A stretch of 64,000 bases of DNA from Nitratiruptor sp. YY08-10 (lineage in GTDB: Bacteria > Campylobacterota > Campylobacteria > Campylobacterales > Nitratiruptoraceae). Shown piece after piece: positions 1-64,000 of this stretch. The number at the start of each line of letters is the position of its first letter. Position 1 is the first letter of the stretch. The notes under the pieces are model-generated. The model searched no databases and had not been told where the DNA came from. It saw only the letters and a program-made list of their open reading frames with translations. Both the position numbers and the translations under genes were made by a program. The stretch spans positions 1,302,001-1,366,000 of the forward strand of contig NZ_AP023057.1 of NCBI RefSeq assembly GCF_016629565.1, read 5' to 3'.

Positions 1-81
1 GCCGTTTTCGTAACATCACTGCTCTTTTTACTTCTGATCTTTTTCTATTTGCCCCTTTTGCACCATTTATGGCAACAGTGA
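1..81 (+). CDS. C-terminal end of a membrane protein (partial)
   Basis: The first 26 codons of frame 1 are open and end in TGA. The encoded tail is almost purely hydrophobic (Leu, Phe, Ile, Val, Tyr) and closes with a short polar His-His-Leu-Trp-Gln-Gln end. This looks like a last transmembrane helix of an inner-membrane protein whose body lies before the window. Only the tail is visible, so no family can be named. Confidence 0.45.
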   Translation, partial: AVFVTSLLFLLLIFFYLPLLHHLWQQ

Positions 82-84
82 GTG

Positions 85-93
85 TGTTATAAT
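85..93 (+). promoter_or_regulatory. Extended -10 promoter element before surE
   Basis: TGT followed by TATAAT is a consensus extended -10 (TGnTATAAT). It sits 21 bases before the surE ATG and just after the stop of the upstream membrane gene. Transcription would start near position 100. A purine-rich GAGAGGA ribosome site follows. Confidence 0.55.
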
Positions 94-114
94 TGCCCAA
101 AAAGTTGAGAGGAA

Positions 115-891
115 ATGAAAAGGATTTTAATCACCAACGATGATGGATTCGAATCTCTCGGACTTCGTGCACTCATAGAAGCCCTGCAAGATATCGCGCA
201 ACTTACCATCGTTGTACCAGCGAATGAAAAGAGTGCATGTGGTCACAGTTTGACACTCACTAAACCCCTTCGATTTGTTGAAATCGAGGACAATTTTTAT
301 AAACTTGAAGATGGCACTCCTACCGATTGCGTCTATTTAGCTCTGAGTGCACTCTATCCTGAAAATGAAAAACCGGATATTATCGTAAGCGGCATCAACA
401 GAGGCGCCAATATGGGAGAAGATATCACCTATTCCGGAACTGTGGCTGGTGCAATGGAAGGCGCGATTTACGATATTCCTTCGATTGCTATCTCTCAAGT
501 GTGCAACTCCAACTGCGAAGAGACAGAAATGGAAGTAGGATATGAACAGGCAAAACATGTCGCTCGCGATCTTGTTCAAAAAATTTTCCAAGAAGGATGG
601 CCTGCAGGTCATAGAAAATGTCTTAATGTCAATGTCCCCTCAACAAAAGAGTTTAAAGGGTACAAAATTACAAGAGCAGGATATCGAGTCTACTTCAATC
701 AGGCTCACCTGCACAGAAACCCTAGAGGGATCGAGTACTGGTGGCTGGGACTTCATCCGTTGGATTGGATACCAGGAAAAAAGAGAGATTGTGACTTTGA
801 AGCAGTGAAAAATGGTTATGTCTCTATCACGCCGATCAAAGCCGATCTCACAGCATATGAAGAGATTCCAAAATTAAAGAGTTGGCTATGA
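115..891 (+). CDS. surE: 5'/3'-nucleotidase SurE
   Basis: SurE is a metal-dependent phosphatase that dephosphorylates nucleoside 5' and 3' monophosphates, often linked to stationary-phase survival. The 258-residue length is normal. The N-terminus ILITNDDGF carries the metal-binding Asp-Asp pair (residues 9-10). GTPTDCV (around 67-73), SGINRGANMG (about 92-101) and TYSGTVAGAMEG follow in the family order and include the usual metal-binding Asn and Ser. The ATG follows GAGAGG at good spacing. The gene ends in an ATGA overlap with the next gene, so the two are probably co-translated. Confidence 0.95.
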   Translation: MKRILITNDDGFESLGLRALIEALQDIAQLTIVVPANEKSACGHSLTLTKPLRFVEIEDNFYKLEDGTPTDCVYLALSALYPENEKPDIIVSGINRGANMGEDITYSGTVAGAMEGAIYDIPSIAISQVCNSNCEETEMEVGYEQAKHVARDLVQKIFQEGWPAGHRKCLNVNVPSTKEFKGYKITRAGYRVYFNQAHLHRNPRGIEYWWLGLHPLDWIPGKKRDCDFEAVKNGYVSITPIKADLTAYEEIPKLKSWL

Positions 892-1529
892 GATTTGAGC
901 GATGCCGCATGCTTTTTGGCAAAGATTTTGAAAAACTACAAAAAGCAAAAATACTCATTTTAGGTGTTGGAGGCGTAGGAAGTTTCGCGCTCGATTGTCT
1001 TTATCGAAGTGGCGTACATGATATAACAATAGTTGATTTTGACCGATATGACCCTACCAATCAAAATAGACAAATAGGCTCTGAACATGTTGGAGAAGTC
1101 AAAGTAGATGTTCTTAAAAAACTCTATCCTGGAATCAAAGCGATAGAAGCAAAAATTGATCAAAAGTGGATCGAAGATTTTGATTTTGAGCCATATGATC
1201 TTGTGATCGATGCGATCGATGATAGACATGCAAAAGTGGCACTGGCTCTAAAGGTATGGCCAAAACTCATCTCATCCATGGGAAGTGCCAAAAGAAGCGA
1301 TCCCACCAAAATAGAAGCAACGTCTATATGGAAGACACATGGAGACCCTTTTGCAAGAAAAATTCGTTATGAATTAAAAAAAGCAGGATTCAAAGGAAAC
1401 TATCCAGTCATTTTCAGCTCAGAAGAGCCGAAATGCAAAGAGAAAGGAAGTTTTGTCGGTGTTACCGGAAGCTTCGGCCTTACGATATGTTCAAAAGCAA
1501 TAGAAAAAATCATCGATTCAAAAAAATAA
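888..1529 (+). CDS. tcdA: ThiF/HesA-family TcdA-like tRNA threonylcarbamoyladenosine dehydratase
   Basis: E1-like ATP-dependent enzyme. TcdA (CsdL) cyclises the t6A base at tRNA position 37. The Rossmann nucleotide-binding loop GVGGVGS lies near residues 27-33. The Asp after the next strand (IVDFDRYDPTNQNRQ) and DAIDD follow the ThiF/MoeB pattern. The Gly-Ser-Ala-Lys-Arg-Ser-Asp-Pro-Thr segment and the C-terminal VTGSFGL...AIEKII match TcdA rather than MoeB or ThiF. I start at the ATG that overlaps the surE stop (ATGA); an upstream TTG is possible but less likely. Its 3' end overlaps the convergent SPOR-like gene by 20 bases. Confidence 0.8.
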   Translation: MRFERCRMLFGKDFEKLQKAKILILGVGGVGSFALDCLYRSGVHDITIVDFDRYDPTNQNRQIGSEHVGEVKVDVLKKLYPGIKAIEAKIDQKWIEDFDFEPYDLVIDAIDDRHAKVALALKVWPKLISSMGSAKRSDPTKIEATSIWKTHGDPFARKIRYELKKAGFKGNYPVIFSSEEPKCKEKGSFVGVTGSFGLTICSKAIEKIIDSKK

Positions 1530-1812
1530 TCTTTTTTACATCGTTCCCTTCTATCTCTTTGCATCTTCGTAAATAGGCTGTGGGATAATAGTGCCTGGTT
1601 TGATGTAGAAACTTTTTTGCTTCTTGAAGATTTTCATAGGGACCTGAAACAAATCGATACCATTTTTTATTTTTATAAATCACACCCAACGGAAAATGCT
1701 CGAAAAAAACTTTATCCTCATTGCCATGAATTTTTTTCTGCGTAGAGTGGACAATACACCACCCTCCCCAACTTTCTAATAACAACAAACAAATGATAAT
1801 GATAAAACGCAT
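1510..1812 (-). CDS. Small secreted SPOR-like protein
   Basis: The 100-residue protein opens with a hydrophobic signal or anchor segment (RFIIIICLLLLESWGGWCIV). The short domain after it contains WYRFVSGPYENLQEAKKFLHQ, which has the aromatic strand plus Gly-Pro-Tyr-x-x-x-x-x-Ala pattern of SPOR (septal peptidoglycan-binding) domains. If real it is a minimal SPOR module exported to the periplasm and may bind glycan strands. The ATG has a GAGGT ribosome site. It stands alone and is convergent with tcdA. The family call rests on one motif. Confidence 0.55.
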   Translation of the reverse strand: MRFIIIICLLLLESWGGWCIVHSTQKKIHGNEDKVFFEHFPLGVIYKNKKWYRFVSGPYENLQEAKKFLHQTRHYYPTAYLRRCKEIEGNDVKKIIFLNR

Positions 1813-1828
1813 CTAACCTCACCTTATT

Positions 1829-1857
1829 TTGTATCTTAAGTATATTTTGGCTATATT
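1829..1857 (+). promoter_or_regulatory. Promoter of the lone prepilin gene; transcript possibly leaderless
   Basis: A TTGTAT box and TATATT are 17 bases apart. The -10 ends six bases before the prepilin ATG, so the expected start site falls on or next to the start codon. No Shine-Dalgarno sequence is present before that ATG, which supports a leaderless mRNA. Confidence 0.4.
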
Positions 1858-1863
1858 TAAATT

Positions 1864-2349
1864 ATGATTAAAAGAGATGCATTTACGTTGTACGAACTTA
1901 TTATCGTCATTGTAACAATTGGCATATTGGCTGCAGTGGCACTTCCAAGACTTAAGACAAACACTTTGCAAGAAGAAACATTGAAAGTTGTGGATTATAT
2001 CCGATACACACAGCATTTGGCTATGGTTGATGACAAATATGACCCTAAAAGTGCCAACTGGCAACAAAATGCCTGGTGCGTACAGATCAATGAAAATAAT
2101 CTCTCAATTTTTAGTGGAAGTACTTATGCAAAGGATCCGTTAGACCAATCTAATATTCAAGAAAAAAAATTCAAAATTACTTTGTCTCCAACCAAAACAA
2201 TCTGCTTTGATGAACTTGGTAGGCCTTATGACAGCAGTTTCAGTTACTCAAATCTATTACATAACGAACTCAATATTACGGCAAGTTTTGAAGGAGAAGA
2301 ATTAAATATCTCTATCCATCCTGAAACAGGATTTGTCTCTTTTCAATAA
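1864..2349 (+). CDS. Type IV pilin / type II pseudopilin-like prepilin
   Basis: The N-terminus is a class III prepilin signal: a short basic leader (MIKRDA), then FTLYELIIVIVTIGILAAVALPRL, with Glu at mature position 5 in the hydrophobic helix. The residue before the cleavage site is Ala instead of the usual Gly, which prepilin peptidases can tolerate, and position 4 is Tyr. The rest is a GspH/minor-pilin-sized globular domain with two late Cys (WCVQ and ICFDE) that may form a disulfide. It is not next to other pilus genes; the cluster near 31981-34000 is a likely partner. Function beyond pilus or pseudopilus assembly cannot be told. Confidence 0.8.
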   Translation: MIKRDAFTLYELIIVIVTIGILAAVALPRLKTNTLQEETLKVVDYIRYTQHLAMVDDKYDPKSANWQQNAWCVQINENNLSIFSGSTYAKDPLDQSNIQEKKFKITLSPTKTICFDELGRPYDSSFSYSNLLHNELNITASFEGEELNISIHPETGFVSFQ

Positions 2350-2453
2350 TATGCTACTAATCTGCTTTACCACATAAAACTAAACAAAACTTTTTAAGAA
2401 TAATGAAAAAGCAGCTTTGCGTTTTGGACTACATAAAATTAAAAGAACTGATA

Positions 2454-2705
2454 ATGATTACTGCAAATGAGCTGTAAGTCAAAGAAATTAAAGCAATTGA
2501 AAGTGAGCTGCAAGCCAAAGATGAAACAGTTATCACATTTAGAGAGAAGCCAAAGTATATCGTTGTGGATTTTGAGAGATATTATCAGATGAGAGCAGCT
2601 GAGCTGGACGCTGCATATCAAGAGCTTATGGAAAAAAGAAAAGCTGGAAAAGTCCATGTAAGCAGTGTAGATAAACTAATGGAAAGAATCGAAAATGAGC
2701 TATAA
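2454..2705 (+). pseudogene. Broken antitoxin of a type II toxin-antitoxin pair
   Basis: The reading frame MITANEL-stop-VKEIKAIESEL...VITFREKPKYIVVDFERYYQMRAAELDAAY is a Phd/RelB-type antitoxin. It has the typical VITFRxKPKYIVVDFERY core and an acidic helical tail. A single TAA at 2475-2477 (codon 8, where Lys is expected from the context) interrupts it; the rest of the frame is open to its natural stop. The last codons overlap the toxin ATG, the usual antitoxin-toxin arrangement. An internal restart is conceivable, but the DNA-binding N-terminus would be lost. Confidence 0.75.
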
Positions 2706-2970
2706 ATTTATTTACGATGATGCATTCATCAAAAAGGCTGCAAAAGTCATAAAGAATAACCCTTCTATGAAGGATAAAATCGACAAAACTCTTCATCTAT
2801 GAGAAGATAACCCCTGCCACCTAAGCCTAAGACTTCACAAATTCAAAGGCAAACGTAAAGAATACTGCTCCGTTTCAATTTTCATAAGCTATAAATCCTT
2901 ATTAAATTTAGTTATCACCGATAAAGAGATAATCTTGCTTGATATCGGAAGTCTTGATAAGATGTATTGA
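2695..2970 (+). pseudogene. Broken RelE/ParE-family toxin
   Basis: A 91-codon frame starts at an ATG inside the antitoxin tail: MSYKFIYDDAFIKKAAKVIKN, then a TGA at codon 36 (2800-2802), then EDNPCHLSLRLHKFKGK...YCSVSIFISYK and IILLDIGSLDKMY. The second half has the RelE/ParE/YafQ pattern (LRLHKFKGK, a strand before ISYK, the terminal DIGSxDxxY). CGA to TGA is the simplest explanation of the stop. Both partners therefore carry one nonsense codon and no frameshift, which suggests recent decay. Nothing else was found between the prepilin and this pair except AT-rich DNA. Confidence 0.75.
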
Positions 2971-3000
2971 AAAAGATTTATGTAAAATGACAGGATTCCG

Positions 3001-3087
<87 letters not shown>

Positions 3088-3102
3088 GTTTGAAGTGGTG
3101 AA

Positions 3103-3131
3103 AGTATATCAAAAAAGTTTGCCGAAGGCAA
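3103..3131 (-). promoter_or_regulatory. Promoter of tRNA-Leu embedded in the atpE terminator
   Basis: On the minus strand TTGCCT and TATACT are separated by 17 bases, with the -10 about 16 bases before the tRNA 5' end. The -35 box lies within the hairpin that ends the atpE transcript. Confidence 0.4.
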
Positions 3132-3141
3132 GACCTCCGGC
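3109..3141 (-). terminator. Rho-independent terminator of atpE
   Basis: Downstream of the atpE stop the minus strand reads GCCGGAGG-TCTTG-CCTTCGGC, an 8-bp stem with one G-U pair, followed by AAAC and a run of six T. It separates atpE from the tRNA-Leu gene. Confidence 0.8.
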
Positions 3142-3148
3142 TTTGCAA

Positions 3149-3454
3149 TTAACCCAAGAAAGGATTTGCGTAAAGTGCAATAAGAGCAATAACAAGTGTA
3201 TAGATAACTTGCGCTTCAATCATCGCCAATGCGATGAACATTGTAGTCATAAGTTTACCACCAAGTCCTGGGTTTCTAGCAGTACCAGCGATTGTAGCAG
3301 CTGCAGTATGTCCCATACCGATACCACCACCTGCTGCAGCAATACCAAGACCAACACCAGCAGCAAGTACACTGTATGCTTGAATCATGCTTTCACCATC
3401 TCCAGCGAAAGCGAATCCTGCGAATGCAACCAACAAAAGCATCAACTTTTTCAT
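3149..3454 (-). CDS. atpE: F0F1 ATP synthase subunit c
   Basis: Forms the rotor ring of the ATP synthase and carries ions across the inner membrane. The protein has a signal-peptide-like start (MKKLMLLLVAFAGFAFA), as is common for this subunit in Campylobacterota. Two transmembrane helices follow, joined by the polar loop ARNPGLG. The ion-binding Glu lies in AMIEAQVIYTLV in the second helix. The sodium signature (Gln in helix 1, Ser-Thr after the Glu) is missing, so it should be proton-driven. A perfect AGGAGG ribosome site precedes the ATG. No other atp gene is nearby, the usual situation in this phylum. Confidence 0.95.
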   Translation of the reverse strand: MKKLMLLLVAFAGFAFAGDGESMIQAYSVLAAGVGLGIAAAGGGIGMGHTAAATIAGTARNPGLGGKLMTTMFIALAMIEAQVIYTLVIALIALYANPFLG

Positions 3455-3546
3455 AAAATCCTCCTAATATATTTTGCAAAGTCCGTTCGGCTTGCGTGTC
3501 CCTACTTGTCACTTTGCAGTGCAATTGTACAAAATTAATTTTTAAA

Positions 3547-5745
3547 TTACGCTTTTTTGATCACTTGCCGCAAAGCAAGTTCTATTTTGTGTCCTTTTTG
3601 ACTGAGTACCTCTACTTCTACTTCATCTCCCACATTGACAACATCTTCTACTCTTTCTACTCTACCATTGGAGAGTTTCGAAATGTGTAATAGCCCGTCC
3701 ACTCCTCCAGGAAGTTCCACAAAAGCTCCAAAATTGGTTGTTCTCTTGACTTTACCTTGAATAATCTCACCCTCTTGGAATTTGATAGGTTCTGGTTTTG
3801 GTTTGTTCGTAATCTCATGTATGTAGTCACAGGCAGCTATGACTTTTGGTCTATTTTTACCGGTAACTTTCACTTTTCCTTTATCTCTATCTATATCGAT
3901 ACTTACTTCAAATTTCTCTATGATTTCTTTTATTGTTTTTCCTGCTTGACCAATAATATCAACTATTTTACTTGGATGTACGGTAATAGTGTGAGAGGAT
4001 GGAAGATTTTCTTCATTAATTTCGATCTTTTCAGCAGCCTCTTCCATAATTTTTAAAATATGTAATCGTGCCTCTTTTGCTTGCTGCAATGCTTGTTCCA
4101 AAATCTCATGCCGAACACCACCAAGTTTGATATCCATCTGCATTGCTGTTACCCCATCATGGGTACCGGCCACTTTGAAATCCATATCCCCGTCATGATC
4201 TTCTAGTCCCATGATATCTGTGAGAATTGCATATTTGTCCTCCTCCACAACCAGTCCCATAGCAACTCCCGCAACTAAATCAGCTAGTTCTATATTTGCA
4301 GCTTTGAGGGCCAAAGCACCTCCGCATACAGTAGCCATGGAGGATGAACCGTTGGATTCCAAGATTTCTGACACGAGTCTATAAGTTTTGTCTTCTGGAA
4401 CATCTACCACTGGTTCTAATGCCCTTCGGGCCAAATTCCCGTGACCGAGCTCTCTTCTTCCTGGAGCACTGATAGGTTTCGCTTCTCCTACACTGAATGG
4501 TGGAAAATTGTAATGAACCATAAAATGCTCATACTCTGGACCCTTGCTTGTGAGCATCTCATACATCTGGGCATCTGTCTTCTCACCGATGGTACACACA
4601 ACCAGTGCCTGGGTTTCACCTCTTGTAAAAAGACACGATCCGTGAGCCGAAGGCAAGATATTCGTTTTGATGTCGATAGGTCGAACATCTTTTAATCCCC
4701 TTCCATCGGCCCTTTTCTTCTCATTCAATATCATCTCGCGAACAATTTTTCTTTTATATTTTTCAACGACTTTATAGATGGTTTCATACTCCCATCCCTG
4801 CTCTTTGGCAACGGTATCTTCACTGATTTTTTTGGCAATCTCTTTTAAAAGTTCGTTTCGCTCACTTTTCGCCATAGCTTGCACCGCTTCTTTGATATCG
4901 GATGCATAAATCTCTTCTACATAGGTCCAGATATCTTCATCAATTGTTTGCGGGAGCAGTTCCAGTTCCAAATGCTCTTTTGCACTCTCGATAAAATATT
5001 TCTCATACTCGTTGCATGCTATCTGAATAACATCTTTCCCCTGAGCGATGATAGAAGCAAGTTCCTCCTCTTTCATAGCATTGGGCTCTTTTATGGTGAT
5101 CACTTCTTCAGCGAGTGTCGGGTCCATCAATGGATCAACTGTCGTTGGCACTACCTCTGTTTTGTAGCTTCCGATCGCAGCCATTTCGATCATCAACAGC
5201 TCTTCTTTCGTTCCTGCCAAATAGAGATCCAATGTACTCTCTTTGAGTTTTGACAATGGAGGATTGAAAATAATTTCTCCATCGATTTTTGCAACTCGAA
5301 GTCCACTAACCGCTTTTCGAACAGGGATGTCACTCACAAAGAGTGCCGCACTAGCGGCATTCAAGGCCAAAACTTGGAGGTCGCTCTCTGGATCTGCACT
5401 AAGAACCATAACAGTAATGACCGTTGGGTAGAGATAACCTTTTGGGAAAAGTGGCCGCAATGCTCTATCAACGATTCTTGCTGTCAATGTTTCAAAATCA
5501 CCGGGTTTTTGCTCTCTTTTGACAAATCCTCCGGGAATCTTCCCCGCTGCATAGCTTTTTTCTATATACTGTACCGTCAATGGCAAAAAATCCTCATCAA
5601 CCATCTCTTTTTCCATTACTACGGTAGCCAGCATAACCGTTTTTCCACTTTTTAGGAGCACCGAACCATTTGTCTGTTTCGCGACTTCACCAAATTCATA
5701 GATCTCTTTAAGATTGTTCATCTCAAATTCAAATCGACACTTCAT
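3547..5745 (-). CDS. pnp: Polynucleotide phosphorylase
   Basis: Phosphorolytic 3'-to-5' exoribonuclease, core of RNA turnover. Length (732 residues) and order are standard: first RNase PH domain (about 10-145, with KREQKPGDFETLTARIVDRALRPLF), the helical linker, and the second RNase PH domain (about 330-480, with FTRGETQALV and GLEDHDGDMDFKVAGT, which holds the catalytic Asp residues). A KH domain (IGQAGKTIKEI) and a C-terminal S1 domain (GKVKRTTNFGAFVEL...DGLLHISKL) follow. It is the last gene of the purD-lptD-MCE-J-domain run, 10 bases after the J-domain gene. Confidence 0.97.
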   Translation of the reverse strand: MKCRFEFEMNNLKEIYEFGEVAKQTNGSVLLKSGKTVMLATVVMEKEMVDEDFLPLTVQYIEKSYAAGKIPGGFVKREQKPGDFETLTARIVDRALRPLFPKGYLYPTVITVMVLSADPESDLQVLALNAASAALFVSDIPVRKAVSGLRVAKIDGEIIFNPPLSKLKESTLDLYLAGTKEELLMIEMAAIGSYKTEVVPTTVDPLMDPTLAEEVITIKEPNAMKEEELASIIAQGKDVIQIACNEYEKYFIESAKEHLELELLPQTIDEDIWTYVEEIYASDIKEAVQAMAKSERNELLKEIAKKISEDTVAKEQGWEYETIYKVVEKYKRKIVREMILNEKKRADGRGLKDVRPIDIKTNILPSAHGSCLFTRGETQALVVCTIGEKTDAQMYEMLTSKGPEYEHFMVHYNFPPFSVGEAKPISAPGRRELGHGNLARRALEPVVDVPEDKTYRLVSEILESNGSSSMATVCGGALALKAANIELADLVAGVAMGLVVEEDKYAILTDIMGLEDHDGDMDFKVAGTHDGVTAMQMDIKLGGVRHEILEQALQQAKEARLHILKIMEEAAEKIEINEENLPSSHTITVHPSKIVDIIGQAGKTIKEIIEKFEVSIDIDRDKGKVKVTGKNRPKVIAACDYIHEITNKPKPEPIKFQEGEIIQGKVKRTTNFGAFVELPGGVDGLLHISKLSNGRVERVEDVVNVGDEVEVEVLSQKGHKIELALRQVIKKA

Positions 5746-5755
5746 TCATACCCTT

Positions 5756-6028
5756 TCAAAACCGAAATTTTTTTATATACTCTTTATGAGGAAACTGCTT
5801 TAAAATCTCCTCCTCCGTAAATGAAAAACGGTAGTTTTCGATATAGTTTTTTAATATAGTATAGGCTCTATTGATTTTCGCCATTTCCTCCTCATCGCCA
5901 CCCTTGTCTGGATGAAATCTTTTCGAGAGCATTCTATAACGATCTTTGATCTCTTTATATGAAACCATCGTAGGAAGACCCAAAGTTTCCAAGGCTTCAT
6001 GAATCAATTGTACAGGATCTTCACTCAT
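5756..6028 (-). CDS. Small J-domain (DnaJ-like) protein
   Basis: A 90-residue protein that is little more than a J domain. YKEIKDRYRMLSKRFHPDKGGDEEEMAKINRAY holds the HPD motif that stimulates the ATPase of DnaK. No Gly/Phe region, zinc domain or transmembrane helix is present, so it is a stand-alone cytosolic co-chaperone rather than DnaJ itself. It overlaps the MCE gene start-to-stop by four bases and precedes pnp. A role in handling envelope proteins of this operon is only a guess from position. Confidence 0.85.
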   Translation of the reverse strand: MSEDPVQLIHEALETLGLPTMVSYKEIKDRYRMLSKRFHPDKGGDEEEMAKINRAYTILKNYIENYRFSFTEEEILKQFPHKEYIKKFRF

Positions 6029-7491
6029 TTGATATATGTCCCAGCTCCAGAAGCTGTCCCTAAAAGATACTTCATATCTTGATCAATAAATTGCAAACCA
6101 AGCCCGAAAAAGAAATTCCTCGCTTCATCGTTCAAGATATTATCCGCTCCTATATAAGCATCCAAATGTTTCAAAAATCGTTGTCTGTAGGTAATAGTTA
6201 AATGGGCTTTATCTCCACGGACATCATTAACTGCATTGAAATCATACAAATCCACACTCACTTTTCCCTGATCATTGAAAAGATAATAGTCGGCTCCCAA
6301 TCCCCCCGTACTTTCGATTAAACCAAGGCGGTATCGAAAATTTCCGTAGCGTTTTGCATATTCTGCACTTACTAGATATTTTGCATCTTCATGATCAGAT
6401 GGGGGAACAAACTTTCTATTTGCATCCGTTTTACTATAATCATCCATTGATGTTATTTCTAAAATATACGCTTTACTTGGAACCGGCAGATATTGAATAC
6501 CAAACGTACTTTTCATATAGTTATCATCACTCATATAGTACGACCTAAAATTGACACCAATTTGACTTTTTCCGATACTTGAGAGATACTTGTCCAACTT
6601 TTGGAATGAGTTGCCTCCACTTGTAAAAAACTTGTCTGCTGAACGGATGGCCCGACTAAGAGGTTTTTTGTTATTTTGAACCACTTCATGCAAATCGTTT
6701 TCCAATGCGGCAAACTTATCCATAAGTGTGGGGAGTTTTTTGTCCAGCTCTTTGCTCGAAGATCGGAGATATTTCGTAATATCATCGATTCTATCCATAA
6801 TTTGAGGAAGCTTAGTATTGATATTATCTGCGGTAAACGCAAACTTGTCACTCATACGTCCAAGCTTCTCGCCAGCCAATGCCAATTTTTCACCCATAAT
6901 GCGAATATTTTCAATACTTTTGTTGATATTTTCTTTATTACTTTGAACCAACTCTTTAAGATTTGCAGTGAGTTGTTGTAGATTTTCGATACTCTTTTTC
7001 AAATCTTCACCGCTACTTCCTGCAATCGATCGACGTAATTCTTTTATGAATGCTTTAAATTCACCGGCTGCTTCATTGATTGTCGTCGTTGTTTGGTCCA
7101 AAGAGGCATATGGAAGTTCTTTTTGGATCGTTTCACCAGGTTTTAAGTATTCTTTAGCGTTTCCAGGCTCAATTTCAAGATATTTGCCTCCCAGCATACT
7201 CTCTTGTCTTAGTGCGACAGAAGAATCTTTTGGTATTTTGGCATTTTGATAGATATAGAGTTTCAGTTTTACTCGGTTGCCTTCCAAAGCTTTGGACTGT
7301 ACATAGCCTATATCGACACCTTTCTCTTTGACTTTGGAATTGTTCTCAAGGCCTGAAGCATTGTCTACGATCGCATAGACAGTATACCCTTTTTTACCGA
7401 TATGAGAAAATTTGTTTACCTGTGTGCTGAGTAAAAAAAGAAACAGCAATCCAATTGCTACAAAAATCCCTACTTTCGTTTCCGTTTTCAT
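6025..7491 (-). CDS. MCE (MlaD-family) lipid-transport protein with a beta-rich C-terminal half
   Basis: MCE proteins form hexameric rings that move lipids across the periplasm. Residues 7-22 are a single membrane helix. Residues 33-110 are the MCE domain (YTVYAIVDNASGLENNSKVKEKGVDIGYV ... GGKYLEIEPG). Residues 140-300 form a long Lys/Glu/Asn-rich helical needle (repeated SIENI, KLPQIMDRIDD, KLPTLMDKF). Residues 305-470 alternate polar and aromatic residues with strands ending in Tyr/Phe, like a small outer-membrane barrel. That last part is unusual for MlaD. It overlaps lptD upstream by one base and the J-domain gene by four. No MlaE or MlaF partner is in the window. Confidence 0.8.
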   Translation of the reverse strand: MKTETKVGIFVAIGLLFLFLLSTQVNKFSHIGKKGYTVYAIVDNASGLENNSKVKEKGVDIGYVQSKALEGNRVKLKLYIYQNAKIPKDSSVALRQESMLGGKYLEIEPGNAKEYLKPGETIQKELPYASLDQTTTTINEAAGEFKAFIKELRRSIAGSSGEDLKKSIENLQQLTANLKELVQSNKENINKSIENIRIMGEKLALAGEKLGRMSDKFAFTADNINTKLPQIMDRIDDITKYLRSSSKELDKKLPTLMDKFAALENDLHEVVQNNKKPLSRAIRSADKFFTSGGNSFQKLDKYLSSIGKSQIGVNFRSYYMSDDNYMKSTFGIQYLPVPSKAYILEITSMDDYSKTDANRKFVPPSDHEDAKYLVSAEYAKRYGNFRYRLGLIESTGGLGADYYLFNDQGKVSVDLYDFNAVNDVRGDKAHLTITYRQRFLKHLDAYIGADNILNDEARNFFFGLGLQFIDQDMKYLLGTASGAGTYIK

Positions 7492-9563
7492 TAGATATTT
7501 CCTTTCAGATCCGACTGCGTAAACCTTTGGGAAAACCCTCCCAAAGGATACAACATAAACTGTATATAAAACGAGTTGATATGATAATAATCGACACCTT
7601 TGTTACTTAAAAGAGGCAACGTCTCCCTTTTATAGGAAAGCTTCATATTCCAACAGTTTTTCTGCATCAGCCAACCAAGGCTCCAACTGTTGGTTACACT
7701 TTTTTTGATATCATAGTTTATTGTAGCAAAGAGTTGATGTTTTTTTGATAAATGTTTGCTGCCCGAAAATTGAATATAATTTGATTCATCCCTATTTTCT
7801 CGCCCCTTTTTGTAAAGATGCGAAAGGAAAAGCCGATACTTCTCATCTTGATAAGAAACAGTCGATGAGATAGAATCAAGATCAGAATATTGATGAGAAT
7901 AAAAAATATCTGTATATAAATACCAGTTCTTCCGGATATGGAGTCCAATCTCATTTTCTAGATTTTGTAGTTTTTGGGGTTCGTTATAATTGATAGGCTG
8001 GGAAATATAGTGATAGAGTATTTCAGAACCCTCTAAATCGTAAAAATACTCTTTCATACTCAATTCAAGCCGTTTATGTGTCTGACCTATATTGATAAAA
8101 TCGGCTTTTGTTCCACCGTTTTTCTCAAAACTCGGCAAATACAAAGAAGCATTGAAATGCAGTGTATGAGTACCTGTACTGTATGGTTTGATAAGATCAC
8201 TAAACACAGAAATTTTGTGTTCATTGCGAAATGTGTAGCTTTTATCATAATCTTGCGTGGCTGATTCATTGGTATAGAATGTGTAATTTCCAAACAGTTG
8301 CTCACTGACCGATATTCCAAAATAGTCATCCCAAAAACGTGTATACCATGTAATTGGAAAATTTAACTGCATTTCAGTGGCATTAAGTCCCTCTTGCCTG
8401 TAAAAATTGTTGATCCTGAAATTGGCATTATAATAGATATGCGGAATCAAAGAAGTTGTATAATGATGATAGTGGAGTGCCGGTAACAACTGCAACGTAT
8501 CAGCATTGGACACTTTGGTATTGTCTTTGAAATATTTCGCATAGATACCGAAATAGTGGTTGTCTAGATTGTAATAGTAGTTTAACCTTGAAATCACGAG
8601 TGTTGAAACACTTACATATTGGTTTTGTTGCTCTTTAAGGTTAAAATAGTCTACATCATTATACGCTTTCCAATCGATAAAGAGACCATCTTTATGGGAA
8701 TCATCCGGCTGTACGAATAAGGACTCGTCTTTATAAAACAGTTCCAGACCATAATGTTTGTCATTTTTAAGATTGTTTTGAATCCGGTAGGACTTCTTCT
8801 CTTGGAAAATTCCCGCAGTAACTTCACCATACGCATCTTTGTCATTTGCCACTCTGTAGGTTGTATACAGACCATACCCTCTTTTTGTTCGTATTTGGGG
8901 ATCGAACTCTATATCCCACCATTTTTGGGGTGCTATATAAATAGGTTGAATATAGGTGAAACCCTGTTCTTTCGAAATGCCAAAGACAGGGCGGAGCAGT
9001 CCCGAACGCCTTTTTTTATTCGTTGAAAAACTGAGATAGGGAGTATAGAGAATAGGAAAATTTCCGATATAAAGCTTGGCATGATACAGATCAACCCAGT
9101 CTTTTTCCTTATCGTAAATACCTTTTTCAAAATAGATTTTCCAATCACTACATCTTGAATCACAACTGGAAGTAAAAGCGTTTTTTGCGACTATCTTTTT
9201 CCTATCCGCAGAGTATTCGCTTCCCTTAATCCAGATATTCGTTCCATTTTCGGAAAAGAAAAAAGGTTTCGCATAGATATGATCCGTTTTGAGATCAAGA
9301 ATAGCAAAATCACTTAATGCGCTATATTTCTCGCCGTCCAACATAAAAATATGGCCATACAGTTTCACAAAACCGTTTTTTTTGTCATATACAATTTTAT
9401 CCGCTTCCAAATAGTAGTTTTTATATTCAACTGCAGACCTGGACTGGAGTTTGAAACTGTTTTGTGATGCAGTGGCTTCGAGGGTATATATTTTGACATG
9501 AGCCGAGGAAGCCATCACCAGCGAAGCCGCTAAGGATGGCAGAATGATCTTACGCAGACTCAT
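7491..9563 (-). CDS. lptD: LPS-assembly protein LptD
   Basis: Outer-membrane barrel that inserts lipopolysaccharide into the outer leaflet. The start is a signal peptide ([16 protein letters not shown]). The OstA-like N-terminal beta-jellyroll follows ([25 protein letters not shown]). Cys134 and Cys138 are close together, and one late Cys (NCWNM) sits near the C-terminus, so the disulfide pattern differs from E. coli with its two Cys pairs. The rest is barrel strands rich in Tyr, Phe and Trp. It overlaps the end of purD by 14 bases and shares one base with the MCE gene, which places LPS and phospholipid transport in one operon. Confidence 0.93.
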
Positions 9564-10833
9564 CTATTTGCAATGCCTGATATGCAATATCTTTACGAAA
9601 CTTTTTACCGGCAAAATGGACTTGACCGGTCAACATATAGGCATAATCTCTCGCTTCTTTGATCGTATCACCGAGACCCACGCATACCAGTACCCGGCCA
9701 CCGGTTGCAAAGAGCTTCCCTTCTATGAGACTCACTCCTGCATAACAGATCAAAGAGTGTTCTTTGAGTTCACTGTGGACAATATCATCAACGATAATTT
9801 CACTCGGCTTCGATTTTCCGTAAGGATAGTTCTCACTGGCTAAAACTACCCCAACTGCATATTTATCGTAAAATTCTACCTTCAATTCATCTAAACGCTT
9901 CGTAGCCGCTTTATAAAACAGTTCAGATGCCGGAGTTTTGAGAAGTGGCATCAGCACTTCGCACTCTGGATCCCCGAAGCGAACATTAAATTCTAAAACA
10001 TACGGTTCTCCATCCACAATCATAAGACCCGCGAACAGAACCCCTTCAAACGGTGTCCCATCCTTTGCCATACCAGCAATCGTAGGGGCAATGATTCGAT
10101 CCTCTATTTTTTTGGAAAGTTCATCATTGATAAGGGGAGTTGGTGCGTAAGCTCCCATTCCACCTGTATTGGGCCCTTTATCTCCATCAAGAAGTCTTTT
10201 ATGATCCTGTGCGGCCGGTAAAATGACGTAGTTTTCTCCATCACTGATAGCAAAGATGCTGAGTTCATAACCATCGAGGTACTCTTCAATCACCACTCGC
10301 TGACCAGCCGGACCAAAAGCTTCCCCACTGAGCATGTTCGCCGCAGCCTCTTTTGCTTCTTCGCGAGATTGGGCGATGATAACACCCTTTCCTGCACATA
10401 AACCGTCAGCCTTTACCACAATAGGCGGTTCAAGTTCATCTATAAATTCCGCGGCCTCATCCATTATCTCCGTTTCAATGTATCGTGCCGTGGGAATATT
10501 GTACCGTTTGAGAAAATTTTTCATATAGATTTTTGAACCCTCAAGCAAAGCCGCTTTTTGAGAAGGTCCAAAAATAGTAAGCCCTTCTTCTTTAAAAACA
10601 TCGACGATTCCTTCCACCAGTGGGGCCTCTGGACCGACAATCGTAAGATCAATACCCTGCTCTTTTGCAAAAGCTGCAAGTTCACGAAAATCAGAAATCT
10701 CGACATTTTTCCCGAGTTGTAGTGTAGCACCGTTACCCGGAGCAAAATAGATATTTTCAACGTTTGGATCTTTTTTGAGGGCATACCCTATAGCGTATTC
10801 TCTCCCCCCGCTTCCGACAACCATTACATTCAT
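9550..10833 (-). CDS. purD: Phosphoribosylamine-glycine ligase
   Basis: ATP-grasp enzyme that joins glycine to phosphoribosylamine, step 2 of purine synthesis. [12 protein letters not shown] at the N-terminus, [15 protein letters not shown] (ATP-grasp, about 135-150), [13 protein letters not shown] and [18 protein letters not shown] (metal-binding Glu/Asn) are diagnostic. The length (427) is normal. GAAGGAAA precedes the ATG at normal spacing. A structured RNA lies directly upstream and may share the transcript. Confidence 0.97.
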
Positions 10834-10889
10834 ACCAGTTTCCTTCTCTATTTATCTTTGAAAAAGAGACATCCTTTTCAAAAACAAAT

Positions 10890-11092
10890 AAAAAAGCCCG
10901 AGCGGGCGTTCGCGCAATGCCATGGTCCCTAAGACCATAAGAAGAGGGAGCGAGTTTTGGATTAGGCGGCGGCTCCTCGCCAGGCGTCCCTGGCTCAAAC
11001 GGAGTCACCGACACACACCAAAATCTACAGGCCTCCCTCAACGGATTATTGTCGGACCCCCATACTGCGGGTAGCGCACCGCTCAGGCTTTC
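10890..11092 (-). ncRNA. ssrS: 6S-like structured RNA upstream of purD (purD RNA motif), with intrinsic terminator
   Basis: About 200 bases without a real gene fold into one long rod on the minus strand. The ends pair as GCCTGAGCGG with CCGCTCGGGC, and the latter runs into six T. Further in, GAGGGAG (11033-11039 on the plus strand) pairs with CTCCCTC, TTTTGG with CCAAAA, and GGTGACTCC with GGAGCCGCC. The tip is a GCCAGG/CCTGGC hairpin. An unpaired centre between the outer and inner stems resembles the 6S RNA bubble that mimics an open promoter. A conserved structured RNA before purD is known in this phylum and has been linked to 6S RNA. SRP RNA, RNase P and tmRNA signatures are absent. Exact ends are estimates. 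Confidence 0.65.
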
Positions 11093-11097
11093 AATGA

Positions 11098-11126
11098 ATT
11101 ATACACCAAACGACTCGAAAATACAA
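11098..11126 (-). promoter_or_regulatory. Promoter of the 6S-like RNA
   Basis: The minus strand has TTGTAT and a consensus TATAAT 17 bases apart. The expected start is near 11091, at the foot of the long terminal stem of the RNA. Confidence 0.6.
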
Positions 11127-11139
11127 TAAAAGAGCTTTC

Positions 11140-11778
11140 CTATGAAAGAAGAGTTTTTGCAGTCTCCACACAAGAAACCAAACTCTTTTTTTCAGCCATT
11201 ACATATGAGATCTCTTTTGGCAAAGCCTGGGCCGTCTGCTTGCCAATTACCACTGCTTTATAGCTATCATCCCATGCAAAACAGCGAAAAAAACACTCTA
11301 CCGTCGAAGGAGAAGAGAAGATGATGACAGAACCGGGTTCCGGTTTTTGCACAGTATCACATGCCCGACATACAGTTTCATACGCTATAACCTCATCAAT
11401 CTCAAACCCATTTTGCCGCAAAATGGGCACAAGATTAGATACAACTTTTTTAGGCCTTATGTAAAGATACTTTTTGTCGTTTGAAAAATGTGCGACAATC
11501 TCATTGGCAAGGGTATCGCCATATCCCTCGCTTCCTTGCCATACCACTTTACCACCCTTTTTCTTTATAGCTTTTGTCGTGGCCGAACCGATCGAGATAA
11601 CAGGTTTCAAGCGCCACGTATGAGAAATTTGTTCGATTGCGCGGACCCCATTTTTGGATGTAAAGATGAGATAGTCATATAAAGAAAAGTCGATGGAGAT
11701 GGGTAAAAATTTTTGTTCTATGAGAGGGAGCGTCTTCGCTCCCTCAATCTTCGTATTTGAGAGAATATAGATGGGCAT
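11140..11778 (-). CDS. hemD: Uroporphyrinogen-III synthase
   Basis: HemD closes hydroxymethylbilane with inversion of ring D to make uroporphyrinogen III in haem synthesis. The protein is poorly conserved as usual. It shows the family landmarks: DYLIFTSKNGVRAIEQI, ISIGSATTKAIKKKGGKV, the glycine-rich EGYGDTLANEI, and later VIIFSSPSTVECFF followed by VVIGKQTAQAL. I start at the ATG sharing a base with the guaA stop (TAATG); a GTG three codons upstream is also open. It ends a guaA-hemD pair. Confidence 0.85.
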   Translation of the reverse strand: MPIYILSNTKIEGAKTLPLIEQKFLPISIDFSLYDYLIFTSKNGVRAIEQISHTWRLKPVISIGSATTKAIKKKGGKVVWQGSEGYGDTLANEIVAHFSNDKKYLYIRPKKVVSNLVPILRQNGFEIDEVIAYETVCRACDTVQKPEPGSVIIFSSPSTVECFFRCFAWDDSYKAVVIGKQTAQALPKEISYVMAEKKSLVSCVETAKTLLS

Positions 11779-13328
11779 TATTCCCACTCAATGGTTCCTG
11801 GTGGTTTGGAAGTGATGTCATACACAACTCTGTTAATCCCGTCAACTTCATTGATGATTCTATTGGAAATGAGCTCCAATAAATCGTGAGGGATATGGGC
11901 AAATGTTGCCGTCATACCGTCACTACTTTCTACGATACGAAGTGCAACGGTATTTTCGTAAGTTCTTTTATCTCCCATGACGCCGACACTTTTGACATTG
12001 AGCAGCACAGCAAAACTCTGCCACAATTTTTCATAAAGGCCATGGGCTTTGATCTCTTCAAGTAAAATCGTATCTGCTTTTCGAACAAGCTCCAAAGCCT
12101 CTTCGTTCACCTCTCCTAGAATTCTGATCGCAAGTCCTGGTCCAGGGAATGGATGACGATAGACCATCTCTCTTGGAAGACCCAGTTCAAGACCAAGTTT
12201 TCGAACCTCGTCTTTGAACAGTTCTCTCAAAGGCTCAATAAGTTCAAATTGCATCCATTCCGGAAGTCCCCCGACATTATGATGCGATTTTATTGTTTCA
12301 CTTGGACCTTTAACCGAAACAGATTCGATCACGTCTGGATACAACGTTCCTTGAGCAAGATATTTTACGTCGGTATGCTTTTTTGCCTCTTCTTCGAAGA
12401 CTTCGATAAATGTATGACCGATAATCTTTCGCTTCTGCTCCGGATCTGTTACACCTTGTAAAGCATTTAAAAACCGTTCCTTGGCATCAACAACAATGAG
12501 CGGGACTTTGAGCATATTTTTGAACACATACTCCACTTTCTCTCTCTCACCCTCTCGCAACAGTCCGTTGTCTACAAAAACGGGAATGAGTTTCTCTCCT
12601 ATCGCTTCATACAAAAGAGCTGTAACAACAGAACTGTCCACTCCACCGCTTAAAGCACAAAGTACTTTATCTTCTCCCACTCTTTGGCGTATTTTCTCAA
12701 TCTGCTCTTTTGCAAAATGGCCCATATCCCATTTGTTTGTGACGCCACATATCTTTCTTGCAAAATTTTCCAAGATTTTCTGTCCCTCTTGGGAGTGAGA
12801 CACCTCCGGATGAAACTGCAATGCATAGATTTTTTTCTCTTCATTTGCAATGGCAGCATATGGAGAGTTATCGGTATGAGCAACTCGTACAAACCCTTGC
12901 GGTAGTTCTATTACTTTATCCCCGTGACTCATCCAGACAATCTGCCCGTCCTTTGTCCCTTCAAAAAGTGGACAGATTTTGCCATGTACAGGATCAAAGT
13001 AGAGTTTTGCTTTCCCGTACTCGTGTTCCAAAGCCCGTACCACCTGACCGCCAAAGTCAACTGTAATAAGCTGCATCCCATAGCATATTCCAAGTACAGG
13101 AACGCCCAATTCATAAATCTTTTTGTCTACCCTCGGAGCTTCCGGTTCATAAACACTTGCCGGTCCGCCGCTGAGAATGATACCTTGAGGCTTTTTTGCC
13201 CGGATGTTTTCAATCGGTTCAAAAAAAGGATATATTTCACAATATACCCCAACCTCTCTCAGGCGTCTTGCTATAAGTTGTGTATATTGACTCCCGAAAT
13301 CTAATATAACTATTGGTACTTCTTGCAT
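11778..13328 (-). CDS. guaA: GMP synthase (glutamine-hydrolysing)
   Basis: Converts XMP to GMP with glutamine as nitrogen donor. The N-terminal class I amidotransferase has the Cys nucleophile in GICYGMQL (about residue 82) and the His-Pro-Glu end in [10 protein letters not shown]. The ATP pyrophosphatase domain begins with [11 protein letters not shown] (P-loop, about 225-235). The C-terminal dimerisation domain ends in the invariant [10 protein letters not shown]. Length 516 is normal. It follows the nhaD gene on the same strand by nine bases and overlaps hemD. Confidence 0.98.
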
Positions 13329-13337
13329 CGTCTATCC

Positions 13338-14639
13338 TTAATATAATCCCAAAATTTCAAACTGAATATACCATAATACGATGGAAAGAATGTATCCTGC
13401 CAATACAGTCCATGCATATTTCATATGGGCACCGAATGTATATACACCTCTCATTCTTCCCATTACACCCACACCGGCTGCGCTTCCGAAACTGATCAAG
13501 CTTCCACCAATTCCAGCAGTCATGGTGACAAGAAGCCACTGATCAATGCCCATTGGCGGATTTGCTTTCAAGATTGCACTCATAACAGGAACGTTGTCAA
13601 TGATAGCAGAGATAAAGCCGACGCCGATATTTCCTGCTGTCGGACCAATATGGTCATAGAGTTTGACAATGTACTCCAAAAATCCCATAAAATGAAGGGC
13701 TCCTACAGCACTCAAAATACCAAAAAAGAAAAGAAGCGTATCATTTTCCACATTTTTCATATTCACATAGACATCAAAATGGTCGTGTTGATTTTTTCTT
13801 TTATGCAAATAAGAATACATTTTTAGCAAAGCCAAACCAAACATCATACCCCACATCGCAGGAAAATGAAAAAACTGGTGCCCGACAACTGCTATGAAAA
13901 TCGTAAAGGCACCGAGCCATATAACCACTTTTGCTCCTGGTTTGAGTTCAGCTTTTGGCAAAGAAGCATCGAAATGGGGTTCGCCTTTCGGTACAAAAAG
14001 GGACAAAAGCCAAGCAGTAAGCACCCATCCAGCAAAAGAAGGCACGAAAAGATAAAGAAAGTCAACAAACTCACCTTTTCCAGCGGTCCACGCCATAAGT
14101 GTCGTAATATCACCAAACGGGCTCCAAGCACCACCTGCATTTGCAGCTACAACGATGTTGATTGCACCCGGAACCAAAAACTGCGTTTTCGTCTTATCAA
14201 TCGTATAAAGAACCGTAGAAAGGATCAAAGCTGTTGTCAGGTTGTCAGCAACCGGTGATATCCAAAAAGCCAAGGTTCCTGTAATCCAAAAAAGTTTCTT
14301 GTAGCTATATCCTTTGGATGTGAGCTTATATTTCAATACATCAAATACTTTTCGTTCTATGAGCGTCTCTATATAGGTCATCGCTACAAAAAGGAAAAAG
14401 AAAATCTCTGCAATCTCTAAAATGAGCTTCTCCATCTCATCATGAAGCGGAGTCGGATCGAGATGATTGAACGCAAAATAGACTCCAAGCAGCATGAACA
14501 TCAGTGTCCCAATCAACAAAGCAGGCTTCGCTTTGTTCATATGAAATTTCTCTTCAGCTGCTATAAAGTAATAACCGACAATAAAAATTACCAGATTTAT
14601 CCACCCTATCCAAGAGTGGGTCAAATCGATACCATGCAT
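13338..14639 (-). CDS. nhaD: NhaD-type sodium/proton antiporter
   Basis: Inner-membrane exchanger that expels Na+ for H+, common in marine bacteria. The 433-residue protein has about twelve hydrophobic segments. Its ISPVADNLTTALILS motif in the first half and IDNVPVMSAILKANPP in the second are the paired Asp-Asn half-helix motifs of the NhaD/ArsB superfamily. FGSAAGVGVMG lies near the end. The ATG abuts the nadB stop with no gap, so the two are co-transcribed. Its presence fits a saline habitat. Confidence 0.93.
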   Translation of the reverse strand: MHGIDLTHSWIGWINLVIFIVGYYFIAAEEKFHMNKAKPALLIGTLMFMLLGVYFAFNHLDPTPLHDEMEKLILEIAEIFFFLFVAMTYIETLIERKVFDVLKYKLTSKGYSYKKLFWITGTLAFWISPVADNLTTALILSTVLYTIDKTKTQFLVPGAINIVVAANAGGAWSPFGDITTLMAWTAGKGEFVDFLYLFVPSFAGWVLTAWLLSLFVPKGEPHFDASLPKAELKPGAKVVIWLGAFTIFIAVVGHQFFHFPAMWGMMFGLALLKMYSYLHKRKNQHDHFDVYVNMKNVENDTLLFFFGILSAVGALHFMGFLEYIVKLYDHIGPTAGNIGVGFISAIIDNVPVMSAILKANPPMGIDQWLLVTMTAGIGGSLISFGSAAGVGVMGRMRGVYTFGAHMKYAWTVLAGYILSIVLWYIQFEILGLY

Positions 14640-16085
14640 TTATTCTCCTTCTTCAATATAATGGGCTCCAACACTTTTTCGCCTTGCCAAAGCGGCATCC
14701 ACTATCGCTTCGGCACAACTGATTCGCAAACGAAGCAGATAGCCAATATCTTTTTGCTTCATCGAGTCAATCTGCTCTTTCGCCTCTTGCAACTCTTTTC
14801 GTTTTCGTATAATCCCAACATTATGCCACATCAAATGTCGCAACTGCTGCTTTATCTCTTTGTCATTGGATTGGACTAAAATATCTGAGAAGACGGGAAA
14901 CTCTTTGTGTGCAAATACCTGTTCTCGAAAAAGTGTATCTTCGATAGCCCTTTTGGAAAAGACCAATCCCTCAAGCAAAGAATTCGACGCCAATCTGTTT
15001 GCACCATGAACTCCCGTACATGCAACTTCGCCAACTGCATACAGGTTTTCATACCCCTTCACTTTTCCCCAGGTATCTGTCTCGATACCGCCCATCATAA
15101 AATGAAAGGCTGGTGAGATAGGAACTCTGTCATACGGTACATTATAACCGATATTGCGAAAAACTCGATAGATATTTGGAAATCTTTTTTGGAAAAATTT
15201 TTCCGTGAAATTGGAAAAATCCAAATAGACAGAGTGCCCCTCTTTTTGATGGCGATAGATGGCTCTGCTGACAATGTCCCTTGGGGCAAGTTCTCCTCGT
15301 TCGTCATATTCAAACAAAAAGCGTCTGCCCGTTTCATCCACAACGGTAGCGCCTTCTCCCCGTAACGCTTCAGTCAAGAGCAGTTTCCTCGCCCGCACGT
15401 TGTATACAAATACTGTCGGATGAAACTGGGTAAACTCCATATCTTTCAAAGGCAAGCCCTTGAGTGATGCAAGCCCCTGTATATCGGCACTTATTCTTTT
15501 CGCATTCGTGTGATATTCATAGAGTGACCCTATGCCACCACTCGCTATGATGATGTTTTTCGCATAGATGTTATGTCGATTTTCTCCATTTTGTACTGTA
15601 ACACCATAAACAATATTATCTTCTATCAATAGATCCAGTACAAAAACACCTTCCAACACTTTTGCTTGAACTTGCGAAAGTAAAAATCGATGCAGTTCTC
15701 TTCCCGTTGCATCGCCTCCGGCATGTAAAATTCTTGCTCTTGAGTGGGCAGCTTCTTTGGTAAAAAGGAGATTTCCATGTTCATCTGTATCAAAGGCAAA
15801 ACCTCTGGCTATCAAATCTTCGATCACCAGCATGGAGTTGCGGCTCAAAATCTCAACAGCCTCTTCATTGCAAAGCCCTGCCCCTGATTGCAACGTATCT
15901 TGTATATGTAACGGGATATCCTCTTCGTTGACCGCAGTTGCCACGCCGCCTTGGGCATAGAAGGTATTACACTCCCAGATGGGATCTTTCGACAAAATTA
16001 GAACAGAACACTCTTTTGGAACATTCAATGCGGCATACAACCCGGCAATACCCGCTCCAACAATCAGATAATCGTAACGTTTCAA
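14640..16085 (-). CDS. nadB: L-aspartate oxidase
   Basis: FAD enzyme that turns aspartate into iminoaspartate for quinolinate and NAD synthesis; anaerobes use fumarate as acceptor. The FAD Rossmann motif GAGIAGLYAAL is at residues 8-18. NTFYAQGGVATA, HAGGDATGRE, IIASGGIGSLYEYHTN, LSTASLK-like succinate/fumarate family segments, and GEVACTGVHGANRLASNSLLEGLVF are all present. The C-terminal helical domain is shorter than in E. coli. It shares four bases with the small lipoprotein gene upstream. Confidence 0.96.
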   Translation of the reverse strand: MKRYDYLIVGAGIAGLYAALNVPKECSVLILSKDPIWECNTFYAQGGVATAVNEEDIPLHIQDTLQSGAGLCNEEAVEILSRNSMLVIEDLIARGFAFDTDEHGNLLFTKEAAHSRARILHAGGDATGRELHRFLLSQVQAKVLEGVFVLDLLIEDNIVYGVTVQNGENRHNIYAKNIIIASGGIGSLYEYHTNAKRISADIQGLASLKGLPLKDMEFTQFHPTVFVYNVRARKLLLTEALRGEGATVVDETGRRFLFEYDERGELAPRDIVSRAIYRHQKEGHSVYLDFSNFTEKFFQKRFPNIYRVFRNIGYNVPYDRVPISPAFHFMMGGIETDTWGKVKGYENLYAVGEVACTGVHGANRLASNSLLEGLVFSKRAIEDTLFREQVFAHKEFPVFSDILVQSNDKEIKQQLRHLMWHNVGIIRKRKELQEAKEQIDSMKQKDIGYLLRLRISCAEAIVDAALARRKSVGAHYIEEGE

Positions 16086-16201
16086 GAGCGGACCTCTTTC
16101 TCTTCATATTGTGGAGGTGCTTTATATCCGCATCCCTGAAAAAGAACTGCAAGAAGTGCTATAATAATAAAATGAAACAGCCAAATTCTCTTATTCCACA
16201 T
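16082..16201 (-). CDS. Tiny LptM-like lipoprotein
   Basis: A 39-residue protein: MWNKRIWLFHFIIIALLAVLFQ is a signal peptide and GCGYKAPP is the mature start with the lipobox Cys. The pattern (L-x-GCGxKxPP with a short tail) matches LptM/YifL-type mini-lipoproteins, which in E. coli help LptD fold. A longer frame upstream exists, but it would overlap the opposite gene and push the signal peptide inside the protein, so I take the later ATG. It overlaps nadB by four bases. The functional link to LptD is by analogy only. Confidence 0.6.
   Translation of the reverse strand: MWNKRIWLFHFIIIALLAVLFQGCGYKAPPQYEEKEVRS
16136..16165 (+). promoter_or_regulatory. Promoter of the DUF721-like/uvrC pair; possibly leaderless
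   Basis: CTGAAA and a consensus TATAAT are 18 bases apart. The -10 ends six bases before the ATG of the next gene, so the transcript would start at or next to the start codon. No ribosome site is present. Confidence 0.45.
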
Positions 16202-16612
16202 CTTTTTTCCAATTCCAACAAACTTCAAGAGCAGCAGTGTTTTGAAAAACTGAGAAAACTGCTGCCAAAACGGTTTCAAGACACCCTGATATACATCTAT
16301 AAAAAGGGAGATACCCTCTATTTCGTTTTCAATCATCAGGGCATTGTAATGGAGTTCAATTATATTAAAAAAGATATAAATGCACTATTAAATATGATCC
16401 GAACACATCAAAGTTTATGCCAAGATATCCATTTTCGAACCATAAAATCCTATGCAAAGTTTTTTCCAAAAAGAGAGCCAAAAATCAAACCGATACAGCA
16501 ATACCAAGAGCGTGCCAAAGGAATATTTGAAATCAAAATAGAAAATCCAGAACTTCAAAAAATACTCGCTGAGATCCAAAAAAAGATACAAGAACATGCA
16601 AGAACTCGCTAA
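16172..16612 (+). CDS. DUF721/DciA-like protein upstream of uvrC
   Basis: A 146-residue basic protein. The first half (CFEKLRKLLPKRFQD, then GDTLYFVFNHQGIVMEFNYIKKDINALLNMIR) has the shape of DUF721/DciA domains: a helix, then strands reading G-x-L-x-F-x-V, then a helix ending in a leucine-rich segment. DciA proteins help load the replicative helicase. The second half is a Lys/Glu helix. The similarity is by pattern only. It overlaps uvrC by 17 bases and has its own promoter; the start is the ATG just after TATAAT. Confidence 0.45.
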   Translation: MKQPNSLIPHLFSNSNKLQEQQCFEKLRKLLPKRFQDTLIYIYKKGDTLYFVFNHQGIVMEFNYIKKDINALLNMIRTHQSLCQDIHFRTIKSYAKFFPKREPKIKPIQQYQERAKGIFEIKIENPELQKILAEIQKKIQEHARTR

Positions 16613-18422
16613 AAAATTACGTTCTTTACCGGATGCTCCCGGTGTGTATCAATATTTTGATCAAAATGGAAGGCTGCTGTATGTCGGAAAGGCGAAAAGT
16701 CTCAAAAAAAGGGTCAAAAGCTACTTTCGATTTTCGCCTACGCTAACCCCTGCGCCAAATCTCTCTCCAAGAATCTTTAAAATGATACATGAAACAAAAA
16801 ATTTGGAGTATATTGTCGTAGAGAGTGAGAACGATGCACTCATTTTGGAAAACTCGCTTATCAAACAACTCAAACCAAAATACAATATTCTACTTCGAGA
16901 CGATAAAACATATCCCTACCTGTATGTAGATTTCAACGAAATATTTCCAAGAATCAAACTGACAAGAAAAGTTGTCCAAGGAAGCAATATCAGATATTTT
17001 GGCCCTTTTCCATCTGCAGCAAAAGAGATTTTGGACTCTTTGTACGAACTTTTTCCTCTCGTTCAAAAAGAGAGCTGTATCAAAGGAAAAAAAGCATGCC
17101 TTTTTTATCAGATGAAAAGGTGTTTGGCACCTTGTGAAGGCTATGTCACTCCAAAGGAGTATGCACAAATCTTAGATAAAGCGATTTTTCATCTCAAGGA
17201 TAAACAAAGACTCATCGAAAAACTGCAAAATAAGATGCACGAATATGCCGAACAGCTCCGTTTTGAAGAAGCAGCCAGTCTTAGAGACAGAATAAAAAAA
17301 ATCGAATCCGTACAGATTCAAAGCGGTATCGATTTTGCAAAAATGGAAAATCTCGATATTTTTGCGATCGAAGAGAATGAAAAGCAGGCGGTACTTGTAC
17401 GGCTTTTTATGCGGGAAGGAAAAGTCATTTCAAGCAGTTCGACACTCTACCGTATCGACAAAGAGAAAGGATTTGATAAATCCGAAGCGTACAAAAGAGC
17501 TCTTTTGGAGTTTTATCAAACCCAAACACCTCTCACAGCATCTCGGATCATTGTGGCGCACGATTTTAGCGAAAGAGACTCTATCCAAAACTATTTAAGT
17601 GAAAAATTTGGTAAAAAAATCACTGTTCAACACCCATTGCGAGGAGAAAAACGAAAAATAGCCAATTTGGCGCTGCTCAACGCTCAAGAATTATTGAAAA
17701 AGAGTACCACACAAAACCAAATTGAAGATGTGATCAAAACCTATTTTCAGCTTCGACATTCTCCATACAGAATCGAAGCATTTGACAACTCTCACATCAG
17801 CGGATCCAATCCTGTCGGTGCAATGGTAGTATACGAAAACGGGAAATTTGTAAAATCCGATTATAGGCACTATTCGCTCCACCACAAAGATGAGTATGCA
17901 CAGATGAAAGAACTGCTGACACGAAGATGTGAGAGTTTTGCAAGCAATCCTCCACCCGATCTATGGCTGATTGACGGCGGCGAAACACTGCGTCAGCTTG
18001 CCGAAGATATTCTGCAAAGCCACGGTGTCGTTATTGACGTTATTGCAATAGCAAAAGAAAAATCGGATGCGAAGACACACCGTGCCAAAGGAAAAGCAAA
18101 AGATATTCTCTATAGCAGTAAAGGAATCCACAAGCTTTCACCTGCCGATGAAAAGTTGCTCTTTTTTCAAAAAATCAGAGACGAAGTCCACCGTTTTGCT
18201 CTAAATTTTCATAGAAAAAAACGACAAAAAGAGTCGATGATTGTTGAACTGTTAAAAGTGAAAGGTATTGGTGAGGGGAAACTGAAAAAGTTGCTTCGTT
18301 TTTATGGTTCATTCGAAAAGATCAAAGAAGGCAGCTTTGAAGAATTGCAACATCTTGTCGGGGAAAAAGCAGCCCAAAAGATTTTGGAACATCTATCTAA
18401 GCATGATTTAAATTTGTTATGA
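16596..18422 (+). CDS. uvrC: Excinuclease ABC subunit C
   Basis: Makes the two incisions around lesions in nucleotide excision repair. The N-terminal GIY-YIG nuclease reads GVYQYF...LLYVGKAKSLKKRVKSYF (residues 16-40). The UVR motif that contacts UvrB (LRFEEAASLRDRI) lies near 210-225. The RNase H-like 5' nuclease holds EAFDNSHISG and WLIDGG with its Asp residues. A C-terminal helix-hairpin-helix (KVKGIGEGKLKKLLRFYGS) ends it. Length 608 is normal. Confidence 0.97.
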   Translation: MQELAKKLRSLPDAPGVYQYFDQNGRLLYVGKAKSLKKRVKSYFRFSPTLTPAPNLSPRIFKMIHETKNLEYIVVESENDALILENSLIKQLKPKYNILLRDDKTYPYLYVDFNEIFPRIKLTRKVVQGSNIRYFGPFPSAAKEILDSLYELFPLVQKESCIKGKKACLFYQMKRCLAPCEGYVTPKEYAQILDKAIFHLKDKQRLIEKLQNKMHEYAEQLRFEEAASLRDRIKKIESVQIQSGIDFAKMENLDIFAIEENEKQAVLVRLFMREGKVISSSSTLYRIDKEKGFDKSEAYKRALLEFYQTQTPLTASRIIVAHDFSERDSIQNYLSEKFGKKITVQHPLRGEKRKIANLALLNAQELLKKSTTQNQIEDVIKTYFQLRHSPYRIEAFDNSHISGSNPVGAMVVYENGKFVKSDYRHYSLHHKDEYAQMKELLTRRCESFASNPPPDLWLIDGGETLRQLAEDILQSHGVVIDVIAIAKEKSDAKTHRAKGKAKDILYSSKGIHKLSPADEKLLFFQKIRDEVHRFALNFHRKKRQKESMIVELLKVKGIGEGKLKKLLRFYGSFEKIKEGSFEELQHLVGEKAAQKILEHLSKHDLNLL

Positions 18423-18503
18423 TAAAGTTTGTTGAATATTTGCATCAAGTAACCCAATAATGACATCTCATGCGGTTTCATAAAACATTTTAAAGGATTG
18501 TAC

Positions 18504-20333
18504 GTGCTTTTGTACGACAGCAAAAGGCAATTGGTAGCAATTGATGAAAAAATATTGGAAGTAACCGGCTTTGAATCAACAAAAGATCTTTTCAACAGAG
18601 TTGACGATATTGCAGAACTTTTTGTGAATAGGCCAGGATATGTTTACAAGTTTCAAAATTTTTCATGGATCGACTATGTACTGTACAATCCTGCTAAAAC
18701 TCATCTTGCAATCATCGAAACCAACAGAGGCGGAATCGAAGTAAAAATAGAAATCCATACCCTCGTCAGTAAATCAGGTGATATAGCTTTTTTTTGCGTC
18801 GATTTGATTCCTGAACAGTTCAGTGAAGAATTTGGAGATTTTCATACGCCACAATCCAGTATTGCTGCATTTCCTGCACAAATGAGTCTTGAAAACGAGA
18901 CGACAGTGGATTCGATTGAAGCGATGGCAACTCTTGAGCCACAAGAGTTTGACAAAGATGAATCCTCTTTACTCGAAACCGAGGATATTTTTGGTACAAA
19001 AATCGAACCTGCACCTATTCAAGAAGAGAAAATCGAACTTTTGAGTGAAGATGAGGATGAGCATTTTCACATTCTCTCCAACGAAGATCTCATCCATGCA
19101 ACGGCTCCAAAACCATCTCCTGCTGAAAGCGAAACACGCATCGACAAAGATGAACAACCAATTTTGCATCCATCTATGGAAGAGCACTATACTCTTTTGG
19201 ATGAAGAGGCAGAGAAAACCCAAAAGGAAGAAGAACATATAGAGCTTGTCCCATCCCCAAAAGATAAGACTTTTCAAGCATATAATATCCACAATATCGC
19301 CAATGAATTAGAGATTGATGAAGCTTTATTGAAAGAATTGATCGATGAGTTTATCGAACAGGCATATGAACTCCGTTTGGAAATCTATAAATCTATTCAA
19401 AATTACGATTTTGAAAAACTCTCACAACTGCTTCATAAAATAAGAGGCGCTGCAAACAATTTGCGTATACGTGAAGCTGCTCAGTATCTCCAATATACAA
19501 AAGATGATGAAGATATTGAAAAGATCACCGAACAAATCGACAACTTTTATGCATTTTTGGATAAATTCGCGCAACAATTCAATCCTGCAATTTACAAAAA
19601 ATTCAATGAACCTGAAGTTCTGCATGAAAATACGCAACAAAACCTTCTTACGAGGGAAGAGAGCAAAAACGAAGAGGTGGCTTCTACAGTTCAAAAATCC
19701 ATTGAAGCACAGAATCTAACAATTGAAGATGATGATGTGGATTTAGAAATAGCCATTGCAGCAGCTGACCTCGGTCTTGATAAAGAGGAAGTACAACAGT
19801 TTATCGAAGAGTATATCCAAGAGGTCATCCGGCAAGAAGCCACACTTTACAACCTTTTAAAAAGCAATACCGAAGAGTTCAAAAAAAATATCCACAAACT
19901 CAAAGGCACTGCAGCCAATTTGAGATTGCAAAAGATAGAAAAATTACTCGCCAAACTCATGCAAGAAGAAAATATTGACTCAATGAAACAGCTTTTAATA
20001 GATTTTTTTGACAGAGTTGCAACAATAGGAAAAAAACTTGGCATGAATATATCTAAACTAATCGTGAAAATAAACGCAGACACTCTTGGCCTAGACATAG
20101 AGACATATAAAGAACTTTTAACAGATTTCTACAACGAATTCCAAGACCTGCACAATCACCCTCATAACGAAGCGCTCAATAAACTAAAAAGATTACAGAA
20201 GATAGCCAAACAGCTCTATTTACCCTCTATCGAATATCAAATCGAACAGATGATACAAACACAGAGTATCAGTCCCGAAAAGATTGATCATATACGTACG
20301 CAAATTCATAGTCTTTTGAAGGATGAACAGTGA
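18504..20333 (+). CDS. Multi-HPt phosphotransfer protein with PAS-like N-terminus
   Basis: About 609 residues. The first 110 look like a PAS-type sensor (AIDEKILEVTGFESTKDLF). An acidic linker follows to about 250. Then come three homologous helical repeats, each starting with a Leu-Glu/Asp-Ile-Asp-like segment. Repeat 1 has LLHKIRGAANNLRI (His311) and repeat 2 has NIHKLKGTAANLRL (His464), both proper HPt phosphorylation sites. Repeat 3 has LNKLKRL, with Asn559 where His should be. HPt domains relay phosphate between receivers. I prefer the GTG six bases after AAAGGA over the nearer TTG. It overlaps the Sel1 gene by four bases and heads an operon with a hybrid kinase. Confidence 0.75.
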   Translation: MLLYDSKRQLVAIDEKILEVTGFESTKDLFNRVDDIAELFVNRPGYVYKFQNFSWIDYVLYNPAKTHLAIIETNRGGIEVKIEIHTLVSKSGDIAFFCVDLIPEQFSEEFGDFHTPQSSIAAFPAQMSLENETTVDSIEAMATLEPQEFDKDESSLLETEDIFGTKIEPAPIQEEKIELLSEDEDEHFHILSNEDLIHATAPKPSPAESETRIDKDEQPILHPSMEEHYTLLDEEAEKTQKEEEHIELVPSPKDKTFQAYNIHNIANELEIDEALLKELIDEFIEQAYELRLEIYKSIQNYDFEKLSQLLHKIRGAANNLRIREAAQYLQYTKDDEDIEKITEQIDNFYAFLDKFAQQFNPAIYKKFNEPEVLHENTQQNLLTREESKNEEVASTVQKSIEAQNLTIEDDDVDLEIAIAAADLGLDKEEVQQFIEEYIQEVIRQEATLYNLLKSNTEEFKKNIHKLKGTAANLRLQKIEKLLAKLMQEENIDSMKQLLIDFFDRVATIGKKLGMNISKLIVKINADTLGLDIETYKELLTDFYNEFQDLHNHPHNEALNKLKRLQKIAKQLYLPSIEYQIEQMIQTQSISPEKIDHIRTQIHSLLKDEQ

Positions 20334-20737
20334 GAAAGGAATTTTTTGGTTTAATGATAGCATTGTCGTTAGCGTATGCTTCGAGTTTTTCCGAAGGTAT
20401 TCAGGCATTCAAACAGCAAAACTATCAAGAAGCACTCGAACTTTTGAAAGAGGCTTACTATGATGATGACGCTGTTAATGCTGGATATTTTTTGGGAAAA
20501 ATATATCTCAATGGCCTGGGAGGAATCAAACCAGATATCAACATGGCAGAAACATTCTTAAAAGCTGCAGCCGATTCGGGCAATGTTCGCGCCCAGTGCC
20601 TCATGGCACAAGTGTATGCAGAAAAATACAACAATTTGGAAAAAGCTGAAAAGATTATCAAAGGAAACAGCGTGCCTGACTGCAAAGAAGTAGCCCAGAG
20701 GCTTCAAAACATGAAAAAAAATAAAAACAATGAATAA
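20330..20737 (+). CDS. Small secreted Sel1/TPR-repeat protein
   Basis: A 135-residue protein with a signal peptide ([20 protein letters not shown]). After it come helical repeats: [21 protein letters not shown] is TPR-like, and [46 protein letters not shown] is a clear Sel1-like repeat. Two Cys may pair. It probably acts in the periplasm as a protein-binding scaffold. Placed between an HPt protein and a sensor kinase, it may modulate the periplasmic sensor; this is inference. The start is GTG, overlapping the stop before it. Confidence 0.75.
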
Positions 20738-20748
20738 AGGATAATGGT

Positions 20749-23700
20749 ATGGGATTGAAAAACAGACTCAGACTGATCAGTTTGATACCAATCTTGCTTC
20801 TTTTGATTCTATCATCGTATGTCGTATACACTTCATATGAACAATACAATCAAACAAAGCAGCTAAAAACTCGCATCACCATCAATAAATCGCTCGAATC
20901 ATTAATGAAAGAGATTGCAAAAGAACGTGGTATGACTTCCATTTTTTTGGGAAGCAACGGGAAAAAGCTCAAATCCTCGCTCAAAGCACAGCGAAAAGTT
21001 GTTGATAAAAAATTTGCAGAACTCCATACCGTTGCAGCAGCTTACCCTCAATTGTCAAAAGAACTCAAACCTATATTTGCAGCTGCAAAAATGTTGCCAC
21101 ACATTAGAAAACAGATAGATTCTCTTAAAATCGATTACAAGAAAGCCTTTTTTGATTTTTATACCAAAACGCTCAATCAATCTATCTACTATCTGATTTC
21201 TAAAGTAAACAACTATTCATTGAATCCAGAGATAACTTCATATATCTCCAATTATCTTCTATTTGTAAATTCCAAAGAGTATTCGGGTTTAGAACGCGGA
21301 TTTCTTTCCTATGTACTCACCAAATACATTCCAATGAATGACGAGTATCTGAAAGAGTGGATGAAACTGTTGGGGAAAGCGGATGGATTTCTCAGTTTCA
21401 ACGTTGCAAATCAGAATGTGCAGAAGCAGCTGGAAAAGATAGTACGATCCGAAGATGTACAAGAGATTTTGGATGATGTTATGCAAAGTCGTGTTGAAAT
21501 CGACAGAGCCGTAAACGACGGTCTCTATCCTGTTGACCCGACATTATGGTTCAACCTTTTATCAGAAAAAATCGATACGATCCAGCAGTTAGAAAACATT
21601 CTCAAAAAACATATGTATGCAACTATAGAAAATGTTTCCGAACAAAATCTCTTAACCCTTCTTATTGCCGCCGGAGTCTGGATACTTTCACTCATCTTGG
21701 CAATCATTGGATTTTTGTTTGCTAGAGACATCACCGGAAACATCAAACGGCTCGAATCCATTTTGCGAAAAGTTGCTGAAGCAGAAACCATCAAAGATGA
21801 AAACTCCGATGTCGAATCAAAAATCAACCTCGACACGACTCAGGGTATCAATGCTGCTTACGAACTTTTGGAAACAGCACTCAAGAAAGCGCAAGACGCA
21901 AAAACGGCAGCAGAAGAGGCAAGCCATGCAAAAAGTATGTTTCTTGCCAATATGTCGCATGAAATCAGAACACCTTTAAATGGTATCATAGGTTTCACCG
22001 ACCTTTTGAAAAATACAGAACTGACTCCGGAACAACGAGAGTTTGTCAATATTATTGAGAAAAGTTCTGAAAACTTACTTGAGATCATCAATGCAATCTT
22101 GGATCTCTCAAAAATTGAAAGCAAAAAAATTGAAATCGAAAATATTGTCTTTAACCCGATTGAAGAGTTTGAAAACGCGATCGAAGTATATGCTCCAAGA
22201 GCCGCGGAAAAAGATATCAACTTCGCACTTTTTGTCGATCCTCATCTAAACAAACCTCTCAAAGGAGATCCGACAAAAATCAAAGAGGTTTTGATCAACC
22301 TCATCAGTAACGCCATCAAGTTTACCGATCGTGGCGGCAACGTTACAGTAGAGATACGAAAACTCAAAGAGTACAATGAACGTGCCGAGATCTATTTTGA
22401 AGTACGCGATACAGGAATAGGTATTCCTGAAGAGAAACAAAAACAGATATTCGAAGCGTTTTCACAAGCCGATTCAAGTGTGACAAGGAAATTTGGTGGA
22501 ACGGGGCTTGGTCTCACTATCTCCAGTGAGTTTGTCAAACTTATGGGGGGACAGCTCAATCTTGAAAGTGAAGTTGGAAAAGGAACTAAATTCTTCTTCA
22601 CGCTTGTCCTTGAGGAGGTCCCCGCACTGACAGAGTCGTTGGAAAACAGATTCAATGGAGTACGAGTAGCATACTATATCAAAAACAGCATGCCAAAAGA
22701 TCATGATCTTTTCATCAAAGAGTATTTGCAATACCTTGGAGCGAAATTTGTTGTGTTTGAAAATCTTAAAGAGTTGATCAACCACAAAACAAATTATGAT
22801 TTTACAATGATCGATTTTGACTATATCAATGAAAATAGTCTGAAAAATTTCTTTGTACGAGACATACCTGTCGCTTTGGTCACGAAGGTAACATACAAGA
22901 AAAAAGTGGAAAGTTTCGAGAATCAGCTTATGAAGTTGCTGTTTGAACCGGTCAACTACACAAAAACGGTTCAGACTTTGAAAGAATATATCGAAAACTA
23001 TAAGTCCAAACTGCAATCTGGTGAGCAAGAGACTCTAGAATTTACCGGCAATGAAAAATTTGCGGCAAAAGCACTTGTAGCCGAGGATAACACCATCAAT
23101 CAAAAGCTCATCAAAAAAACATTGGAAGATCTCGGTTTGACAGTGGATCTGGCAAATAACGGGCTGGAAGCATTTGAAAAAAGAAAAAATGGAAACTACG
23201 ACATCATCTTCATGGATATCCAAATGCCTATCATGGATGGAGTAGAGGCAACACATGAAATTTTGGAATATGAAGAGGAGAGCAATCAACCACATATTCC
23301 GATCATAGCACTTACTGCCCACGCACTCAAAGGGGATCGCGAACGCTATATCAATGAAGGTATGGACGAATACATCACAAAACCTCTCATTAAAAATGAA
23401 CTGGTGGCTATTTTGAAAAAATTTCTCAAAGACAAAATCGTAACCGAGAAAAAACCAGAACAAAAGCCAAAGTCCCAAACAGCTCCCAAAGAAGAGAAGT
23501 TAGAAATCGTCCAAGCAGAAAAACAACCGATTCTTGTATGCAAAAAGACAAATCTCGAAGCAAAACTTCTTAGCAAATTTGTTGAAGACCTAGATTTTGA
23601 AGCTGTCACTGCATCTGACTTTGAGAGTTGCTATGAAAAGATGCAAAGTGGAGACTTTGCCGTTGCAATGATCGATTATGATTTTGAAAATTTCGATTAT

Positions 23701-23880
23701 GAAAAACTGAAATCATTGAAAAACCAAACCGGCATCAAGCTTGTCCTTTTTGCCGAGGATCATGAGGCAGTACAGGATCCAGAACAGATTTTTGATATCA
23801 TTTACGATGATATCGTCAATAAAGCAAAAGTTGCTAATATTTTAGAAAAACTTGATCTGATCAAAGGTGTAACTGCATGA
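20749..23880 (+). CDS. Hybrid histidine kinase with NIT-type periplasmic sensor and degenerate receivers
   Basis: 1043 residues. Helix 1 (about 8-28) and helix 2 (about 302-325) enclose a periplasmic domain that starts [22 protein letters not shown], the signature of the nitrate/nitrite-sensing NIT domain. The kinase core follows: [12 protein letters not shown] with His404, the N box, DTGIGIP and GTGLGL. Residues about 640-745 look like a receiver fold without a normal acidic pocket. A full receiver follows with Asp823 ([11 protein letters not shown]). A last receiver-like domain from about 925 has MIDYDF with Asp976, but its other motifs are weak. It shares ATGA with the next response regulator. 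Confidence 0.85.
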
Positions 23881-24251
23881 AAAAGATAAAAATACTCGTT
23901 GTTGATGATGACTTCATCAACTTAAAACTTTTGAAAACCATGATGATGAAACAAGATTTCGTTGAAGAGGTGTATGAAGCAAAAAATGGTATCGAAGCGA
24001 TTGATACATTACGAGACAAAAAAGATATCGACATCGTTTTGCTCGATATCATTATGCCGATGATGGACGGCTTGGAAACATTGAAAATCATGCGTTCAGA
24101 CGAGGAACTAAAACATATTCCCGTCATCGTTCTGACAACAGACGAAACGAAAAAAAGCGAAGCGTTGAGTTTAGGCGCAAACGACTTTTTGAACAAACCT
24201 ATACGGGAAAATCAGCTTGTTGAAAAGATAAAAACATTTACCCAGCTTTAA
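23877..24251 (+). CDS. Stand-alone CheY-like response regulator
   Basis: A single receiver domain of 124 residues without an output domain. VVDDDFIN is the acidic pocket, [12 protein letters not shown] holds the phosphorylated Asp (about residue 58), VLTTDE has the conserved Thr and FLNKPI the conserved Lys. It overlaps the hybrid kinase stop by four bases, so it is probably the final acceptor or a phosphate shuttle in this phosphorelay. Its target is not visible; such proteins may act on flagellar motors or diguanylate cyclases. Confidence 0.92.
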
Positions 24252-24280
24252 AAAGAGGCATTTAAATAATCGCCTCTTTT
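24251..24280. terminator. Bidirectional terminator between the response regulator and lon
   Basis: AAAAGAGGC and GCCTCTTTT form a 9-bp inverted repeat with a 12-base AT-rich loop. A and T runs flank it on both strands, so it can end both converging transcripts. The lon stop and last codons lie inside the loop and one arm. Confidence 0.75.
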
Positions 24281-26679
24281 AAAACCTCTTCTATATTTGA
24301 AACAGGAACTATATCCATGCTGCTCAGAACTTCAGCCGGAATCTCATCTAAATCTCTATCGTAATTTTTTCTTGGAATCAAAACTTTTTTGATTTTCGCT
24401 TTATAGGCAGCAATCAACTTTTCCTTAAGCCCTCCGATAGGGAGAACTTTTCCTGTCAATGTAAGCTCACCTGTCATTGCCACATCGTTTCTTACTCTTC
24501 TTTCACTCAAAAGTGAAGCAATCGAAGTAGCCATGGTAATGCCGGCACTTGGTCCATCTTTTGGCGTTGCACCCTCTGGAATATGAAGATGGATATCATA
24601 GCGTCTGTACACTTCGCTTGGATCGACTTTTACCTTCTCTTCTCTCTCTTTTGCCGTTTTTGGTATCACTTCTTGATCAATCTCGATTTTCCCCTGATCG
24701 ATGAGCACTTTGACAACGCTATAGGCAATACGAGCCGACTCTTTCATCACATCACCCAAGCTCCCTGTGAGCTGCAGACCGCCTTTGCCTTTTATTTTTA
24801 TGGATTCTATTTTCAAAACATCGCCTCCGACAGCGGTCCATGCAAGACCGTTGACAACACCGATTTGCGGTTCTTTTTCTATCGCTTCGATTTCAAAAAC
24901 CGGTTTTTCCAGATATTTATTGAGATTTTTCAATGAGACCGAAACCTTATGGAGATCCGGATTTTCCAACAACTCTTTTGCCGCTTTACGAACGATATCG
25001 GCTATTCTTCTTCGCAAGTTCCTCACTCCGGCTTCTCTTGTATATTTTTCTATGATCGCTTCAAGAGCCGGCTTGGAAATGGAAAGTTCACTTCGCTTCA
25101 GACCATGTTTTTTGATCTCTTGAGGTATGAGATATCTTTTTGCGATTTCTAGTTTCTCATTTGGCGTATAGGAACTAAGAAAAATGAACTCCATTCTGTC
25201 TCGAAGCGGCGCCGGTATATAGCCGATATCATTGGCCGTCGCGATAAATATGACATTGCTTAGATCAATACTGAAATTGAGATAATAGTCTCTAAAGTGC
25301 GTATTTTGTTCGGGGTCCAAAATCTCAAGAAGAACCGATGTGGGATCTCCTCTCATACTGCGCCCCACTTTGTCGATCTCATCGAGAACCATCACCGGAT
25401 CCATCTCTTTTGCATCGATCAATCCTTGTACAATCCGTCCGGGCATTGCACCGATATATGTCCTCCTATGTCCTCGAAGTTCGCTCACATCTTCCAAACC
25501 ACCAAGGGCGATTCGAACCAATGGACGTTTCAATGCAGTTGCAATGGAATTCGCAAGACTTGTTTTCCCAATCCCAGGAGGTCCCGCAAAACAAAGAATC
25601 GCACCGCTGCCCTTCTCTTTCTTTATCCCTCTTAGTTCCATAAGCTCTTTAACAGCAAAATATTCTACAATCCGTTCTTTCGGTTTTTCAAGCCCGTAAT
25701 GGTCTTTATCAAGCTCTCGCTCCACATCTTTGATATCGAGTTTTTTCTTGGAGTACTTTCCAAAAGGAACTTCCAATACCCAGTCCAGATAGGTCTGAAT
25801 TACGACAGCTTCGGCACTGTCCGGATGCATCCTGGCATATCTGTCAATCTGCTTTTTGATCTCTTTAAAGGCTTCTTGAGTCAAAAAATCTTTTATTTTT
25901 TCCAGCTTTTTGCGATACTCCTCGACCTCTTCCTCTTTTTGCGTATCTACACCCAGCTCTTTTTGAATCTGCTTGAGCTGCTCCTTCAAAAAATATTCTC
26001 TGTTGGCCTGCTCGAGTCGTGAACTCACTTTGCTTTTAATTTCACGCTGCAACTTACTCTGTTCGATCTCTTCTGTGATAGCATCGATAAGAAGCATCAA
26101 ACGCTTCTCCACATCCTCTTCCACAAACATCTCGTATGCACGCTCTTTTTTCAGTTTCAAAACAGAACTCACAAGATCGGCGATACGGTTTGGTTCATGA
26201 TTCTCTTCAATGGTTTTTACAAGATCTTGCGGGAAAGAGCTATTAACATGAGCCAATGTCTTAATCTTTTCTCGAAGAACCTCAAGAAGCGCATCTACCT
26301 TGATTTCGTTGTAGGGTTTTGATTCGATGATATCTACAACGGCTTGCATAGGAGCTTTGGAAACAGGTTCTAAAATTTTCCCTCTTGCAAGTCCTTGAAA
26401 AAGAAGTTTCACTCTGCCATCAGGCAAACTCACTTTTCTCATAATGGATCCGATAACCCCTACCGGGTAGATCGCATCGAAATTTCTTTCTCCTTCGTGT
26501 CCCTCTTTTGAGGGTGCGACAAGAATCAAGCTATTCTCTTGCAGCGCTTTTTCGGCTGCAGCTATGTTTGCTTCGTCATTAATAAATATCGGTGAAATCA
26601 TGAATGGATATAAAAAGATATCATCTTCGACTATAATAGGAAGAGTTGTCGGAAAAGAGCTGTAATCACTTAAATTCAT
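24262..26679 (-). CDS. lon: ATP-dependent protease Lon
   Basis: Soluble AAA+ protease that degrades misfolded and regulatory proteins. The N-terminal substrate-binding domain begins PLIVEDDIFLYPFM-like. The Walker A loop is GPPGIGKTSLA (about 360-370) and Walker B is VMVLDEIDKVG. The C-terminal serine protease has GPSAG with Ser711 and the partner Lys754 in GGLKEKL. Length 805 is typical. bamD lies 13 bases upstream on the same strand. Confidence 0.98.
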   Translation of the reverse strand: MNLSDYSSFPTTLPIIVEDDIFLYPFMISPIFINDEANIAAAEKALQENSLILVAPSKEGHEGERNFDAIYPVGVIGSIMRKVSLPDGRVKLLFQGLARGKILEPVSKAPMQAVVDIIESKPYNEIKVDALLEVLREKIKTLAHVNSSFPQDLVKTIEENHEPNRIADLVSSVLKLKKERAYEMFVEEDVEKRLMLLIDAITEEIEQSKLQREIKSKVSSRLEQANREYFLKEQLKQIQKELGVDTQKEEEVEEYRKKLEKIKDFLTQEAFKEIKKQIDRYARMHPDSAEAVVIQTYLDWVLEVPFGKYSKKKLDIKDVERELDKDHYGLEKPKERIVEYFAVKELMELRGIKKEKGSGAILCFAGPPGIGKTSLANSIATALKRPLVRIALGGLEDVSELRGHRRTYIGAMPGRIVQGLIDAKEMDPVMVLDEIDKVGRSMRGDPTSVLLEILDPEQNTHFRDYYLNFSIDLSNVIFIATANDIGYIPAPLRDRMEFIFLSSYTPNEKLEIAKRYLIPQEIKKHGLKRSELSISKPALEAIIEKYTREAGVRNLRRRIADIVRKAAKELLENPDLHKVSVSLKNLNKYLEKPVFEIEAIEKEPQIGVVNGLAWTAVGGDVLKIESIKIKGKGGLQLTGSLGDVMKESARIAYSVVKVLIDQGKIEIDQEVIPKTAKEREEKVKVDPSEVYRRYDIHLHIPEGATPKDGPSAGITMATSIASLLSERRVRNDVAMTGELTLTGKVLPIGGLKEKLIAAYKAKIKKVLIPRKNYDRDLDEIPAEVLSSMDIVPVSNIEEVLKEAII

Positions 26680-26692
26680 TTCTACCCTCCCC

Positions 26693-27331
26693 TTACCAGT
26701 TTATGAGATAATCATACCAGTTTGTCGGCACGTCAATCTCATCTTTTTTCAACCATGAGTGTTTAACCCGTTCTCGGTATATTTTCGCTGCTTTCATTTT
26801 CCCTCTTCTTTCATAAAGCGCCGCAATCTCTTCATTCAAAACATATTGGGCCATATAAAGTTTTGTTAGCATGGTATCCACCATCGGCATATACTCGTTT
26901 TGTATATACTCTTTTTTGTAGCTTTCGGCTTCAGCTATGGTATCTTGAAGAAGTTTTTGGTCACGATTTATGTTTTTAAAGGCCAAAAAAGAGGCTTTGA
27001 TTTTCAAAAACTTAGCAAACGCAACATTTCTATCATTGCCGTAACGTTTGATGAACTCATCAAGATAGTATTTCGCCATCAGATATTCTTCATTATCCAT
27101 ATGAGCCTGCGCCATAATAAGCATCGCTTCTTTGAGAAGCGGAGAGGAAAAGTGTTCGCTTTGCAGTGACGTAAAATACTCATCTGCTTTGTCAAGGTCA
27201 GAACTGCTGACATAACGAACCATCTTTTGATACCAGTAGATATCTGGTTTATTATATTCACTTATATTTTTAGATGAACACCCAGCGAAAAGAAGCGCCA
27301 ATGTAGCAATGCAAACAACTTGTTTCTTCAT
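26693..27331 (-). CDS. bamD: Outer-membrane assembly lipoprotein BamD
   Basis: BamD is the essential TPR lipoprotein of the BAM complex that inserts outer-membrane barrels. The chosen start gives a clean lipoprotein signal (MKKQVVCIATLALLFAGCSS, Cys about 18). TPR-like helical pairs follow: DKADEYFTSLQSEHFSSPLLKEAMLIMAQAHMDNEEYLMAKYYLDEFIKRYG is the classic BamD pattern. It ends near residue 212. An AGAGGG ribosome site precedes this ATG; an earlier in-frame start would add seven residues. It is divergent from proC. Confidence 0.85.
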   Translation of the reverse strand: MKKQVVCIATLALLFAGCSSKNISEYNKPDIYWYQKMVRYVSSSDLDKADEYFTSLQSEHFSSPLLKEAMLIMAQAHMDNEEYLMAKYYLDEFIKRYGNDRNVAFAKFLKIKASFLAFKNINRDQKLLQDTIAEAESYKKEYIQNEYMPMVDTMLTKLYMAQYVLNEEIAALYERRGKMKAAKIYRERVKHSWLKKDEIDVPTNWYDYLINW

Positions 27332-27351
27332 AAACCCTCTTTTTTGCCCCA

Positions 27352-27383
27352 ATTATAACAAAAAAGTAAGAGTATGTTACAAT
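27352..27383. promoter_or_regulatory. Divergent promoters of bamD and proC
   Basis: On the minus strand TGTTATAAT (27352-27360) is an extended -10 for bamD. On the plus strand TGTTACAAT (27375-27383) is an extended -10 for proC, followed by AAAGGAG and the ATG. The two elements are only 14 bases apart and may interfere with each other. Neither has a convincing -35 box. Confidence 0.55.
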
Positions 27384-27401
27384 ATATTTAAAGGAGTCTG
27401 T

Positions 27402-28136
27402 ATGGTTTCGATCATCGGTTATGGGGCTATGGCAAAAGCTATTTTGCAAGGCCTCTTGCGTCATGGCATCGAAGTTGAAGTAGTAGGAAGAGATGAAGAG
27501 AAACTACAAAAAATACAAAAAGAGTTTCATATATCCGTACAATCTCTTCAAAACTACGATATCACTGACAAAACAATCATCCTAGCCGTCAAACCGTATG
27601 CTTTGAAAGATGTGGCAAACCAAGTGAAAGGAAAAGCGGAACTTCTTATATCCATACTCGCTGGTATATCTTTAAACAAACTCTATAAAATCCCGGCGCA
27701 AAAATATGTTCGGGCTATGCCAAATCTTGCGGCAATCAAACAAGCCTCCATTACGGCAATTACAGGAGACAGAGACAAAAGAGCTATTGAACTCATCGAA
27801 AAAATAGGAAAAGTCGTCTGGGTTGAAAATGAAAAGGAACTTGATATCGCTACAGCAATTGCCGGAAGCGGCCCGGCATTTTTGGCTCTTGCAGCTGAAG
27901 CCATGGCGGATGGAGGGGTTCTGTGCGGACTCAAGCGAGATATCGCTTATGAACTGGTCTCTGGACTTTTTCAAAGTTATGCTGCTATCAGCGAAAAGCA
28001 TCCAGCTTTGATCAAAGACAAGGTCATGAGTCCAGCCGGCACAACTGCAGCTGGATACAAAGCGTTGGAGGAAAATGGAGTGAGAAATGGGTTTATGGAA
28101 GCCATTCTTCAAGCATTTAAGAGGACTCAGCAATGA
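27402..28136 (+). CDS. proC: Pyrroline-5-carboxylate reductase
   Basis: Last step of proline synthesis. The NADPH-binding start is VSIIGYGAMAKAILQGLL. AVKPYALKDV, the signature PNLAAIKQASITAIT, AIAGSGPAFLALAAEAMADGG and SPAGTTAAGYKALEENGVRNGFMEAI are the family landmarks. The protein is 244 residues, a little under the usual 260-270. An upstream in-frame ATG is open but lies before the promoter, so the later ATG with AAGGAG is chosen. It overlaps the following surface-protein gene by four bases. Confidence 0.95.
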   Translation: MVSIIGYGAMAKAILQGLLRHGIEVEVVGRDEEKLQKIQKEFHISVQSLQNYDITDKTIILAVKPYALKDVANQVKGKAELLISILAGISLNKLYKIPAQKYVRAMPNLAAIKQASITAITGDRDKRAIELIEKIGKVVWVENEKELDIATAIAGSGPAFLALAAEAMADGGVLCGLKRDIAYELVSGLFQSYAAISEKHPALIKDKVMSPAGTTAAGYKALEENGVRNGFMEAILQAFKRTQQ

Positions 28137-31100
28137 AAAAGATATTTTTTCTTTTACTCCTACCACTAATGATATGGGCTGAGAGCACCAACTACCATGA
28201 AGGTAAAAGAGAATTTACAATCGTCAATCCAGAAGATACAAGAAATATTACAGGAGATTTTTTAGTAACAGGAAATACCATAGAGTGTGTCACAACTGAA
28301 ACTTGGAATTTTGATGGCACTTGCACTGATAACCATGATTATAATGATAATAATTTTATGGTTAAGTATATCGATATAGATGGTAACGAGTCTACTTTCA
28401 ACTCTTCAAGCGCTTATCTGCAACTTCCAAATGATTATCAAGAGATACTATGGGCCGGGCTCTTTTGGCAGGGAAATGTCAATGGAGTAGCAAATGGTAG
28501 ATACTACAGACATCAAAGGCGGGCAGTCAAAATTAGCGATACAAGCTGGCGATATATCTATAACAGCTACTATTATAATTACCTTGTAGACATACCTTCA
28601 ACAGATGCAAACAGAATATTGTTTAAAATTGATGGAATTAGCAATTATGAAGAAATAGTTGCACAAAATCTTGATTATTACAAATGGTATGGTGATTATG
28701 GTGCAGTCTATTCAGCATTTGCCGATATCACCCAACTTTTAAAAGAAAAGTTCAGTCAATTTCAGCCTGGAGAAAAACTAACTATTACCGTTGCTAATGT
28801 AACAACCAATGAAGGTTTAGAGTATTCCCTAGGAGACTATGGGGCATGGACTTTGGTGGTTGTCTACAAAGGTGGCTCTCAAAGTACATTTAAACGAGTG
28901 CTGGTTTATAATGGGTATGATTATATTGCATATCCAGGAAATTCAAAGAAATCTATTGATATTACCAATCTATATCTTCCCCCTTCTGGTGAAGTAAAAG
29001 CATCTTTTGCCTCATTCGCAGGCGAAGGTGAAGAGCCTTACTCTCCTGACCATATGAAACTTGAAAATCAAAACATGCCAGGGGCGAGGGATCCGGACAA
29101 TATATTTGACGCCAGACTTGCAAATGTAGAAAGACCAAATATTGGTAACAATGCTGTCAGCAACACCAACGGTATCGATATTGACGTATATGATGTCTCA
29201 ACTATTATGACCAAAGTCAGAAACAGTGATCCTTCAACGAATACAGTAACACTTTCGCTCGATACCAAATGGGATGCATATTTTCCAAGCATGATAGCAT
29301 TTTCCGTCCAACTCTATCAACCAAAAATCTGCTATGAAGACACATTGTATGACGAAAATGGGAATGAATTAGGCACCAATGTCCAGCTTCAAGTTGGTCA
29401 GACAATAAGAACCCATCTCGTGATTCGAAATGATGATAATGAAACGGCACAAAATGTTATGGTCTATAGAAAATTTGACAACAACACAACTGCATATGTT
29501 CCAAATTCCACACTTTTAAAAGATGTCGATGACACAGATCTCACTCCAAGAACAGACTATGCAGTTGACAACGACCAGGTATTTTATGATGATGCTAATA
29601 AAACGTTAGCGATAGGATATCTAGGAGAAGGCAACGATCCTGCTCTTTTCAAACCATATTCTGAAGACAATAGTATTGCTGAAATAGAATACAATATGAC
29701 AGTTCAAAATGAGGGAAACATCACATTTGAATATGAAACAAAATATATTTTCAATATTGCAGGACAAACTTTCCTTGTCGATAGTATAATGCCAAGGTGT
29801 AGTGATCTTACAAGAACGATTTCTGCATATTTACCACATCTGGGAAGCTTTAATGTTGTCAATGAAAACTACACTGAAGATACTACTGAAATACCATGGG
29901 AAACCAATTCCAGTATCAACTCTTTATATACGCAAATAGCAAATAAAGAATTCAATATAACAGTTGTTAAATTGGGCAGCGACTTCAAAACACCTGAAAA
30001 ATTCACAGGACTGGTACGACTTGATCTTATAGAAACTCCAGATTTTTCATCGACAAGTAGCGACAGTGAAAAACAAGAAATATGTACAAATGCAACTCCA
30101 TTGTCTAGCAAAATCATCTCATTTAGTGGAAGTGAATATAATAAAACAAATTTCACTTACTCATCAGCGATCAAAGATGCAACCTTCAAAATAACCTATG
30201 TCAAAGACCCCAATAGCAATGGACCAGTTGAGTGGACTTGTGCAAATAATACATTAGAATGTATCTGGGGTATGCTAGAAAGTACTGTATATGAGAGCAA
30301 TCAATGCAACAAAGGCAATAAGAACGGAATGCATGGAAACAATGGAATGGGAAGAACGCGGAACTTTAATTCCAATTGTCCATGTGCTGATGTATGCCGT
30401 CCAGGAAATGGAACAGGGGATAATCAAGCAAGCCAAGAATGTCTTGATTGTATTTTTGATAGTAATCTATCCACTTCTGTATGTGCAAGAGACCGGTTTG
30501 CTATACGACCGGACCATTATGTAGCTGATACAAATGAGTCTATTTTGAGAGGTGGAAGATGGTATATGATGGATATTAATGCAACAACCATCGATGGAAA
30601 TATTACCCATGATTATAATCAATCCATACCTTTGGTGGGTATAGATAAAAATATTACAGTGGCACTCAATCTCCCATCAGATTGTAATGCATCTCAAATC
30701 CGTAATAAAAACATGGATCTATCATCTTCATCTTCAATCTCTTTCAATGATGGACAAGCACCAAATATTCTCTTTAGCTATCCAGACGTTGGAGAAGTTA
30801 ATATCACTATAACCGATAATGAATGGACAAAAGTGGACCAGGAACCCAAAAGTGATGGTTCGATCGACTGCATCCCAAACAGTGACACGAATATACCAAA
30901 TAGCGGAAAAATAGGCTGTGTTCTTAAAACGACGATCCAAAAACGTTTCATTCCGGAAAAATTCGATATCGATTTTACAGTGAATAATTTTGATACAAAC
31001 TTTACATATCTCTCCAATGAACAAAATATGAGTGCAAAAATCAATCTGACTTTCACCGCTGCTTTGGCAAATGGAGAACGAGCTTATAACTATACGGCAG

Positions 31101-31984
31101 GATGTTTTGCAAGAGATATCAACTTTACGCTTGAGATGAACAATACCAACCAACTTACTGATGGCATAAAGACACTTGGAACAATCATGAGTAAAATCCG
31201 CTATTTTTCAACGAGCGATGCCAACATGACAAATAGTAATGACGGCTCCGGTATTGGAAAGTTTGATTCAAATGAATCCGTTTTCGCAAACGGAATAGCC
31301 AACGTAACCGTCGATTTCAATTTTGAACGAAACGTTTCACAACCCGTTAGTCCATTCCAGATCAAAAATACCGATTTTAATATCTCGGTACAAGAATCCA
31401 ATGGCTGGGATGTCAATGTTACAGGAGCTGATTTCAATAGGTCTATAGAATCTAATGCTACATTTTATTATGGCAGAGTCTTTGCACCAGATTATATTAC
31501 TGATAAAAAATCCATAACCGCTTCAATATATTTTGAAGTATACGATTATAATAATAGTGATCCTAATAATATTGAAGGAAATGAAAGTATAGCTACTCCT
31601 CATTGGTATATCAATAATCAACACAATAAAAAAGTGACAGGAGAAGTAAATAAACTAAAATTATTTGGTAATCCAAGTAAAAATCTGACCAATTTACCAA
31701 TTGATAATAAAAATATCATTCCTATTCCCAATAAAGGTAAAATTGAAATACCTATATTTTATTCTGGTAATATTTTTCCATATCATGTTTTGATTAATAT
31801 TTATGCTTCTCCTTGGCTTATTTATAAAAAATTTTATAATAGTTTTGATAACAATGATACAGTTTCTTTTGAAATTACTTTCATAGGTAAAACAGATTGG
31901 CAAGGTATTGGTAATTGGCAAGGTAATGATGACAATGAAGAAAATAGATTAAATAAAGAACCTCTGCAAAGGATCGAGTGGTGA
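28133..31984 (+). CDS. MshQ-like giant surface protein (DUF6701-type C-terminal half)
   Basis: 1283 residues with a signal peptide (KKIFFLLLLPLMIWAES). Residues about 80-400 are beta-rich, with ILWAGLFWQGN and LGDYGAWTLVVVYK. About 410-560 resembles a DUF11-type Ig-like repeat (VGQTIRTHLVIRNDD). About 700-785 is Cys-rich and ends CARDRFAIRPDHY. From about 937 RFIPEKFDIDF begins a region like MshQ of the MSHA pilus locus. The protein is rich in Asn, Asp and Thr. Three pilin-like genes follow with overlaps, so it is probably a pilus-associated adhesin or tip protein. The last 140 codons are very AT-rich. Confidence 0.55.
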   Translation: MKKIFFLLLLPLMIWAESTNYHEGKREFTIVNPEDTRNITGDFLVTGNTIECVTTETWNFDGTCTDNHDYNDNNFMVKYIDIDGNESTFNSSSAYLQLPNDYQEILWAGLFWQGNVNGVANGRYYRHQRRAVKISDTSWRYIYNSYYYNYLVDIPSTDANRILFKIDGISNYEEIVAQNLDYYKWYGDYGAVYSAFADITQLLKEKFSQFQPGEKLTITVANVTTNEGLEYSLGDYGAWTLVVVYKGGSQSTFKRVLVYNGYDYIAYPGNSKKSIDITNLYLPPSGEVKASFASFAGEGEEPYSPDHMKLENQNMPGARDPDNIFDARLANVERPNIGNNAVSNTNGIDIDVYDVSTIMTKVRNSDPSTNTVTLSLDTKWDAYFPSMIAFSVQLYQPKICYEDTLYDENGNELGTNVQLQVGQTIRTHLVIRNDDNETAQNVMVYRKFDNNTTAYVPNSTLLKDVDDTDLTPRTDYAVDNDQVFYDDANKTLAIGYLGEGNDPALFKPYSEDNSIAEIEYNMTVQNEGNITFEYETKYIFNIAGQTFLVDSIMPRCSDLTRTISAYLPHLGSFNVVNENYTEDTTEIPWETNSSINSLYTQIANKEFNITVVKLGSDFKTPEKFTGLVRLDLIETPDFSSTSSDSEKQEICTNATPLSSKIISFSGSEYNKTNFTYSSAIKDATFKITYVKDPNSNGPVEWTCANNTLECIWGMLESTVYESNQCNKGNKNGMHGNNGMGRTRNFNSNCPCADVCRPGNGTGDNQASQECLDCIFDSNLSTSVCARDRFAIRPDHYVADTNESILRGGRWYMMDINATTIDGNITHDYNQSIPLVGIDKNITVALNLPSDCNASQIRNKNMDLSSSSSISFNDGQAPNILFSYPDVGEVNITITDNEWTKVDQEPKSDGSIDCIPNSDTNIPNSGKIGCVLKTTIQKRFIPEKFDIDFTVNNFDTNFTYLSNEQNMSAKINLTFTAALANGERAYNYTAGCFARDINFTLEMNNTNQLTDGIKTLGTIMSKIRYFSTSDANMTNSNDGSGIGKFDSNESVFANGIANVTVDFNFERNVSQPVSPFQIKNTDFNISVQESNGWDVNVTGADFNRSIESNATFYYGRVFAPDYITDKKSITASIYFEVYDYNNSDPNNIEGNESIATPHWYINNQHNKKVTGEVNKLKLFGNPSKNLTNLPIDNKNIIPIPNKGKIEIPIFYSGNIFPYHVLINIYASPWLIYKKFYNSFDNNDTVSFEITFIGKTDWQGIGNWQGNDDNEENRLNKEPLQRIEW

Positions 31985-32655
31985 GACAAGGGTTTACGCT
32001 CCTAGAACTCATTTTTGCCCTTGTCGTCATTTCCATTGTGATGCTTGGCATTCCCGGACTCTTTAAACAGACGGCAAATCAGGCGCAAGAAACATTGAAA
32101 CTCGAAGCCGTTACGCAAGCCTATCGAAGTATCGGAACGGCCCTTAGCTATCCGTGGGACGAACACAGCCGTGACGAGAATCTCTCTCGATCACTCATTT
32201 TGGATGTGAGCAATTTTGCAGATCCAGAACTTGCAAGAGAGACCAACACCTCCCGGTATAGAAGAGGGAACTTCAATGAAAAAGTCACAAGAATTTTTTA
32301 TCCTACAAAAACATATGCCACGTTAGGTAAAGAAATTGGAGAGAGTAAAATAGATGATCTGGATGACTATAACGGACATCTTGAACAAATCTCTAAGGTA
32401 TCGAATAGAATGGGAATGATTTTAAATATCGATCTTAATTATAGTGTTTATTATATCAGAGATTCAGCTAATTATTCGACAAGATCTCTTTCAATAACTA
32501 TCTCTCCTCTATCAATAGAAAATAACTCAACAAATATCAAACTTATTGAGGTTAATGCTTCTTTACCCGATGTTAATAACGAATATATTATTCTCCGCGC
32601 TTTTAGTTGTAATATTGGTGAGCCAAAGATTGCTTATAAGGATTTAACACATTGA
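31981..32655 (+). CDS. Prepilin (PilV/MshD-like minor pilin)
   Basis: The leader VRQG is followed by FTLLELIFALVVISIVMLGIPGLF, a canonical class III prepilin signal with Gly at -1 and Glu at +5. The remainder is a 190-residue globular part with a single late Cys (AFSCNIGEP). Two tandem GTG codons are possible starts; the second overlaps the upstream TGA and is used here. The latter half (from about 32335) is clearly more AT-rich than the start. It is co-transcribed with the MshQ-like gene and the next prepilin. Confidence 0.82.
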   Translation: MRQGFTLLELIFALVVISIVMLGIPGLFKQTANQAQETLKLEAVTQAYRSIGTALSYPWDEHSRDENLSRSLILDVSNFADPELARETNTSRYRRGNFNEKVTRIFYPTKTYATLGKEIGESKIDDLDDYNGHLEQISKVSNRMGMILNIDLNYSVYYIRDSANYSTRSLSITISPLSIENNSTNIKLIEVNASLPDVNNEYIILRAFSCNIGEPKIAYKDLTH

Positions 32656-33566
32656 AAAAAGCTTTCACTCTCATTGAACTCATTCTTGTACTTGTAATTG
32701 TCGGTATCATAGCCTCGATAGGTTCAGATATTGTTTTTAAGGCATATGAAAACTATATCCTTTCAAAAGAGATTTCAGCAGCAACCTATAAAACGGATGT
32801 TGCATTGGAACAGATTGCCAAAAGACTTGAGCACCGCATACCATTTAGCGGAGTTGCTATAAAAGATGAAACCCATAGTAACGATATCATTTCATTAACA
32901 AGCGATACAAATATGTCTTTAAAATATCAAATCCTTGCCTGGATAGGAAAAGCGTATGAAGCAAGACGTGGCTCATGGAATGGATACATAAACAAGCCCG
33001 GATGGAGCGGCTTTATTGATTTAAAAGATAGCAATGAAACAAAACTTTTTACAAAAGGCGATAATCTTATACAGGCAACAAATATTATTTTTGATCTTTC
33101 TAATGGGGATGTAAATCTTTCAAAAGATTACAATGGTGGCATAATTTTTCCTACAATACCATACAATGTAGATATAGTTACTGCTTATGGTTGGAAAATG
33201 CCACAAGGAGAAAATCCTACACATATTTTTCCTGTCAACGTCACAGGAATGAATGAATTTACTTTTTATCCTTATGGGCCAAAACGAGATAGAATCTATG
33301 AGCACTACTATCTTGCATGGAGTGCCTATGCAGTGGTTCCTGAAGATAACGGAGATGGCACCTATACTGTAAGACTCTACTACAATTTCCGTCCGTGGAA
33401 AGGAGAAACCTATCAGGATGGAGACAGTTCGGTTTTAATCGACAAAGCAACTATTTTCAATTTTCGCCGAGACGGAAAGGCTATAGAGCTTCGACTTTGC
33501 GCGCATTCTGATCTCAATACCTCTGAAATCGAAGCAAATATCTGTGGGAAAAAGGTTGTCTTTTGA
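32652..33566 (+). CDS. Prepilin (PilW/MshO-like minor pilin)
   Basis: A very short leader (MKKA) precedes FTLIELILVLVIVGIIASIGSDIVF: Ala at -1 and Glu at +5. The pilin part of about 300 residues is long, as in MshO/PilW. It has a late Cys pair (LCAHSDL and ICGKK) likely to form a disulfide loop at the C-terminus. It starts with TTG overlapping the TGA before it, so it is translationally coupled. The Ala at -1 is shared with the lone prepilin at 1864. Confidence 0.82.
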   Translation: MKKAFTLIELILVLVIVGIIASIGSDIVFKAYENYILSKEISAATYKTDVALEQIAKRLEHRIPFSGVAIKDETHSNDIISLTSDTNMSLKYQILAWIGKAYEARRGSWNGYINKPGWSGFIDLKDSNETKLFTKGDNLIQATNIIFDLSNGDVNLSKDYNGGIIFPTIPYNVDIVTAYGWKMPQGENPTHIFPVNVTGMNEFTFYPYGPKRDRIYEHYYLAWSAYAVVPEDNGDGTYTVRLYYNFRPWKGETYQDGDSSVLIDKATIFNFRRDGKAIELRLCAHSDLNTSEIEANICGKKVVF

Positions 33567-34000
33567 GAAAAGCTATATCAATGTTAACGGCTATTATATT
33601 TATGCTACTCATCGCTGTACTGATGAGCCTAGCTATCTCTTTACTAGGAACGACGAAAGCAAAAGTCGCTAACAGATATCTGTATGAACAGGCCGAACTT
33701 TTGGCAAAAAGTGGAACGGAGTATGCCATTTTAGCAATTCAAGGACATGAAATCAATTCCACAACCGGATGTTTGAATCAGATCAATCTCAATTATAACG
33801 ATACATTCGATATCAACATCACGCTTCACTATATCGGGAACGGATTACCCACCGCCAATTGTAATATCCTTGACAATAGCGTAGCGTTCGATGAGAGCAA
33901 TGCATCCGTCCTCGTTGACACCATCGTCCAACTAAAAGATCCCAATTTAAACAATGGAGTGCCTATTCGATATGTCAAACGAACATTGCAAAAGCTCTAA
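33563..34000 (+). CDS. MshP/PilX-like pilus accessory protein
   Basis: A 145-residue protein with one N-terminal helix (ISMLTAIIFMLLIAVLMSLAISLLG) that lacks the Gly/Ala-Phe and Glu5 of a true prepilin. AELLAKSGTEYAILAIQGHEIN resembles the AGxxYA segment of MshP and PilX. Two Cys (GCLNQ and NCNIL) may pair. The TTG start overlaps the previous TGA, the third coupled junction in this cluster. It probably belongs to the minor-pilin tip complex. Confidence 0.65.
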   Translation: MRKAISMLTAIIFMLLIAVLMSLAISLLGTTKAKVANRYLYEQAELLAKSGTEYAILAIQGHEINSTTGCLNQINLNYNDTFDINITLHYIGNGLPTANCNILDNSVAFDESNASVLVDTIVQLKDPNLNNGVPIRYVKRTLQKL

Positions 34001-34016
34001 TTTAAGTTAACTGTTA

Positions 34017-34022
34017 TATAAT
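34017..34022 (+). promoter_or_regulatory. -10 element of hpf
   Basis: A consensus TATAAT lies 27 bases before the hpf ATG and after the stop of the pilin operon. AAAGGAAG gives the ribosome site. No clear -35 box is seen. Confidence 0.5.
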
Positions 34023-34049
34023 TTCGAAAAATTCCAAAAGGAAGTAACA

Positions 34050-34592
34050 ATGGACTATTTGCATATCTATGGCAAAAATTTTGATCTCACCGATCCTATC
34101 AAAACATACATTCAAGACGCAGCAGATTCATTGATGAAGCTCAATCTCGATATTACAGGCATCAATGCAACCGTTTCGGCTGACGAGCGAAACGGGAAAA
34201 AAGGCTTTACCTTTGAATTTGACATTCATGTGGCAAAAAAAGGAAATGTAGTTATCACACAAAAAGACAAAGATGTCTACGCTGCTATCGACCTTGCTCT
34301 TGCACGTGCAAAAAAAGTACTTCGACGATACGCAGACAAAATCAAAAACCACAAAAATATCTCCTTGGAAGAGATCATGGCAGCGCCTATGATTGAAGAA
34401 GAGATTCAAGAAGCGCTCAACTACACTGATGAAATCGTTCCGACACCGTTTGATATCGATAAACCTGTTACCATCGAAGAAGCGGCTGAGATTTTGAAAA
34501 ACTCTAACAAACATTTCATTGTTTTTGAGGACAAATCCGGAAAGACAAGAGTCCTTTATAAACGAACAGACGGAAAACTAGGTCTATACTAA
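34050..34592 (+). CDS. hpf: Long-form ribosome hibernation promoting factor
   Basis: HPF binds the 30S decoding site and, in its long form, pairs 70S ribosomes into 100S dimers under stress. Residues 1-105 are the HPF/YfiA domain (ITGINATVSADE, FEFDIHVAKKG, DVYAAIDLALARAKKVLRRY). After a linker, residues 125-180 are the dimerisation domain (PFDIDKPVTIEEAAEIL, HFIVFEDKSGKTRVLYKRTDGKLGLY). 180 residues is typical of the long type. It converges on recG with a four-base overlap. Confidence 0.93.
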   Translation: MDYLHIYGKNFDLTDPIKTYIQDAADSLMKLNLDITGINATVSADERNGKKGFTFEFDIHVAKKGNVVITQKDKDVYAAIDLALARAKKVLRRYADKIKNHKNISLEEIMAAPMIEEEIQEALNYTDEIVPTPFDIDKPVTIEEAAEILKNSNKHFIVFEDKSGKTRVLYKRTDGKLGLY

Positions 34593-36382
34593 GAGGATGA
34601 GGATAACTCCTCCAGCCTCTTTTTCGCCTCTTCTACTATCGCCTTATCCAAGGCCATATGGAGCCATTTGAAGGTTTTTCCACTCTGCTCGCGTCCATGA
34701 ATGATATCTCCGCTTTTTCGATACATCAGATCAAGTTCTGCAATCTCAAAACCATTCGTGATCGAAGCAAATTTTTGAAGCCTCTCATTCTTAGCATCGT
34801 TTGTGTATAAAAAGCAGTAGCCTTTGAGTCCGGTTCGTGATACACGGCCACGAAGCTGATGAAGCGTCGCAAGTCCAAGATTTTCAGCTCCAACAATCAC
34901 AATGGTACTCAGTCTTGGCAGAGATATCCCCACCTCTATCACTGTTGTCGCTAAAAGAATGTTCCCATGTTCTCTAAATTCTTTCAACACCTCCTCTTTC
35001 TCTTTATCTTTTCCATGCGTCACATAAACTCCATCGAAATAGCGCATCCAAAAATCTTTTGCCTCTTGCAATGATTTATACCCGTACTTTTCACTCTCTT
35101 CTACCAGTGGATATACAACAAGTACTTGATGCCCTTTTTGCACTTCAGACTTGATATGTCCTAAAAGCTCTTTAAAAGAGTCTTTGGAAATCACTTTTGT
35201 TGTGATTTCCTTTTGAAAAGGCATCTCTTTGATCAAAGAATAATCCACCAAAGCGCTTTGCATCATCGCTTTTGTTCGAGGAATAGGCGTAGCAGAAAAC
35301 TGGAAAAAGTGTGGTGATCCCTCATTGCATTCCACCATCTTTTTTAAAAGATTTCTCTGATTTGTGCCAAATCGATGCTGTTCATCCACCATTACCACTG
35401 TTGCCTGTGGCAAATCGGTATACAAAAGTGCGTGAGTACCGATAAAAAAATGGGCATTGTGATCAAAATCCTTGTTCGTTGAAGTGACCAATGCTATGTT
35501 CATCTCTTTTGGCAAAAACTTTTTGGCTTCCTGGTAGAGCTGATCTGCCAAAATCGTCGTAGGGGCCATAAGAAAGGTTTTGTTGGGATAGTTCATAAAA
35601 GCCGTCGCAAACATCACTAGACTTTTTCCACTGCCCACATCACCTACTATAACTCTTCTAGCAGCTACCTCTTTTTTCAAATCGTTATAGATATCATATA
35701 TAGCTTTTTTTTGATCGTTTGTCGGCTCAAATGGCAAAGTAGATAAAAAAGGTTCAGGATCTTGAGCATATTGCGCGATACTTTTTTGATAAACTCTTTT
35801 TTGTTTGAGATTTTTCATGTAGGAAAAACTCTCGGCATATTTTAATGCATCGAGATATTTTCCAGTTATAGTTCCTTCTTGTCTCCAAGCCTCATAAAAT
35901 GCTGCGTCTGGATAGTGAATCTGTAAAAGCAGTTGAACGATCTCTTCAGGCAATCCTTCTTGCAAAAGATTCTCTTTAATAAGATACTTCTCTTTCAATT
36001 TTTCAAAGATATCACCACGTATTGCAATCCGATACTGAGGAAAAATCCTGCCTATTTTGTAATTTGCCACTTTTTTGGGTTGGATGATTTGAAGTTTTCC
36101 GTAACTCTTTTGCACTTTGCCTTCGATATATAATCTGTTTCCACTCTGAAACGTCTGCTTATGATAGGAAGTTGTGTGAAAAAAGATGAGTTCAATGTCT
36201 TGATTACGATTATGCGCATACGCTATCATTTTTACAAACTTTGGATGTTTTTGCCAAGAGCGTATCGTCACATCAAAAAGATTTTCTAATCTATAGTCAC
36301 GATAGGAAAAAGGGGCCTGCAAAGCGAAAGAGATGGCATCATAGATGCCAACTTTACGGAGTCGCTCTTCATGTATGGTCAT
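34589..36382 (-). CDS. recG: ATP-dependent DNA helicase RecG
   Basis: Branch-migrating helicase that remodels stalled forks and Holliday junctions. The wedge/OB part lies in residues 1-150. Helicase motifs are VGDVGSGKSLV (Walker A, about 246-256), VVMVDEQHRFG (DEQH box), FSATPIPRTKAM, ATTVIEVGISLP and QLRGRVSRTGLKGYC. At 597 residues it is shorter than the usual 680-700, as is common in this phylum. It is the last gene of the superoperon. Confidence 0.93.
   Translation of the reverse strand: MTIHEERLRKVGIYDAISFALQAPFSYRDYRLENLFDVTIRSWQKHPKFVKMIAYAHNRNQDIELIFFHTTSYHKQTFQSGNRLYIEGKVQKSYGKLQIIQPKKVANYKIGRIFPQYRIAIRGDIFEKLKEKYLIKENLLQEGLPEEIVQLLLQIHYPDAAFYEAWRQEGTITGKYLDALKYAESFSYMKNLKQKRVYQKSIAQYAQDPEPFLSTLPFEPTNDQKKAIYDIYNDLKKEVAARRVIVGDVGSGKSLVMFATAFMNYPNKTFLMAPTTILADQLYQEAKKFLPKEMNIALVTSTNKDFDHNAHFFIGTHALLYTDLPQATVVMVDEQHRFGTNQRNLLKKMVECNEGSPHFFQFSATPIPRTKAMMQSALVDYSLIKEMPFQKEITTKVISKDSFKELLGHIKSEVQKGHQVLVVYPLVEESEKYGYKSLQEAKDFWMRYFDGVYVTHGKDKEKEEVLKEFREHGNILLATTVIEVGISLPRLSTIVIVGAENLGLATLHQLRGRVSRTGLKGYCFLYTNDAKNERLQKFASITNGFEIAELDLMYRKSGDIIHGREQSGKTFKWLHMALDKAIVEEAKKRLEELSSSS
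34592..34624 (+). terminator. Intrinsic terminator of hpf inside the recG 3' coding end
   Basis: AGAGG-AT-GAGGA, loop TAAC, TCCTC-CAG-CCTCT, then a T run: two stacked 5-bp stems with a small internal loop. The same bases encode the Glu-Glu-Leu-Ser-Ser-Ser-Ser end of RecG on the other strand. Confidence 0.65.
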
Positions 36383-37665
36383 TTGGTTACAATGGAAAAG
36401 CTGAGTTTTTCTATCTCTGGATGGTTGTGGATAAAGGTATTGAGGGTTTTAAGATCAAGATTTTTGATTTTTTCAAGATCTTCTTGGGAACTTCCAAGGG
36501 GTTTGCCTGCATAAAATTCGCCAAAGGCTCTAGAGAGTCTTTGTGAGAGTGTCTCATTGCGCAAAGGCTCGCTTCCTAAAATAAACTTTTTTGCACTCTC
36601 TAACTCTTTTTGAGTGACACCTTTTTCAACAAAATCTTTTACGACCTCTTTGACAAGTTCCTTGGCTTCACCGGCACTTTCGAGCTTAGTTTGCAAATAT
36701 CCTGTAAAGTAGCTGTTGCTTTTGTTGATTCTGGCCAAAGAGTATGCCGAATACGCCAAGCCTCTTTTCACACGAATCTCTTCCATCATACGACTGCCAA
36801 AACCGCCACTTCCCAAAATAAACATAGCCACTTTGCTGATATAAAGATCTTTGCTGTCTATTTTTTCATGATATGGAGCTCCAAAATAGATATAGGCTTG
36901 CTGAATCTCTTTTTCATGCTGGATTTTCTCTTTTTGCTTATCACTTGCTTCATAAAATGGCAAAGGCTCAATCGATCCCGTTGGAAGCACTTTCAAAAGC
37001 GTTTGCAACTCTTTTTGCAACTTCTCAAACTCGATATCTCCACCCGCAACAATAATCACTCGCTTCAATACAAGATGTTTTTGTATGAATTGCTCAATAT
37101 CGGCTAATTGCATCTTCTGTATACTCTCTTCGGTGCCGTCACTGGGATTTTGCAAAGGGGTACCCTCAAAAAGAAGTTTTTTGAGATTGACGCTGGCAAT
37201 GTAGTCGTAATCACTCTTTTTTCGCGCAAGATAGCCAAGTGTATTTGTCTTGACTTTAGCAAGTGTCTCTTCTGTAAGATTTGGCTCGCTCAAAAGCTTT
37301 TGAGCCAAGTTCAAGCCATAACCCAGCTGCTCTTTGAGACCACTGAGTTCCATCACAAGCGTTTCCGTACCGGCATGGACACCAAATCGAAGGGCTCTAT
37401 TTTCCAACTTTTGTGCAAAGCCAACATTGCCAAGTGTTTTTGTCCCTTGAGAGAGCATTCTTGCACTCATTTTGGAAAGACCTGGTAAATCACCATCTTC
37501 AATGCTTCCGCTTTTTAAAAAAACAATCTGCATCGATGCTATCGGCAAACTTGTATCTTTTTCAAAAATCACTGGAATTTGAACATTGTTTACTTCTATA
37601 TGGCGAAGTTCTGCACTCATCAATACCCCTTGTAGTAATAAAATCACAAATAAAACAGTTCTCAT
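36379..37665 (-). CDS. Exported M16 (insulinase-like) family protein, zinc motif missing
   Basis: Signal peptide (MRTVLFVILLLQGVLMSA), then an M16 N-terminal half (VPVIFEKDTSLPIASMQIVFLKSGS). At the place of the zinc-binding HxxEH the sequence reads DLPGLSKMSARMLSQGT, so neither His nor Glu is present. The second half has the M16 C-domain with RVKRGLAYSAYSLARINKS, which matches the substrate-binding R/Y motif. In the family, inactive subunits pair with active ones; none is adjacent, so it may be a chaperone-like or orphan subunit. It overlaps mqnC and recG by four bases each. Confidence 0.82.
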   Translation of the reverse strand: MRTVLFVILLLQGVLMSAELRHIEVNNVQIPVIFEKDTSLPIASMQIVFLKSGSIEDGDLPGLSKMSARMLSQGTKTLGNVGFAQKLENRALRFGVHAGTETLVMELSGLKEQLGYGLNLAQKLLSEPNLTEETLAKVKTNTLGYLARKKSDYDYIASVNLKKLLFEGTPLQNPSDGTEESIQKMQLADIEQFIQKHLVLKRVIIVAGGDIEFEKLQKELQTLLKVLPTGSIEPLPFYEASDKQKEKIQHEKEIQQAYIYFGAPYHEKIDSKDLYISKVAMFILGSGGFGSRMMEEIRVKRGLAYSAYSLARINKSNSYFTGYLQTKLESAGEAKELVKEVVKDFVEKGVTQKELESAKKFILGSEPLRNETLSQRLSRAFGEFYAGKPLGSSQEDLEKIKNLDLKTLNTFIHNHPEIEKLSFSIVTK

Positions 37666-38708
37666 TCATAGACCTCCAAAATCTCGTAGGCCGTATTTCT
37701 TTTTGCAGGAATCTCCCCTACATCTTTGATAAGTCGAATCATTTCTTCCTGGTTCATTCGATTTTGTGCACCTGCAGCTTTGACCACATTCTCTTCCATC
37801 ATCGTGGATCCTAAATCATTCGCCCCATATAACAGAGCTAATTGACCGATGTAGCTTCCTTGCGTTACCCAGGAAGACTGAATATTTTTAAAATTATCCA
37901 AAAAGAGTCTACTGACTGCAAGAAGTCTCAGATAACGGTTTGAACTTGTTTTATGCGTTACAACGCCACTTTTTTGCAAAGCGGTATTATAAGGTTGAAA
38001 ACTCCACATGATAAAGGCACGAAATCCGCCCGTCTCATCTTGAAGATCACGTATCTTCTCCCAGTGTTCAACTATCTCTTCATCGCTTTCCACCGTTCCA
38101 TACATCATCGTTGCCGTTGTTTTCATCCCAACTTCATGAGCAGCCTTATGGATATCGAGCCACTCTTGGCTGGAGAGTTTTTTTGGACTGATAATCTCTC
38201 TGACGCGATCGCTTAAAATTTCGGCTCCTGCTCCAGGAATGGAGCTCAGTCCCTTTGCCTTGAGACGCTCTAAAACCTCTTTGTAACTGAGCCTGCTTAC
38301 TTTGGCAATGTAGCTAATCTCCACTGCGCTAAATCCATGAATGGTAATTTGTGGATACTTTGTATGAATATGCTCAACCAAATCTTCATAATAATCAATT
38401 TTGAGTTTTGGATGGACACCTCCCTGAAACAAAATCTGCGTTCCTCCAATCTCCAAAAGCTCCTCTATTTTTTGATCAATCTCATCATAACTCAAAACAT
38501 ATGCATCCTCATCTTTTGGCTTTCTGTAAAATGCACAAAAATCGCAATCTACCCAGCAGATATTGGTATAGTTGATATTGCGATCGACGATAAATGTTGT
38601 AATTTTTTTTGGATGCAGTTCTCTTTTTTTTGCTAAAGCCATCTGCCCTAGCTCAATCAAATCAGCATTTTTGATGAGATCCAACGCCTCACGTTTACTC
38701 AGTCTCAT
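37662..38708 (-). CDS. mqnC: Cyclic dehypoxanthinyl futalosine synthase
   Basis: Radical SAM enzyme of the futalosine pathway of menaquinone synthesis, which many Campylobacterota use in place of the classical Men route. The iron-sulfur Cys are in CWVDCDFC (Cys51, 55, 58). ILFQGGVHPKLKIDYYE, TTATMMYGTVESDEE and NDLGSTMMEENVVKAAG are typical of MqnC. I start at the ATG overlapping the stop of the Uma2 gene; the open frame extends upstream without conserved residues. Confidence 0.92.
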   Translation of the reverse strand: MRLSKREALDLIKNADLIELGQMALAKKRELHPKKITTFIVDRNINYTNICWVDCDFCAFYRKPKDEDAYVLSYDEIDQKIEELLEIGGTQILFQGGVHPKLKIDYYEDLVEHIHTKYPQITIHGFSAVEISYIAKVSRLSYKEVLERLKAKGLSSIPGAGAEILSDRVREIISPKKLSSQEWLDIHKAAHEVGMKTTATMMYGTVESDEEIVEHWEKIRDLQDETGGFRAFIMWSFQPYNTALQKSGVVTHKTSSNRYLRLLAVSRLFLDNFKNIQSSWVTQGSYIGQLALLYGANDLGSTMMEENVVKAAGAQNRMNQEEMIRLIKDVGEIPAKRNTAYEILEVYE

Positions 38709-39247
38709 TCCACTCCTTCGAAAAATGCACTTACATCCACCTCTTTGCCGATACATTCAACCTTCATTTGCATATTTTCAGCATAGTTTCCAGCAAATTG
38801 ATACTTTTTCCCCTTCAAAACAAACCGCTCCACTACCTTATACTCAGGCTCAACGATAAAATACTCCTTTATCCTGGCACACTCATATAAAGCTAGTTTG
38901 TCAGTTTTGTCTTTGGATGCGGTTGATGGACTTAAAACTTCAAAAATCGCGCATGGAAGCTTCTCATCTTCACAAAAGAGCATGACATCGGGCTGCACTA
39001 CATTCACCGATTCTACACTTGGATCGAAACTGCATCGAAGTTTCAAATCGTATGGTGCAACTCTTGGCTTACATTGGCTCTCATTTTTAAGAGTAATAGC
39101 TATATTCAAAACTACATCTTGATGCTTGGCACTAGCTCCTGCCATCATATAGATGCGGCCAAAGATAAGCTCAACACGCTCTTTTGTCGTTTTGTCAATC
39201 TCCAAATAGTCTTGGTAGGTATAGTTTTCAAGCTTCCTGGCTTCCAC
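38705..39247 (-). CDS. Uma2-family putative nuclease
   Basis: DUF820/Uma2 proteins have a PD-(D/E)xK nuclease fold and unknown biology; they are numerous in cyanobacteria. YTYQDYLEI and ELIFGRIYMMAGAS open the domain, then VVQPDVMLFC, AIFEVLSPSTASKDKTDKLALYE hold the Asp, Glu and Lys of the active site. EYFIVEPEYKVVERFVL closes it. It starts with GTG within the nusB end (20-base overlap) and shares four bases with mqnC. Its place between two housekeeping genes suggests a seamless insertion. Confidence 0.85.
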   Translation of the reverse strand: MEARKLENYTYQDYLEIDKTTKERVELIFGRIYMMAGASAKHQDVVLNIAITLKNESQCKPRVAPYDLKLRCSFDPSVESVNVVQPDVMLFCEDEKLPCAIFEVLSPSTASKDKTDKLALYECARIKEYFIVEPEYKVVERFVLKGKKYQFAGNYAENMQMKVECIGKEVDVSAFFEGVE

Positions 39248-39647
39248 GTTTCACCTCTTTTGCGATTGCATCCAAAACGCCGTTGATAAATTTTGGACTT
39301 TGGTCAGTCCCCAGTTGTTTGGCAAGTTCTACCGCTTCGTTTATAACGATAGCGGGATCAAGGTCGGTATAAAGCAGCTCATATACCCCCAAACGCAAAA
39401 TTGCTCGTTCTATATGCCCTACTCTTTCCATATCCCACGATTCAAGATGTTTTTTGATCGCTTGATCTATCGTTTCAAGATGCTCAACTGTTCCTTTAAA
39501 AAGCCCTAAAGCAAATTCTCGTTGCTTGTTTCGAATCTTTTTTTCTTCCAAAATATCTTCGGCAAATTTTTTGATCTCAGGATTGCCCAAATCATAAGCA
39601 TATAAAAGTCCAATAACCGCTTCTCGTGCCTGATGTCGTGTTGCCAT
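39228..39647 (-). CDS. nusB: Transcription antitermination factor NusB
   Basis: All-helical RNA-binding protein that works with NusE in rRNA antitermination. ATRHQAREAVIGLLYAYDLGN at the N-terminus, IDQAIKKHLESWDMERVGHIERAILRLGVYELLY and PAIVINEAVELAKQLGTDQSPKFINGVLDAI are the classic NusB segments. Length 139 is normal. The ATG shares a base with the ribH stop. The ribH-nusB order is conserved in this phylum. Confidence 0.97.
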   Translation of the reverse strand: MATRHQAREAVIGLLYAYDLGNPEIKKFAEDILEEKKIRNKQREFALGLFKGTVEHLETIDQAIKKHLESWDMERVGHIERAILRLGVYELLYTDLDPAIVINEAVELAKQLGTDQSPKFINGVLDAIAKEVKRGSQEA

Positions 39648-40111
39648 TACAACCCTTTATATAGATCAATCAGCTCAATAAGCCCCGTCATCGCTTCAAA
39701 CCCTTTGTTACCGGCTTTGCTCCCGGCTCGCTCAATGGCCTGTTCGATCGTATCGGTTGTCAAGACACCAAACGTCACCGGTTTTTGATATTTTAAAGTG
39801 GTATTCGCTATTCCTTTTGTTGCTTCAGCCGCCACATAGTCAAAATGAGGCGTCGAGCCTCGTATAATCGCCCCCAAACAGCAGACACCGTCATATTTTT
39901 GTGCTGAAAGTACCTTATCCAATGCAAAAGGAAGCTCGAAAGCTCCAGGAACCAAAATAAGATCTAAATTCTCTTCATTGCCACCATGCCGTAAAAAGGC
40001 ATCTTTTGCCCCTTCAACGAGTCTGTCGGTAATAATATGATTGAATCTGCTAGCTATGATCGCAACTTTCTCACTACCATCAAGTTTTAATTTTCCTTCT
40101 ATGATTCGCAT
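39647..40111 (-). CDS. ribH: 6,7-dimethyl-8-ribityllumazine synthase
   Basis: Penultimate enzyme of riboflavin synthesis, normally an icosahedral 60-mer or smaller assembly. [54 protein letters not shown] and [31 protein letters not shown] are all diagnostic and include the catalytic His in PHFDYV. Length 154 is normal. The ATG follows directly after the hepT stop. Confidence 0.98.
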
Positions 40112-40531
40112 CTACACTCCTATTTTGTGTTCTATTTGCTCAAGAAATATTTTCACATCATCAAGATTTTCTTTCATCGCTTCACAAACTCTGATTTTAT
40201 CAACCTCTTCATATTGAGGAGCAAGAAAATTTCTAAATTTTGCAATAGCAGCAAATTTATAGGCGAACTCCTTTTCAAGAACGCCAATATCACCAAGACG
40301 ATAAATAAAACCGCTGTAACTATCTGGATATCCAGCATTTTTATATCTGCATACTACTTCAGCCAATCGCAATACTCTATCACTTAGTAAATAGAGATTA
40401 TACAACAAGGCATCACCTATAATTTTACTTTGCATTGCTTCATGACATCTCTCTTTATATTCTTCTAAAAATTTCAGATTTTCTCTGATTTTATAGATTC
40501 GTTCACTAATATTTTGTAGATCAATACCCAT
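40112..40531 (-). CDS. hepT: HepT-like HEPN toxin (DUF86) with altered catalytic motif
   Basis: HepT is the RNase toxin of MntA/HepT systems. The protein is all-helical with an N-terminal RIYKIRENLKFLEEY and DALLYNLYLLSDRVLRLAE, as in DUF86 proteins. The RNase motif RxxxxHxY should lie in KFRNFLAPQYEEVD. Arg100 and Tyr107 are kept, but position 105 is Pro instead of His. The catalytic His is therefore missing and the RNase may be dead, or the family variant may work differently. It overlaps mntA by 11 bases and sits between kdsA and ribH. Confidence 0.75.
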   Translation of the reverse strand: MGIDLQNISERIYKIRENLKFLEEYKERCHEAMQSKIIGDALLYNLYLLSDRVLRLAEVVCRYKNAGYPDSYSGFIYRLGDIGVLEKEFAYKFAAIAKFRNFLAPQYEEVDKIRVCEAMKENLDDVKIFLEQIEHKIGV

Positions 40532-40892
40532 AAATCACTTTCGTATGATTGATAAAATCGAGAGCCTGGTGATATTTTTGTAGTTCCCATTCTTCTCTTG
40601 TTGGACTATCTTTCAATACTATCCCTTTTTGAATAATCTCTTTGATCAATCTAAGATTATGTGTTTGTGACAAATCCACAACTTCAACCTCATCGAACTT
40701 CAAAAGATAACTCAATTGTGCCATGAGTTCCATGACATTACACTTTTTTGAACACATCACAGCAATATCTATATCACTCAATGAAAATGCTTTATCGCTA
40801 GCAACAGATCCAAAAAGGTATGCAAATTTGATTTCTTGTTTTGTCGAAAAATAGCTTTTCAATTTTTCTACAATTGTACTCTTATCAAACAT
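40521..40892 (-). CDS. mntA: MntA-like minimal nucleotidyltransferase antitoxin
   Basis: MntA proteins transfer AMP to the Tyr of the HepT motif and so silence it. The polymerase-beta-type motif is [19 protein letters not shown]: Gly28-Ser29, then Asp40 and Asp42, the GSx10DxD spacing. [14 protein letters not shown] provides the third acidic strand. I start at the ATG eight bases inside the kdsA end; an earlier in-frame ATG would overlap kdsA by 38 bases. Its motif is intact, although the partner's RNase motif is not. Confidence 0.85.
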
Positions 40893-41685
40893 GCAATGCT
40901 CTTTGTATTTTGAAAATATCATCTACTATTGCTTCAAGCTCATTTGGCGTTACCATATTTGGTCCATCACTCAAAGCGCAGCTTGGATCATAGTGCGTCT
41001 CAAAGAAAAACCCATCCACTCCCACTGCAGCTGCTGCTCGTGAAAGTGGAGCAACAAACTCCTTGTTACCGCTGCTTTTACCACCTGCGCCTCCTGGCAT
41101 CTGCACCGCATGGGTTGCGTCAAAAATCACTGGAGCAAAATCTCTCATGATGACCAAACTTCGCATATCAACTACCAAATTTCTATACCCAAAACTGGTT
41201 CCCCTCTCAGTCAACCATACACCGGCCTCTTTACTTGTTTCATAATCAGCAGTTTCTACCCCTCTTGTTTTTAAAACTTTCAAAACACTATATTTCATAT
41301 CTTCAGGATGCATAAACTGCCCCTTTTTAATGTTTACAATTTTATCTGTTTTTGCAGCCGCTACAAGCAGATCCGTTTGGCGACATAAAAAGGCTGGGAT
41401 CTGAATCACATCGGCCACCTCAGCCACTGCCTCTACCTGATAGCTCTCATGCACATCTGTTAGGATCTTATATCCAAAATCGGCCTTGATTTTGGCTAAC
41501 ATCTCTAGCCCCTTTTCCAGACCTGGCCCCCGATAGCTATCAAGACTTGTTCTGTTGGCCTTATCGAAACTGGCTTTAAAATAAAAATCAATCTGCTTTG
41601 ATTTATGATATTTTTTCAAATCTGCTGCAATGATCTCCAGCTGCTCCTGACTCTCTATAACGCACGGTCCCGCTATCAAAATCAT
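40885..41685 (-). CDS. kdsA: 3-deoxy-8-phosphooctulonate synthase (KDO-8-P synthase)
   Basis: Condenses arabinose-5-phosphate and PEP to KDO-8-P for the LPS inner core. [79 protein letters not shown] and [12 protein letters not shown] are the family motifs. The Asn in the DKAN segment marks the position where metal-dependent forms have Cys: FLCRQ and the NxR segment do not settle the metal type. 266 residues is normal. Confidence 0.97.
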
Positions 41686-42218
41686 GTAAACACCCTTTTA
41701 AAATCAATTGAAGCTTCACACCCATTCCACTGCATATCCACTTTCCCTTCCTTCTCAAAATATCCCAAAAGCTCAAATTTTTTGCCTTTGTTGTAAAACA
41801 CTTCTGCAACCTCTCGTTTCGGATTGATCACCACATAATAGTGCACACCGGTTCTTTCATACAACTCAAACTTGGTCGTCAAATCTTTATATGCTGTCGC
41901 TTCACTGAGCACTTCTACTGCCACCGGAGGTGTTTTCGTAAAGTACTGTTCTTGCGTCTCTTCGCAAAAGATAGCGACATCGGGCTGCACAACAGTATCT
42001 TCATTCACCTTCCAATCGATAGGAGAAATAAAAACCTCACACTCCTTACACTCCATCGTTTCCATCAACTCTTTTGCTGTTCTAAGTAATAACCGTTGAT
42101 GCTTTGGATACGGCGCTGGACTCATCGCATACGGGATACCATCAATCAGTTCCCATCGTCCCTCCCACTTTTTATAATCTTCATAAGTGTATCTATCCAA
42201 AAGCTCCAATGCCGCCAT
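41682..42218 (-). CDS. Uma2-family putative nuclease (second copy)
   Basis: Same family as the copy next to nusB but clearly diverged. [65 protein letters not shown] and [10 protein letters not shown] give the Asp, Glu and Lys of the PD-(D/E)xK core. It overlaps kdsA by four bases and follows the DMT transporter by one base. Two copies within 3 kb of one operon suggest repeated insertion or a functional link; neither can be shown from this window. Confidence 0.85.
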
Positions 42219-42219
42219 C

Positions 42220-43098
42220 CTATTTCCTTGCTACAAGTATTCCACTGATAACTATCAAGATTATACCCAAAATCTTGACAAACTCTGGGATCGGATCCCC
42301 TAAAAACAACAGGCCAAACAGGATAGAAAAAGCGATGTTGCTATAACTCACCGCCCCAACAATACCGGCTTTTGTCACACCATAAGCTTTGGTCATGAAA
42401 ATTTGTGCAAACGTTGCCAAAACTCCCATTGCAACGATCTGGATCCAAAGCACTCCTTTTGGCATCACAAATGAAGCAAACATAAAATCGAGTTCTTGAC
42501 TCTCAATATATGGAGCTAACAGCATCAGTACCACGGGACCTATCGTCCCAACTCCCATAAAGGAAAGAACGATAGCCCGTGTGTCATAGTAGCGTTTGAG
42601 TTCACGCACACTCGTATACGCCAAAGCCGCACCCATGCCACTCAAAATTCCTAAAAGATCATATTTATCAAAGGGGGTACGAAAAGGATCGGTAATGAAA
42701 ACAATGCCAAAAAAACCTAAAAAAACCGCTGCCCACTGACGTGGGCTCAATGCTTCATGCAAAAAGATAAACGCAAAGATAGCTGTCCAGATAGGAGAAG
42801 TTTTTGAATAGGTCATCGCTTCACCCAAAGGAATATGGGCAATATCGTAAAAAAACATCAAAAGCGCCAAAAAACCGATAAATCCACGAAAAAAAAGCAG
42901 CCATGGCCTCCCACCTTCATGCGTCATCGGTGTATGAAGCAGCGAAGCACCGACCAACAATACTCCAAAAACGTTCCTGAAAAACACCACTTCAAGGCTT
43001 GGAAGATTTTGGCTCAGAAGCTTTGCAAAGACCCCCATCCCCGCAAACAACACAGAGGCGATGAGCATATACAAAACACCTTTGTCGAGTCTACTCAC
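42220..43098 (-). CDS. EamA/DMT-family membrane transporter
   Basis: Ten hydrophobic helices in two similar halves, as in EamA (RhaT/DMT) exporters of metabolites. ASVLFAGMGVFAKLLSQ...EVVFFRNVFGVLLV is the typical first EamA segment, and SGMGAALAYTSVRELKRY opens the second half. GAVSYSNIAFSILFGLLFLGDPIPEFVKILGIILIVISGIL is the standard end. The substrate cannot be inferred. It overlaps the end of the DUF3108-like gene by eight bases. Confidence 0.9.
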   Translation of the reverse strand: MSRLDKGVLYMLIASVLFAGMGVFAKLLSQNLPSLEVVFFRNVFGVLLVGASLLHTPMTHEGGRPWLLFFRGFIGFLALLMFFYDIAHIPLGEAMTYSKTSPIWTAIFAFIFLHEALSPRQWAAVFLGFFGIVFITDPFRTPFDKYDLLGILSGMGAALAYTSVRELKRYYDTRAIVLSFMGVGTIGPVVLMLLAPYIESQELDFMFASFVMPKGVLWIQIVAMGVLATFAQIFMTKAYGVTKAGIVGAVSYSNIAFSILFGLLFLGDPIPEFVKILGIILIVISGILVARK

Positions 43099-43831
43099 GC
43101 ACCTCCTTTTTGACTAAAATACCTTTTACATCTCCAAAAAAGATCACATCTTTCAAAAGTCCTCGTTTTGCGATGCCATCTTTGTTCAAAACGATATACA
43201 AAAGCCCCTCTTTACTCGCGAATATTTTTTGATAGAGTTTCACCGCAAGATAGAGCCCGTCAACCTTTAAAAGCTTTTCTATTTTTCTTTTTGATTTGCC
43301 CTGCAAGATATCGACGTCGATTTTCCCTTCCTGTTCTGAACCCCCTACCGCTTGAAATTTGTAATGGAGTTGATTTGGCTTGAGATATTTTTGCAGATTG
43401 AAATAGAGTGTCAGCACATCATTGTCCGTAAAATAAGGCAGTAATTCTTTATGTTTAACATGAAATTTGCCGTACTTGTTTTTATCGGTATAAAGAACGA
43501 TTTTCTTGTTTTTGTAATCAAATGTATATTTCTTATAGTCTCTTCTTTTTGTTGTCTGTCTGATGCGATAAAAGATTTTTGGTCGAAGAAGTCCATTTTG
43601 CACAATAGTTCCTTCACTTCCATACTCTTCCACTCTTTTGTGAGAAAAGAGCTTGGCCATACCGACAGCTTTGGCTTTGATCAAAATCTTATAATTAGTG
43701 GCATTGCTTTCATAATGGGCATACACTTTTCCCACAGTTCCAAACAGACCAAAAGTCACTTTATATTCGGCATCGATTGTTTTTGCAAAGAGTATGACAG
43801 TGCAAAAAAGAACGGTATAAAAATAACGCAT
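43091..43831 (-). CDS. Secreted DUF3108-like protein
   Basis: About 246 residues from the ATG that gives a signal peptide (MRYFYTVLFCTVILFAKTI). The open frame continues 59 codons upstream without features. The mature part has YKVTFGLFGTVGKVYAHYESNATNYKILIKAKAVGMAKLFSHKRVEEYGSEG, close to DUF3108 periplasmic proteins: a lipocalin-like barrel often beside lipid or LPS genes. LLPYFTDNDVLTLYFNL fits the same family. It heads the superoperon and is divergent from the MscS gene. Confidence 0.6.
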   Translation of the reverse strand: MRYFYTVLFCTVILFAKTIDAEYKVTFGLFGTVGKVYAHYESNATNYKILIKAKAVGMAKLFSHKRVEEYGSEGTIVQNGLLRPKIFYRIRQTTKRRDYKKYTFDYKNKKIVLYTDKNKYGKFHVKHKELLPYFTDNDVLTLYFNLQKYLKPNQLHYKFQAVGGSEQEGKIDVDILQGKSKRKIEKLLKVDGLYLAVKLYQKIFASKEGLLYIVLNKDGIAKRGLLKDVIFFGDVKGILVKKEVRE

Positions 43832-43882
43832 ATCCCCAGCTTTTTTTGATAAAATTGTAACAAAACTTTTGAAAGAGCAGCG

Positions 43883-45841
43883 ATGCCGAAAATTATCTTC
43901 ATATGCCTTCTTTTTTTTGTTCATCTTTTTGCTTTGGACATCAATGCTTCTTTGGAACAGCAAAACAATCCAAAAGTTTTTGAAACTCTTTTGAAAGATC
44001 TCAATCAATCATCACCAGATTACAAACTGCAGCAAACTCTTATCAAAAAAATCATCGATACACTCCAATCCAAACCGACTCTGGTCCATGAAAAAGATTT
44101 TTCCATAAAAAACGATACACAATTTATCGCTACCTATCAAAAGATTAACGATCTTTTAGCAAAAGCATATGAAAAAAAGGATGCAATAAAGCATCTTAAG
44201 GACCAACTTGACGATATTGAAGAAAACATACAAAAAGATCCTACAAATGTCACGTTAAAACTGGAAAAGATCTATTACAAAAAACTGCTCTTGGCCCATC
44301 AAGCTTTTATCGACGCCGTTTTCAAGCACTATCCCCAGTGGCTCGACAGACTTCTTGCAAAACTGCGATTCATCGATTTCAAGCTTCCACCTAAAAAAGC
44401 GGTAGAAAAAATCGAAAAAAAGATCGCATATTTAGAAAAAAAGATCAAAAAGCTCTCCATTGAAAAAGAGCGCTGGGAAATCTTGGAAAACAGCAACAAA
44501 GTATCGTATCTCCAAAAACTTCTTTTGGCGCAATTCAAAAAGAAAGAGAAACTCATTCACGATTGGCTCAGATTAGAGTTTGAAACGTTTTTTTCCTATT
44601 TGAAAAAGCGCTCTTCAAAAGCACTGCACATATCACAAACGATCAAAAGCTATGTCCAAAAACACTCTTCCAATCCCTATATACCGGTTTCCCTTGATAC
44701 ATCTATGCTGTATATGCTCAACAAACAGATAGGCAACTGGAAAATACAGTTCGCTCAGATCAAAAAGGAGGTCACTCTCTTTGCTACTACCAACACATTT
44801 TTAGGTATGCCTCTGTATAAATTTGCCGAAGGCTTGGGAATTTTCCTGCTTTTTTTGCTTCTTAGAAAAGTCTTTACCTTTTTTGTTCTCAAAATTATCC
44901 ACAAAATCGCCAAACTCACTACAACAACCTTCGATGACAAACTCTTGGAAATTATTGAAGGACCACTCAAGTTTGCTTTCATCATTCTTGGTTTGTACTT
45001 TGCCTTCTTGGTTATGGATATAGAAAATGAAGTTTTCGATAAGACACTTAAATCTTTAATCATTTTTGAAATTTTTTGGATTTTTTACAATATGGTACAT
45101 GTCCTGGATGAAACAATCTATAAATTCGCCAAGCGGTTCGGAAGAGAACTCTATCGTGAAATCGGCGCATTTTTTATAAAAACATTGAAAATTTTCATCC
45201 TTGCCATTGGCTTGGTCTCCATTTTACAGGTTTGGAATATCAACGTCAGTGCATTCTTGGCTTCACTCGGACTTGGTGGTTTGGCATTTGCACTAGCAGC
45301 CAAAGATACGGCAGCCAATCTCTTTGGAGGCCTTAGCATCTTGGCCGATCGAGCTTTAAAAATCGATGATTGGATCAAAGTAGGCGACGTGGAAGGAACG
45401 GTAGAAGATATTGGCCTGCGCACCACAAAAGTAAGAACCTTTGAAAAATCCCTGGTAACCGTTCCAAACCAGATGATTGCCAACAACCCGATAGAAAACT
45501 TTTCAAGGCGCAATATCAGACGCATCAAAATGCGAATAGGCCTTGTCTACTCTACAACACACGAGCAGATGCATAATATTTTAACAGATATTCGAAATAT
45601 GCTAAAATCCCATCCAGGAATTGCAAAAAAAGCTACTTTGCTTGTCAATTTTGACGAATTTGAAGATAGCAGTCTGAGCATCTTCATCTACTGTTTTACC
45701 AATACGGCTGATTGGGCAAAATATTTAGAAATCAAAGAAGATATCAACCTAAAAATCATGGAAATCGTTCAACGAAACGGTAGCGACTTTGCATTTCCGA
45801 GCGAATCGATATACATAGAAAAGATAGCGGAAAAAGAATGA
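43883..45841 (+). CDS. MscS-family mechanosensitive channel with large periplasmic domain
   Basis: Signal peptide, then about 300 mostly helical, Lys-rich residues with coiled-coil stretches (IEKKIAYLEKKIKKLSIEKERWEIL). Several transmembrane helices follow. The pore helix and beta domain are the MscS core: SLGLGGLAFALAAKDTAANLFGGLSILADRALKIDDWIKVGDVEGTVEDIGLRTTKVRTFEKSLVTVPN. The pore helix has the usual Gly/Ala packing. It likely opens at high membrane tension. It overlaps der by four bases. Confidence 0.92.
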   Translation: MPKIIFICLLFFVHLFALDINASLEQQNNPKVFETLLKDLNQSSPDYKLQQTLIKKIIDTLQSKPTLVHEKDFSIKNDTQFIATYQKINDLLAKAYEKKDAIKHLKDQLDDIEENIQKDPTNVTLKLEKIYYKKLLLAHQAFIDAVFKHYPQWLDRLLAKLRFIDFKLPPKKAVEKIEKKIAYLEKKIKKLSIEKERWEILENSNKVSYLQKLLLAQFKKKEKLIHDWLRLEFETFFSYLKKRSSKALHISQTIKSYVQKHSSNPYIPVSLDTSMLYMLNKQIGNWKIQFAQIKKEVTLFATTNTFLGMPLYKFAEGLGIFLLFLLLRKVFTFFVLKIIHKIAKLTTTTFDDKLLEIIEGPLKFAFIILGLYFAFLVMDIENEVFDKTLKSLIIFEIFWIFYNMVHVLDETIYKFAKRFGRELYREIGAFFIKTLKIFILAIGLVSILQVWNINVSAFLASLGLGGLAFALAAKDTAANLFGGLSILADRALKIDDWIKVGDVEGTVEDIGLRTTKVRTFEKSLVTVPNQMIANNPIENFSRRNIRRIKMRIGLVYSTTHEQMHNILTDIRNMLKSHPGIAKKATLLVNFDEFEDSSLSIFIYCFTNTADWAKYLEIKEDINLKIMEIVQRNGSDFAFPSESIYIEKIAEKE

Positions 45842-47223
45842 AAAAAATAGCAATCATAGGAAAACCAAACGTTGGCAAAAGCAGCCTTTTTAATAGAATC
45901 CTCAAGCAGCGTGACGCCATTGTAAGCGAAACGGAAGGCACTACAAGAGACGTAAAAAGGCGTATTGCGCAAATTGGTGAAAAAGAGGCTGAAATTTTGG
46001 ATACTGGGGGAATCGAAGATAGGGATGAGCTGTTTGAAAAGGTGAAGCAAAAAAGCCTTGAAGCTGCCAAAGATGCCGATATCATCCTGTACATGGTTGA
46101 TGGGAAGAAACTCCCTGATGAAGAAGATAAGCAAATTTTTAGATCCTTGCAAAAACTTGGCAAAACAATTGCCCTTGTTGTCAATAAAATAGACAATGAC
46201 AAAGAAGAAGAGAATGTCTGGAATTTTTACGAGTTTGGCACGCAAGAGATTTTCCCTATTTCAGTCAGTCACAATAGAAAAGTAAAAAGACTTCTTGAGT
46301 GGGTGGAAAAGCAGCTTCCTAAAAAAGAGACTATTGAGTTACAAATCGATGAAGAGCCGGATTTTGATGAGCTTTTAGCCATCAATGAGGGAGAAAAAAA
46401 GCAAGAAGAATCGAATGAAATCAATGTAGCGATTCTTGGACGCGTCAATGTTGGAAAAAGTTCTTTGCTAAATGCTTTACTCAAAGAAGAACGTTCTATC
46501 GTGAGTGATATTGCCGGTACAACCATCGATACCATCGATGAAAGTACGATTTATAACGATAAAGTGATCACTTTTATCGATACTGCAGGAATTAGAAGAA
46601 GAGGCAAGATTGTTGGCATCGAAAAGTATGCCCTGAACCGAACCCAGAAGATGCTAGAACGAGCCGATGTGGCACTTTTGGTACTGGATGCGAGTGAAGG
46701 AATAACAGAACAGGACGAAAGAATTGCAGGCTATATCGATAAATATAAACTTGCGTGCATCATCGTTCTCAATAAATGGGATATTGCAAAAAAGAGCTAT
46801 GAAGAAGCTGTCAAAGAGGTTCGCGACAGATTCAAGTTTTTAAGCTATGCACCCATCATTACGCTCAGCGCCAAAACAAGGAAACGGGTAGACAGATTGT
46901 ATGATTTAATTGTAAAAGTCTACCAAAACTACTCCACATGGATTCCAACAGGACAACTCAACCGAGTTATCAAAGAAGCCCAGATTCGCCATCAAATTCC
47001 ATCATACAAAGGAAAACCGGTTAAGATTTTATACGCTACGCAGTATGACACAAAACCACCCAAAATCGCCCTCATTATGAATAGACCGGAGGGTCTGCAT
47101 TTTAGCTACAAACGCTATTTGGCAAATGTTTTGAGAGAGAATTTCGATCTTGAAGGCACCCCGATTATCCTTCGTCCAAGAAAACGGGGTGAACGAGAAG
47201 AATATGAAGAAGAAAGCTACTAA
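45838..47223 (+). CDS. der: Ribosome biogenesis GTPase Der
   Basis: Double GTPase needed for 50S maturation. Domain 1: GKPNVGKSSLFNR (P-loop, about 8-20), DTGGIED and NKID. Domain 2: GRVNVGKSSLLNALL (about 201-215), IVSDIAGTTIDTID, DTAGIRRRG and NKWD. A KH-like C-terminal domain (KILYATQYDTKPPKIALIMNRPEGLHFSYKRYLAN) follows. Length 461 is normal. Confidence 0.98.
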   Translation: MKKIAIIGKPNVGKSSLFNRILKQRDAIVSETEGTTRDVKRRIAQIGEKEAEILDTGGIEDRDELFEKVKQKSLEAAKDADIILYMVDGKKLPDEEDKQIFRSLQKLGKTIALVVNKIDNDKEEENVWNFYEFGTQEIFPISVSHNRKVKRLLEWVEKQLPKKETIELQIDEEPDFDELLAINEGEKKQEESNEINVAILGRVNVGKSSLLNALLKEERSIVSDIAGTTIDTIDESTIYNDKVITFIDTAGIRRRGKIVGIEKYALNRTQKMLERADVALLVLDASEGITEQDERIAGYIDKYKLACIIVLNKWDIAKKSYEEAVKEVRDRFKFLSYAPIITLSAKTRKRVDRLYDLIVKVYQNYSTWIPTGQLNRVIKEAQIRHQIPSYKGKPVKILYATQYDTKPPKIALIMNRPEGLHFSYKRYLANVLRENFDLEGTPIILRPRKRGEREEYEEESY

Positions 47224-47234
47224 AGGAGACTATT

Positions 47235-48227
47235 TTGCGAATTGTCAGTGGAATGAGACCGACTGGGAAACTGCACCTCGGACACTATCTAGGTGTTTTA
47301 AAAAACTGGGTAAAATTGCAAAAGAAAAATGAATGTTTCTTTTTTGTTGCAGATTGGCATGCCCTTTCTACCAGTTATGAGGATAAATTGAATCTAAAAC
47401 ATTTAAGTATAGAACTGGTAAGAGACTGGATAGCAGCTGGGATCGACCCGCAAAAAAGCATTATCTTTATCCAAAGTGCAATCAAAGAACATGCTGAGCT
47501 GTATGTACTGCTCAATATGATCACACCCCTTGGATGGCTAGAGCGAAATCCAACCTACAAAGACCAACTTGCCCAGATCAAAAACAAAGATATTCATACA
47601 GCAGGATTTTTGACCTACCCAGTTCTACAAACGGCAGATATCATCCTTTATGATGCCCAGGCGGTTCCCATCGGAGAGGATCAAAGACCACATCTTGAAA
47701 TCGCTAGAGAAATCGTACGACGTTTTCATCACCTTTTTGAATGTAAGGTTTTTACTGAACCAAAAGAGCTTTTAAGCCCTACTCCAAGACTCCCTGGACT
47801 TGATGGCAGAAAAATGAGCAAAAGCTACAATAACGCCATCTTTTTAAGCGATACACCAGATGAAGTATGGAGCAAACTAAGAGTTGCAAAAACTGATCCA
47901 CAACGAGTCAAACGAACTGACCCAGGAAATCCTGAAGTCTGCCTCATTTACGATTATCATAAAGCCTTCAGCGATGAAGAAACGATAAAAAAAGTGGAAG
48001 AAGGGTGCAAAACTGCAGGTATTGGCTGCGTGGAGTGCAAAAAATGGTGCGCTGCAGCGATCGAAAAGGTACTAGAACCGATGCGCGAGCGAAGGGAGAG
48101 TATCAGTGATGAAGATATCGCTATAATACTTCAAAAAGGTGAGCAAAAAGCCAAAGAAGAAGCAGCAAAAAAGATGCAAGCAGTCAACAAAGCTATTTTT
48201 GAGGTACGTTGTGAACAAAATAGTTAA
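47235..48227 (+). CDS. trpS: Tryptophanyl-tRNA synthetase
   Basis: Class I synthetase charging tRNA-Trp. SGMRPTGKLHLGHYLGVLKNW holds the HxGH box (HLGH), VLQTADIILYDAQAVPIGEDQRPHLEIAREI binds Trp and GRKMSKSYNN is the KMSKS loop. Two Cys (GIGCVECKKWC) near the C-terminus recall iron- or zinc-binding Cys seen in some TrpRS. It starts with TTG after AAAGGAG. The 3' end overlaps the following nucleotidyltransferase gene by 17 bases. Confidence 0.97.
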   Translation: MRIVSGMRPTGKLHLGHYLGVLKNWVKLQKKNECFFFVADWHALSTSYEDKLNLKHLSIELVRDWIAAGIDPQKSIIFIQSAIKEHAELYVLLNMITPLGWLERNPTYKDQLAQIKNKDIHTAGFLTYPVLQTADIILYDAQAVPIGEDQRPHLEIAREIVRRFHHLFECKVFTEPKELLSPTPRLPGLDGRKMSKSYNNAIFLSDTPDEVWSKLRVAKTDPQRVKRTDPGNPEVCLIYDYHKAFSDEETIKKVEEGCKTAGIGCVECKKWCAAAIEKVLEPMRERRESISDEDIAIILQKGEQKAKEEAAKKMQAVNKAIFEVRCEQNS

Positions 48228-48555
48228 ACAAATTGTACAAAGATTACAAAAGGATACCGTACTAATCATCCTTTTTGGTTCATACGCAACCAACACTCAA
48301 CATTCACATAGCGATATTGATCTTTATATCGTAACAAATGATAAACAATTTCCAACAACTTGGCAGGAAAAAAGTAAGATATATTTGCAAGTTGCCAAGA
48401 AAGTAAGCGATCTTCAAAAAATTGTTCCAATAGATCTGATTGTCCATACACAACCAATGTATAAAAAATTTGTCGAACTTCAAAGCTCTTTTAGCAAAAA
48501 AATATTGAATGAAGGCATTGTTTTATGGGACAAAATGTCGCTCAGGAATGGCTAA
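48211..48555 (+). CDS. Minimal nucleotidyltransferase (MNT-type), partner of the HEPN gene
   Basis: A 114-residue polymerase-beta-like domain. Gly23-Ser24 and Asp35, Asp37 in FGSYATNTQHSHSDIDLYIV give the GSx10DxD motif, and IVPIDLIVHT has the third acidic residue. I start at the GTG inside the trpS end; the frame is open further upstream only within trpS. It overlaps the HEPN gene by 31 bases. Such pairs behave as toxin-antitoxin or nucleotide-transfer modules, the transferase being the likely antitoxin. Confidence 0.8.
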   Translation: MNKIVKQIVQRLQKDTVLIILFGSYATNTQHSHSDIDLYIVTNDKQFPTTWQEKSKIYLQVAKKVSDLQKIVPIDLIVHTQPMYKKFVELQSSFSKKILNEGIVLWDKMSLRNG

Positions 48556-48908
48556 ATGCTGCACAAGATGATATCTTAGTGATAGAAGAGATCATCAGCA
48601 ATCCACATTTAACTCATATGGTGGCATTCCATGCACAACAAGCTATCGAAAAGTGTCTCAAGGCTTATTTAGAAGCGAAAAAAATGGAAGTCCCTAAAAT
48701 ACATAAACTTGAAACTCTTTTCCAAAGAACTGATATACCCTATGACCAAGAGACAATAGAACTTTTAGACGCATTATACATAGAAGCTAGATATCCAGGA
48801 GATCTGGGACTATTGCCTACCGGAAAACCATCTTTGGAAGAAGCAAAAAGATTTTATCAGTATGCTAAAAATACCCTTCAAACAATTTCACAAAGGATTC
48901 ATTCATGA
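48525..48908 (+). CDS. HEPN-domain protein (PF05168-like)
   Basis: 127 residues, all-helical. WLNAAQDDILVIEEI, HMVAFHAQQAIEKCLKAYLEAKKMEVPKIHKLETLF and DALYIEARYPGD are the three conserved blocks of the classical HEPN family found with MNT enzymes. This is a different branch from the HepT at 40112. No RxxxxH RNase motif is seen after ARYP, as in many proteins of this branch, so RNase activity is uncertain. It overlaps the DUF190 gene by four bases. Confidence 0.82.
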   Translation: MGQNVAQEWLNAAQDDILVIEEIISNPHLTHMVAFHAQQAIEKCLKAYLEAKKMEVPKIHKLETLFQRTDIPYDQETIELLDALYIEARYPGDLGLLPTGKPSLEEAKRFYQYAKNTLQTISQRIHS

Positions 48909-49252
48909 AGCGCTATCTTGGAAACAGAAAAGTACTGAAAATCTACATCGATAATGATGACAGACTTGACGGAAAGCCTTTATGGGAAATGCTCCTTAAA
49001 GATGCCAAAGAGTATGGCCTTGCCGGTGCCACGGTGTATAAAGCAGCAGCTGGAATGGGAGCACATAGTGAACTCCACTCTTTCAATGTCTGGAGTATGA
49101 GCCAAACTCTTCCGTTGATCATCGAATGTATCGATACAGAAGCGAAAATAAGAGGTTTTTTGACTTCGATAGAGCCTCATTTGCAAGAAGCACTCGTCAC
49201 GCTGCAAGATGTAGAAGTGCTTCTTTATAAACATCCAAAGTTTGAGCAATGA
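48905..49252 (+). CDS. DUF190 family protein
   Basis: A 115-residue DUF190 protein. KVLKIYIDNDDRLDGKPLWEMLLKDAKEYGLAGATVYKAAAGMGAHSELHS is diagnostic, followed by LPLIIECIDTEAKIRGFL. The family has a PII-like fold and commonly lies next to crcB, as here (four-base overlap), which suggests a role in controlling or supporting the fluoride channel. That link is from neighbourhood conservation, not from known biochemistry. Confidence 0.9.
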   Translation: MKRYLGNRKVLKIYIDNDDRLDGKPLWEMLLKDAKEYGLAGATVYKAAAGMGAHSELHSFNVWSMSQTLPLIIECIDTEAKIRGFLTSIEPHLQEALVTLQDVEVLLYKHPKFEQ

Positions 49253-49635
49253 ACTTCTCAGTCATTTTTGCGGTGGGCATAGGAGGCTTTTTTGGAGCAA
49301 TTTCCAGGTTTCTCATTGCCACCTGGATGCAAAAAATCACCCATTCTCTTTTTCCAGTTGGCACCCTTACTGTCAATGTTCTCGGAAGTTTTATCATCGG
49401 TTTTTTGTATATGTACTTTGAACAATCCATCAATCCGCTCTATAAAGCAATGCTCATCACTGGATTTTTAGGAGCACTAACAACATTTAGTACCTTTAGT
49501 TTAGAAACCTTTTTGATGATCCAAGATGGGCTATGGATTAGGGCTTTACTCAATATTCTTTTAAATGTAACATTGACAATATCAAGTACATTTGCTGCTA
49601 TAATACTTTTCAAAAAAATATACGGAGGATTGTAA
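49249..49635 (+). CDS. crcB: Fluoride channel CrcB/Fluc
   Basis: Small four-helix membrane protein that forms a dual-topology dimer and lets fluoride leave the cell. GGFFGAISRFLIATWM, FPVGTLTVNVLGSFIIGFLYM and GFLGALTTFSTFSLETFLMI match the family closely, including the Asn and the Phe/Ser/Thr track of the pore. 128 residues is normal. No fluoride riboswitch is visible; the gene is inside an operon. Confidence 0.95.
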   Translation: MNFSVIFAVGIGGFFGAISRFLIATWMQKITHSLFPVGTLTVNVLGSFIIGFLYMYFEQSINPLYKAMLITGFLGALTTFSTFSLETFLMIQDGLWIRALLNILLNVTLTISSTFAAIILFKKIYGGL

Positions 49636-49865
49636 TGTATAAAATCGTTATGGATAAGATGTGTGGATGTGCGAAAAAAGATGAGACGTTACATGAAAAG
49701 TGGCTTGATAAGAGCTTTGCGACAAAAGAGGAAGCTGAGTTAGAAGCGCTGAGACTTGCAAATCACGCCAATGCCAACTGGTGCAAAAAGCACAGATTTT
49801 ATGCCTATGAAGAGGGAGATGAGATTAGAATCTCAGTGGAGATGAGCTGTCCCAAAGAGATTTGA
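49635..49865 (+). CDS. Small Cys-containing protein of unknown family
   Basis: 76 residues, acidic and soluble. Cys10 and Cys12 in KMCGCAKK, Cys50 in NWCKKH and Cys72 in MSCPKE could form a small metal site. The middle is a Glu/Ala-rich helix (EEAELEALRLANHANA). I do not recognise the family. It overlaps crcB by one base (TAATG) and the amidoligase by one base (TGATG), so it is expressed with both. It may be a partner or substrate of the amidoligase, which is a guess from position. Confidence 0.7.
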   Translation: MYKIVMDKMCGCAKKDETLHEKWLDKSFATKEEAELEALRLANHANANWCKKHRFYAYEEGDEIRISVEMSCPKEI

Positions 49866-50833
49866 TGTTTCAACTGCCTCCCATTGTAAAAACATCTGAT
49901 GGAAATATCAGAAGAGCCGGGTTTGAGATTGAATATACCGGTCTCAAACCGGTCCAAACGGCACACATCATCCAAAAGCTTTTTGACGGTAAAATAGAGG
50001 TAATCGATGAATATGAAACCCGTATCAAAGAGACAAAATTTGGCAACTTTTCTATCTATCTCGATTCTATCTATTTGAGAAAAACAAGCAGTCACTATCT
50101 TTTCAAAGATTTCGATCTTTTCAAAGAGTTGATCTATTCCCTTTCAGAATTGGTCATTCCTTATGAAATTGTTACTCCTCCTATCCCTTTTGACAAGTTA
50201 CGTTCTATGGAAGAGCTCAAAGAGTCTCTTCGAAAGAACGGGGCATTAGGAACGAGTGCCTCCGCACTCTATGCTTTTGGCATGCATATCAATATCGAAA
50301 CACCCTCTTTTGAAGTGGTATCCATTTTAAACATTTTACGAAGTTTTGTTTTGCTTCAAGATTACATCATGCAAACAATCGATGTAGATCTGACCAGAAA
50401 ACTTACCTGGTTTATCGAGCCGTTTGACAAAGAGTATATCGATCTTATTCTTGATTTTGCATACAATCCCTCTTTAGAAGAATTTATCCAAGATTACATC
50501 TTCTACAATCCTACAAGAAATAGAGCTTTGGATCTTTTGCCGCTGCTTGTATATATCAATCCTGATATCAAAAAGCAGCTTCCTGAACAAAAGCTGGATC
50601 CAAGACCCGCTTTTCACTACCGTTTGCCCAATTCAAAAGTAGATGAACCGAACTGGAGTATTGCATTTGAGTTCAATCAGTGGAGTCTTGTGGAAAATGT
50701 AGCATTTGAAAAACAAAAATTGTATGATCTGATGCACGAATATTGGGAGTTTCAACACACACCACTGTGGTTTATTACAGATCTATGGATTGAGAAAGTA
50801 CGAAATTGGCTCGCAAAAAACAGATTGTCGTAA
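49865..50833 (+). CDS. Amidoligase-family (COOH-NH2 ligase) enzyme
   Basis: The opening IRRAGFEIEYTGL is the signature of the Amidoligase_2 family, which has a glutamine-synthetase-like fold: the two Glu bind metal and ATP. ASALYAFGMHINIETPS continues the pattern, and FNQWSLVENVAFEKQK is near the end. 322 residues fits. Such enzymes make peptide or amide bonds on unknown substrates and are known to neighbour class I amidotransferase-like hydrolases, exactly as here. The ATG shares a base with the preceding stop and is preferred over the TTG one codon upstream. Confidence 0.8.
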   Translation: MFQLPPIVKTSDGNIRRAGFEIEYTGLKPVQTAHIIQKLFDGKIEVIDEYETRIKETKFGNFSIYLDSIYLRKTSSHYLFKDFDLFKELIYSLSELVIPYEIVTPPIPFDKLRSMEELKESLRKNGALGTSASALYAFGMHINIETPSFEVVSILNILRSFVLLQDYIMQTIDVDLTRKLTWFIEPFDKEYIDLILDFAYNPSLEEFIQDYIFYNPTRNRALDLLPLLVYINPDIKKQLPEQKLDPRPAFHYRLPNSKVDEPNWSIAFEFNQWSLVENVAFEKQKLYDLMHEYWEFQHTPLWFITDLWIEKVRNWLAKNRLS

Positions 50834-51459
50834 CAGGAAGCAGATATAAAAACCGAAACAGCTGGCTTTTTATCCATTTTTTACTCAAACTCTTCCATGC
50901 AAAACCAATCTTTATCCATCCAGATAGTACTCTACCAAAAGATTTCGATGCTCTATTGATTGGCGGCGGAACGGATATCTGCCCAAAAGAGTACGGCCTT
51001 CACCAAGAATGGCCATGTGAAGAAAAAAGAGACAAAATAGAACTGGAGCTGTTTCACCAGGCCTTTGATAAAAAGCTACCAATCTTTGGAATATGTAGAG
51101 GAATGCAACTCATCAATGTCGCGCTGGGAGGTTCGCTTCATCCAAATGTTGAGGACCTGGATCTAGAGTATCAACACCCTTATACACCATTTCCTTTACA
51201 AACTATCACGATACTTCCTCATACAAAACTCTATTCCATTCTACAAACCTCCACTATAAAAGCCAATGCTTTGCATCATCAGGCCATCAACGTCCTTGGC
51301 AAGGATCTTCGTATAGCTGCAAAAGATCGAAACGGCATCATCCAAGCAATTGAGCATGAAAAACTTCCGATTTTAGGAATACAGTGGCATCCAGAATATC
51401 TTCCTTATATGCATCCACATAGAAAGTTTTTTAAGTATATTGTTAATACTTTAAAATAA
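50806..51459 (+). CDS. Class I glutamine amidotransferase-like hydrolase (PuuD/C26-type)
   Basis: The family includes gamma-glutamyl-GABA hydrolase. LLIGGGTDICPKEYG opens the domain, FGICRGMQLINVALGGSL has the nucleophile Cys97, and GIQWHPEYLP has the catalytic His195 and Glu197. Length 217 fits. The TTG start lies 28 bases inside the amidoligase gene, a strongly coupled arrangement. It may remove or recycle the gamma-glutamyl product made by the amidoligase; the substrate is unknown. Confidence 0.85.
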   Translation: MARKKQIVVTGSRYKNRNSWLFIHFLLKLFHAKPIFIHPDSTLPKDFDALLIGGGTDICPKEYGLHQEWPCEEKRDKIELELFHQAFDKKLPIFGICRGMQLINVALGGSLHPNVEDLDLEYQHPYTPFPLQTITILPHTKLYSILQTSTIKANALHHQAINVLGKDLRIAAKDRNGIIQAIEHEKLPILGIQWHPEYLPYMHPHRKFFKYIVNTLK

Positions 51460-51490
51460 AGACTATCAATGTACAATTTTTGCCTATTTT

Positions 51491-51877
51491 TTACTTCACT
51501 ATCTTTTCAATCAAAGCTATAAAATTTGGATTAAACAGAGTCAATGCGAATATCGATATACCTATAAGTACTTTTAAAAGCAGAGTGTTTTGTCTAATCT
51601 CGGCACGAACTTCATTGATCTCGGCCCGGACTTCATTAATCTCAGCTCTGACCTCATTAATCTCCGCTCGAACAAACTCTTTTGTAGCAAGTTCATTTCT
51701 TAATTCATTATAGAGTTCAGCCTTAAGACTCTCTTTTTTTTGTGTTATCTCTTTTTGACTTTCTTGTTGGATAATATCTAAAAACTTCTCGATGGTATTG
51801 ACTAACTTTTCTGCACTCTCTTTTCCCACATTTTTCGCTAACTCCTCAAAAAGCTCTCTTGGTATAGTGTAGTGCAT
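51491..51877 (-). CDS. Coiled-coil protein with C-terminal membrane anchor and heptad repeat
   Basis: 128 residues. A Lys/Glu-rich helical N-terminus (ELFEELAKNVGKESAEKLVNTIEKFLD) is followed by RAEINEV repeated three and a half times in exact 7-residue steps. A single hydrophobic helix (LLLKVLIGISIFALTLF) ends the protein. This layout resembles DUF1640-type coiled-coil proteins. It stands alone, convergent with the amidotransferase gene and divergent from serS. Function unknown. Confidence 0.65.
   Translation of the reverse strand: MHYTIPRELFEELAKNVGKESAEKLVNTIEKFLDIIQQESQKEITQKKESLKAELYNELRNELATKEFVRAEINEVRAEINEVRAEINEVRAEIRQNTLLLKVLIGISIFALTLFNPNFIALIEKIVK
51596..51670 (-). repeat. Tandem 21-bp coding repeat (RAEINEV heptads)
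   Basis: Three full 21-base units plus a 12-base partial unit lie end to end. Units differ mostly at third codon positions (CGA/AGA/CGG/CGT for Arg; GAG/GAA), so the peptide is conserved while the DNA has drifted. The unit equals one coiled-coil heptad, so unit number can change without breaking the coil. Confidence 0.85.
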
Positions 51878-51974
51878 TTTTGCCTCTTTTAAGATAATTT
51901 CAATTTATTATAGCAAAATCAAAATTCTGAATTTTTTATGATTCTAGTTCAAACCTTTAAAAGCATATTTGCAC

Positions 51975-51980
51975 TATAAT
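51975..51980 (+). promoter_or_regulatory. -10 element before serS
   Basis: A consensus TATAAT lies 25 bases before the serS start, in AT-rich DNA between divergent genes. GGAGG follows as the ribosome site. No clear -35 box. Confidence 0.5.
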
Positions 51981-52005
51981 TACAAAAACAGTTTTGGAGG
52001 CGATT

Positions 52006-53250
52006 TTGATCGATCTAAAAGCATTGGAAAAAGATTTTGACACGATTGCAAAAAGACTGCAGACAAAAGGTGTAGAAGAGAAAGTTTTGGCTGAACTCAA
52101 AGAACTTTTTGAAGAGTACAAAAAAGAAAAAACTTTCCTGCAAGAGCTTCAAACCAAACAAAACTCTCTTTCTAAAATGTTTGGCCAGTATAAAAGAGAG
52201 GGTAAAGATATCAATGAACTGAAAAATGAACTTGAGATCAATAAAGGCAAAATTGCAGCACATCAAGAAGTAGTAAGAGATCTTGAAGAAAAACTCAAAA
52301 ATATCGCTCTTACCATACCAAATCCTCCCGATCCCGATGTTCCTGTTGGCGAAGATGAAGAGGACAATGTGGTTCTCAAAAAGATTCTTGAGCCAAAAAA
52401 ATTTGATTTTGAACCAAAAGAGCACTGGGAGCTAGGTGAAAAGCTCGGATGGATCGATTTTGAAAGAGGCGTAAAACTTGCTAAAAGCCGCTTTAGCGTA
52501 CTGAAAAAAGAGGCAGCTAGATTGGAGCGAGCCCTGATCAATTTCATGCTTGATCATAACAAAGAATATGGCTTTGAAGAGGTCTGCGTCCCTTTTATGG
52601 CAAACAGTGCAACCCTTCTTGGAACGGGCCAACTTCCGAAATTTGAAGAGGATCTTTTCAAAATTTGCGATGAAGATCTCTACATGATTCCAACAGCTGA
52701 GGTCCCGCTGACAAATCTCTATAGAGATGAGATCATCAAGGATTTGGAAGATCCTATCAAGCTCACAGCCTATACGCCATGTTTTCGAAAAGAGGCTGGA
52801 AGCGGCGGACGCGATGTGCGGGGAATGATACGTCAACACCAATTTGACAAAGTGGAACTCGTTGCCATAACAAGACCTGAAGAGAGCGACAAAGTCTTTG
52901 AGGAGATGGTAGAATGCGCAAGTAGTTTACTTACAAAACTTGGGCTTCCGCACCGCCATGTAATGCTTTGTACAGGTGATCTTGGTTTTAGCGCGGCCAA
53001 AACGATCGATCTTGAAGTGTGGCTACCAGGACAAGGAAAATATCGAGAAATCAGTTCTATCTCAAATACACGAGATTTTCAAGCTCGCCGGGCACAGATC
53101 CGTTTTAAAGATGGCAAAAAAAACAGACTCGTCCATACCCTCAACGGTTCAAGCCTTGCAGTTGGCCGGACACTCATCGCCATTATGGAAAATTATCAAC
53201 AAAAAGATGGTACTATTGCAGTGCCAAAAGTTCTTCAAGCGTATCTATAG
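52006..53250 (+). CDS. serS: Seryl-tRNA synthetase
   Basis: Class II synthetase. The N-terminal antiparallel coiled-coil arm (about 25-105) grips the long variable arm of tRNA-Ser. [15 protein letters not shown], motif 2 [27 protein letters not shown] and motif 3 [19 protein letters not shown] are all present. I start at the TTG (MIDLKAL) with GGAGG five bases before it; four extra codons upstream would put the ribosome site inside the gene. 414 residues. Confidence 0.97.
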
Positions 53251-53258
53251 GAGAAAGT

Positions 53259-54623
53259 GTGCATAACATCATTTTATGTGGCGGGAGCGGGACAAGACTG
53301 TGGCCATTAAGCAGGAAATTGATGCCAAAACAGTTTGTCAAACTGTTTGACAATCACTCACTGTTTCAAAAAACGCTTCAAAGAAATGCACCTTTTTGCA
53401 AAGAGGCACATATCATTACAAACAAAGAGCACTATTTTATCGCTTTGGATCAGATAGAAGAGATAGACTTTTTACATAAGAAACATAGATTCATCCTCGA
53501 GCCTTTTGGAAAAAACACTGCTCCCGCTATTGCATTTGCCTGTTTCGATCTAGACCCAGAAGAGTTGGTATTTGTTACACCATCAGATCATCTGATCAAA
53601 GATGTACACTCATATAAAAAGACAATTGAGACGGCCAAAAAACTTGCCAAAGATGGAAAACTCGTTACTTTCGGTATCGTTCCCGATGAAGCCAATACAG
53701 GATACGGCTACATAGAAGCAGATGGAAACAGTGTTAAGCGATTTCATGAAAAACCGGACATGGCAACAGCACAAAGATATCTTGAAACAAATAAACAGAA
53801 CTTGCGATATTTTTGGAATGCCGGGATGTTTCTCTTTCAAGCAGGCACTTATCTCAGTGAACTTCAACAATATGCTCCAAAAGTATATGAAAATGCTCTC
53901 AAAGCGTATGAAAATGCTATAAATCAGCACAATATGCTTTCCATAAAAGAGCACTTTATGAATACAATCCCAGACATTTCTATAGACTATGCAGTGATGG
54001 AAAAAAGTGATAATATTGCAATGGTTCCAGCCGATATTGGATGGAATGATGTAGGGAGTTTCGATGCTCTTTCCCAAGAGCTTTCGGGAAGCGAAACAAT
54101 CGAACTACAAAGCAAAAACAATTTTGCTCTTGCAGATAAACCTGTAGCGTTGGTGGACGTGGAAGATCTGATTATCATCGATACAAAAGATGCTTTACTT
54201 GTGACAAAAAAAGGCTCGAGCCAAAAAATCAAAGAACTTATTCCCAAAATACAAAAAAACTTCCCCCATCTCGCTTCCCACCACATCGAAGTACACAGGC
54301 CATGGGGTACATATGAGGTGCTTATCGAAGAGGACAACTACAAACTCAAAAAAATCATCGTCAAACCTGGGAAAAGGCTCTCATTGCAAAAGCATTACCA
54401 TAGGAGCGAACACTGGATCGTAGTTAGCGGCACTGCTGAAGTCACTGTTGGTGACAAAACATACCTTGTGCGTTCAAACGAATCAACCTATATCAAACTT
54501 GGTGAAGTCCATAGACTTGCCAATCCCGGGAAAATTCCTGTTATACTCATTGAAGCACAGGTTGGCGAATATACGGGAGAGGATGATATTGTAAGAATTG
54601 AAGATGATTTTAGGAGAGCCTGA
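53259..54623 (+). CDS. manC: Mannose-1-phosphate guanylyltransferase / mannose-6-phosphate isomerase
   Basis: Makes GDP-mannose, the precursor of GDP-D-rhamnose and other deoxyhexoses. The pyrophosphorylase signature GGSGTRLWPLSRK is at residues 7-19 and KPKQF-like PKQFVKLF follows. TPSDHLIKD, GYGYIEADG and FHEKPD are present. The C-terminal cupin (VHRPWGTYEVL, KPGKRLSLQKHYHRSEHWIVVSGTAEV) is the isomerase part, so the protein is bifunctional. It starts with GTG, eight bases after serS. The sugar pathway continues on the opposite strand with gmd and rmd. Confidence 0.95.
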   Translation: MHNIILCGGSGTRLWPLSRKLMPKQFVKLFDNHSLFQKTLQRNAPFCKEAHIITNKEHYFIALDQIEEIDFLHKKHRFILEPFGKNTAPAIAFACFDLDPEELVFVTPSDHLIKDVHSYKKTIETAKKLAKDGKLVTFGIVPDEANTGYGYIEADGNSVKRFHEKPDMATAQRYLETNKQNLRYFWNAGMFLFQAGTYLSELQQYAPKVYENALKAYENAINQHNMLSIKEHFMNTIPDISIDYAVMEKSDNIAMVPADIGWNDVGSFDALSQELSGSETIELQSKNNFALADKPVALVDVEDLIIIDTKDALLVTKKGSSQKIKELIPKIQKNFPHLASHHIEVHRPWGTYEVLIEEDNYKLKKIIVKPGKRLSLQKHYHRSEHWIVVSGTAEVTVGDKTYLVRSNESTYIKLGEVHRLANPGKIPVILIEAQVGEYTGEDDIVRIEDDFRRA

Positions 54624-55412
54624 TTGATACGAGCTGTCGCTCATAACTTCAAATTGAGCATAGAATTTGCCAGAAGAGATCTTAAAGAGCGCTATGCAGG
54701 AACCAGCTTTGGTCAGCTGTGGCTGCTTATCTCTCCTTTGATCAGCATATTTATCTATACCATCATCTTTTCAGATTTTATGAAAATGAAACTTGGCATC
54801 ATAGAGAGTAAATATGCATACAGTATCTATCTCATTCCAGGACTTCTGACATGGAATTTTTTTTCTGCACTTGTGGCACGACTTTCCAACTCTATCTTTG
54901 AAAAAGCCCATATCATCAAAAAAATACCAATCCCCATGTATGTTTTTTATCTTTCTATTACACTGACAGAATTTATCATCTATGCCATATCCATGGTTTT
55001 GGGGATCCTTTTTTTACTCCTCGTCCATCAACCTATTACCTGGCAGTTTTTCACCCTTTTACCTTGTATGATGATTTTAGTATCTCTGTTTGGAATGAGT
55101 CTCGGAATCATTTTTTCTCTTTTCAATCCTTTTTTCAAAGATCTCAAAGAGGTCATTCCAATCATTTTGCAGCTTTGGTTCTGGATGACACCTATCATCT
55201 ATGTTAAAGAAATGATCTATAATAAATATCCCTTTTTGGTGGATTACAACCCCATATACTATTTTATAGAACCGATGCAAAATATATTTTTGTTCGGAGA
55301 TCTAAAAAGAGATATTGATGTAGCAATTGCTCTATCTTCTGTTTTCATGACATCTTTGTTGGCTATGTGGTTATACAAGAAGATGATTAAAGAGATAAAA
55401 GATATCATCTAA
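54624..55412 (+). CDS. wzm: Wzm-type ABC polysaccharide exporter permease
   Basis: 262 residues with six hydrophobic helices. SIEFARRDLKERYAGTSFGQLWLLISPLISIFIYTIIFS is the standard opening of ABC-2 permeases for O-antigen, capsule or teichoic acid (Wzm/KpsM/TagG). LQLWFWMTPIIY and YNPIYYFIEPMQNIFL are typical of the C-terminal half. It starts with TTG right after the manC stop. The partner ATPase (Wzt) is not next to it; the strand switches right after. Confidence 0.88.
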   Translation: MIRAVAHNFKLSIEFARRDLKERYAGTSFGQLWLLISPLISIFIYTIIFSDFMKMKLGIIESKYAYSIYLIPGLLTWNFFSALVARLSNSIFEKAHIIKKIPIPMYVFYLSITLTEFIIYAISMVLGILFLLLVHQPITWQFFTLLPCMMILVSLFGMSLGIIFSLFNPFFKDLKEVIPIILQLWFWMTPIIYVKEMIYNKYPFLVDYNPIYYFIEPMQNIFLFGDLKRDIDVAIALSSVFMTSLLAMWLYKKMIKEIKDII

Positions 55413-55438
55413 AAGCATGCGAGGCAAAAGCCTCACAC
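55411..55438 (-). terminator. Intrinsic terminator after the first DUF4214 gene
   Basis: On the minus strand GTGTGAGGC-TTTT-GCCTCGCAT forms a 9-bp stem (two G-U pairs), then GC and TTTT. It lies between the stops of two convergent genes and may also slow the wzm transcript. Confidence 0.6.
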
Positions 55439-55442
55439 TGGA

Positions 55443-56753
55443 TTAACTGTGTAACATATCATCATTAATATTGAGTGAATCAACTTGATCTACTGTTTCA
55501 TCAGTATCTGTTTGATCTTGATGAAGATATACATTTTCCTCCGTATCTTGCGAAACGACGATAACTCCACTCAAGCTCTCTTCAAAATGAACCATATCAC
55601 TTGAGGAACCATGAAAATCATAATCATTCGAAGCATTTGCACTTGTAAGAATATCTATTCCCAATGCATCCTCTTTTTCATCCATCTCTTGGATTAAAGC
55701 AAAAACTGGATGAAAACTTTCCACATCGTAAACATTTACTGAATTTAATGCTTGAGCCGATTTTTGGAGATAACTTTTTTCAATATTGAAATATTCCTGA
55801 GCCAATTGAGGGTTATTGAGAATATCATAATTTGGTAAAAAGGTCTCATTATCATAATCATACGGAATATGATATTTTTGATATAGCTGTTTTTCCTGGA
55901 GATCAAAACTTGTTTCAAGATTTGCCAATTGTTGAAGCATCTGTGCATCATAGTTTGAATGGGTATTGTATAGAGCCAAATGATCTTGAACAGCTTGCTT
56001 AAGAAAATTGAGATACTCCTGTCTCATTGGAACTGGCATTTTTTCAAGTTCCGCTTTATCTTCTGCCCACCAATCATAGGATTGGGATGATCCATTATTT
56101 TGTTGCTGGTTGTTATCGCTGTGATCTTCTACTTCATTTTTCATATATTGTGCCATATTTTTAACAATTGAAACATCTGCTTCAGATGCCACACTTTTAA
56201 TCAAGTCTTGCATTTTTTTGAGCGTATTTTCATCCACTTTTACATTTTCTATGGTATTTGCAACTTCCATAGCTGCATCTACTTTTGCCTCAAACGCTTT
56301 TGCTGCATGAAAAGCGTTATTAAAATCTATATCTGTTTTAAAAAACGCTCTATAGTCATCTGGTTTTGTTGCAATTCCTTCTCCAATAATTTTAATTGAA
56401 GCTATTGCTTCACCAATAGATTGTTGCCCACTAATAACTTGATTAACCCAAGTATCAATTCCATTTGGATCATCTTGATATGATTTGTTAAAAAGAGTCT
56501 CATACACAGTAGAAATTATGTTTCGTACACTCTCTGGATTTGTAGGATCAACATTTATATATTGAGGATACATCTTTTGCAATCCAAAACCATTAACAGC
56601 TAATTGGGCTGCTTGAAGCATTGCTTCTGCTGTGCTACCCAGGTCTCGCCTGTGTTCTATTGCATCATTATACCAAGAATCAAGCTCTGACTTTGACGGA
56701 GCTCTTTGAAACATCGCTATATACAATGCTGCTACATCGTCTCTGCTTAGCAT
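55443..56753 (-). CDS. DUF4214-domain protein, paralogue A
   Basis: 436 residues without a signal peptide. The first 210 are DUF4214-type helices: [82 protein letters not shown]. Next comes a Gln/Asn/Ser linker, then a second helical part (about 225-360) and an acidic tail. DUF4214 is common in RTX/type I-secreted surface proteins, and a similar helical domain binds O-antigen in Caulobacter S-layer protein. Paralogue B at 60879 shares both parts. Its own -10 and SD precede the ATG. Role proposed: glycan-bound surface protein. Confidence 0.7.
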   Translation of the reverse strand: MLSRDDVAALYIAMFQRAPSKSELDSWYNDAIEHRRDLGSTAEAMLQAAQLAVNGFGLQKMYPQYINVDPTNPESVRNIISTVYETLFNKSYQDDPNGIDTWVNQVISGQQSIGEAIASIKIIGEGIATKPDDYRAFFKTDIDFNNAFHAAKAFEAKVDAAMEVANTIENVKVDENTLKKMQDLIKSVASEADVSIVKNMAQYMKNEVEDHSDNNQQQNNGSSQSYDWWAEDKAELEKMPVPMRQEYLNFLKQAVQDHLALYNTHSNYDAQMLQQLANLETSFDLQEKQLYQKYHIPYDYDNETFLPNYDILNNPQLAQEYFNIEKSYLQKSAQALNSVNVYDVESFHPVFALIQEMDEKEDALGIDILTSANASNDYDFHGSSSDMVHFEESLSGVIVVSQDTEENVYLHQDQTDTDETVDQVDSLNINDDMLHS

Positions 56754-56776
56754 ACACTCTCCTTTATTTTTTAAAA

Positions 56777-56782
56777 ATTATA
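56777..56782 (-). promoter_or_regulatory. -10 element of DUF4214 gene A, shared leader with gene B
   Basis: On the minus strand TATAAT is followed by T/A-rich DNA, AAAGGAGAG and TGTATG. The layout and several runs match the leader of the paralogue at 62518. Confidence 0.5.
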
Positions 56783-56795
56783 CTAAAAAATTGTT

Positions 56796-57794
56796 TTAAA
56801 ACTTTTTTCGTATCCTATCGATACGCTTTTGAACAAGACTTAACCCATATGAAAACAGTAAAACTAAGCCAAATACTATCCAGTAATACCCTAAACCAGG
56901 ATGTGTAAATCCAAGTTTTTCCAATGCCAAGAAAATAAAAAAATGCGATAAAAAGATCGGATAGGAAAGATGTCCGAAAAATGGGTCATATCGAAAAGGT
57001 ATCCTCATGATTTTTGGAATGAAGGGAAGAAAAAGTATTGCCAAGAAAATCTCTCTCACAAAGGGATGCGTACTCCATGTAAATGCAACAGACAAAAAGA
57101 ATAGAAAAACAAAAACATACAAAATCTTCAAAACAACTCTATATTTCCCGGCAGCATAGAAAAAACCCACCATAAATATCCACAAAACCCCAAAAATATA
57201 ACGATATCCAAAATTGTCGGAGTTCAAATGGACTCCTGTTTGGTGGGAAAATGCAAAAAACTCAAATCCCATCGATATAAGCAAAATAGATACAAAAACA
57301 AGCGGTTTTCTTGCAAACAGATAGAAAAAAAACGGAACCAACAGATAAAAATGCCACTCTGTCGATAGAGACCAGGTAGGAGGAATCAGTGGATGCGGGA
57401 GTAAAGGCTTTATGATAAATGGATCAAAAACATAGTTGTTGAAAATAAGCAGTACATTAAGAAAAATCTTGCTAAAACCCAGTTCCTGATGCAAAAGAGG
57501 CACCATCTGTGATGGTCCCCATATCGCTATCACAAGCATGGTCAAAAAAAGAACGATAAGATAAAGAGGAAAAAGTCTCAAAACCCTTTTTATATAAAAA
57601 AAGAGTATCTGTTTTTGAAAAGAGAGCCCTTTTCTCACCTCCTTGTAAAAGGAAAAATACATCAAATATCCGCTGATAAAGTAAAAACAGATAACAGCGC
57701 TTACTGCTGGATTAAAACCAAGAGGAAAAGGAGAGTTTGGCAAGTGTGAAAGCATCACTACCCATGCAAGAAAAAAACGAAACGTGCCTAACAC
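56796..57794 (-). CDS. Acyltransferase-3 family membrane protein
   Basis: 332 residues with about ten helices. LGTFRFFLAWVVMLSHLPN holds the usual early His, FYFISGYLMYFSFYKEVRKG is the family loop and FYIKRVLRLFPLYLIVLFL is the classic R-x-x-R-(L/I)-x-P segment. PPTWSLSTEWHFYLLVPFFFYL is the family's W-S-L-x-x-E motif. Members O-acetylate or acylate surface sugars, so it probably decorates the D-rhamnose-type glycan. It overlaps the glycosyltransferase gene by seven bases. Confidence 0.9.
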   Translation of the reverse strand: MLGTFRFFLAWVVMLSHLPNSPFPLGFNPAVSAVICFYFISGYLMYFSFYKEVRKGLSFQKQILFFYIKRVLRLFPLYLIVLFLTMLVIAIWGPSQMVPLLHQELGFSKIFLNVLLIFNNYVFDPFIIKPLLPHPLIPPTWSLSTEWHFYLLVPFFFYLFARKPLVFVSILLISMGFEFFAFSHQTGVHLNSDNFGYRYIFGVLWIFMVGFFYAAGKYRVVLKILYVFVFLFFLSVAFTWSTHPFVREIFLAILFLPFIPKIMRIPFRYDPFFGHLSYPIFLSHFFIFLALEKLGFTHPGLGYYWIVFGLVLLFSYGLSLVQKRIDRIRKKF

Positions 57795-58894
57795 TTCACT
57801 ACTCTTTCAAAAAGTTTCATATGCTTGTCTGCTGTTTTTTCCCAATCAAACTGCAGCGCTCTTTTTCGTCCAGCCTCGGCCAAAGATGCACGTTTTTTTC
57901 GATCTTCAAGCAACAACTGTACCTTCAATGCAATATCATCTACATCATATGGATCGACATACAATGCGGCGTCCCCACATACTTCAGGCAACGAAGCCGC
58001 ATCGGATACAATCGCAGCTGTTTGACAGCTCATCGCTTCCAATGGAGGCAAACCAAATCCTTCATAAAAGGAGGGATAGACAAAAGCAGATGCAAGGTTG
58101 TACAATCCGACAAGATCACTCTCACTGACATATCCAAGATATCGGATATGCTCTTTTTCAATTATCTGCATAATTTCGTTATTTTCCCATCCCTTAAACC
58201 CAGCAAGAACCAATGGATATCGCTTTTTCAGTGGTTTAGGAAGTTTCATATATGCTTTGAGCAGATTCAAAAGATTTTTCCTTGGCTCGATACTTCCCAC
58301 AAAAAGCACAAACTCATCTTCCAAAGCAAAACGATCCTTTAAATGTTTCACCTTTTCTTTTGCCAGAGGTTTATACAGATTGTAATCAACTCCAAGATGG
58401 ATAACCTCTATCTTGCTCTCTTCACATCCGCTCAGTTCAACAATCTCCCGTTTGGAAAAATAGGAATCCGTGATAATCATATCCGCTTCATGTATCGATG
58501 AAAAAAGATGTTTGCAGAAATACTCTACCCTCTCTTTGGGATGCCATTGAGGATAACGAATGATGGACATATCATGGATCGTAACAACTTTTTTTTTGGA
58601 TCGAATACCTTTTTGAAATATATAGTTTGGTTCCCAGTACAGATCATATACCTCTTTGCTTTTTAGCATACCAACCATAAAACGCAAAGCTTTTTTCACA
58701 GCTCTGACCGTTACAGCAGACTCGATCACATGTGCAAATACTCCACCCTCTTTTGGTTCATGCAATTTTTGTGCAACAATCCCGCCATACCAAAAAAGAA
58801 GGTCTTGATCTGCTCTTTTGGCTATTTCGTAGATATATTTTCCCACACCTGTAAGAGATTTTGTCAAGGGAAGCGCATCAACGACAATTTTCAT
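57788..58894 (-). CDS. Family 4 glycosyltransferase
   Basis: Retaining GT-B enzyme that transfers a sugar from a nucleotide donor. KIVVDALPLTKSLTGVGKYIYEIA is the N-domain glycine loop. VLFVGSIEPRKNLLNLLKAY is the hinge and YPSFYEGFGLPPLEAMSCQTAAIVSDAASLPEVCGDAALYVDP is the donor-binding E-x7-E motif. With rmd and gmd next to it, a rhamnosyl or mannosyl transferase is likely. It overlaps rmd by 17 bases. Confidence 0.92.
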   Translation of the reverse strand: MKIVVDALPLTKSLTGVGKYIYEIAKRADQDLLFWYGGIVAQKLHEPKEGGVFAHVIESAVTVRAVKKALRFMVGMLKSKEVYDLYWEPNYIFQKGIRSKKKVVTIHDMSIIRYPQWHPKERVEYFCKHLFSSIHEADMIITDSYFSKREIVELSGCEESKIEVIHLGVDYNLYKPLAKEKVKHLKDRFALEDEFVLFVGSIEPRKNLLNLLKAYMKLPKPLKKRYPLVLAGFKGWENNEIMQIIEKEHIRYLGYVSESDLVGLYNLASAFVYPSFYEGFGLPPLEAMSCQTAAIVSDAASLPEVCGDAALYVDPYDVDDIALKVQLLLEDRKKRASLAEAGRKRALQFDWEKTADKHMKLFERVVKC

Positions 58895-59762
58895 ACATCT
58901 CTTTTATTGTCTGTTCTATCGGTTTTGGTTCTATTTTTCCGATTAGACTATGAAGTTTAGAAGGATCCCCGCACAATACTTCTATATCGTTACTTCTTAT
59001 AAATTTTGGATTTTGTCGGACTGTGGGTGTATAACCACTTATTTTTTCTAAAATATTCAAAAAATAGGCTACGTCATATACTTTTCCACTACAAATATTG
59101 ACTATTTCAGATTTTGCATCACTTTGCAGTAACTTTTCATACACGTTACAGACAAATATTACATCATTCATTTCTCTTTTTGTATGTAGATTGCCAATTT
59201 CTATGATGCTGTCTTTTCTTTGAAAAGCCCTGACAAGTTTTGGGACAATGAACTCTTCTCTCTGTCCACACCCTGTGTAATTAAATGGACGAGTTATGAT
59301 GATAGGTATCTTATCAAAATATGTCTTTGCAATCTGCTCGCTAATATATTTACTGTAGGCATAATGATTGTTTGGATTGGGACAAAGTTTTTCATGGAGT
59401 TTATTGGTACTTTGCATACCATATACGGTTGCACTACTTGTAATAATAACTTTTTTTGCAGTCCACGCCTGCTCCTCAAGTGCGCTTAAAAGATTTTGTA
59501 CACCAAAAGCATTCACTTCATACATCTTAACTTGATCGGCATATCCTACAAAAGATATTGCTGCAAGATGTATGATATAATCAAAACTTTTTTTTTGAAA
59601 AATTTGGCGTATTTGCTCTTTTTTGGTTATATCACAAGAAAAAATATTTTTTCCATTTTGCTCTATTGATGTTCCAAAAACTTCATAATCCCTCTTTTGC
59701 AGATAATGAGAGAGATGATTGCCGGTAAAACCATCTATCCCTGTTATCAATGCTGTCTGCAC
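58878..59762 (-). CDS. rmd: GDP-6-deoxy-D-mannose reductase
   Basis: Short-chain reductase that turns GDP-4-keto-6-deoxymannose into GDP-D-rhamnose. ALITGIDGFTGNHLSHYL is the NAD(P) Rossmann loop of the RMD subfamily. SSATVYG and YAYSKYISEQ give the catalytic Ser/Thr-Tyr-Lys set. RPFNYTGCGQREEFIVPKLV and EIGNLHTKREMNDV are RMD-type. I start at the GTG sharing a base with the gmd stop (TAGTG), with GGAG six bases before it. GDP-fucose synthase is a less likely alternative. Confidence 0.82.
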   Translation of the reverse strand: MQTALITGIDGFTGNHLSHYLQKRDYEVFGTSIEQNGKNIFSCDITKKEQIRQIFQKKSFDYIIHLAAISFVGYADQVKMYEVNAFGVQNLLSALEEQAWTAKKVIITSSATVYGMQSTNKLHEKLCPNPNNHYAYSKYISEQIAKTYFDKIPIIITRPFNYTGCGQREEFIVPKLVRAFQRKDSIIEIGNLHTKREMNDVIFVCNVYEKLLQSDAKSEIVNICSGKVYDVAYFLNILEKISGYTPTVRQNPKFIRSNDIEVLCGDPSKLHSLIGKIEPKPIEQTIKEMYENCR

Positions 59763-60796
59763 TAAAAACTCCACCCTGTTGCGTTACGTCTGATATCTGC
59801 TTCCACCATCATCTGACAAATCTCTTCCAAAGAAGTTTTAGGCTCCCATCCAAGATCGTTTTTCGCTTTTGTGTAGTCCCCTATCAAAATATCCACTTCT
59901 GCCGGGCGGAAGTATGCAGGATTTACTCGTACTAAAATTTTGCCACTTTTCACATCTCTTCCAACTTCATCTACTCCTTCTCCCTCAAAAATCAGCTCAA
60001 TTCCAGCAGCTTGAAAAGCAAGTCGCACAAAATCTCTTACACTCTGGGTACGATTTGTAGCCAAAACATAAGTCTCAGGTTGAGAAACTTGCATCATAAG
60101 ATACATCCCCTCGACATACTCTTTTGCATATCCCCAGTCCCGTTTTGCATCAAGATTGCCAAGCTCCAAAACATCAAGTTTTCCATGAACTATTTTTGCT
60201 ACACTGTCAGTGATTTTCCTTGTTACAAACTCTTTGCCTCTCAAAGGAGACTCATGATTGAACAGTATTCCACTGCATCCGAAGATATCATAACTCTCTC
60301 TATAGTTGATCGTTATCCAATGCGCATAAAGTTTTGCGACAGCATAAGGACTTCTTGGATAAAAAGGTGTAGATTCTGTTTGTGGAATCTCCTGCACTTT
60401 CCCGTACATCTCCGAAGTGGATGCTTGATAAAATTTTATCTTCGGATTGACGATACGGATTGCTTCCAAAAGATTGAGCGTACCTAAACCAGTTATTTCT
60501 GCGGTAGTCAGAGGCTGTTCAAAACTTACACCTACAAAGCTTTGTGCTGCGAGGTTGTACACTTCATCTGGTTCTATCGAATCAAGAAGCCGAATGTTTT
60601 GTGATGCATCGGTCAGATCATACTCTATCAAGTGTAAATTTGGATGTTTTTCGATGCCAAGCTCCTCAATCCTCCAAAAATTTGATGAACTTGTTCTTCT
60701 GTATGTTCCAAATACTTCATACCCTTTTTCTAACAATAGTTGCGCCAAATAGGCACCATCTTGTCCTGTTATGCCGGTAATGAGCGCTTTTTTCAT
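59762..60796 (-). CDS. gmd: GDP-mannose 4,6-dehydratase
   Basis: First committed step from GDP-mannose to 6-deoxyhexoses. [89 protein letters not shown] and [22 protein letters not shown] are all hallmark Gmd segments. I start at the ATG before KKALITG; the frame is open 37 codons upstream but that stretch overlaps the terminator of the next gene. 344 residues is normal. Confidence 0.97.
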
Positions 60797-60852
60797 CCAT
60801 TGATGCCTTTTTATTATTTTTGTGTAATTGTAGCAAAAGAGGGAAGTTGTAG

Positions 60853-60882
60853 CAAAAATAATAGTGAAGCCAAAGGCTTCAC
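60853..60882 (-). terminator. Intrinsic terminator of DUF4214 gene B, with stop codon in the stem
   Basis: A perfect 8-bp stem GTGAAGCC-TTT-GGCTTCAC is followed by TATTATTTTT on the minus strand. The TGA stop of the DUF4214 gene lies in the first arm. Confidence 0.8.
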
Positions 60883-62489
60883 ATAATGGCGTAACAATCC
60901 GATACAAGATCCATCAGATCTATGCCATATTTATTATAAATTTGAATCACGTCATTTGCGATAGGTTGATACTCATCATATGTAATTTGTCCATCTTGAA
61001 AATATGAAGAAGTAAAAACATAGTTTTGGATATCGTTGGCAAGAGACACGAGCTGGTCTTGTGAAAGTGTACTAGTCAATTTAGATGCAATGATATTGTC
61101 ACAATAGGCTCCGCCTTGGGCATAATAACTCGCCATCATACTTTCCAATGCACTCATGGCATTTGCATTATCATTATCGGTTTGGGTCGTCGTTATCAAA
61201 TCATTATCTAAATTATTGTCAGCCGTAGCCAAATTGTCATAACTTATTTGATCATTATGGTAATTATCCATACTATTTTGCACGTTATCAAAATCATAAT
61301 AATTTTCTTCTGGAATATAGGTAGGTCCTACTCCCGATGTCAGTTTATCCTGATTCTCGGTCATCTCATCTTCCAATTTAAACAAAGTATAGAATGAATC
61401 AACATTCATTGGATCGACATATTGCAACTCTTGTTTCAACTTAGGTAAGTAATCTTTCTCCAACTGGAAATAGGCTCTTTGTGTACTAGGATGTAAGTTT
61501 AAAAAGGATTCATCGACAACAGATTCCTCTATGATATAAGGCAAACCATGTTTTTGGTATATATCTGCTAGTTTATGTTCATATTCGTTATCCAATGCAG
61601 CCCATTGCTCCAGATACTCTTTTGTAACAGGTACGTTTGCTTGAGCCAAAGAAAGATACTTATCTACCGCTTCTTTCATTAGATTGACCAGTTCTATCCT
61701 CCCATCTACAGGAAGCATCTGGAGTTCCATCATGATTGATGGCCAAGAATCGGTATCAAAGTTATAATCATAGGCATCATTATAGGTATCATCAGATAAA
61801 TTGTTTTGTGTTTGTGAGTTATCTTGATCATGCAAATCGTTTGTAGAAACAGTGTTTGGATCTTCCACTATATCTTTGAGATACTCGGCTATGTTTTTCA
61901 CTTCATCCAGGTCTGTCTCATCTTTGACATCTTCTATGATCTCTTGCATCTTTTGCAAAGTATCTTTATCAACCTTGACACTTTCGATGGTATCGGCAAC
62001 TTCTAAGGCAGCATCTTTTTTTGCTTCAAAGGCTTTTGCTGCTGCATATGCTTTGTTAAAATCATCATCCGTTGCAAAATATGGTCTATACTCATCCGGC
62101 CTTGTTGCAATTCCCTCCCCGATATATTCAATGGAAGCTATCGCCTCTCCCAATGACTGTTGACCGCTTGTAACCATGTCGACCCAACCGTCGATTCCTT
62201 CTGGATCATCTTGATATGTCTTGTTAAACAGCGTTTCATATACAGTAGAAATGATGGTACGTACACTTTCAGGATTGGAAGGATCCACATTAGCATACTG
62301 AGGATAGAGATCTTGAAGGCCAAATCCGTTGACAGCCAGTTGGGCAGCCTGAAGCATCGTCTCTGCAGTGTCTGCCAAATCTCTGTTGTTTGCTACCACA
62401 TCGTTGTACCAGGTATCCAGCTCCGACTTGGAAGGTGCTCTTTGAAAAAGAGCGATATAAAGACCCGCCACATCTTCTCTTGTCAACAT
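60879..62489 (-). CDS. DUF4214-domain protein, paralogue B
   Basis: 536 residues without a signal peptide. The N-terminal 210 are nearly the same as paralogue A ([48 protein letters not shown]). The second helical part (about 240-380) is homologous but more diverged. It carries an extra C-terminal extension of about 120 residues: an Asp/Asn-rich linker and a helical end ([18 protein letters not shown]...[19 protein letters not shown]). I use the ATG after AAGGAG, two codons inside the frame. It lies between the VWA/RTX gene and gmd. Confidence 0.7.
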
Positions 62490-62517
62490 ATACACTCCTT
62501 GAGAAAATATTTTTTAA

Positions 62518-62523
62518 ATTATA
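62518..62523 (-). promoter_or_regulatory. -10 element of DUF4214 gene B
   Basis: TATAAT on the minus strand, about 29 bases before the ATG, with an A/T-rich spacer, AAGGAG and TGTATATG. Closely parallels the leader of paralogue A. The stretch between here and the end of the VWA gene holds nothing else visible. Confidence 0.5.
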
Positions 62524-62601
62524 ATAAAAAATTATTTCATTTTTCCTGATGTCCTCTTTCTCTTTTTCCTTTGACAACCAAACGGCTGCCAACGTCTAAG
62601 A

Positions 62602-64000
62602 TCAAATGACAAGAAGATCATTTTGTTCATCGAGCTGTGCAGTCGATAGATCCGTTATACCAACAAGTTGCGCCACCTCATCACTCAAAGGATCAAAAGA
62701 ATTTGCTGATGAGTTATCCACAACCACATAAGCATTCTTTCCATCTGTAAACCATAAAACGATACTGTTTTGCGAGCCATTTCCTTGTGCGGCCATATTC
62801 AAAGTAGTTTCAAGAGAACCTTGCCATTGCACAGGTGTGGATACAAACTGCTCCGTGCCATTGGCAACTTTCCATTTGATTTTTTCACCTTTTTGTGGGT
62901 CCATAAACTGATCTACATTGAGTGTTTGCTCAGGAGATATCATCACCGTATCTACTCCGTTTCCTCCAATGAGAATATCTTTTCCGTATCCCCCATACAA
63001 AATATCATCCCCATCGTTACCATTGATCGTATTATCTAGAGTATTACCATGTAAAATATCATCGTTTGGCGTTCCGACGACATTTTCGATAAAGTCGATT
63101 TTTGCTTGATTAAGTAAGGATTGTTCCAGCTTACTTATATCTGGTTGCAAAGCAGGAGCTATCTGCCCGATACTATGATCGGCATTGATATCGTCTAATC
63201 TCGTACCATCAAATGCTATTGGTTCAAGATTGTAAAGTTCTTGGATATCCCCAAAGCCGATTGCGTTGGCAATGATATCGTGTTGTATCAGAAAATTTTC
63301 CCACTGATGCTGAAGTATTTCATCGATTTCTTCGCCAAGACTCGGCTCTCCATCAGACATAAAATAGACACGATTTGCCCCATTATCGAAAAAAGTCCCA
63401 TCTTTTTGATCAAAAAGCTGCATGGCACCATTAATCGCACTAACATAATTTGTCGTACCATCAGCATAAAGATTATTGAGCATACCGATAGCCTTATCAA
63501 CACTCATCCAGTTTTGAGGAACATTTTGTGCTTGATTGCTTATATCGCTACTAAAAAGTACTAGTTTAACAGCCACATCTCCTAGTTTACTATATTCTTG
63601 AAGCAGTTTTTGCGCAGCTTCCACCTCTTTAGAGAGCCTTGTCGTTCCATCATAAGTGTCCCATCCCATACTTCCAGATACATCCAAGATCAGCATAATG
63701 TTAAATTTTGGTACGATCAAAGCTCCTTTTGTATCGTTTGCACCAAGCTGGACTTGAATATCCTGACCTACATTTCCACCCGAAGCAAGATCGATATCGG
63801 CACCGCTGCTTGTTGGAACCATGGAGAGATCCAACGTATCACCCACTCCGTTATCACTTTGAGAACCATCGATAATTACTTTCTTTCCTACTCCATCAAT
63901 CACATATGTGTCACTTCCGTTCTTACCCACTAAGATATCGTCTCCGGCTTTGGAATACAGCGTATCGTCACCATCGCTTCCGATAAGATAATCATCACCA
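62602..64000 (-). CDS. RTX-repeat protein with von Willebrand A domain (partial, N-terminus outside the window)
   Basis: The frame runs off the window, so the true start is beyond it. The visible part begins with RTX nonapeptides (GDDYLIGSDGDDTLYSKAGDDILVG). A VWA domain follows: LILDVSGSMGWD is the DxSxS metal site, GTTNYVSAI the Thr and FMSDGEPS the Asp. A second RTX block (GTPNDDILHGNTLDNTINGNDGDDILYGGYGKDILIGGNG) and a beta-rich end with terminal DLLVI come last. RTX repeats bind calcium and mark type I secretion. It is probably a large secreted adhesin or S-layer-like protein; its secretion genes are not in the window. Confidence 0.88.
   Translation of the reverse strand, partial: GDDYLIGSDGDDTLYSKAGDDILVGKNGSDTYVIDGVGKKVIIDGSQSDNGVGDTLDLSMVPTSSGADIDLASGGNVGQDIQVQLGANDTKGALIVPKFNIMLILDVSGSMGWDTYDGTTRLSKEVEAAQKLLQEYSKLGDVAVKLVLFSSDISNQAQNVPQNWMSVDKAIGMLNNLYADGTTNYVSAINGAMQLFDQKDGTFFDNGANRVYFMSDGEPSLGEEIDEILQHQWENFLIQHDIIANAIGFGDIQELYNLEPIAFDGTRLDDINADHSIGQIAPALQPDISKLEQSLLNQAKIDFIENVVGTPNDDILHGNTLDNTINGNDGDDILYGGYGKDILIGGNGVDTVMISPEQTLNVDQFMDPQKGEKIKWKVANGTEQFVSTPVQWQGSLETTLNMAAQGNGSQNSIVLWFTDGKNAYVVVDNSSANSFDPLSDEVAQLVGITDLSTAQLDEQNDLLVI

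Follow-up and report, generated by a model that had tools for sequence, protein, structure and literature searches.

A 6S RNA gene on the minus strand between hemD and purD

The window analyzed here, a stretch of 64,000 nucleotides, comes from a member of the Campylobacterota and almost certainly carries its one 6S RNA gene, with a sigma-70-type promoter of its own and a rod-shaped product that would act as a polymerase decoy. Several Nitratiruptor bins are among the nearest named relatives by purD, which suggests the Nitratiruptor group. The analysis directly shows the family to which the RNA belongs, its architecture, the conservation of its promoter box, its gene neighbourhood, and covariation in the closing stem, in helix P2 and in a hairpin of the 3' bubble. 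The identity and the place of this RNA are already in print, and the window adds a member.

The gene lies in the interval 10890-11126, between hemD and purD, and reads on the minus strand from about 11092 to 10891, the strand on which both neighbours are also found. The first-pass annotation gave no strand. The RNA itself (10891-11092) is about 200 nt long, with a 5' end that the position of the -10 box at 11103-11098 places near 11092 and a 3' end in the T-run at 10895-10890. Downstream, purD (9550-10833, minus strand) is recognized by TIGR00877 with 514.9 bits for a cut-off of 288, and 62 nt separate it from the closing stem of the RNA. The upstream neighbour hemD (11140-11787, minus strand) is recognized by PF02602 (115.3 bits, cut-off 27.5), its NCBIfam matches falling under their cut-offs, and guaA (11778-13328) adjoins it on its upstream side. 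The purD leader also displays, between the 6S RNA and purD, an A/U-rich hairpin on the minus strand (10855-10884; -10.4 kcal/mol, z -3.29, none of 200 shuffles as good), and a hairpin like this one could be seen by eye in the genome G035.

Rod fold and closing stem

The minus strand of 10889-11092 folds with -93.9 kcal/mol, against -73.8 kcal/mol for shuffled sequences (z -4.26), and none of 200 shuffles was as good, which bears out the earlier claim that this non-coding stretch folds into a rod. The plus strand of 10890-11126 folds well too (z -4.89), since the complement of a rod would fold likewise. The RNAalifold consensus of 53 sequences places a bubble between a closing stem and an apical arm, columns 27-86 and 159-227 being unpaired except for an isolated local pair (49-56). 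The open central region that had been described is seen in the family consensus as well, between the closing stem and the apical arm.

When the rod pairing was scored on the alignment, 91.7% of the cells were paired versus 72.6% after shuffling, with 309 double-change cells versus 103, and sliding the partners by one column made the pairing fall to 43.4% or 49.7%. The closing stem is formed by a 5' arm, GCCUGAGCGGUGCG (11075-11088, minus strand), and a 3' arm, CGCCCGCUCGGGC (10896-10908, minus strand), the latter delimited with the R1 alignment described below; both arms covary over the 53 sequences. The stem is long, with 13 pairs, 8 of which display double changes, and 96.7% of its cells are paired. 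A terminal stem of 10 bp had been announced: the stem is present, but it counts 13 pairs in the family consensus, not 10.

Covariance models in both directions

The whole window was searched with the Rfam models at the Rfam cut-offs. The best match of the RNA is RF01069, the 'purD RNA motif' (10896-11028, minus strand), with 89.7 bits (E 6.1e-16) for a cut-off of 41. Within this part fall the apical arm and, from the closing stem and the central bubble, the 3' arm and the 3' side respectively. The 5' third of the RNA, where the matching 5' arm and 5' side are located, is lacking. In the model the 3' arm of the stem has no pairing partner, which is what one would expect if the family had been truncated ahead of the 5' arm. 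RF01069 is a fragment of the 6S RNA of the class, its 3' two thirds, and not a rival to 6S. The first-pass annotation, which had called the RNA 6S-like, proposed a covariance search as a check; this search does put another family on top, but that family proves to be a piece of the 6S RNA.

At a lax threshold, the 6S model itself, RF00013, aligns with 10891-11092 from its first to its last position (1-187 of 187) with 29.3 bits, short of the gathering score of 46.4. The E-value of this match is 2.2e-4 in 311 bases and 3.0e-4 genome-wide, and it is the sole RF00013 match at E<=1 in the organism's own genome (1.82 Mb). We then considered a search set of 68 genomes of the class (40 + 28, own genome included). 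RF00013 matches at E<=1 in six of them, five times on the purD-motif RNA; G176 was counted among these five because its locus aligns with the others, its RF01069 place not being listed. The remaining match, in G116, is false and lies inside a coding sequence. At the same threshold 62 of the 68 genomes had no RF00013 match, and in none of the 68 was the cut-off passed, so that a search relying on the Rfam 6S model by itself would overlook the RNA there. A blastn comparison of the RNA with E. coli genomes gave no match, a result of little weight given that conservation among 6S RNAs is stronger in structure than in sequence.

For the reciprocal test, we built from 53 full-length RNAs of the class (Campylobacterota; alignment A1) the model R1, with 203 positions, 34 pairs and a short calibration that leaves its E-values rough. 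These RNAs come from the 64 remaining of the first 65 loci, after 10 loci with weak RF01069 matches and L093, a close relative of the window, were left out. The dropped locus (L092) was that of the weak 6S-model match in the coding sequence of G116, whose RNA was found later on another contig. With R1, all 10 weak RF01069 loci were found at the same places. The window RNA reaches 162.4 bits (10890-11094), a score that is high by construction as it belongs to the training set. With filters off, R1 gave a weak match to E. coli K-12 ssrS: in a 1.7-kb stretch where the gene is annotated at 484-666, the match runs from 482 to 668, within 2 nt at both ends, and scores 12.3 bits (E 0.0015), ahead of the next-best one with 3.6 bits. 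Such an agreement at both ends is not expected by chance. With default filters on 81 loci at E<=1, the ssrS locus was not listed. Altogether, the covariance models in both directions, the covariation of the closing stem and, at the corresponding locus of C. jejuni, the transcripts and the pRNA published in PMC3847290 uphold the identification as 6S RNA.

Distribution in the class and adjacency to purD

RF01069 at E<=0.001 matches 282 of 298 genomes of the class (271 over the cut-off), in 52 of 58 genera. R1 finds the RNA in 15 of the 16 genomes without an RF01069 match (E 1.0e-5 or better), which brings to 297 of 298 the genomes where one or the other model detects it. G173, in about 110 contigs, is the only genome matched by neither RF01069 nor R1, and a gap in the assembly may account for this.

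The neighbourhood was examined at 72 loci, a non-random set made up of approximately one locus per genus, to which were added the family of the window and those genomes that RF01069 did not match. purD is directly downstream of the RNA in 63 of these 72 loci, and a hemD match was present in 42 of the 72 within the sequence examined. The nine others correspond to eight genomes with purD elsewhere and to one (G221, locus L062) that keeps the RNA while having no purD over the family cut-off. Six of these nine genomes, all of one family (G006, G028, G038, G039, G085 and G223; loci L067, L072, L113, L115, L116 and L117), have hemD beside the RNA and purD elsewhere. Since purD is not downstream in these nine loci, the RNA is not simply a purD riboswitch. 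A tie to purine supply had been suggested from the placement before purD: the adjacency is indeed kept, but the RNA is also kept where purD is not nearby, and the regulatory part of the claim stays unproven. The RNA is independent of purD though the adjacency is strongly kept.

Conversely, R1 was run on 80 named purD loci and detected the RNA in 70, always at E 1.2e-7 or better; in one of these the RNA is truncated by a contig end (L152) and in another it is shortened (L202). Three of the 10 purD loci without the RNA are cut at or near a contig end, one is from Thermodesulfatator, and six have no RNA in the 1.2-2.0 kb upstream; in five of these six, TATAAT stands just before purD. The shortened locus, at 360-460 of a metagenome contig labelled Helicobacter pylori, has about 84 nt of 6S-like sequence in which the closing stem and the 5' bubble are present while the apical arm is missing, and may be an assembly error. 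In one Aliarcobacter metagenome bin, purD and a 6S locus are found on each of two contigs (L173 and L174) and score identically, which probably reflects mixed strains.

Promoter and 3' end

The -10 box TATAAT (11098-11103, minus strand), in the extended form TGTATAAT, is conserved in relatives. It agrees with the gnTAnaAT box that PMC3847290 gives for C. jejuni and H. pylori. In 50 of 63 loci the 68-nt upstream window contains an exact TATAAT, whereas 200 letter shuffles yielded 8.0 such loci on average and 15 at most; in 44 of the 50 loci the first TATAAT stands 67-80 nt before the purD motif. The proposal that the RNA has a promoter of its own is supported by this sequence and its conservation, which point to a sigma-70-type element. 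The same promoter had also been called a consensus one: this holds for the -10 box, but the promoter scan of the minus strand listed no E. coli-type -35/-10 pair.

At the other end, the T-run that had been noted is present as T6 (10890-10895, minus strand), a putative lineage-specific terminator tail. At least four T directly follow the stem in 20 of 63 loci, and all eight loci of the window's family (f1) have there a run of 4 to 7 T. A terminator of its own, as initially annotated, is hence plausible in the lineage of the window, but most of the 63 loci lack the T-run. The terminator hairpin had been drawn as GCCCG-CT-CGGGC, whose 2-nt loop cannot close, whereas a 4-bp hairpin is feasible, GCCC(GCUC)GGGC, with -7.3 kcal/mol and z -1.36; 24 of 200 shuffles did as well. 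The terminator scan, which required 5 pairs, listed none. Across the 53 sequences, this local hairpin is paired in 81.6% of the cells versus 81.7% in shuffles and shows no double changes, and one of its four pairs (230-239) is broken in 28 of the 53.

Helix P2 and an alternative hairpin in the 3' bubble

Inside the bubble, the strand GGUCC (11054-11058, minus strand) covaries with GGACC (10924-10928, minus strand), forming a helix P2 whose 5' strand is expected, by analogy with E. coli, to be on the pRNA template side. The P2 3' strand can pair instead with the adjacent UGGUC, giving a hairpin AUGGUC...GACCAU in the 3' bubble (10922-10938, minus strand) that also covaries. Each of the two pairings is complete (5 of 5) in 51 of the 53 sequences versus about 39 in shuffles, with pairing-score z of 8.0 for P2 and 8.3 for the hairpin that none of 1000 shuffles reaches; two control pairings (z 0.8 and 1.3) were not above shuffles. 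P2 occurs for instance as GGUUC:GAACC, UAGUC:GGCUA and GAUCC:GGGUC. As these shuffles ignore relatedness, the set was thinned to 43 distinct strand combinations, which gave z 6.9 for both.

These scores use the best 5-mer pairing, because in the 3' bubble the MAFFT alignment is off by one column for some rows; fixed columns were scored in addition. On fixed columns, 90.9% of the P2 cells are paired versus 86.0% (none of 500 shuffles as high), and there are 12 double-change cells versus 2.8, a count that sliding by -1 gives too. Two other P2 counts on these columns are unexceptional, namely the pairs that show a double change (3 versus 1.8, 80 of 500 shuffles) and the pair types (71 of 500 shuffles). 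Neither P2 nor the hairpin appears in the RNAalifold consensus of the 53 sequences.

In the lowest-energy folds of the 53 free RNAs, P2 is present in 13 and the hairpin in 31; when the template side was masked, the hairpin was present in 47 of 53. The free window RNA folds with P2, and masking of the template side is required for the hairpin to enter its lowest-energy fold. Such lowest-energy folds do not decide which state is the ground state. Not all 6S RNAs have a release hairpin that shares the P2 3' strand, a feature of the gamma-proteobacterial type. The covariation of both helices, as read from sequence, points to such a hairpin and fits the E. coli type better than a collapse helix. 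The central-bubble collapse helix was itself tried and rejected: the pairing of the distal 5' bubble with the P2 3' strand gave z 0.8, with 219 of 1000 shuffles as high, and showed no clear covariation in the thinned set either (z 1.5, 75 of 1000 shuffles). In a literature search short of Sharma 2010 and Wehner 2014, the likeliest places, we found no description of the P2/hairpin pair for Campylobacterota.

Alternative explanations

Rfam files RF01069 as type Cis-reg, with no clan, and the RNA could on this basis be a cis-regulatory, purine riboswitch-like element of the purD leader. This would agree with RF01069 being the best Rfam match and with purD being so often directly downstream, at less than 45 nt in 32 of the 63 loci. 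RF01069 is however only part of a longer conserved RNA, one arm of whose closing stem it leaves without a partner, and in C. jejuni, according to PMC3847290, the region yields a 185-nt RNA together with a pRNA. The nine uncoupled loci show that the RNA does not need purD to be kept and, with the match of the 6S models in both directions, led us to reject the riboswitch or cis-regulator, which we hold for extremely improbable. A second idea, put forward in the first-pass annotation, is that the RNA switches between the rod and the local 3' terminator hairpin, so that folding would control read-through into purD. The 4-bp hairpin can form just before T6 with the very arm that closes the rod, and the T-run is constant in the window's family; but its pairs do not covary, do no better than shuffles and include one broken in more than half of the sequences, and T-runs are found in a minority of loci. 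Moreover, as the closing stem itself runs up to the T-run, the self-complementarity can be explained without invoking a switch. The switch thus did not withstand the comparison; we consider it very unlikely, and at best a property of the window's lineage.

A third possibility, compatible with the 6S identity, is that the 6S RNA and purD form one transcription unit, with part of the polymerase continuing into purD, so that the 6S level and purine synthesis would have a promoter in common. Its chances appear to us nearly even, if slightly on the low side. It is favoured by the kept adjacency, by the short gaps, which would leave little room for a separate promoter, and by the E. coli precedent of ssrS followed on the same strand by fau, a folate enzyme gene; a TATAAT-like box, which we also list in favour, is present in 26 of the 63 gaps. 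On the other hand, the RNA and purD are uncoupled in 9 of 72 loci, the 62-nt gap of the window could hold a promoter, and purD loci without the RNA upstream mostly have a TATAAT just before the gene. Whether or not purD is read from the same promoter, a 6S RNA gene remains by far the best explanation of the window's locus.

Comparison with known 6S RNAs

The H. pylori 6S RNA upstream of purD was reportedly the subject of work by Sharma et al. in 2010. The window RNA resembles those of C. jejuni and H. pylori in its place upstream of purD, its sigma-70 promoter, its closing stem and its central bubble. According to PMC3847290, the 185-nt RNA of C. jejuni lies upstream of purD and is the top-transcribed non-coding RNA next to rRNA and tRNA, it is accompanied by a 13-nt antisense pRNA, and a 6S homologue is found at the same place, before purD, in H. 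pylori. The window RNA, predicted from sequence in a different organism, is of similar length, about 200 nt. The same article, PMC3847290, describes no significant regulation of the C. jejuni 6S RNA across exponential-growth phases or by acid, so its physiology may differ from that of E. coli. The word purD is absent from the main text of another article, PMC2864571.

With E. coli ssrS and RF00013, the window RNA shares an end-to-end alignment, the closing stem, P2 and the bubble, although its score is under the Rfam cut-off. In E. coli and its relatives, as stated in PMC8876501, a 9-bp hairpin that engages the P2 3' strand forms in the 3' bubble upon pRNA synthesis and is key in release. The hairpin of the window type uses the P2 3' strand in the same way. 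Unlike in E. coli, it is already in the lowest-energy fold of most free RNAs (31 of 53), which is nearer to B. subtilis 6S-1 as depicted in PMC8876501. For B. subtilis 6S-1 and Aquifex 6S, the use of a collapse helix is presumed (PMC8876501 and PMC4227106). Both share the rod and the bubble with the window RNA, and a short hairpin in the 3' bubble is present in B. subtilis 6S-1 as well, but we saw no sign of a conserved collapse helix (z 0.8).

Proposed mechanism and implications

We propose the following course of events, where the steps that involve the polymerase (its binding, the making of the pRNA and the release) are inferred for this organism from the work on E. coli and C. jejuni. Transcription of the minus strand from the sigma-70-type promoter would produce the RNA of about 200 nt, which would fold into a rod with a closing stem of at least 13 pairs, a central bubble and an apical arm. 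This rod could mimic an open promoter and thereby occupy the housekeeping RNA polymerase. With an ample nucleotide supply, the enzyme would copy a pRNA from the 5' side of the bubble; this synthesis would open P2 (GGUCC:GGACC) and free its 3' strand, which could then form the hairpin AUGGUC:GACCAU and help the release of the enzyme. In many species, purD may share transcription with the 6S RNA.

A more general hypothesis, which we put forward tentatively and regard as possible rather than probable, is that the 6S RNA of Campylobacterota keeps an E. coli-type bistable core, the P2 3' strand being selected for both pairings, and heads a 6S-purD unit in most species. If this were true, the nucleotide supply that drives 6S release and a purine-making gene would have one promoter in common. 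What Rfam lists as the 'purD RNA motif' is no riboswitch but a truncated 6S RNA. Annotation by Rfam cut-offs reports a purD cis-regulator and misses the 6S RNA, RF00013 having reached its cut-off in none of the 68 class genomes searched. The full-length model and the covarying P2 and hairpin offer direct targets for the study of 6S release outside E. coli and Bacillus.
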